Shown: positions 1 to 23,414 of the stretch, piece by piece
How positions within the stretch are numbered: the stretch's first letter is position 1
How the letters are laid out: every line of letters starts with the position of its first letter
IMG/VR virus record: IMGVR_UViG_3300044639_000249
Coordinates: 1 to 23,414 of that record
Length of the DNA: 23,414 nucleotides
Direction: 5' to 3' (one strand)
From: a virus
The notes under the pieces: generated by a model
Told to the model about the DNA's origin: nothing
Seen by the model: the letters and a program-made list of their open reading frames with translations, nothing else
Databases searched by the model: none
Made by a program: the position numbers and the translations under genes

Positions 1-182
1 GCGACTTAATTATGCTTATTGATACTGATGTTTACTTTATCGAAATTAAAACATCTACGGGAAGACAAAGCGACAAACAAAAAGATTTTGAAAATAGGGT
101 TAATTTATTAGGACATAAATATTTTTTAGTAAGGTCATTAGATGAGTTTAAAAATATTATCCACTATTTAGAATCATTATAA
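1..182 (+). CDS. VRR-NUC domain nuclease, C-terminal part (5' end outside window)
   Basis: The reading frame is open from base 3 to a TAA at 180-182 and has no start in the window, so only about the last 59 residues are seen. They contain I-E-I-K-T followed by T-G-R-Q-S-D-K-Q, then a G-H-K-Y-F-L-V-R strand and a final helix. This matches the end of the VRR-NUC fold, a PD-(D/E)XK nuclease: the E-x-K pair supplies the last two catalytic residues, and the SxxQ helix with the G-x-x-Y-F-V-V-R strand follows. In phages these stand-alone nucleases are usually encoded among replication and recombination genes, which fits the exonuclease gene 0.9 kb downstream. The upstream catalytic aspartate may be the D of the D-L-I-M-L-I stretch at the left edge. 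The precise DNA substrate cannot be read from this fragment. Confidence 0.8.
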   Translation, partial: DLIMLIDTDVYFIEIKTSTGRQSDKQKDFENRVNLLGHKYFLVRSLDEFKNIIHYLESL

Positions 183-196
183 ATAACGCAAAAAGT

Positions 197-227
197 ATTG
201 CAGTATTAAAATAAATAGTTACATTTG
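197..227 (+). promoter_or_regulatory. Bacteroidota-type promoter for the early operon
   Basis: ATTG at 197-200 and TACATTTG at 220-227 are separated by 19 nt, which fits the Bacteroidota housekeeping consensus (TTG/TTTG, 17-23 nt spacer, TAnnTTTG). It lies in the only gap between the VRR-NUC gene and the string of overlapping genes that starts at 252, leaving a leader of roughly 20 nt. A palindrome overlaps the -7 element (listed separately). Confidence 0.65.
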
Positions 228-231
228 TAAC
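218..231. promoter_or_regulatory. Palindrome over the -7 box, possible operator
   Basis: GTTACA-TT-TGTAAC is a perfect 6-bp inverted repeat with a 2-bp centre. It spans the whole TACATTTG -7 element, where a bound dimeric repressor would block RNA polymerase. Half-sites of this size suit a small dimeric regulator. That it is an operator is inferred from position and symmetry only. Confidence 0.4.
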
Positions 232-251
232 AGAAATTAAAAAGAGAAATT

Positions 252-524
252 ATGAGAGAAATTACAAGCACACTAGACAAAGCAATCAAAGATTTAAAAT
301 CATTATTGCCAAGCAGAAAAAACACTACTTATGTAACTTACAAAGGAGTAGATTTAGAAGTACTATTCGATGAGTATTGGGATAGTGAAATTTATGGTTA
401 TTGCTACGTTGAAGGTATTTACATTTCAGGAGTAGATGTAACAGATTTACTAGATGTAAACAATACTTTTGATGAGATTATAGAATTGCATTTAGAATAC
501 AAAAAACATTGTTCAGAAAATTAA
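252..524 (+). CDS. Hypothetical small acidic phage protein (90 aa)
   Basis: I do not recognise this protein. It is 90 residues long and soluble, with an N-terminal basic helix (about 1-22, with S-L-L-P-S-R-K), a strand-rich middle (T-Y-V-T-Y-K-G-V-D-L-E-V, residues 26-38) and a very acidic, aromatic second half that includes Y-W-D, Y-G-Y-C-Y-V and a final helix around D-E-I-I-E-L-H-L-E-Y. It is the first gene after the promoter at 197-227 and is followed after 12 nt by the next gene. Its start region (A-rich leader then ATGAGAGAA) is nearly duplicated before the following gene. Position suggests an early accessory function. No function can be assigned. Confidence 0.7.
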   Translation: MREITSTLDKAIKDLKSLLPSRKNTTYVTYKGVDLEVLFDEYWDSEIYGYCYVEGIYISGVDVTDLLDVNNTFDEIIELHLEYKKHCSEN

Positions 525-536
525 AAACTAGAAATT

Positions 537-1052
537 ATGAGAGAAGAAAACATCGATTGTTTAAAGTACAGAAAAAGCACCCACTTAGCAGGGTGCGATA
601 TTGAAACAATCATACAAGAAAAAGGTAATTGTATTTTAACAATTAAGATAGCGTTTTACGATACGCTAGATGTCAACGGTAAAAAATTAGAGGGTTACTA
701 TATTGACTTTCACGAGAATGTTAAACAGTTCAAAGTTAATTCAACTAACAGAAAAACAATTGCTAAGATACTAAAAACTCAATACGGATTAGATTCTGTA
801 TCAAGTAGAAATATCGGTAACTGGAAAGATTTGAAAATAGAATTAATCTTTGATGAAACAGTTAGAATGAAAGGTGAAGTAACTGGAGGTATTAGAATTT
901 CTGAAAAAGCTCTAGCATTACCAACACTTGAAAAAGATACTGAAATTTTCACTAAATGTAAAAATGCAATAGCATCAGGAACTTACAGTATTGAGCAAAT
1001 CAAATCAAAATATAAATTAACAGAGGAAATCGAAAAACTATTATTATCATGA
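537..1052 (+). CDS. Conserved phage protein of the recombination module, possibly ssDNA-binding (171 aa)
   Basis: The N-terminal core (about residues 10-125) has Y-R-K-S-T-H-L-A-G near the start, a strand L-T-I-K-I-A, F-K-V-N-S-T-N-R-K-T-I-A-K in the middle, I-G-N-W-K-D-L-K-I-E-L and finally G-G-I-R-I. This 'LNxTNxKTI ... W.GkxIxLy ... xaIRI' pattern belongs to a widespread phage family of uncharacterised proteins that I believe are OB-fold-like and usually sit beside a recombination exonuclease. Here the exonuclease gene begins inside this gene's stop codon (ATGA at 1049), so the two are translationally coupled. A C-terminal extension (about 130-171) looks like a small helical domain. A role as ssDNA-binding or annealing partner of the exonuclease is inference from context. 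Confidence 0.6.
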   Translation: MREENIDCLKYRKSTHLAGCDIETIIQEKGNCILTIKIAFYDTLDVNGKKLEGYYIDFHENVKQFKVNSTNRKTIAKILKTQYGLDSVSSRNIGNWKDLKIELIFDETVRMKGEVTGGIRISEKALALPTLEKDTEIFTKCKNAIASGTYSIEQIKSKYKLTEEIEKLLLS

Positions 1053-1672
1053 AAGAATTTAAAATAAGAGCATCCCAAATTGGTAAAATTATGGGGAACG
1101 CAAAAGCAAAAGGAGAATTAAGTGCAGTTTGTACAACATATTTAAAAGAATGGTATGCAGAAAAACTTTATTGTGATACAGAAGAAATCAGATCTAAATA
1201 TTTTGATAAAGGAAATCTTCAAGAAAACGAGGCAATTGAGGAAGTTGTAAGTAAATTTGATTTAGGTTTAGGGTTTAAAAACCTTACATTCTTTGAAAAT
1301 GATTACATGACAGGAACACCAGATTTATTAACTGAAACAACTGTATACGATACTAAATGTTCATGGAATGGTAAAACGTTTCTAAATTCAGTAACTAACC
1401 CGATTGATTCAGATTATGAATGGCAGTTGTTAGGTTACATGGAATTAACAAAGCGTAGAGAATCAAAACTATGCTATCTATTATTAAACACTCCTGAAGA
1501 GTCTAATTATGGAAGTGAGGTTATTTATGATAATATTCCAATGAACTTAAGATTTAAATCTTTTGATGTAGAATATTCAGAAGATAAAATAAAAGCAATA
1601 GAAGACAAAGTAATTAAATGCCGTGAATGGCTTGAAGAGTATGATACACTTGTTAAATCTTTATTATCATGA
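1049..1672 (+). CDS. YqaJ/lambda-type recombination exonuclease (PD-(D/E)XK)
   Basis: This is a 207-residue PD-(D/E)XK nuclease of the YqaJ/lambda exonuclease group, which degrades one strand of dsDNA ends for single-strand annealing recombination. Visible features in order are an N-terminal I-R-A-S-Q-I-G-K-I-M-G segment that is typical of the family, a glutamate in K-G-N-L-Q-E-N-E (E59), T-G-T-P-D (D92), V-Y-D-T-K-C-S-W (D101, K103) and a glutamine in Y-E-W-Q-L-L-G-Y (Q126) after the active-site strand. All expected catalytic residues are present. Length is typical for the compact versions. The ATG lies within the stop of the preceding gene and the next gene begins inside this one's stop. 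No beta/RecT-like annealing protein is obvious, so the preceding gene may fill that role. Confidence 0.85.
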   Translation: MKEFKIRASQIGKIMGNAKAKGELSAVCTTYLKEWYAEKLYCDTEEIRSKYFDKGNLQENEAIEEVVSKFDLGLGFKNLTFFENDYMTGTPDLLTETTVYDTKCSWNGKTFLNSVTNPIDSDYEWQLLGYMELTKRRESKLCYLLLNTPEESNYGSEVIYDNIPMNLRFKSFDVEYSEDKIKAIEDKVIKCREWLEEYDTLVKSLLS

Positions 1673-1857
1673 GATACCAAGACGAGCAACAGATTAACGA
1701 ACTAGAGAAATTGTTTAAAAGGTTAATACTTTGGTTGACAGTTTCATTTGTAATAATATCAACATTGACAATATTAACAGTAAAAGGGTGCAGTAATACG
1801 GTTACACCCGTTAATTTTCGTGAGAGTTACACACCTACTAAATTTAATAAGTTATGA
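1669..1857 (+). CDS. Small single-pass membrane protein (62 aa)
   Basis: A 62-residue protein with a charged N-terminus (about 1-18, E-L-E-K-L-F-K-R), one hydrophobic segment of roughly 20 residues (about 19-39, L-I-L-W-L-T-V-S-F-V-I-I-S) and a short polar tail after K-G-C-S. The positive charges before the helix predict an N-in orientation with the tail in the periplasm. It overlaps both neighbours by ATGA. The cysteine after the helix (V-K-G-C) is not a good lipobox because lysine occupies the -2 position. No family is recognised, and a spanin or holin role is not supported by anything else here. Confidence 0.6.
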   Translation: MRYQDEQQINELEKLFKRLILWLTVSFVIISTLTILTVKGCSNTVTPVNFRESYTPTKFNKL

Positions 1858-2054
1858 GTCCAAAAGAAAAAGCTATGGAGTTAGTATGGAAATATTTACC
1901 AATATTAATAATTAAAGAAAACCCATTTGATTTAGCTAAACAATGTGCATTAATTGCAGTTGAAGAGATACAATATTTTATAACAAAATATAATAATCCT
2001 TTTGAAGATTTTAAATACTGGGATGAAGTTAAAAACGAAATAGAAAAATTATGA
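1854..2054 (+). CDS. Small conserved helical phage protein (66 aa)
   Basis: A 66-residue, mostly helical protein beginning M-S-P-K-E-K-A-M-E-L-V-W-K-Y, with a central A-K-Q-C-A-L-I-A-V-E-E-I and ending Y-W-D-E-V-K-N-E-I-E-K-L. This layout (PKEKA.ELV.K ... AKQCALIAVDEI ... YW.EVK.EIE.L) recurs in small proteins of Bacteroidota phages and prophages that I know only as uncharacterised. The start overlaps the previous stop (ATGA at 1854) and the stop overlaps the next start, placing it firmly in the early operon. Function unknown. Confidence 0.65.
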   Translation: MSPKEKAMELVWKYLPILIIKENPFDLAKQCALIAVEEIQYFITKYNNPFEDFKYWDEVKNEIEKL

Positions 2055-2302
2055 TAACAGAACAATGTTTAGTAGGTTGCACAAACCACCGCCACCATTA
2101 TAAATGCGATACAAACGTAGTAAATTACGAAATTCAAAACGATAAAGACTATGTGATTTGCTCCGATAGTTATGCTAATTTAACAACTGCTTATAAAACT
2201 TATATTATTATATTTGAAAATGATTGGCATTATACAATTAGATGCGACAACGGAATAGAGAAACCAATTAGTAAAAGATTATTTTTTAAAAAAAACCAAT
2301 AA
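2051..2302 (+). CDS. Hypothetical small Cys/His-containing protein (83 aa)
   Basis: An 83-residue protein joined by ATGA overlap to the gene before. The first 20 residues are rich in cysteine and histidine (C6, C10, then N-H-R-H-H-Y-K-C with C19), and further cysteines occur at C-S-D and I-R-C-D. This spacing could bind a metal ion, but it is not a standard zinc-finger signature. The middle is aromatic and strand-like (Y-K-T-Y-I-I-I-F-E-N-D-W-H-Y-T-I) and the end is basic. Not recognised. A small metal-stabilised early protein is a guess. Confidence 0.55.
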   Translation: MITEQCLVGCTNHRHHYKCDTNVVNYEIQNDKDYVICSDSYANLTTAYKTYIIIFENDWHYTIRCDNGIEKPISKRLFFKKNQ

Positions 2303-2305
2303 GAT

Positions 2306-2461
2306 ATGGCACAAAATAGAATACAACTAGATGAGGAACTTTTGTACAAGCTGAAATTGTACGCAATAGATAAAGGACTTCCAACACGTAACCAGTCAAT
2401 AGTTAACTTAGCGATGAAGTTAGCGGTTGAAAGTATTGAAAAATTAAAACTAGACAAATGA
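2306..2461 (+). CDS. Probable ribbon-helix-helix DNA-binding protein (51 aa)
   Basis: A 51-residue protein that starts 3 nt after the previous stop. It opens with a short strand N-R-I-Q-L-D, then helix E-E-L-L-Y-K-L-K-L-Y-A-I-D-K-G, a turn P-T-R-N-Q-S and a second helix I-V-N-L-A-M-K-L-A-V-E-S-I-E-K-L. This is the strand-helix-turn-helix layout of Arc/MetJ/CopG-type repressors, where paired strands read the DNA major groove through residues such as N, R and Q, as here (N4, R5, Q7). Dimeric regulators of this kind bind palindromes, so the inverted repeat at 218-231 is a possible target. That link is speculation. The next gene overlaps its stop codon. Confidence 0.55.
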   Translation: MAQNRIQLDEELLYKLKLYAIDKGLPTRNQSIVNLAMKLAVESIEKLKLDK

Positions 2462-2589
2462 GATTTAACAGAGTAATAGAGCAACCGAGAGCCTTAATAA
2501 TGCGAAACAAATATTTTCGTAAAGATGTTAGGGATTTTAACAAAGTATTGAGTAACTTAGAATGGTTTAAAAACAATAGCAATGATTGA
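2458..2589 (+). CDS. Very small basic protein (43 aa)
   Basis: A 43-codon frame beginning ATGA inside the preceding stop codon and ending at a TGA that lies inside the next small gene. It is rich in arginine, lysine and aromatic residues (M-R-N-K-Y-F-R-K-D-V-R-D-F). It is not recognised. Support comes from the unbroken chain of overlapping starts and stops, not from any known family. Confidence 0.4.
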   Translation: MRFNRVIEQPRALIMRNKYFRKDVRDFNKVLSNLEWFKNNSND

Positions 2590-2734
2590 ATATTTAAAAC
2601 TTACAGATGAACAAGTACTGCAAATAGTAAAGGAGTGGAACAAAGACCAACCGATAGTATTTAAGTGCGGTGAAATGACAGTTGATGACTATATTGAAAT
2701 GGAGTTGGATGTGATAAGATTGTGTAATTTATGA
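2582..2734 (+). CDS. Very small acidic protein (50 aa)
   Basis: A 50-codon frame starting with M-I-E-Y-L-K-L-T-D-E-Q, with a middle P-I-V-F-K-C-G-E-M-T-V-D-D-Y-I-E-M-E-L-D. It is acidic and probably mixed alpha/beta. It overlaps the previous gene by 8 nt and is the last convincing member of the early string of small genes. A further 38-codon frame from 2731 runs through the promoter region and is not accepted. No family recognised. Confidence 0.4.
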   Translation: MIEYLKLTDEQVLQIVKEWNKDQPIVFKCGEMTVDDYIEMELDVIRLCNL

Positions 2735-2788
2735 ATGATACAACCGAATTATTTCAGGTCATAATTACACCGATTTATTTTAACTACC

Positions 2789-2818
2789 ATTGCAAATCAA
2801 ATAAATTTATTATATTTG
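2789..2818 (+). promoter_or_regulatory. Bacteroidota-type promoter before the packaging genes
   Basis: ATTG at 2789-2792 and TATATTTG at 2811-2818 are 18 nt apart, a close match to the Bacteroidota -33/-7 consensus. The site sits between the early gene string and the gene at 2856, so it should drive the membrane-protein and terminase block with a leader of about 30 nt. Confidence 0.7.
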
Positions 2819-2855
2819 CAATTAGTAATTTATACTGCATGAATTAAACTAAACT

Positions 2856-3095
2856 ATGTATACTATAATTATAACACTATTTGCGACCATTCTCTTATTA
2901 AGAGAGTGGTCTTTGTCGTATCGAATTAAGCAACTTCTTAAGTTAGATCAATTTGAAAATATTAAACTACTAGATTGTTTCCCATGCTTTTCGTTTTGGA
3001 CTTCGATTGTAGTAGTATTATTCACACATGAAAATGTAATTTATTCACTTGCTACATTCGTGATAGCATCAATTTTAGACAAACTATGGAATTAA
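2856..3095 (+). CDS. Small multi-pass membrane protein with CxxCxSFW motif (79 aa)
   Basis: A 79-residue protein with a hydrophobic N-terminal segment (about 1-18), a basic loop with an L-D-C-F-P-C-F-S-F-W motif at about residues 39-49, and two further hydrophobic stretches (about 46-58 and 63-74). The C-x2-C-x-S-F-W pattern at the entry of a membrane helix resembles small phage and prophage membrane proteins of the DUF1360-like type. It is the first gene after the promoter at 2789-2818 and overlaps the next gene by 10 nt. The function of such proteins is unknown. Because the gene directly precedes the packaging genes, a holin role is possible, but no endolysin gene is nearby. Confidence 0.55.
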   Translation: MYTIIITLFATILLLREWSLSYRIKQLLKLDQFENIKLLDCFPCFSFWTSIVVVLFTHENVIYSLATFVIASILDKLWN

Positions 3096-3463
3096 ACAAA
3101 CAAGGCACAGAATCTCTAAACGTATTAAGAGAAAAGATAATCAATTATAACGGTAAAAACAACTGGACTTTTGACGAAAAGATACATCTACAAACTATTT
3201 ACCAAGCAATAACAAAGAAAGTATTATCATTGAATTGTTCAGGGTGCTGGATAACGGCTTGTAATATAATCAACAACTATATTAAATACCACGAAACAAC
3301 ACCAACAAAAGAACTTTTAAAAACTGAGGTTATAAGAGTGAAACCATCAGAGCCAATAGATGCAATGACAATCAAAATGATGAAAGCACTATTGAAAGAG
3401 AAAAACATTCCAATACCTCACAATGCTACAAGAGCAATCTTAATCGAATTAATCAATGGCTAA
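3086..3463 (+). CDS. Hypothetical protein with C-terminal SAP/HeH-like segment (125 aa)
   Basis: A 125-residue protein whose N-terminal 80 residues are helical and not recognised (L-N-C-S-G-C-W near residue 50 gives two cysteines). The last 30 residues read M-M-K-A-L-L-K-E-K-N-I-P-I-P-H-N-A-T-R-A and then I-L-I-E-L-I-N. That is the helix, extended I-x-I-P-x-x-A stretch and second helix of the SAP/HeH/LEM-like DNA-binding motif, in which the second helix normally carries K/R-x-x-L-I-E-L-L. It overlaps the small terminase gene by 8 nt. A DNA-contacting role in packaging is inferred from the motif and the neighbour. Confidence 0.5.
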   Translation: MELNKQGTESLNVLREKIINYNGKNNWTFDEKIHLQTIYQAITKKVLSLNCSGCWITACNIINNYIKYHETTPTKELLKTEVIRVKPSEPIDAMTIKMMKALLKEKNIPIPHNATRAILIELING

Positions 3464-3866
3464 TAAACATAAAGATATTGATGTAGATAGATTGATTGAG
3501 TTATCTTATCAGTACTGTGATTATTGTATTGAGTCAACAAAAGAAGTGGCAACTGGGTCAGGAAAGATAGTAGACTTAAAAGAAAGACACATACCTACTA
3601 TTAGTTATTTTTTACTCCATTGGTTAAGAAGAAATGAGTTTGATTTTTATAAGAGAACAAATTTTTACGAGGCATTAAAGAATGATGAACATCCATTATC
3701 GAACACTATAAAAAGTATAGACGAAAATTTCAAGTCATTAGCTGGGGATATTGTAGCGAATGAGGGCAAAGGTATCTTTTACGCTAAGAACAAGCTAGGA
3801 TGGACTGATAAGATGCAAAACGACAATCATAACACAGAACAAGGATTGTTTTTAGAAGATGTTTAG
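3456..3866 (+). CDS. terS: Terminase small subunit (probable)
   Basis: A 136-residue protein immediately before, and overlapping by 8 nt, the large terminase gene. The small subunit recognises the packaging site and delivers DNA to the motor. The N-terminal half is helical (D-V-D-R-L-I-E-L-S-Y-Q-Y). The second half has S-N-T-I-K-S-I-D-E-N-F, then G-I-F-Y-A-K-N-K-L-G-W-T-D-K, a strong signature of small terminases in this phage group, where a xxIFxLKNxxGWxDK stretch ends the conserved region before an acidic tail. A helix-turn-helix cannot be placed with confidence. The call rests on the signature and position. Confidence 0.8.
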   Translation: MANKHKDIDVDRLIELSYQYCDYCIESTKEVATGSGKIVDLKERHIPTISYFLLHWLRRNEFDFYKRTNFYEALKNDEHPLSNTIKSIDENFKSLAGDIVANEGKGIFYAKNKLGWTDKMQNDNHNTEQGLFLEDV

Positions 3867-5031
3867 ATACACTACGGCAATAAAAAAGATACGAGGTTTA
3901 AAGAACTTTGTTAAAGGTATTCAAGGCGGTACTTCAGCTGGAAAAACCTTTGGTATATTGCCAGTATTAATAGATATTTGCGCTAAAAATCCATTAACTG
4001 AAACCTCAATAGTAGCCGAATCGTTCCCACATTTAAGGAGGGGAGCAATGAAAGACTTTAAAAAGATAATGCACCAAACAAATAGATGGGTGGAGCATCA
4101 TTGGAGGTCTACAGATAGCACCTATACTTTTGCAAATGGTTCAGTAATAGAGTTTTTTTCTGCTGATAATGACAGTAAGTTAAGAGGTGCAAGACGTGAT
4201 TATCTTTACATGAACGAATGTAATAACATGACTCTTCATGCTTACAATGAATTAGTATCAAGAACAAAAATCGGAGTGTATTTGGATTGGAATCCAGTCG
4301 CTCCTTTTTGGTTTCATGAAGAACTGCAAAACGATGCAGATGTTGACTTTTTAATCATTAACTATTTAGACAATGAGGCATGCCCTGAAAGTGCTTTAAA
4401 CTTTATTTTAAAAGCAAAAGAGAAAAGCACAACATCTAAGTACTGGGAGAATTGGTATAAAGTTTATGGACTTGGTTTAATTGGGAATCTTGAGGGGGTT
4501 ATATTTGAGAATTGGCATCAAATAGATACTATACCAAAAGATGCAAAGTTGGTAGGTCGTGGAATGGACTTTGGTTACACAAACGACCCTACGACAATGG
4601 TAGACGTTTACCAATGGAATAGTGAATATATCTTTGACGAGGTTATGTATTCAACTGGCTTAACTAACCCCGAAATATTTAGGACATTTAAGTCTAAAGG
4701 TTTAATCAATGCTATCTACACATTTGCTGATAGTGCAGAGCCTAAAAGTATTCAGGAGCTACGAAACATGGGAATGAATATCAAAGGAGCTGAAAAGGGA
4801 AAAGATAGTATAATGTTTGGTATTCAAAAGATTCAAGAGATTAAATTTAGTGTTACTTCAAATAGTACTAATCTAATCAAAGAGTTTAGGAATTATTCTT
4901 GGGATGTAGACAAACAAGGGAATAAACTAAACAAACCTATCGATTCATTTAATCATTGCATAGATGCTATTAGGTATTATTTCAGCACAAAAGACAAACA
5001 TAGTGGAAAATATATTGGAACTCATGCTTAG
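3859..5031 (+). CDS. terL: Terminase large subunit
   Basis: The packaging motor: ATPase plus headful or end-cutting nuclease. It is 390 residues long, compact for the family but complete. A Walker A loop G-G-T-S-A-G-K-T is at residues 23-30, followed by an arginine/phenylalanine-rich segment. The Walker B-like Y-L-Y-M-N-E-C-N is at 115-122, with E120 the likely catalytic carboxylate; asparagine stands where many terminases have aspartate. The C-terminal RNase H-like nuclease shows its acidic triad in G-R-G-M-D-F-G-Y (D237), F-A-D-S-A-E-P (D291) and H-C-I-D-A-I-R-Y (D369). It ends 30 nt before the next gene, across a gap that holds a -7-like box. Confidence 0.93.
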   Translation: MFRYTTAIKKIRGLKNFVKGIQGGTSAGKTFGILPVLIDICAKNPLTETSIVAESFPHLRRGAMKDFKKIMHQTNRWVEHHWRSTDSTYTFANGSVIEFFSADNDSKLRGARRDYLYMNECNNMTLHAYNELVSRTKIGVYLDWNPVAPFWFHEELQNDADVDFLIINYLDNEACPESALNFILKAKEKSTTSKYWENWYKVYGLGLIGNLEGVIFENWHQIDTIPKDAKLVGRGMDFGYTNDPTTMVDVYQWNSEYIFDEVMYSTGLTNPEIFRTFKSKGLINAIYTFADSAEPKSIQELRNMGMNIKGAEKGKDSIMFGIQKIQEIKFSVTSNSTNLIKEFRNYSWDVDKQGNKLNKPIDSFNHCIDAIRYYFSTKDKHSGKYIGTHA

Positions 5032-5047
5032 AATTAAAATTAATTGT

Positions 5048-5055
5048 TATATTTG
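5048..5055 (+). promoter_or_regulatory. -7-like box 5 nt before a start codon, no -33 element
   Basis: TATATTTG ends five bases before the ATG at 5061, in the 29-nt gap after terL. It matches the Bacteroidota -7 consensus, but there is no TTG at a suitable distance upstream. If it is used, transcription would start at or next to the ATG. Three other blocks in this window begin in the same way (15891, 18551, 23289). Confidence 0.5.
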
Positions 5056-5060
5056 CGAAG

Positions 5061-5270
5061 ATGAAAAGTAAGATGTTTAAAAATATTGTGATTAAACAAA
5101 TTCCAACTGCTGAATTTATAGGGGATGTATTAGTAAGTCCATACCCTAACATAAAAGTAAATGGAGTAATTAGAAAAGACCATGACATTTTACTACAAGC
5201 AATATCGAAGTTTAGCTATTCATCAGTAATAGAGGCAATGATTAACCCTAAAATAATAATAATGTTATGA
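5061..5270 (+). CDS. Hypothetical small protein (69 aa)
   Basis: A 69-residue soluble protein with a basic N-terminus (M-K-S-K-M-F-K) and a first half that looks strand-rich: V-I-K-Q-I-P-T-A-E-F-I-G-D and V-S-P-Y-P-N-I-K-V-N-G-V-I. A helix-like region around H-D-I-L-L-Q-A-I-S-K-F and S-S-V-I-E-A-M-I follows. I do not recognise a family. It is the first gene of the block that leads into the lipoprotein and glycosyltransferase genes, and its stop overlaps the next start (ATGA at 5267). The start is fixed by the -7-like box five bases upstream. Confidence 0.55.
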   Translation: MKSKMFKNIVIKQIPTAEFIGDVLVSPYPNIKVNGVIRKDHDILLQAISKFSYSSVIEAMINPKIIIML

Positions 5271-5617
5271 AGAAAGTATTTTTAATTATCGGTCTGTCCT
5301 TTATAGGATGTAAAAAAGAAGAAATAAAATCTAGTACAACCCTAACTATTTCACATTATACTGCGAGATTCAGTGTTGACTCGCCTAGTTCAACAGAATG
5401 CTTTATCAATGGTGAATCAGTGTATTTAAACGAGGGTTATGAGGTTATGACTGGAGATACTTTAACAATGGAGTCCCATGTTATGACTCACACCATAACT
5501 GCGACGATGCAAACTTACTGGGATAACCATTCGAATTTCATTGAGATTAATGGAGTTAAGAAATTAAAAGAGTCTTGTGCTTGCGCTCAATTAAATTCAA
5601 CTTACATCGTTAAGTAA
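5267..5617 (+). CDS. Putative phage-encoded lipoprotein (116 aa)
   Basis: A 116-residue secreted protein. Residues 1-14 form a short signal peptide (M-K-K-V-F-L-I-I-G-L-S-F-I-G) that ends in a lipobox F-I-G-C with C15 as the lipidated cysteine. The next residues are K-K-E-E, and acidic or lysine residues straight after the cysteine are common in Bacteroidota lipoproteins sent to the outer membrane or surface. The mature part is beta-rich with three more cysteines (E-C-F, S-C-A-C). It overlaps the previous gene by 4 nt and lies before the glycosyltransferase set. Phage lipoproteins often block superinfection or mask receptors, so this is a plausible role here, though not shown by the sequence. 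Confidence 0.65.
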   Translation: MKKVFLIIGLSFIGCKKEEIKSSTTLTISHYTARFSVDSPSSTECFINGESVYLNEGYEVMTGDTLTMESHVMTHTITATMQTYWDNHSNFIEINGVKKLKESCACAQLNSTYIVK

Positions 5618-5666
5618 TAGTGAATAAAAGAGGTTGTTTAATTCAAATAATAATAGGGTTTATTCT

Positions 5667-6563
5667 ATGGTGGATAATATTAGAATACTTAATATAGCGT
5701 CGAACGACTACGCTAACATGAGCCACAACAATGCCAATGCTTTGCGCTCGATTGGTGTTTACTGCAATGACTATGTATTAAGTAAACATCCTTTTGGGTA
5801 CGTTTCACAAAGTAAAGAAGTAACGAAAGATAGGATTAGAGACATTGTAAACACGTTCGATGTTGTTCAGATATTCCATACTTGCCCTATCTTATTAAAC
5901 GTAATTCAAGAAGCTAACTTTAAAGGCAAAATTATTGTTTACCATTCAGGAACTAGATACCGTAATGAACGCGAATATTGGAATAGAGTATTCAATCCAA
6001 TTGTACACAGATGTATAACAGACCAAACAGAGTTTATGGAGTTAGGCGCAAAGGATATTGAATACTTAGCACCACACACAGATTTAAAACCCGTAGATAA
6101 ACGCAAAGAGGGTAAACTTATAATCGGTCACTATCCAAGTAATGCTTTGGTAAAAGGCACGAAAGAGATTAGAGAAATGTTAGAGCCGTTTAAAGATGAC
6201 TTTGAAATTCGTATAGATGAAACGATACTCCCACATGAAGAGAATTTAAAACGTATTGCTGAATGCCATATTTACATCGAGTTGTTTAAACCCGAGTTAA
6301 ACGGTAAACCTTATGGATGTTTTGGAGTGACTGCATTTGAGGCTACGGCTTTGGGATGTGTAGTTTTAACAAATAACTTACATGAATCAATATACACTAA
6401 TATTTATAAAAATCAACCGTTTTGTATTGCCAATGATAAACCAACGTTTCAAAGGTTTATAAAGCTATTTAAAAGTTATAATAAAATGAATGATATATCT
6501 ACCTTTCAAAATAACCATTCAATCGAATCAACAGGAAAAAGAATACTAGACTTAATAAAATGA
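5667..6563 (+). CDS. GT-B fold (GT4-like) glycosyltransferase
   Basis: A 298-residue glycosyltransferase of the two-Rossmann-domain type, which would transfer a sugar from a nucleotide donor. The N-terminal domain has I-R-I-L-N-I-A-S-N-D-Y-A, then H-N-N-A-N-A-L-R-S-I-G-V, and Y-H-S-G-T-R-Y-R at about 92-99. The C-terminal domain has L-I-I-G-H-Y-P-S (151-158) and the donor-binding segment G-V-T-A-F-E-A-T-A-L-G-C at 220-231, equivalent to the second glutamate of the GT4 EX7E motif (E225). The first glutamate is not in its usual place. I chose the ATG at 5667. The frame stays open back to a TTG at 5634, but those eleven residues look non-coding. It overlaps the methyltransferase gene by 4 nt. 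Confidence 0.8.
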   Translation: MVDNIRILNIASNDYANMSHNNANALRSIGVYCNDYVLSKHPFGYVSQSKEVTKDRIRDIVNTFDVVQIFHTCPILLNVIQEANFKGKIIVYHSGTRYRNEREYWNRVFNPIVHRCITDQTEFMELGAKDIEYLAPHTDLKPVDKRKEGKLIIGHYPSNALVKGTKEIREMLEPFKDDFEIRIDETILPHEENLKRIAECHIYIELFKPELNGKPYGCFGVTAFEATALGCVVLTNNLHESIYTNIYKNQPFCIANDKPTFQRFIKLFKSYNKMNDISTFQNNHSIESTGKRILDLIK

Positions 6564-7090
6564 AAGCAACTAAAAAAGCGTGGAAAGGCGCAACTGATAA
6601 CCTTAGAGCAAGACAGCAGAAAGCACAACACACGGATGACAATAGAACAGCTCCAAACGTGCTAAGAGATTACACAACACATTTAAATAAGTGTGGGTAT
6701 GGTAATAGTATTTTAGATGTTGGATGCGGTGGTCAATTCCTAAAAACTTGCATACCTGAAGATATTGAGTATATCGGTTTAGATGCTTTTCCAATTAAAG
6801 GAGTGCCAACATTGAAAGGTAGTATTGAAACTATTGAGGGTATCGAAGTAGATACTGTTTGTTGTATGGCGGTTTTAGATAACTGTTTAGATTTTGATAA
6901 GGCAATTGAGAACATTAAGAAGATAGCTAAAAAGAATGTTATTATCTTAACTGGTATTGATATTGAAGTAGACGAGTATCATACATTTAAATTACAACTA
7001 TCAGATTTTCACGACCGTTTCAAAGATTGGAATCAAACACACTATGAAGAGTTAACACCTAAAGTATGGTTACTATGTTACACCCGCTAG
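6560..7090 (+). CDS. SAM-dependent methyltransferase (class I)
   Basis: A 176-residue Rossmann-fold methyltransferase. The first 45 residues are basic and helical (R-A-R-Q-Q-K-A-Q). Motif I is I-L-D-V-G-C-G-G at 51-58, the acidic residue that binds the ribose of S-adenosylmethionine is D75 in Y-I-G-L-D-A, and a motif IV-like stretch V-D-T-V-C-C-M-A-V-L-D follows at 98-107. A strand V-I-I-L-T-G comes after the next helix. No DNA-methyltransferase catalytic motif (DPPY/NPPY or PC) is visible, so a small-molecule, sugar or protein substrate is more likely. It starts inside the stop of one glycosyltransferase gene and overlaps the next by 25 nt, which suggests the three enzymes act on one product. 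Confidence 0.8.
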   Translation: MKATKKAWKGATDNLRARQQKAQHTDDNRTAPNVLRDYTTHLNKCGYGNSILDVGCGGQFLKTCIPEDIEYIGLDAFPIKGVPTLKGSIETIEGIEVDTVCCMAVLDNCLDFDKAIENIKKIAKKNVIILTGIDIEVDEYHTFKLQLSDFHDRFKDWNQTHYEELTPKVWLLCYTR

Positions 7091-8304
7091 TTAGTATCAT
7101 AATACCTTATTCAGTAGATAGGGGTTATTTAGATGTAGCGATTGAAAGCGTTAAAAAACAAACATATCCTAACATTGAATTATTAATACAAAATGATAAT
7201 GTTAACGTATCGACTAACATAAACAACGGGATTAAACGAGCGAAAGGTGAATACATTAAGTACCTATGTGAAGATGACTATTTAACCCCGAACTCTATTA
7301 CTGATAGTGTAAAAGCAATACAAGGATTTGATTTTATTCACGGGGTTGCTAATAATATTCACGGTGCATTTACACAAGTTCAGAAACCAAGGATAATCCA
7401 TCCAAGCATTAATGATATGTTGTTCAATAATGTTATTCATGGAGGTACTTTGATGTATAGAAAAGATGTATTTGATAAGGTTGGATACTTTGATGAGTCG
7501 TTAACTTGTGCTGAAGAGTATGAACTTAACTTAAGATGCTTAGATTTTGGTTTAAAACTAGGTTATACAGATAAAATCCTTTACAATTACAGACGACATG
7601 ACGCTCAAAAGTCACTAGGAAAAGGAATTAATCAAGGTGAAAGAGCCTTAAAGATACAAGCGATTAAAGATAAGTATAAAAGACTACCGATAATAGTAGG
7701 TATTGCAACATTTAAAGGTCGTGAGGAACTATTAAAACGCACAATAGAGTCATTAGATGGTCAAGTTGATAAGATAATTATCTACGACAATGAAGTAAAT
7801 CCAGACCTAACAGATAACGGTAAGTTTTACGGGTTGAAATATTCAAGAAAACCGTCTTATTATTTCAGTTGTGATGACGATATTATCTATCCACCTAACT
7901 ATATTCAACATACTATCCAAGCAATTGAGAAATATGGATGCATTGTAACGTATCACGGTAGGAAGTTAAAAGGGTTAGGATTAAATTACTACTTAGGTCA
8001 TGATGCTTATAGCGCTTTTAAAAACGTTTCACAAGATATGCAAATAGATATTGCTGGAACGGGAGTAACTGCGTTTAAAACGTCTTATTTCAATCCTATT
8101 AATTTGATTCATTCAAAATACAAAAAGATGAGTGATGTTATTTTTAGTTTAGAGGCAAAGAAACAGAATAAAAAAATACAGATAATCACACACGGTCAAG
8201 AGTGGATAAAAGAACAACGTACACAAATTAACATTCACACGGAACAAATTAAGAACTCACAAACACAAACGAAATTATGCGACGAAATACTGAGATTGAA
8301 GTAA
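7066..8304 (+). CDS. Tandem-domain GT-A (GT2-like) glycosyltransferase
   Basis: A 412-residue protein with two GT-A domains in a row. Domain 1 (about 7-205) has L-V-S-I-I-I-P-Y, the helix V-K-K-Q-T-Y-P-N-I-E and C-E-D-D-Y at 68-72, the DXD-type nucleotide-sugar/metal site; A-E-E-Y-E-L at 149-154 provides the catalytic-base region. Domain 2 (about 207-385) restarts with I-I-V-G-I-A-T-F-K-G-R-E, then S-C-D-D-D-I-I-Y-P at 268-276, G-T-G at 331-333 and M-S-D-V at 355-358. Both DXD sites are intact, so it may add two sugars or two different sugars. Start could be 7066 or ATG 7075. It overlaps the methyltransferase gene upstream and the tail chaperone gene downstream by 28 nt. Confidence 0.82.
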   Translation: MVTMLHPLVSIIIPYSVDRGYLDVAIESVKKQTYPNIELLIQNDNVNVSTNINNGIKRAKGEYIKYLCEDDYLTPNSITDSVKAIQGFDFIHGVANNIHGAFTQVQKPRIIHPSINDMLFNNVIHGGTLMYRKDVFDKVGYFDESLTCAEEYELNLRCLDFGLKLGYTDKILYNYRRHDAQKSLGKGINQGERALKIQAIKDKYKRLPIIVGIATFKGREELLKRTIESLDGQVDKIIIYDNEVNPDLTDNGKFYGLKYSRKPSYYFSCDDDIIYPPNYIQHTIQAIEKYGCIVTYHGRKLKGLGLNYYLGHDAYSAFKNVSQDMQIDIAGTGVTAFKTSYFNPINLIHSKYKKMSDVIFSLEAKKQNKKIQIITHGQEWIKEQRTQINIHTEQIKNSQTQTKLCDEILRLK

Positions 8305-8891
8305 GACTACCAAAGACAATTAACGATTTAAGAATTAGGCATCTTAGAGCCTTTAGTGATGAATCATTTAAAGCTGATAGTATCACACTAAATGCTAAAG
8401 TGATATTCCTAGCAAATATATCTTTGGTATCAGTTGGTCAATTAATGACTATACATCACGAGCGTATTACAGAAATGTTTAACCATTGCATGGGATTGTT
8501 TGCCGATTATAAACTAAACGGAAACCCGAAAGACTTTATAACTATTAACGGTATCGAATACCAAAGAGTAGATATTAAAAAGGTTGGTATTGGTTACCAC
8601 ATTGACTGCAGTAAATCAGACTTTGATAAAGATCCCGTGCGACTAGCTTGTATTAACTACATTCCAAAGGGAACTATCTACGGTGAATTAGATGAGAACG
8701 AAAATCTTAAATATCCAATTGCATCAAGATATGAGGACTTTAAAGAACATTTTAAGATGACTGATTTTGTAGAGTTGCACGCTTTTTTTTTGCTCAAAGT
8801 ATGGAGCTTAATCGACAGTTATACGGAGAAAGAAAAGATAGAAAAGAAGTTAAAAAGAGTGTTGAGAATATTTGGGAGTGGCACGAAATAA
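8277..8891 (+). CDS. Putative tail assembly chaperone (short, G-like form)
   Basis: A 204-residue soluble protein. It begins with a strand E-I-E-V-R-L-P-K, then I-R-H-L-R-A-F, a helical region (about 45-85), G-I-E-Y-Q-R-V-D-I-K-K-V-G-I-G-Y-H-I-D, and a late helical region M-T-D-F-V-E-L-H-A-F-F-L-L-K. The layout resembles tail assembly chaperones of phages in this group, but direct family recognition is weak. The main support is structural: a T-run over codons 169-172 provides a -1 slippery heptamer leading into an overlapping second frame, the hallmark of G/GT chaperone pairs, and the genes that follow are tail genes. Its start lies 28 nt inside the glycosyltransferase gene. Confidence 0.6.
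   Translation: MRRNTEIEVRLPKTINDLRIRHLRAFSDESFKADSITLNAKVIFLANISLVSVGQLMTIHHERITEMFNHCMGLFADYKLNGNPKDFITINGIEYQRVDIKKVGIGYHIDCSKSDFDKDPVRLACINYIPKGTIYGELDENENLKYPIASRYEDFKEHFKMTDFVELHAFFLLKVWSLIDSYTEKEKIEKKLKRVLRIFGSGTK
8786..8792 (+). other. Probable programmed -1 ribosomal frameshift site
   Basis: In the frame of the 8277 gene the codons here read TTT TTG preceded by T, giving the heptamer T TTT TTG within a run of nine T (8783-8791). This fits X XXY YYZ, where both tRNAs can slip back one base. The -1 frame is open from 8765 to 9034. Slippage would join residues 1-172 of the first frame to about 80 residues of the second, giving roughly 252 residues. I did not find a clear stimulatory hairpin by eye. 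Confidence 0.6.
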
Positions 8892-9034
8892 TTATTTTCC
8901 TATCAAAAGAGTTAAACGAAAATAGAAAAGATATCGTAAAAATGAATATCTTTACATTTAATAACTGGCTAAACTACTTTACGCAAAAATTGAAAAAGGA
9001 AATAGCTGAAACAAAAATGATAAAGAGAAGATGA
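8801..9034 (+). CDS. Second frame of tail assembly chaperone (T-like part, expressed by -1 frameshift)
   Basis: This frame lies in -1 phase to the gene at 8277 and overlaps it by at least 91 nt. It has an ATG at 8801 but is open back to 8765, across the T-run, so the likely product is a fusion entering at about 8792 with A-Q-S-M-E-L-N. The second half is helical with W-H-E-I-I-I-F-L-S-K-E-L-N and D-I-V-K-M-N-I-F-T-F-N-N-W, the kind of short helical domain seen in the T part of chaperones that contacts the tape measure. Its stop overlaps the next start (ATGA at 9031), so translation in this frame continues naturally into the following tail gene. Independent translation from 8801 is an alternative. 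Confidence 0.55.
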   Translation: MELNRQLYGERKDRKEVKKSVENIWEWHEIIIFLSKELNENRKDIVKMNIFTFNNWLNYFTQKLKKEIAETKMIKRR

Positions 9035-9600
9035 CAGAGGGTGAAATCTTGCAAAGTTTAAGTTTTAAAAATACTAAGGATATTCTTGACAATAAGCCTA
9101 ACAATCCTTTGTCTTTGTTATTGCAAGAACTCACACAAGGAGTAATTGACGACCTTAGAAAATCAATGAATGCTAGGGACGTTAATGCTAGTTATAGATT
9201 ACAACAAGGTATGAAACCAACTAAAACAATTTACACTGGTAAATCTGTAAGTGTTGGATTGGAAATGGATTTTTATTGGAAGTTTGTGAACTACGGAGTA
9301 AACGGTAGTGTTGTAAATAGAGGTGCGCCAAGTTGGGGAAATGTTCCAAGTAATGGAGTTTCTATGAGTGCATCCTTGCAAAATTGGGAACGAGATAGAG
9401 GTATAAGATATGAAGATGGCAAATCTAATTGGATATCTAAAAGTCATGTTCCCGGACTAGGCATTAAAGAGCGTGGTCAAATAGCTAGACCATTCTTTGA
9501 GGATGTTATAAACGATAGTTTAGTAGCAGTATTAAAAGCACCAATACAAAGACTACTAGGCAAGTCAATAAAATTAAATATTATTTCACCATGGCAGTAA
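9031..9600 (+). CDS. Putative neck/tail-completion protein (HK97 gp10-like)
   Basis: A 189-residue protein. After a polar N-terminus it has I-D-D-L-R-K-S-M-N-A-R-D-V-N-A-S, then a strand pair S-V-S-V-G-L-E-M and F-Y-W-K-F-V-N-Y-G-V-N-G, and finally I-A-R-P-F-F-E-D-V-I near the end. The pattern 'helix, strands ending in W-x-F-x-x-x-G, then R-P-F-F' is that of HK97 gp10-like and lambda Z-like proteins, which cap or connect the tail to the head. The loop between carries a long insert rich in G, N and S. Its start is within the stop of the chaperone second frame and its end overlaps the next gene by 10 nt. Confidence 0.6.
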   Translation: MTEGEILQSLSFKNTKDILDNKPNNPLSLLLQELTQGVIDDLRKSMNARDVNASYRLQQGMKPTKTIYTGKSVSVGLEMDFYWKFVNYGVNGSVVNRGAPSWGNVPSNGVSMSASLQNWERDRGIRYEDGKSNWISKSHVPGLGIKERGQIARPFFEDVINDSLVAVLKAPIQRLLGKSIKLNIISPWQ

Positions 9601-10751
9601 CGATAGCACAAAACGCTCAAAAATATACACCGTCTGATAACCCAATTATCTTCACGTGGTATTCTAGTGAATATTTACAAACTAATTTTAGCTACATTGT
9701 AGACGTTTACATTAACGGCACATTAGATTCAAGACAACAGATATTTACAGAGCGTGGCGGTGGGTATTCTCATTTTGATTGTAGCGAGATTGTAAGAACT
9801 TATGTAAGCACTCCCATAATTGGAGGTTCTAGTGTTGTCAATGATGCTGGAATAAGTGTTGAAGTTTATCTTATTGTTAGGGAGTTTTACGGTGCTACTC
9901 CAGCATTACAAGCAAATGCCACAACTAACACAATAAACGCTTTTAAATCGAGTCTAAGCAATGTAGAATTTGATTCATTTGATTACACAGATTTTAAATC
10001 TACTGCAAACACAAAACGTTTCTTGACTGATTCTCCAAACGATTTATACATTCGAGAGGGTCAAGATTATTACCTTACAATAATAACTGATGAGGATGAT
10101 GAGGCTGGGTTGGATATAACTTGGTATGATGAAAACGATACAGTAATTGCAAGTGCTGATTATACAGATTTTGTAGGTCGGAAAATAACACAATGGAATT
10201 TGAACTCTGATAACTATTTATCTTTTTTAACACAGCCAATTTTGGATACAGTTAGCTATTTAGAATTAGTTGTTATAAACTCTAACACAAGTGCAGAACT
10301 TAGCGAAACAAAAAGACTGTATTTAGATAGAGGTTGCGACTACGGTGCTGAATTAATATGGTTAAATAAGTACGGAGGTATTGACGTATTCAACTATTCA
10401 CACAATTTAATACGTAGTTCAGATGTAAACGGTAAGCAATACGAAAAGCAATATGGAGGTTGGGTTGATGTAACCTATACATTAGACAGTACTAATAGTG
10501 GGATGCACTCTTATTTTAAGACGGCAAATGATAAAGTTACATTGGTTAGTAGTTACATTAATTCTGCTACTCAAAACTGGCTTGTAAATAGTGCTTATAT
10601 CAGTCCTTTGGTTTACTTCTTTGATTCTATTAGACAAATGTGTAGTATTAACGGTACTGCTTACAGTGAATCACAAGATAGATTTGTAGAAGAAACTACA
10701 GAAATTGTAGAGTTAGCATTGCCAAACATGAGAAAATCAGTAATAGTATGA
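9591..10751 (+). CDS. Tail/baseplate structural protein (386 aa)
   Basis: A 386-residue beta-rich protein. It starts M-A-V-T-I-A-Q-N-A-Q-K-Y-T-P-S-D-N-P-I, with a long run of alternating hydrophobic strands and few charged helices, and contains C-D-Y-G-A-E-L-I-W-L-N-K-Y-G-G at about 249-263. The 'Y-x-P-x-x-N-P-I' opening and the later 'W-L-N-x-x-G-G-x-D-x-F' are typical of uncharacterised tail proteins from Bacteroidota phages. Together with the next, larger gene it probably forms the distal tail or baseplate. It overlaps neighbours by 10 and 4 nt. A signal peptide or enzyme motif is not visible. Confidence 0.6.
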   Translation: MAVTIAQNAQKYTPSDNPIIFTWYSSEYLQTNFSYIVDVYINGTLDSRQQIFTERGGGYSHFDCSEIVRTYVSTPIIGGSSVVNDAGISVEVYLIVREFYGATPALQANATTNTINAFKSSLSNVEFDSFDYTDFKSTANTKRFLTDSPNDLYIREGQDYYLTIITDEDDEAGLDITWYDENDTVIASADYTDFVGRKITQWNLNSDNYLSFLTQPILDTVSYLELVVINSNTSAELSETKRLYLDRGCDYGAELIWLNKYGGIDVFNYSHNLIRSSDVNGKQYEKQYGGWVDVTYTLDSTNSGMHSYFKTANDKVTLVSSYINSATQNWLVNSAYISPLVYFFDSIRQMCSINGTAYSESQDRFVEETTEIVELALPNMRKSVIV

Positions 10752-13153
10752 TAGGGTTATTAATTGTTGACGGTACGGAATTAGATTTGAGCGAAAGAGT
10801 ACCTTTCCCATTAAACTATTCTATTGCAGATGCCAAAGAGCCACAGAAAAGAAAGCGTAATTATTCCAAAGAAATAGTACTGCCTGGAACACAAAAGAAT
10901 TTAAGTTTCTTTTCGTCTACTTATCAACTAGCATTAAGTACACTAAACGGTACATCTACGGTAGGTTTTAATTACGACCCCACTATTCGTGTGAGTGCAA
11001 AGTATTACAACGGTGGGGTGCTTATTTTTGACGGCTTAATTCGATTAAATGAGGTCGCTATTAATGATGGTGACTATTCTTTTAAATGTACTATGTTTTC
11101 AAATTTCATAGATTTGTTTATGAGTTTAGGGAATAGGAAAATTAGTGAATTAGGATGGTCAGAATATACACACACATTAAATAGAACAAACGTAATTAAT
11201 TCATTTGATACTTCGGTAATAGTAAACGGGGTTGCAACGTCTAACTTTTCAGGAGGTTTACCAATGGGATTTGGTTACCATTACGGGCTAGTTGATTACG
11301 GATATACTAGAGTTTCACCAAAGACATTCAGCACAACTGACTTAGTGCCTATGGTATACTGTAAGGAAGTAATGGACAAATGCTTAGAATTATCAGGAAA
11401 CAATATAACTTACAGTAGTGATTACTTAGATAGTTTATTATTTAAAAAAGAGTTGTTAGGTTTTGGAGGTGGTGAAAAGATAGCGTTAACTGCATCGGAG
11501 GTTACTAATAGACGTGTGAATATTACTTCTTTATTTTTAAATACTAGAAGTTTTAACCATTACTTTAAACAAGCACAGATTTACAAGTATTTAGTATCTA
11601 CTTCGTGGAACTTACTAGACAATAACAACGGTTCGACTCCTACTTTAATAACTGATAACTTTGACCAATTTTTCTTTGACCACAATAACACTTCAGCTGG
11701 AAATTATAACGGTATAAGTGTACGTAAACAAGGATTGTATAATCTTAATGCTAGTTTTCCATTACGTATTGCTTTCGATAATTTTGGAAACCAAGTTTAC
11801 ACAAGTGGTTTTATAAATGTTAGATTCACAACTTATAAAAATGGTTCGGTATTAGATACCTATCTAGTACAACAAACAACTTTAGCGACTTTAAACCAAA
11901 CTTTTACTTATGATTATAACGTTCAATTAAATGCTGGGGATGTTATTACATTTGGTATACAAGTTTATGCAGACTTAACACTTACACAGACTGCACCAGC
12001 TATTTCTGTAAACAATCCATTAGTTATAACAGTAGAAGAAAACCCAACAGCTTTCACAGTAGACTTCACAAGCGTACAAACTTCTTTACAAGATGGTGAC
12101 CCCGTAGATATTTCAAGGTTCATTCCTGACATGAAAGCAAGTACATTCTTTGAGGCGCAAATCTTAAAAGCTAATCTTTATTTTAGCGACCCGAATGAAT
12201 TAGGAATAGTTAAGATTGAGCCTTTGTCTAATTTCTACTTAGATACGGATGAGTTTTGGGACATTACAGATATTGTAGACCATAGCAAAGAAATAACTAT
12301 AAAGCCAGCATCTTCTATTGAGGGAAAAGTGTACAAATTTCAATGGTTAAATGATAATGATTATGACAATACATTATACCGTTCATACTTCGATATTAAT
12401 TATGGTGATAATTGGTATGTTGTACCTAGCACATTCCAAACTGGTGAAAGAGTTTATCAATTACCTTTCGCTCAATCAATACCAACAGACGAAGTGTTCC
12501 CATTTGTAGCACCCCGTATTATTTCATACGACCCATCTACAGATATTAAAAAGCCGTACAAAGGTAAAGCAAGGTTGTACTTATGGAACGGTTTAAAATC
12601 GGGTTCATGGAGGTTAAAGGACAATTTAGGAACTGGCAAAACAGACTTAAATTCATATCCTTGCGTTCATCATTTTGATAACTTTGAAAATCCAGCATTT
12701 GATTTAAACTGGGGTTTACCTATTCTATTTGCTTACAATGCCACAAGCGTAACGACTGATAATTTTTACACTAGATACCACGAAAGATTTGTAAAAGAAA
12801 TGACTGGCAAAGATAGTAAGATAATTACTTTGTATGCTAGGATTACAAATGCCGATATTAATAAGTTAGACTTCGCAAAGTTGATAATGCTTAACGGTGT
12901 GTTATTTAGATTGAATCTAATTAGCGACTTTGATAGTAACGTAACTGATAGCACAAAGATTGAACTCGTTAAAATAATAGAGGCAAGCGTAACGGCTGGC
13001 GGTATCTATCAAGATTATGCAGATATGACATACGATAAATCACCAGTAGTAAGTTCACCAACGGGGGTTGGAATAGATACAAACGTTATTAACGGAGGTT
13101 ATAACGATACATTACAATATTCACAAATACAATATACAAAAACAAATGGATAG
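10748..13153 (+). CDS. Large tail/baseplate structural protein (801 aa)
   Basis: An 801-residue protein and the longest in the window. The first 60 residues read like a baseplate hub opening: L-L-I-V-D-G-T-E-L-D-L-S-E, then P-L-N-Y-S-I-A-D and R-K-R-N-Y-S-K-E-I-V-L-P-G-T. I have seen this 'ysktI-xlPGTxxN' entry in large tail proteins of Bacteroidota phages. The middle (about 270-440) is beta-rich with a separate jelly-roll-like stretch. The last third contains several W-x-L and Y-x-D strands and the end is glycine- and serine-rich. It may combine distal-tail and tail-lysin scaffold roles, but no peptidase or lysozyme motif is visible. It overlaps the next gene by 8 nt. Confidence 0.6.
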   Translation: MIGLLIVDGTELDLSERVPFPLNYSIADAKEPQKRKRNYSKEIVLPGTQKNLSFFSSTYQLALSTLNGTSTVGFNYDPTIRVSAKYYNGGVLIFDGLIRLNEVAINDGDYSFKCTMFSNFIDLFMSLGNRKISELGWSEYTHTLNRTNVINSFDTSVIVNGVATSNFSGGLPMGFGYHYGLVDYGYTRVSPKTFSTTDLVPMVYCKEVMDKCLELSGNNITYSSDYLDSLLFKKELLGFGGGEKIALTASEVTNRRVNITSLFLNTRSFNHYFKQAQIYKYLVSTSWNLLDNNNGSTPTLITDNFDQFFFDHNNTSAGNYNGISVRKQGLYNLNASFPLRIAFDNFGNQVYTSGFINVRFTTYKNGSVLDTYLVQQTTLATLNQTFTYDYNVQLNAGDVITFGIQVYADLTLTQTAPAISVNNPLVITVEENPTAFTVDFTSVQTSLQDGDPVDISRFIPDMKASTFFEAQILKANLYFSDPNELGIVKIEPLSNFYLDTDEFWDITDIVDHSKEITIKPASSIEGKVYKFQWLNDNDYDNTLYRSYFDINYGDNWYVVPSTFQTGERVYQLPFAQSIPTDEVFPFVAPRIISYDPSTDIKKPYKGKARLYLWNGLKSGSWRLKDNLGTGKTDLNSYPCVHHFDNFENPAFDLNWGLPILFAYNATSVTTDNFYTRYHERFVKEMTGKDSKIITLYARITNADINKLDFAKLIMLNGVLFRLNLISDFDSNVTDSTKIELVKIIEASVTAGGIYQDYADMTYDKSPVVSSPTGVGIDTNVINGGYNDTLQYSQIQYTKTNG

Positions 13154-13637
13154 TTTTAGCAGAATAGTAATTAAACAAGGGGCGGGAGTGCCAACAGTCC
13201 CAGCAAGTGCAGACCATAGAAACGGCGACTGGATAGCAACCGATATTTATGAGGGTGAATTTTATTTAGACACAACTAATAAACAGTTATACAATCGTAC
13301 ATCTAGTGGAATAGTTAAAACAGATGGTACAACAAAAACACACGTTTGTAGATTAACACAAAGCGGTACTAATGCACCCGTTCAAACAGTAGGTAGTAGT
13401 AATTTAACTGGTACAATATCCTTTACTTATGATGCTCCTGGTTCTTATCGTTTAGTTTCTACGGTTGCAGAGTTTACAACAGATAAAACATTCTGCTTAA
13501 CGGGTGGCGGTCAAGTTGGTTTTGCTAGTTTTATACCACTTTCAACGACTGAAATAGCTATTTATACTTACAATACAAGCGGTGTTCAAGCTAATACTTG
13601 GCTATCATGCGACTTAAAAATAGAAATATACCAATAA
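13146..13637 (+). CDS. Small beta-rich tail protein (163 aa)
   Basis: A 163-residue protein. The first 60 residues include N-G-D-W-I-A-T-D-I-Y-E-G-E-F-Y-L-D and Q-L-Y-N-R-T-S-S-G-I, a pattern found in the N-terminal part of phage fibre or appendage proteins where an E-x-Y-x-D strand precedes an L-Y-x-R-T turn. The C-terminal 100 residues form a compact beta domain (about T-G-T-I-S-F-T-Y-D-A-P-G-S-Y-R-L-V-S) that resembles small receptor-facing or decoration domains. It sits one nucleotide before the tape measure gene. Which part of the tail it occupies is not determined. Confidence 0.5.
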   Translation: MDSFSRIVIKQGAGVPTVPASADHRNGDWIATDIYEGEFYLDTTNKQLYNRTSSGIVKTDGTTKTHVCRLTQSGTNAPVQTVGSSNLTGTISFTYDAPGSYRLVSTVAEFTTDKTFCLTGGGQVGFASFIPLSTTEIAIYTYNTSGVQANTWLSCDLKIEIYQ

Positions 13638-13638
13638 G

Positions 13639-15837
13639 ATGGCTGAAGAAATAGTATTTAAGACCACCGTTGATACTGGCAATAGTGTCAGTGCAATTAA
13701 CAACGTTGATAAAGCGTTAAAGGAAGTAGACCAAACGGCTAAGTCAACTGGCACGGATGTAAACAAAGCATTTGATGACTTAAATAAAAAGGTTGAAAGT
13801 GGGGAGTTAACAGTTCGACAATTAACAAAAGCCGTAAAGGAATACACAACTATTGCAATACAAGCTGGAGAAGATAGTCCAATAGGTCAACAAGCGATTA
13901 AACAAGCTGGGGAGTTAAAGGATAGATTAGGGGATTTACAAACTCAAATTAATGCAGCTGCTAATGACGGGCGTAATATGCAAACGGCTCTTCAAGTTGG
14001 TCAAGGAGTTGCGGCGGGTTATGCAGTTGCTCAGGGTGCAATGGCTTTGTTTGGTAGCGAATCGAAAGACCTACAAAAAACACTTGTTAAATTACAAGCA
14101 GTTCAAGCGGTATTGGCGGGACTTGAAGAAATAAGAGCAATTTTAGAGAAAGAAAGTTTAGTACGTATTAAAGCCAAATTAATATTTGATAAGATTAAAA
14201 TAGCTAGTGAATACGCTTACACAACTGCAATCGGTACAAGTACGGGAGCGTTGAAACTTGCTAGACTTGCAATGTTAGCTTTGCCAATATTTGCAATAAT
14301 TGCTGGATTAGTTGCAATAGCTGGGGCAATGGGAGCGTTTGGAGATTCATCAGAAGATGCTAGGTTAAAACAAAAGGCATTGAATGAAGAAATGAAGAAA
14401 GATGTTGAGCAAATGGAAGGAATCGTTAAGGCACGACAAAAAAGAGTTAATCAATCAGTAGGAGAAAGAGGTTATATTGAGCAAGAAATCAAAATGATGA
14501 AAGCGAAAGGTGCAACTGCTCAAGAAATAAATGATAAAGAGAAAGAATTATTTAATAAAAAAATCGAGAATATAAAAGAGGAGGGTAGGCAATTAGACCA
14601 ATCAAATAAACATGGAAGAGCTAGAGCTTGGAAATTGCATAACGAAATGCAAGAATTAAAAAGAGATGAAGTTGTAAGGCAAGCTGAATTTAATAAAACA
14701 ATTAATGAACAAAATGAAGCAAGTGCAGAAGAGGCTAAAAAAAATAAAGACAAAAGGGATGCTAAAATACTATCAGATGCTAAATTACAAGCTGATAAAC
14801 GTTTAGAACTCGCAAGAACTATTGAAGATTTAATGATTGCTAATATTCAAGATAGTGATTTAAGACAATTAGAAGAGTTACGAGTTAGACATGAAAGAGA
14901 ACGTCAAGAATTAGTTGCTAAGTTTGGCAATGATGCCGTATTGATTAAGGAGTTAACAGAAAAACAAAGTAATGAGGTTTCAGTATTAAACACAGAATTA
15001 TTAACTCAAAGAACTGAAAAGGAAAAAGAAGAAAATGCGAAAATATTAGAACTTAAAAACAAAGACGCAAAAGCAACCTTAGAGGCTAAGCTAATTAACA
15101 TTCGTGAAGATTTTGAACTAGAACAAGAACTTAAGTTAGAACTTGCTAAACTTGAAATGGAGCAAGCTTTGCAAAATACAGAATTAACGGAGGGAGAAAA
15201 GCTAAAAATAAAAGCTGAATATAGCGCTAAAGTAGATGAAATAAATAAAGCCTCTGCTGATAAAGAAAAAGCAGTAAATGAAGAATCTGTTAAACAAGGT
15301 TACGACATTACAGAAAAGTCTTTACAATCAATCCAAAATCTAAGTGACATCTATTTTAGTTCTAAGATGGGTAAACTAGAAAAGGGAAGTGCAGAGGAAG
15401 AAAAGTTTGCACGTAAACAATTCGAGATTAACAAAGCTATGCAAATCGGTGGCGCTATAATAGATGGCGCGAAAGCAGTTACAGCATCTTTGGCTAGTTC
15501 ACCAGTCGCTATTGGTCCCGTTCCAAATCCAGTTGGTATTGCATCTTTAGCGTTGGCAGTTACTTCAAGTGTTGCAAGTATAGCGAAAATTGCTAGTACT
15601 AAGTTCGGTGGCACGGGTGGCGGTGGAGTTAATACTCCTACAGTTCCAACAAATAACGGTGGTGGCACAGATGCTAATTCAACACAAGCTAACAATATGG
15701 GAAATACTAGTCAGGTTTCAAGTGTTGGGTTAATTGATAACTCTACTGGAATAAAAGTAACGGTTGTAGATAGCGAAATTAAAGCCGTAATGGACGCTTC
15801 AGCACAGACAAATGTAGTTTCTACACTAGGAGGTTAA
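13639..15837 (+). CDS. Tail tape measure protein
   Basis: A 732-residue protein that sets tail length and is ejected with the DNA. It begins with V-F-K-T-T-V-D-T-G-N-S-V-S-A-I-N-N, the opening seen in many tape measures of this group. A hydrophobic region follows (about 120-138 and a clear membrane-like segment at 211-233, L-A-L-P-I-F-A-I-I-A-G-L-V-A). Next comes a long, highly charged coiled coil (about 243-590) full of E, K and A heptads. A second hydrophobic stretch (about 606-655) then leads to a glycine/asparagine-rich tail. At about 0.15 nm per residue a tail near 110 nm is predicted. It is followed by a 65-nt gap with a hairpin and a -7-like box, so it ends the tail operon. Confidence 0.85.
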   Translation: MAEEIVFKTTVDTGNSVSAINNVDKALKEVDQTAKSTGTDVNKAFDDLNKKVESGELTVRQLTKAVKEYTTIAIQAGEDSPIGQQAIKQAGELKDRLGDLQTQINAAANDGRNMQTALQVGQGVAAGYAVAQGAMALFGSESKDLQKTLVKLQAVQAVLAGLEEIRAILEKESLVRIKAKLIFDKIKIASEYAYTTAIGTSTGALKLARLAMLALPIFAIIAGLVAIAGAMGAFGDSSEDARLKQKALNEEMKKDVEQMEGIVKARQKRVNQSVGERGYIEQEIKMMKAKGATAQEINDKEKELFNKKIENIKEEGRQLDQSNKHGRARAWKLHNEMQELKRDEVVRQAEFNKTINEQNEASAEEAKKNKDKRDAKILSDAKLQADKRLELARTIEDLMIANIQDSDLRQLEELRVRHERERQELVAKFGNDAVLIKELTEKQSNEVSVLNTELLTQRTEKEKEENAKILELKNKDAKATLEAKLINIREDFELEQELKLELAKLEMEQALQNTELTEGEKLKIKAEYSAKVDEINKASADKEKAVNEESVKQGYDITEKSLQSIQNLSDIYFSSKMGKLEKGSAEEEKFARKQFEINKAMQIGGAIIDGAKAVTASLASSPVAIGPVPNPVGIASLALAVTSSVASIAKIASTKFGGTGGGGVNTPTVPTNNGGGTDANSTQANNMGNTSQVSSVGLIDNSTGIKVTVVDSEIKAVMDASAQTNVVSTLGG

Positions 15838-15841
15838 ACTC

Positions 15842-15864
15842 TTATTTAGAATTAATCTAAATAA
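15842..15864 (+). terminator. AT-rich hairpin after the tape measure gene, related to the terminator at 18511
   Basis: TTATTTAGA (15842-15850) and TCTAAATAA (15856-15864) form a perfect 9-bp stem with a five-base loop. No T-run follows, so it is a weak candidate for intrinsic termination and may instead mark an mRNA end or processing point. Its arms are almost those of the strong terminator at 18511-18549. Confidence 0.4.
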
Positions 15865-15890
15865 AACGTAAATAATTCAATATTAATTAA

Positions 15891-15898
15891 TAACTTTA
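15891..15898 (+). promoter_or_regulatory. -7-like box (TAACTTTA) 4 nt before the protease start
   Basis: TAACTTTA differs from the TAnnTTTG consensus only at the last base and ends four bases before the ATG at 15903. No TTG lies 17-23 nt upstream. Its surroundings, AATTAATA then CTTTATA, recur at 23282-23298 before another ATG, also with four bases between box and ATG. Confidence 0.4.
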
Positions 15899-15902
15899 TA
15901 TT

Positions 15903-16973
15903 ATGTTACCAATTTACAAGCTAACTATTAACGACAATGACGACACTGGTGTTGATTACAATGCCTTTGTTGACACTCCAGCACATTTAAAAGCGTTCAT
16001 TGCTTTTAACGAGTCAATGCCTTATCAATTCAAAGAAGAACAACGTATCGTTACGGGTGTTATGATGAGTGCAAATACTTTGATCTACAGAAACAGTCCC
16101 GATATTGGAGAGCATCAAGTATTTTTTGATTCTGAAACTATTAAGCAAATTGTTTTAAAGTTCTTCAAAAATAGTTTTGGGAATAATGTAAACAAAATGC
16201 ACAATGAAAATGATAAAGTAAAACAAACTACAATGTTCGAAAGTTATTTTATTGATTCTAAACGTGGCATTAATGCACCAATTGAATTTGAGAAACAAAA
16301 CCTACAAGACGGGACATGGATAGCATCTTATAAAGTTGAAGATGACAAACTATGGAGCGAAGTTAAAAGCGGTAAATTTCAAGGTTTTAGTGTTGAGGGA
16401 ATTTTTGACAGAATACAAGTAAATTTAAAAACAAATAATAAACAAAAGATGAACAAAAAAGAAGTAACAGGAAAGTCACTTTTTGAGCGTGTGTTTGGAA
16501 AAGCCAAGTTTGAAGATGTGCCAGTTACAGAAGAAAATGTTTCAACATTTGCAGAAATTACATCAATAGATGGCACGGTGCTGACTTATGAGGGTGATTT
16601 GGTAGTTGATGAAACGCCTATCTTCGTAACTGATGAGAACGGGGATAAATTACCAGCTCCACCTCAAGACTATCAATGTGAAATTGATGGAGTAGTAACA
16701 ATTATTTCAGTTAATGAAAGTGGTATACTTTCAAATGTTGAAGTTGTAGAGATTGAAGAGGAAATGGCATCCGATAAAGAAGCTATTTTGACAGAGGTTT
16801 CAGAAGTTATGAAAGCAACTTTGGAGCAAACATTCAAAGCTATTGAGGAATTGAAAGCAGAGATTAAAGCTATCAAAGGAGCAAAAGAAAGTAAGTTCAA
16901 CAACGATGCAAAAGTAGGAGCAAAAACAGCAGTTAAAATGACTGCAAGTGAAATTTTAAGTTTAAACAAATAA
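15903..16973 (+). CDS. XkdF-like prohead protease fused to scaffold
   Basis: A 356-residue two-part protein. Residues 1-175 are an XkdF-type prohead protease: Y-N-A-F-V-D-T-P-A-H-L-K-A-F, R-I-V-T-G-V-M-M-S-A-N, then K-M-H-N-E-N-D (likely catalytic H100) and F-Q-G-F-S-V-E-G (likely nucleophile S163). Residues 183-356 form the scaffold: an acidic region with a small beta segment (L-P-A-P-P-Q-D-Y at 251-258) and a C-terminal coiled coil at about 285-330 (E-A-I-L-T-E-V-S-E-V). The protease trims scaffold and capsid during prohead maturation. An ATG at codon 183, after an A-rich stretch, could also yield scaffold alone. It lies 11 nt upstream of the capsid gene. Confidence 0.78.
   Translation: MLPIYKLTINDNDDTGVDYNAFVDTPAHLKAFIAFNESMPYQFKEEQRIVTGVMMSANTLIYRNSPDIGEHQVFFDSETIKQIVLKFFKNSFGNNVNKMHNENDKVKQTTMFESYFIDSKRGINAPIEFEKQNLQDGTWIASYKVEDDKLWSEVKSGKFQGFSVEGIFDRIQVNLKTNNKQKMNKKEVTGKSLFERVFGKAKFEDVPVTEENVSTFAEITSIDGTVLTYEGDLVVDETPIFVTDENGDKLPAPPQDYQCEIDGVVTIISVNESGILSNVEVVEIEEEMASDKEAILTEVSEVMKATLEQTFKAIEELKAEIKAIKGAKESKFNNDAKVGAKTAVKMTASEILSLNK
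16449..16973 (+). other. Possible internal start producing free scaffold (174 aa)
   Basis: Codon 183 of the protease gene is ATG (16449-16451), preceded by ATAATAAACAAAAG, which looks like the A-rich start contexts of this phage (compare AATAAAAAG before the capsid ATG). It falls exactly at the boundary between protease and scaffold parts. In lambda an analogous in-frame internal start makes the scaffold Nu3. The frame is shared with the full protein, so this is an inference from context. Confidence 0.35.
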
Positions 16974-16984
16974 AAAATAAAAAG

Positions 16985-17971
16985 ATGCAAAAAATTGGAA
17001 AATTGGGTAAAGCCCTTAAAGAGAAATTTGATTACGATGTAGTTGGTTTACCAGCATGGACTGACAATACAATGCCAGTAGTTATTACTGACTTGATTAA
17101 TAATTCAGAGTTCTTAAACTCTTTGACTTTAGAGTCAGATGTTAAAGGAACAAAAGAAATCGCTTTGTTGAATGCTGATGTAGCACTTCAAGCGAAAGTT
17201 GCTTGTACTCCATCTCCTGATGGTTCTGTAATTTTCACAAAAGCAGACCTTACAACAGTACCTTTGTATATGGGTATTGAGTTTTGTAATGAAGACTTGA
17301 ACGGTAAAATGACTCAAATCTTAAACAAGTTAGGATTGAAGATGCAAGATGGTCAATTGCCAGCTGATTTAGAAACTATATTAGGTGCTTACTTAGGTAA
17401 ACTTTTACAACGTAAAGCGCAATTGTTAGTTGTTTCAGGTGATACTACATCTTTGGATGCAGAACTTGTATTGATGAATGGTTTACGCCACATCCTTGTA
17501 AACAATGCAGACGTTTTGACATTTGATGCACCAGATGCTACAATGACAACTACAAATGCTTATTCTCAATTTTTAGGAGTACATGATAAAATCCCTACTG
17601 AATTATTTGATAACGAAATGACTATCAAAATTTACACGGGACGTACAGAGGCTAGAAAATGTATTACTGCTTGGAATACTGCTAATCAATACGATAGAGT
17701 AGATGTTGTAAACACTAAGTCTAGTGTATCTTTCATATTGCCGGGAACAAATGTTGAAGTTGTAACTTTACCTGAACTTGATGGTAAATCAGAAGTTTAT
17801 GCTATGCCTTTAGATTTAACATTCTTAGGAGTTGATTCTATGGATGATATGAATTTTGAGGTTAAGTATGATGCTTACAATGATAAATTGAAAGCTGAAG
17901 CATCTTTCAGACTAGGTACTCAAATCGTTTGGGGACAATACTTCGTTAGATTAGAATTGTTAAACTCTTAA
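16985..17971 (+). CDS. Major capsid protein (HK97 fold)
   Basis: A 328-residue protein directly after the protease/scaffold gene and before the tail tube gene, the canonical place for the main shell protein. The N-terminal arm (about 1-40) is basic and helical. E-F-C-N-E-D-L-N-G-K-M and a helical stretch L-E-T-I-L-G-A-Y-L-G-K-L-L-Q-R-K-A follow, then the peripheral strands with I-K-I-Y-T-G-R-T-E-A-R. Near the C-terminus V-V-T-L-P-E-L-D-G and A-M-P-L-D-L-T-F-L-G-V-D resemble the A-domain strand pair of Bacteroidota-phage capsid proteins. The very regular, AT-ending codon use suggests strong expression. Confidence 0.82.
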   Translation: MQKIGKLGKALKEKFDYDVVGLPAWTDNTMPVVITDLINNSEFLNSLTLESDVKGTKEIALLNADVALQAKVACTPSPDGSVIFTKADLTTVPLYMGIEFCNEDLNGKMTQILNKLGLKMQDGQLPADLETILGAYLGKLLQRKAQLLVVSGDTTSLDAELVLMNGLRHILVNNADVLTFDAPDATMTTTNAYSQFLGVHDKIPTELFDNEMTIKIYTGRTEARKCITAWNTANQYDRVDVVNTKSSVSFILPGTNVEVVTLPELDGKSEVYAMPLDLTFLGVDSMDDMNFEVKYDAYNDKLKAEASFRLGTQIVWGQYFVRLELLNS

Positions 17972-17981
17972 TTAAAATATT

Positions 17982-18491
17982 ATGTGTGAAATCCTAGAGG
18001 GAAAGAACGCAGTATGTGATAGCGTAGGTGGTATAAAAGCCATCTACGCTTGGAATACTGCAGACGCTACAATAACAAAGGCAAACGGTACTATTTCAGC
18101 ACTTGCATTAACTGCTGGTAAATACGTTCACAAGTTTTTTGTTGAAATGGAAACGTCTAAATTTACTGCTACCAAAATCGGTGACAGACCAAGACAATCA
18201 GTTGCTTATGAAAATGTTGGAACAATGACATTATCAGGTAATACTGCTACTGATATTATTAACTTAGAAGCATTGGAAATTTCAAGAACAACATTCGCAG
18301 TTGAATTGAATGACGGAACTTATGAAGTATTTTTTGAAACTAATGGAGCTATGGTTTCAGGAGTTAGAGATACGGGACAAGCTTATGAAGATGCTAATGG
18401 GAACGTTTTAACTCTTTCAGGTAAAGAAAAAAACAGACCTAATAAAATTAGTGGTGGTTTAATTACTGCATTATTAGACCCAGTTTCTTAA
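17982..18491 (+). CDS. Major tail (tube) protein, probable
   Basis: A 169-residue protein ten bases after the capsid gene. It starts M-C-E-I-L-E-G-K-N-A and continues G-G-I-K-A-I-Y-A-W-N-T-A-D-A, then a strand-rich middle K-Y-V-H-K-F-F-V-E-M-E and T-M-T-L-S-G, and later T-Y-E-V-F-F-E-T-N-G-A-M-V-S-G-V, D-A-N-G-N and L-S-G-K-E-K. The succession of GG-x-x-x-IY, a beta sandwich and a glycine-flanked 'G-V-x-D-x-G' loop is what I expect for tail tube proteins of siphoviruses in this group. It is the last gene of the head cassette and is followed by a strong terminator. A minor head protein is the main alternative. Confidence 0.6.
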   Translation: MCEILEGKNAVCDSVGGIKAIYAWNTADATITKANGTISALALTAGKYVHKFFVEMETSKFTATKIGDRPRQSVAYENVGTMTLSGNTATDIINLEALEISRTTFAVELNDGTYEVFFETNGAMVSGVRDTGQAYEDANGNVLTLSGKEKNRPNKISGGLITALLDPVS

Positions 18492-18510
18492 TAATTATTA
18501 TTAATTTTTG

Positions 18511-18549
18511 AAAACCTTATTTAGATTTATTCTAAGTAAGGTTTTTTTT
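18511..18549 (+). terminator. Strong intrinsic terminator after the capsid/tail tube cassette
   Basis: AAAACCTTATTTAGA (18511-18525) pairs with TCTAAGTAAGGTTTT (18531-18545) with one G-U wobble, giving a stem of about 15 bp and a five-base loop TTTAT, ending in a run of eight T (18542-18549). It would end transcripts from the head cassette before the block that starts at 18563. Confidence 0.85.
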
Positions 18550-18550
18550 G

Positions 18551-18558
18551 TATCTTTG
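18551..18558 (+). promoter_or_regulatory. -7-like box (TATCTTTG) 4 nt before a start codon
   Basis: TATCTTTG ends four bases before the ATG at 18563 and begins straight after the T-run of the terminator. It fits the Bacteroidota -7 consensus exactly, without a clear -33 TTG. Since the terminator stops incoming transcripts, some promoter is needed here for the portal block, which strengthens the call. Confidence 0.55.
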
Positions 18559-18562
18559 AAGT

Positions 18563-18952
18563 ATGACAATTCTAATAACAAAAAATAGTTTAAACATTAT
18601 AGCCTTGACATTGTCAGAGTTAGAAGATGAAAGCTTAGATATTAATTGGCTATTTAGATTCACAAAAGACCAAGGAAAACAAGAAATACTTTGCTATTTA
18701 ACAGACTTAAATGCAAGCACGGCTAGATACAATCTATTTAATTTGTTAGAGGGTACGGATGCCACGTTTACAAAGTTAGGAGATTATACATACCAAGTTT
18801 ATCAGATGCCTGATGGTGGTTCTTTAGATTACAGTTTAGGTATTCAAGTAGAGATTGGAAAAGTAAGAGTAAAAGACAGTATTACAGTAGTGCCTAATTC
18901 ATTTGAGCCTACGTTAACAGCAAATATTTATGGAGGAGAAACAATCAGTTAA
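18563..18952 (+). CDS. Small structural protein between tail tube and portal (129 aa)
   Basis: A 129-residue beta-rich protein. Visible stretches are I-N-W-L-F-R-F-T-K-D, A-R-Y-N-L-F-N-L-L-E-G-T-D-A-T-F, then G-D-Y-T-Y-Q-V-Y-Q-M and a late V-E-I-G-K-V-R-V. This 'xYNxFxLxEG ... G-x-Y-x-Y-x-V-Y' arrangement is found in small uncharacterised proteins encoded among head/tail genes of Bacteroidota phages, probably with an immunoglobulin-like fold. It is the first gene after the terminator and box at 18511-18558 and overlaps the portal gene by 23 nt. Whether it decorates the head or belongs to the neck is unknown. Confidence 0.55.
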   Translation: MTILITKNSLNIIALTLSELEDESLDINWLFRFTKDQGKQEILCYLTDLNASTARYNLFNLLEGTDATFTKLGDYTYQVYQMPDGGSLDYSLGIQVEIGKVRVKDSITVVPNSFEPTLTANIYGGETIS

Positions 18953-20801
18953 TACGTATAACCATTTTAGGGAAGTTGCTATAATAGAACCTATTGAAAC
19001 GGTAGCAAAAGAGGGTTGGGTTAAATGGGGAGTAGACAATCTATACCCGCAATTCTTATGGTCGCTTTATGTTAACAGTCCAATTCATGGAGGAATTATA
19101 AACTCTAAAAACACTTTTATTTCGGGAGCTGGTTTAAAGTACGAGGGTGCAGAAAACTGGGATGAGATAAACAAAAACGGTAGGTCTAAACATACACTAG
19201 ATGAACTTGTAGAAATGTACTCTTTAGACCAAGAAGTTGTAAACGGTTATTACATTCGATGTGTTTACGATGCTTTGAATGAAATGTGGCAACTAGAACA
19301 TTTAGATTTTGAGTTAATGCGACCTAATGAAAATGGAACGCTATTTTATTACTCTGAAAATTGGTCTACAAATAAGCAAAACGAAAAGACAAAATTTAAA
19401 ACGTACACAAGTTTTTTCAATCGTACAAGTGAAACAAAAGAATGTGTATTATTTGTAAAGGCTAAGAGTAGACAGTTTGTTTTAGAAACAAAAAAACTTA
19501 CTGCGGGACATTATCCAATTCCATTGTATAGTGGTGGTATTGATGCAATACTTACAGACGTTGAAATTAACTTTTTTAGATTATCGGAGGTTGTAAACGG
19601 TTACAAAGGCGGTACACTTATTAGTTTAAACAATGGTATCCCTGAAAGTGAAGAACAAGCCGATAAGATAGTAGACGACTTAAAACTAAACGCAACTGAT
19701 AAACGTAAACAAGGCGGTGTAAGTGTAACCTTTTCAGATGGTAAAGATAGAGAGCCTAGTATCGTACAATTGAACGGTAACGACTTAGATAAGCGTTATG
19801 AAAGTACGGAGGTTGGACTTTCTAAAAAGATATTTATAGCACATTCTGTGATTAACCCTAAAATGTTTGGTTACATTCAAGATTCTAGTTTATTTTCTAG
19901 TGACTTAGAGAAAGATTTTAACATATTCTCACAGACTTACATAGCTAAAAGACAGAAAAACATAGCAGATTCTTTGAACTTTGTACTTTCAGAGTTAAAT
20001 GGAATGACTGGAACAATATCTTTTAATGAATATAAGTTACAAATTGAAAACCAAATAGACGAAACTAATGCAGTTAGTAAGGCATTAAACTCAATGAGTC
20101 CATTAGTAGCTAATAAAGTACTATCTTCATTGACTAGTAACGAGATTAGAGCCTTAGCGAAACTTGCACCAATTGAGGGAGGTGATACAATACCAACGGC
20201 AACCGCTACTTTTTCAGCTGAAGACAATGAAACGCAAATACTAGATTTATTTTCAAGTTGTGGACGTTCAAAAAACGAGGTTAAGATTATCAAATCAGAG
20301 GAATTTAGTAACCAAACAGATGAACAAATAATCGAGGGGTTTTTTAAAGATAAATTTGCAGTTACAGATAATCAAAATCTAATACTTTCGATGTTGTCAA
20401 ATGGTGAAAGCTACGACGCTATTGTAAAGGCTTTGGATATGAAACCTATTGAAGTATCAAAAATCATTATAGGTCTACAAAGTAAAGGTTTATTAGACGG
20501 TGGTAAAGTAACTGATATAGGACTTCAAGAGATTATTCAAAAAGATGAAATTTCTGTTGTTTATTCATACGAGAAAAGACCAAATGCACCCGATCTTGTG
20601 AAAGGTGGTAAGTCAAGAGATTTTTGCGCTACTTTAATAAGACTAGATAAGGTTTACACACGTGAAGAAATAAACATGATAAGCACGGCGGTAAATCGTG
20701 ACGTATGGAGTTATAGAGGTGGGTGGTATCATAACCCTAACACAGATATAAACACCCCATCATGCAGACATTTTTGGAAACAAAACGTAATTTATAAATG
20801 A
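18930..20801 (+). CDS. Portal protein with winged-helix-like and C-terminal extensions
   Basis: A 623-residue protein. Residues 1 to about 415 are a portal: W-V-K-W-G-V-D-N-L-Y-P-Q-F at 30-42, N-S-P-I-H-G-G-I-I at 49-57, G-Y-Y-I-R-C-V-Y, and late helices with F-S-Q-T-Y-I-A-K-R-Q-K-N-I-A. After a low-complexity linker (about 416-435), residues 480-532 look like a winged helix (L-I-L-S-M-L-S, then Y-D-A-I-V-K-A-L, then L-Q-S-K-G-L-L, then V-T-D-I-G). Residues 547-618 carry a Cys/Arg/Trp-rich piece with Y-T-R-E-E-I, Y-R-G-G-W-Y and C-R-H-F-W, similar to C-terminal segments of MuF-like minor head proteins in this group. Portals are the twelve-fold DNA gate. The extension may therefore replace a separate minor head gene, which is absent here. 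Confidence 0.82.
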   Translation: MEEKQSVNTYNHFREVAIIEPIETVAKEGWVKWGVDNLYPQFLWSLYVNSPIHGGIINSKNTFISGAGLKYEGAENWDEINKNGRSKHTLDELVEMYSLDQEVVNGYYIRCVYDALNEMWQLEHLDFELMRPNENGTLFYYSENWSTNKQNEKTKFKTYTSFFNRTSETKECVLFVKAKSRQFVLETKKLTAGHYPIPLYSGGIDAILTDVEINFFRLSEVVNGYKGGTLISLNNGIPESEEQADKIVDDLKLNATDKRKQGGVSVTFSDGKDREPSIVQLNGNDLDKRYESTEVGLSKKIFIAHSVINPKMFGYIQDSSLFSSDLEKDFNIFSQTYIAKRQKNIADSLNFVLSELNGMTGTISFNEYKLQIENQIDETNAVSKALNSMSPLVANKVLSSLTSNEIRALAKLAPIEGGDTIPTATATFSAEDNETQILDLFSSCGRSKNEVKIIKSEEFSNQTDEQIIEGFFKDKFAVTDNQNLILSMLSNGESYDAIVKALDMKPIEVSKIIIGLQSKGLLDGGKVTDIGLQEIIQKDEISVVYSYEKRPNAPDLVKGGKSRDFCATLIRLDKVYTREEINMISTAVNRDVWSYRGGWYHNPNTDINTPSCRHFWKQNVIYK

Positions 20802-20802
20802 T

Positions 20803-21342
20803 ATGAGTGCATTCTTAATAAACGCTTACAACTTAAAGCAACTTTCGCTAATTCACGGCAATGTTGAAGATAGTATCTTAACTCCGACTATTAGAATAGT
20901 GCAAGACACAATGATTGAGCCTATAATAGGGACATCTTTGTACACTAGATTGCTAGAGGGTATTGATGCGGACGACTTAAACGCAGACGAAGTACTATTG
21001 ATGGATAGTTATATTATTCCAGTACTTGCAATGGGATGTAATTTAGAGGCTGTTGTTATGACTACCTACCAAATACGTAATAAAGCAACTGGAATAACGT
21101 CTGATGAGTTCTTAAAGGGTGCTAGTGAAAGCGAAGTTAATAGATTACAAGATTCTTTTAGGTCTAAATTTGAACATTACAGACAAAAGTTAATCAAATA
21201 TTTGAAGTATAACAGTAATTTATACCCTGAATACTACGAATATTTTTCAAATCCTGATAGTTTTTACGACTGTTTAACCGATGGAGGGGAGGGAATTAAG
21301 CCAGACTTAGGAAAGCCACGAAGTAATTTATATTTTAGATGA
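20803..21342 (+). CDS. Head-tail connector/adaptor protein (DUF6712-like)
   Basis: A 179-residue helical protein one base after the portal gene. It has I-R-I-V-Q-D-T-M-I-E-P-I-I-G-T-S-L-Y-T-R, the 'QD..I.P.LGT.LY..L' signature of head-completion adaptors common in Bacteroidota phages, then D-S-Y-I-I-P-V-L-A and a long amphipathic helix around L-Q-D-S-F-R-S-K-F-E-H-Y-R-Q-K-L. It would close the portal ring and bridge to the tail. The next gene starts at its stop (ATGA at 21339). I recall this as the DUF6712 family, but the number is from memory. Confidence 0.7.
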   Translation: MSAFLINAYNLKQLSLIHGNVEDSILTPTIRIVQDTMIEPIIGTSLYTRLLEGIDADDLNADEVLLMDSYIIPVLAMGCNLEAVVMTTYQIRNKATGITSDEFLKGASESEVNRLQDSFRSKFEHYRQKLIKYLKYNSNLYPEYYEYFSNPDSFYDCLTDGGEGIKPDLGKPRSNLYFR

Positions 21343-21968
21343 AAAGTACACTTAATCAAATCAATAGAGAATTAAAAGCTATTGCAGACGCTCACTTACA
21401 AGTAAACACTTACTATTGGGGCGACTTTCTAAACGCTATTAATCAAGATAGTGCCGTTACATATCCTTTAATGTGTTGCTATGTGACTGGAAATTCGCTA
21501 TCTAAAGTCACTATACCTGTAACGATTAACATTATTATAGCTGATAAGTTCTTTAAAACGGGTAGACAAGGCAATTTAAACGACACAGAGAGTGATACTT
21601 TGCAAGTTGTACGTGATGTTTACCAAGTTATAAGTAAATCCCCTAGATGGCAAAATTTAGGAAAGATAAGCGGTGCGACTGCTAGTAAGTTCTTAGAAAA
21701 GGGAGCCGATGAAAGTGCTGGATGGGTGCTAGCAATATCTTTCACAATGTACGACAGTAATAGTATTTGTGATTTACCTATGATTGGTTATGATTTTGAG
21801 GAATCAGGAGATATGCAAAATTGCGCAGATGTGTTAATTATAAATTCAGATGACACATTTAGCTATACGGCAAGTAGTGGAGAAATTTACACTTTGCCTG
21901 ATACTGTTTACAATGTTTATTATAATAGTGTACTCCAGCAAACTTTTTCAGTACCTACATTATCATGA
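21339..21968 (+). CDS. Tail terminator/completion protein (probable)
   Basis: A 209-residue protein. The first 150 residues combine L-K-A-I-A-D-A-H-L-Q-V-N-T-Y-Y-W-G-D at about 12-29, Y-P-L-M-C-C-Y-V, the strand P-V-T-I-N-I-I-I-A-D-K-F and helix S-D-T-L-Q-V-V-R-D-V-Y-Q-V-I, then G-W-V-L-A-I-S-F-T-M-Y. This is the alpha/beta layout of tail terminators, where a helix packs on a sheet and the strand 'vxixiiixD' lies central. The last 60 residues (D-V-L-I-I-N-S-D-D-T-F-S-Y) are a separate small beta add-on. It lies between the connector and fibre genes and overlaps both by 4 nt. Confidence 0.65.
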   Translation: MKSTLNQINRELKAIADAHLQVNTYYWGDFLNAINQDSAVTYPLMCCYVTGNSLSKVTIPVTINIIIADKFFKTGRQGNLNDTESDTLQVVRDVYQVISKSPRWQNLGKISGATASKFLEKGADESAGWVLAISFTMYDSNSICDLPMIGYDFEESGDMQNCADVLIINSDDTFSYTASSGEIYTLPDTVYNVYYNSVLQQTFSVPTLS

Positions 21969-23266
21969 AGAATTTTATAAATAACCAAGCCTTTACTGAT
22001 ATCGTTACTTCTTTGGATGGTGCAGATACTATTCTAATTAGACAAACAGCAAACAGTAAAAAAAACACAGAAATAAGTTATAGTAATTTTGTGAGTGCTA
22101 TTGGTGGCGGTATTACAAATGATAATTTTATTTTTGTAAATACTCCTAGTGATTTACCTACTGCGGTTTCAAATGTAATAACACTTTTAGCAAACGTAAC
22201 GTATTTTTTTACCACTACTGTTGACTTGTTAGGGGATAGGATTGTCTGTGGCGCAAATACAGTTATATTGGGTGCAAGTTCAGAAAACTGCTATATCAAA
22301 TCTACGGGGTTAAGTAGTTCGACAGCCTTAATTACTTCGGTTTATTCTTTGCCTATTCGTAATATTTCATTCACACACGGTAAAGTATTCAATTTAGATG
22401 GTGACGGCAGTACAACTGCTATCGATTGGTTCGGTATCAACTTTGTAGATTGTGCGACAGTTGGAACGATTAAAGACTATACCAACTTTGTGATGGGAGA
22501 TAGTGCTTTTCTTAATTCAAGTGGAATGACATTTGATGGTTCTATTGGTACAATTGCTTTTGGTAACTGTTTATTTGATTGTTCAACGGGTGGCACTGCT
22601 ATAACATTAGCATCTACATTAACTGTCAGTAGACGTTTTAGAATCATTTACTCTTCATTCGTTACATTGTCAGGTGAAACTTCTTTAAATGTTTCAGCAA
22701 GTGCAACGATATCAGATGAAAGATACATTCTAGATACTGTTAATTTTAGCGGTGGTGGGACGTACATAAGTGGAGTAAACCAAAGTAGTAATAAGACACT
22801 ATTTACAAATTGCGTAGGGATAGCAAACACAACTACTCGGGGTTTTTATTACATGGTTAACAATACAACAGATACGCCTATCGGAGTGCCAAACGTCAAT
22901 GTATGGTTAAAAGCATTAGGAACAACAACAGCAGACGCAAATAATTCTAAATTTACACATTCAAATAATAGACTAACTTATTCAGGTGCTTTTAATACTT
23001 CGTTTTTAGTTACTGTTAATACTGCTGTAAGAGCTGGTGCATCTAATCAAAATATAAGCATTGGAATAGCGAAAAATGGAACGATATTACCAAATTCAGA
23101 AATGACAATCAGAACATCAACAAGTAATCAGGAGCATCCGGGAAGTACACAATATCAAATTGACTTAATAACAAATGATTATGTAGAGTTATTTGTCAAA
23201 AATAGTAACCAAACAGATGTAAGAGTTTCAGATTTAAACTTTTCAGTAGTAAAAATACTAGTATAG
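21965..23266 (+). CDS. Tail fibre/spike-like protein with beta-helix and jelly-roll-like end (433 aa)
   Basis: A 433-residue protein, almost entirely beta. The N-terminal 45 residues (T-S-L-D-G-A-D-T-I-L-I-R-Q) probably attach to the virion. From about 65 to 290 there is a run of short repeating strands with S, T, N and G turns (N-I-S-F-T-H-G-K-V, G-I-N-F-V-D-C, F-G-N-C-L-F-D-C, D-T-V-N-F-S-G-G-G) that reads as a right-handed beta-helix, as in tailspikes. The last 125 residues (S-F-L-V-T-V-N-T, I-S-I-G-I-A-K-N-G, V-E-L-F-V-K-N) resemble a C1q/TNF-like jelly-roll, a common trimeric tip. No catalytic polysaccharide-lyase residues can be assigned by eye. It is the likely host-recognition protein. 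Confidence 0.65.
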   Translation: MKNFINNQAFTDIVTSLDGADTILIRQTANSKKNTEISYSNFVSAIGGGITNDNFIFVNTPSDLPTAVSNVITLLANVTYFFTTTVDLLGDRIVCGANTVILGASSENCYIKSTGLSSSTALITSVYSLPIRNISFTHGKVFNLDGDGSTTAIDWFGINFVDCATVGTIKDYTNFVMGDSAFLNSSGMTFDGSIGTIAFGNCLFDCSTGGTAITLASTLTVSRRFRIIYSSFVTLSGETSLNVSASATISDERYILDTVNFSGGGTYISGVNQSSNKTLFTNCVGIANTTTRGFYYMVNNTTDTPIGVPNVNVWLKALGTTTADANNSKFTHSNNRLTYSGAFNTSFLVTVNTAVRAGASNQNISIGIAKNGTILPNSEMTIRTSTSNQEHPGSTQYQIDLITNDYVELFVKNSNQTDVRVSDLNFSVVKILV

Positions 23267-23288
23267 TAATTAAATAAAAAATAATTAA

Positions 23289-23296
23289 TACCTTTA
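23289..23296 (+). promoter_or_regulatory. -7-like box (TACCTTTA) 4 nt before a start codon
   Basis: TACCTTTA ends four bases before the ATG at 23301 in a 34-nt gap. The surrounding bases closely match those at 15884-15905, so the two sites look like copies of one element. No -33 TTG is present upstream. Confidence 0.4.
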
Positions 23297-23300
23297 TAAC

Positions 23301-23414
23301 ATGGCACAAGACATAAATGTAAATATAACAAATGGAGTTACCGAAGTCAACGGTGTAGTTCCTGATATCAACGGGGTTATAACAATCGAAACGGGGGATA
23401 TTCCTGAATCGGTA
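23301..23414 (+). CDS. Start of a probable tail fibre/appendage gene (truncated by window end)
   Basis: Only 38 codons are visible, from the ATG at 23301 to the window edge, with no stop. They read M-A-Q-D-I-N-V-N-I-T-N-G-V and then repeat N-G-V: T-E-V-N-G-V-V-P-D-I-N-G-V-I-T-I. The short glycine/asparagine strand turns suggest another fibre or surface structural protein, matching the gene just upstream. The box four bases before the ATG supports this start. Confidence 0.55.
   Translation, partial: MAQDINVNITNGVTEVNGVVPDINGVITIETGDIPESV

Follow-up and report, generated by a model that had tools for sequence, protein, structure and literature searches.

The window, meaning the whole stretch of DNA analysed here, spans an entire IMG/VR record, which has 23,414 bp and is classed as linear. 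In it, a trio of overlapping genes lies downstream of the terminase large subunit gene (terL) and upstream of genes for a tape measure protein, a head protease, a portal protein and a tail-fibre-like protein. The trio is predicted to encode four activities, namely a GT-B glycosyltransferase (GT), a GT2 enzyme, a KfiA-type GT and a methyltransferase (MT). The features of the locus were the following:

3859..5031, plus strand: terminase large subunit, terL (PF17288 E=1e-20; PHROG 5653 E=1.5e-39), the 5' border of the slot
5267..5617, plus strand: small lipoprotein with a signal peptide and the lipobox ...SFIGC-KKEE, directly 5' of the GT-B gene
5667..6563, plus strand: predicted GT-B fold glycosyltransferase, GT4-like, 298 aa (AF2 model and Foldseek)
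6560..7090, plus strand: predicted class I SAM-dependent methyltransferase, 176 aa (Pfam, alignment and PDB match)
7066-8304, plus strand: whole GT-A gene, two domains, 412 residues (ORF and domain matches)
7066..7680, plus strand: predicted GT2 (GT-A) domain, residues 1-205 of the fusion protein, with the CEDD motif (PF00535)
7681..8304, plus strand: KfiA/heparosan-synthase GlcNAc-transferase-like (GT45-type) domain, residues 206-412, with CDDDIIYP (profile and Foldseek)
8277..8891, plus strand: tail-assembly-chaperone-like gene, with a T9 slip site at 8783-8791 and a -1 frame into 8801-9034, the 3' border of the slot

On re-reading the sequence, we recovered the three ORFs as the sequence-only reading had described them, with overlaps of 4 nt (ATGA) between GT-B and MT, 25 nt between MT and GT-A, and 28 nt between GT-A and the tail gene, together with both DXD-type sites of the GT-A protein (CEDDY at residues 68-72 and CDDDIIYP at residues 269-276). 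The GT-B gene starts with ATG; a TTG at 5634 is also possible, yet the relatives start at the ATG. An alternative start of the GT-A gene at 7075 was backed by relatives. The dN/dS values of the trio against near relatives ranged from 0.06 to 0.28, similar to those of the structural neighbours or somewhat above them; the trio genes are thus functional, and purifying selection ruled out that they are chance ORFs.

The GT-A gene had been described as a single enzyme with two DXD sites. Both sites are present, but Pfam, our profiles and Foldseek identified two GT domains, and we read the gene as a fusion of two predicted transferases, GT2 (residues 1-205) and KfiA/GT45-like (residues 206-412). The N-terminal part matched Pfam GT2 (PF00535, E=8e-16) and showed profile similarity to the second GT domain of chondroitin synthase. 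Its match to the heparosan synthase PmHS2 of Pasteurella multocida (PDB 8vh7/8viw) covered 44 residues (E=0.034) and was outscored by other GT2 enzymes, so the domain appears only generically GT2-like. The C-terminal part was clearly homologous to KfiA-type domains and is a putative GlcNAc transferase: the A2 profile matched PmHS2 with E=1.7e-47 and KfiA with E=7.4e-27, and the single sequence alone matched PmHS2 with E=1.3e-20. The motifs DNGKF, CDDDIIYP, HG, GTG and M-D were conserved between this domain and PmHS2, and homology together with the conserved CDDDIIYP, HG and GTG motifs placed it with the GT45-type enzymes. KfiA and its relatives make up CAZy family GT45.

The AF2 model of the GT-A protein (pLDDT 88.6) gave PmHS2 as its first seven Foldseek matches, over both domains and with E down to 2.5e-27, and its TM-score against KfiA, normalised to KfiA, was 0.71-0.74. 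The global superposition on PmHS2 was poor (rmsd 15.6 A), thus the two domains match PmHS2 one by one and not as a rigid whole. Like PmHS2, the phage protein combines a GT2-type and a KfiA-type domain in one chain, in the order GT2-GT45; it is shorter (412 residues vs 552-559 in the crystal and EM constructs), its N-terminal domain is a distant GT2, an additional GT-B and an MT lie alongside, and its polymerase activity is putative. KfiA of E. coli K5 (PDB 5z8b) belongs to the same GT-A family as the phage C-terminal domain, but it is a stand-alone capsule enzyme that works with the partner KfiC, whereas in the phages the domain either forms part of a GT2 fusion or has other GTs as partners. 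Both halves were also found separately: GT2 was a gene of its own in loci L048, L119, L125 and others, and the GT45-type domain stood alone in many phages. A 999-aa Psychrobacter protein (L098:6714-9710), with no visible phage block around it, also contained a domain resembling the KfiA-type one of the phages.

Should the fusion truly polymerise, adding two sugars in alternation, its product would be a heparosan-like or other GAG-like chain at the surface of the phage or of the cell. The domain order and the best structural match, a bifunctional polymerase, favour this reading, as does the fact that in other cases a KfiA-type domain acts together with a second GT, L048 and L046 with their split GT2 and GT45 pairs being examples. 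We consider it improbable, since the N-terminal domain is just generically GT2-like, the domain arrangement of the model does not superpose on whole PmHS2, and the additional GT-B and MT fit a defined oligosaccharide better; moreover, the GT45 domain was missing from many cassettes that retain GTB and GT2, which argues against polymerisation as the constant function.

The sequence-only reading had also assigned a GT-B enzyme. Pfam gave only a match below cut-off (PF13524 E=0.14) and a PDB sequence search of this protein returned no match, but the AF2 model (pLDDT 81.5) and its Foldseek matches in the PDB, which were GT-B/GT4-type enzymes (best E=1.9e-9) and included the phage GT HY126, confirmed the predicted fold. 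Structure prediction with Foldseek, the check proposed for these enzymes and run on GT-B and GT-A, therefore returned glycosyltransferase folds for both. Alignment A3 showed GT-B residues from about 236 to 285, past the conserved donor-site stretch, to be hypervariable even between relatives that are close in the rest of the protein, a pattern resembling recombinational exchange. The MT carried the SAM-binding motif LDVGCG, invariant among relatives (alignment A4), and showed similarity to the Pfam families Methyltransf_23/11/12, with significant E-values (3.2e-5 for Methyltransf_23) and bit scores just under the Pfam cut-offs; it also matched the putative methyltransferase PDB 3cc8 (E=0.0045). 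These features are those of a class I methyltransferase, and its linkage to the GT genes suggests a sugar as substrate.

Small lipoproteins with a Lys/Glu-rich stretch after the lipobox Cys were found just before GTB in the window (5267-5617), in L081 (7728-7964) and in L009 (4437-4655). The window lipoprotein is a possible companion of GT-B. A constant place in the cassette was ruled out by the L131 group, whose slot has no lipoprotein.

At the 3' border, gene 8277-8891 had been labelled a tail chaperone. It found no match in PHROG; despite this, the label is well founded, because the T9 run at 8783-8791 (T7/TTTTTTG), where slipping into the -1 frame leads to ORF 8801-9034, was kept as slip site and -1 frame extension in 21 out of 21 relatives tested, cassette-bearing or not.

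The viral contig scans recovered 60 GT-A loci, 35 GTB loci and 39 MT loci, and to survey the slot we combined gene maps with profile labels for 78 loci that carry a related tail gene. The slot between terL and the tail chaperone gene was empty in 17 contigs, where the two genes were adjacent (gap of -77 to +224 nt), and filled with sugar genes in 27 contigs; this classification relies on ORFs called greedily and on profiles of our own making, and most contigs were partial. The combinations found were GTB-MT-GT2+GT45 fused, GTB-GT2+GT45, GTB-MT-GT2, GTB-GT2, GT2-GT45 and FW-GT25-GT45, where FW is an unnamed family recognised by its own alignment. FW also occurred with GT45 and further genes: a formyltransferase and FkbM in L036, a hexapeptide acyltransferase in L038 and L194, and a GT9-like gene and a methyltransferase in L150 (terL was seen in L194 and not labelled in the other three). 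On a quick tree of the tail protein, the slot state changed at least 4 times, the MT at least 9 times (a count that includes cassettes without GTB) and GT45 at least 2 times. Among the GTB-bearing rows of this tree, which has open forks, MT was missing at about six separate places, an approximate count made by inspection. The MT is thus gained and lost while the GTs are retained, and the methyl step is optional. L003, L131 and L028 are natural relatives that lack the MT.

The trio therefore occupies a fixed slot as an accessory module that can be exchanged, and it does not belong to the virion core. Two cassette-negative long records had no GT2 anywhere, and in the cassette-bearing long records, including the window and the contig of L131, the GT2 matches were located at the cassette. 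Three contigs carried NUMOD4-HNH endonuclease genes in or beside the cassette (L119:4504-4998, L124:3330-3830 and L123:5665-6288), which might help to mobilise it. Within this phage lineage, two very different terminase large subunits were swapped ahead of the same tail block, as seen in L020, L021 and their relatives. A 36.7-kb relative encoded, upstream of terS, a 231-aa protein made mostly of Gly/Ser/Tyr/Asp repeats (L084:18536-19228).

The genes also kept company outside this slot. L115 and L118 carried GTB-MT-GTA, 51-62% identical, at the tail/head boundary rather than in the terL slot and among different tail and head genes, and L122 and L124 had a different arrangement of MT-GTB-GT2 and GT45, interrupted in L124 by an HNH gene. 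In L081, a lipoprotein gene different from that of the window had travelled together with a GTB homologue: the pair shared 85% DNA identity with L005/L130, against at most 28% for the tail proteins next to it, which marks a recent transfer between phage lineages. Inspection ruled out that the second slot stems from a chimeric assembly, as L115, L118 and L081 share the tail-completion/GTB arrangement. Because the genes remain together through moves between lineages, the GTs and the MT very probably serve one pathway, as had been proposed. The accompanying proposal of one short, methyl-capped glycan of two or three sugars stood in so far as GTs and MT belong to one pathway, but the GT-A gene appears bifunctional and the methyl step is optional; the predicted enzymes could account for up to three sugar transfers, or for a two-sugar repeat.

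In the filled slots, 88 of 131 gene junctions overlapped, which is consistent with co-expression. The trio had been expected to be co-transcribed with structural genes, and it is co-directional with the late genes and overlapping; the promoter and terminator scans did no better than chance, with 2 Bacteroidota promoter motifs found against 2.02 expected and sigma-70-like and terminator-like sites no commoner than in shuffles. Judging by the overlaps, co-transcription with the late virion genes seems plausible. No integrase was detected in 17 records in which the controls gave signal, and the phage is probably virulent. The terminase showed 53% similarity to phages of Flavobacterium psychrophilum, which suggests a tailed phage of Bacteroidota. 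In INPHARED a single weak match was obtained, with the GT-A query; GT-B, MT, the GT45 of L035, the distant GT-B of L125 and the tail protein had none, and no relative was found among GenBank phages. In genome contigs, the motif YYFSCDDD occurred at three distant loci, none of them in Bacteroidota, and one of these was the Psychrobacter protein mentioned above.

Phage GTs frequently act on DNA, and these enzymes could accordingly glycosylate and methylate hypermodified phage DNA; HY126 among the structural matches of GT-B points the same way, as does one distant relative, L046, in which a TET-associated glycosyltransferase gene (PF20691) adjoins terL, lying upstream of it with a ParB-like gene (L046:5114-6434). 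The companion enzyme that a hydroxymethylated or hydroxylated base would need was found neither by the thymidylate synthase search, negative in 17 records with the controls giving signal, nor by the Pfam search of the contig of L131, where none of 18 Pfam families in 44 proteins was a base-hypermodification family or pyrimidine-modifying. This contig measures 34,278 bp and its ends overlap by about 165 bp with few differences, so it is near complete. In addition, the GT25, formyltransferase and acyltransferase genes found in the same slot suit glycans rather than bases. The absence of a link to pyrimidine modification, noted before from the window, was thus borne out, and we regard base modification as very unlikely.

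A strongly hydrophobic 19-residue stretch was present in just 6 of the 104 slot proteins, and no GT or MT family was a membrane protein. Soluble slot proteins and the lack of base-modifying enzymes point to cytoplasmic assembly of a glycan, either on a virion protein or on a cytoplasmic host glycan precursor. The reading that we tentatively prefer, at somewhat less than an even chance, is a late-expressed cytoplasmic pathway for a short glycan, often methylated, with a virion protein as its likeliest target. Four soluble activities would operate in the host cytoplasm: GT-B or GT2 would place the first sugar on the acceptor, the remaining GTs would lengthen this into a short oligosaccharide, and in cassettes that have an MT, this enzyme would cap or mark one of the sugars. 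The acceptor would most likely be a virion protein, by analogy with glycosylated mycobacteriophages, and variation of the cassette would alter the particle surface or adsorption properties. The sugars, the order of transfer, the acceptor and the benefit are all inferred. The position among structural genes speaks to timing and not to target, and the modification would be dispensable for virion assembly because many close relatives have no cassette. The small lipoprotein gene beside GT-B could count against a virion target and point to the envelope.

Host surface glycans are the less likely acceptor, and a small share of the probability goes to roles other than those discussed here. The cassette would then remodel LPS core or O-antigen, capsule or surface-lipoprotein O-glycans late in infection, against superinfection or the loss of progeny on debris, which we consider possible but doubtful. 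The repertoire of the slots (GT4, GT2, GT9-like, GT25, FkbM, formyltransferase and hexapeptide acyltransferase) is of the types found in bacterial surface polysaccharide loci, the GT45-like domain is akin to capsule enzymes, and another phage lineage acquired a small lipoprotein gene along with a GTB homologue; however, the lipoprotein is not constant, and probably virulent phages profit less from seroconversion. The gtr-type serotype-converting cassettes of temperate phages are likewise accessory glycan-modifying gene sets. They combine a flippase, a polyprenyl-phosphate glucosyltransferase and a membrane GT, whereas none of the few slot proteins with a hydrophobic stretch belonged to such a set and the phage is not visibly temperate.

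For a virion target, the closest comparison is with mycobacteriophages Che8 and Rita, whose capsid proteins carry glycans according to work cited in PMC11256854 and whose phage-encoded GTs are thought to decorate the virion. One Che8 GT resembled the GT-A protein weakly in structure (E=1.5e-9). The GT families, host and genome position differ; in Maravista, a relative of Che8 and Rita, the GTs are encoded close to the genome's 3' end and not between terL and tail genes (PMC11256854).

In a text search of an open-access library, judged by titles and abstracts, no paper reported a heparosan synthase or KfiA in a phage, and our analysis places a heparosan-synthase-like architecture in phages. A bolder version, which we hold to be a long shot, is that an uncultured phage lineage coats its virions with a heparosan-like (GAG-type) or other repeating methylated glycan made by its own GT2-KfiA fusion, with a dedicated swap-in slot that exchanges whole pathways like serotypes. 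Small soluble KfiA-type enzymes are potentially useful tools. The related phages with an empty slot, with or without MT and with or without the KfiA-type domain, form a natural experiment on phage glycan cassettes. Should the virion prove to be the target, cassette swapping would amount to an exchange of surface 'serotypes' among these phages, which would bear on host range, immunity and phage-phage competition.
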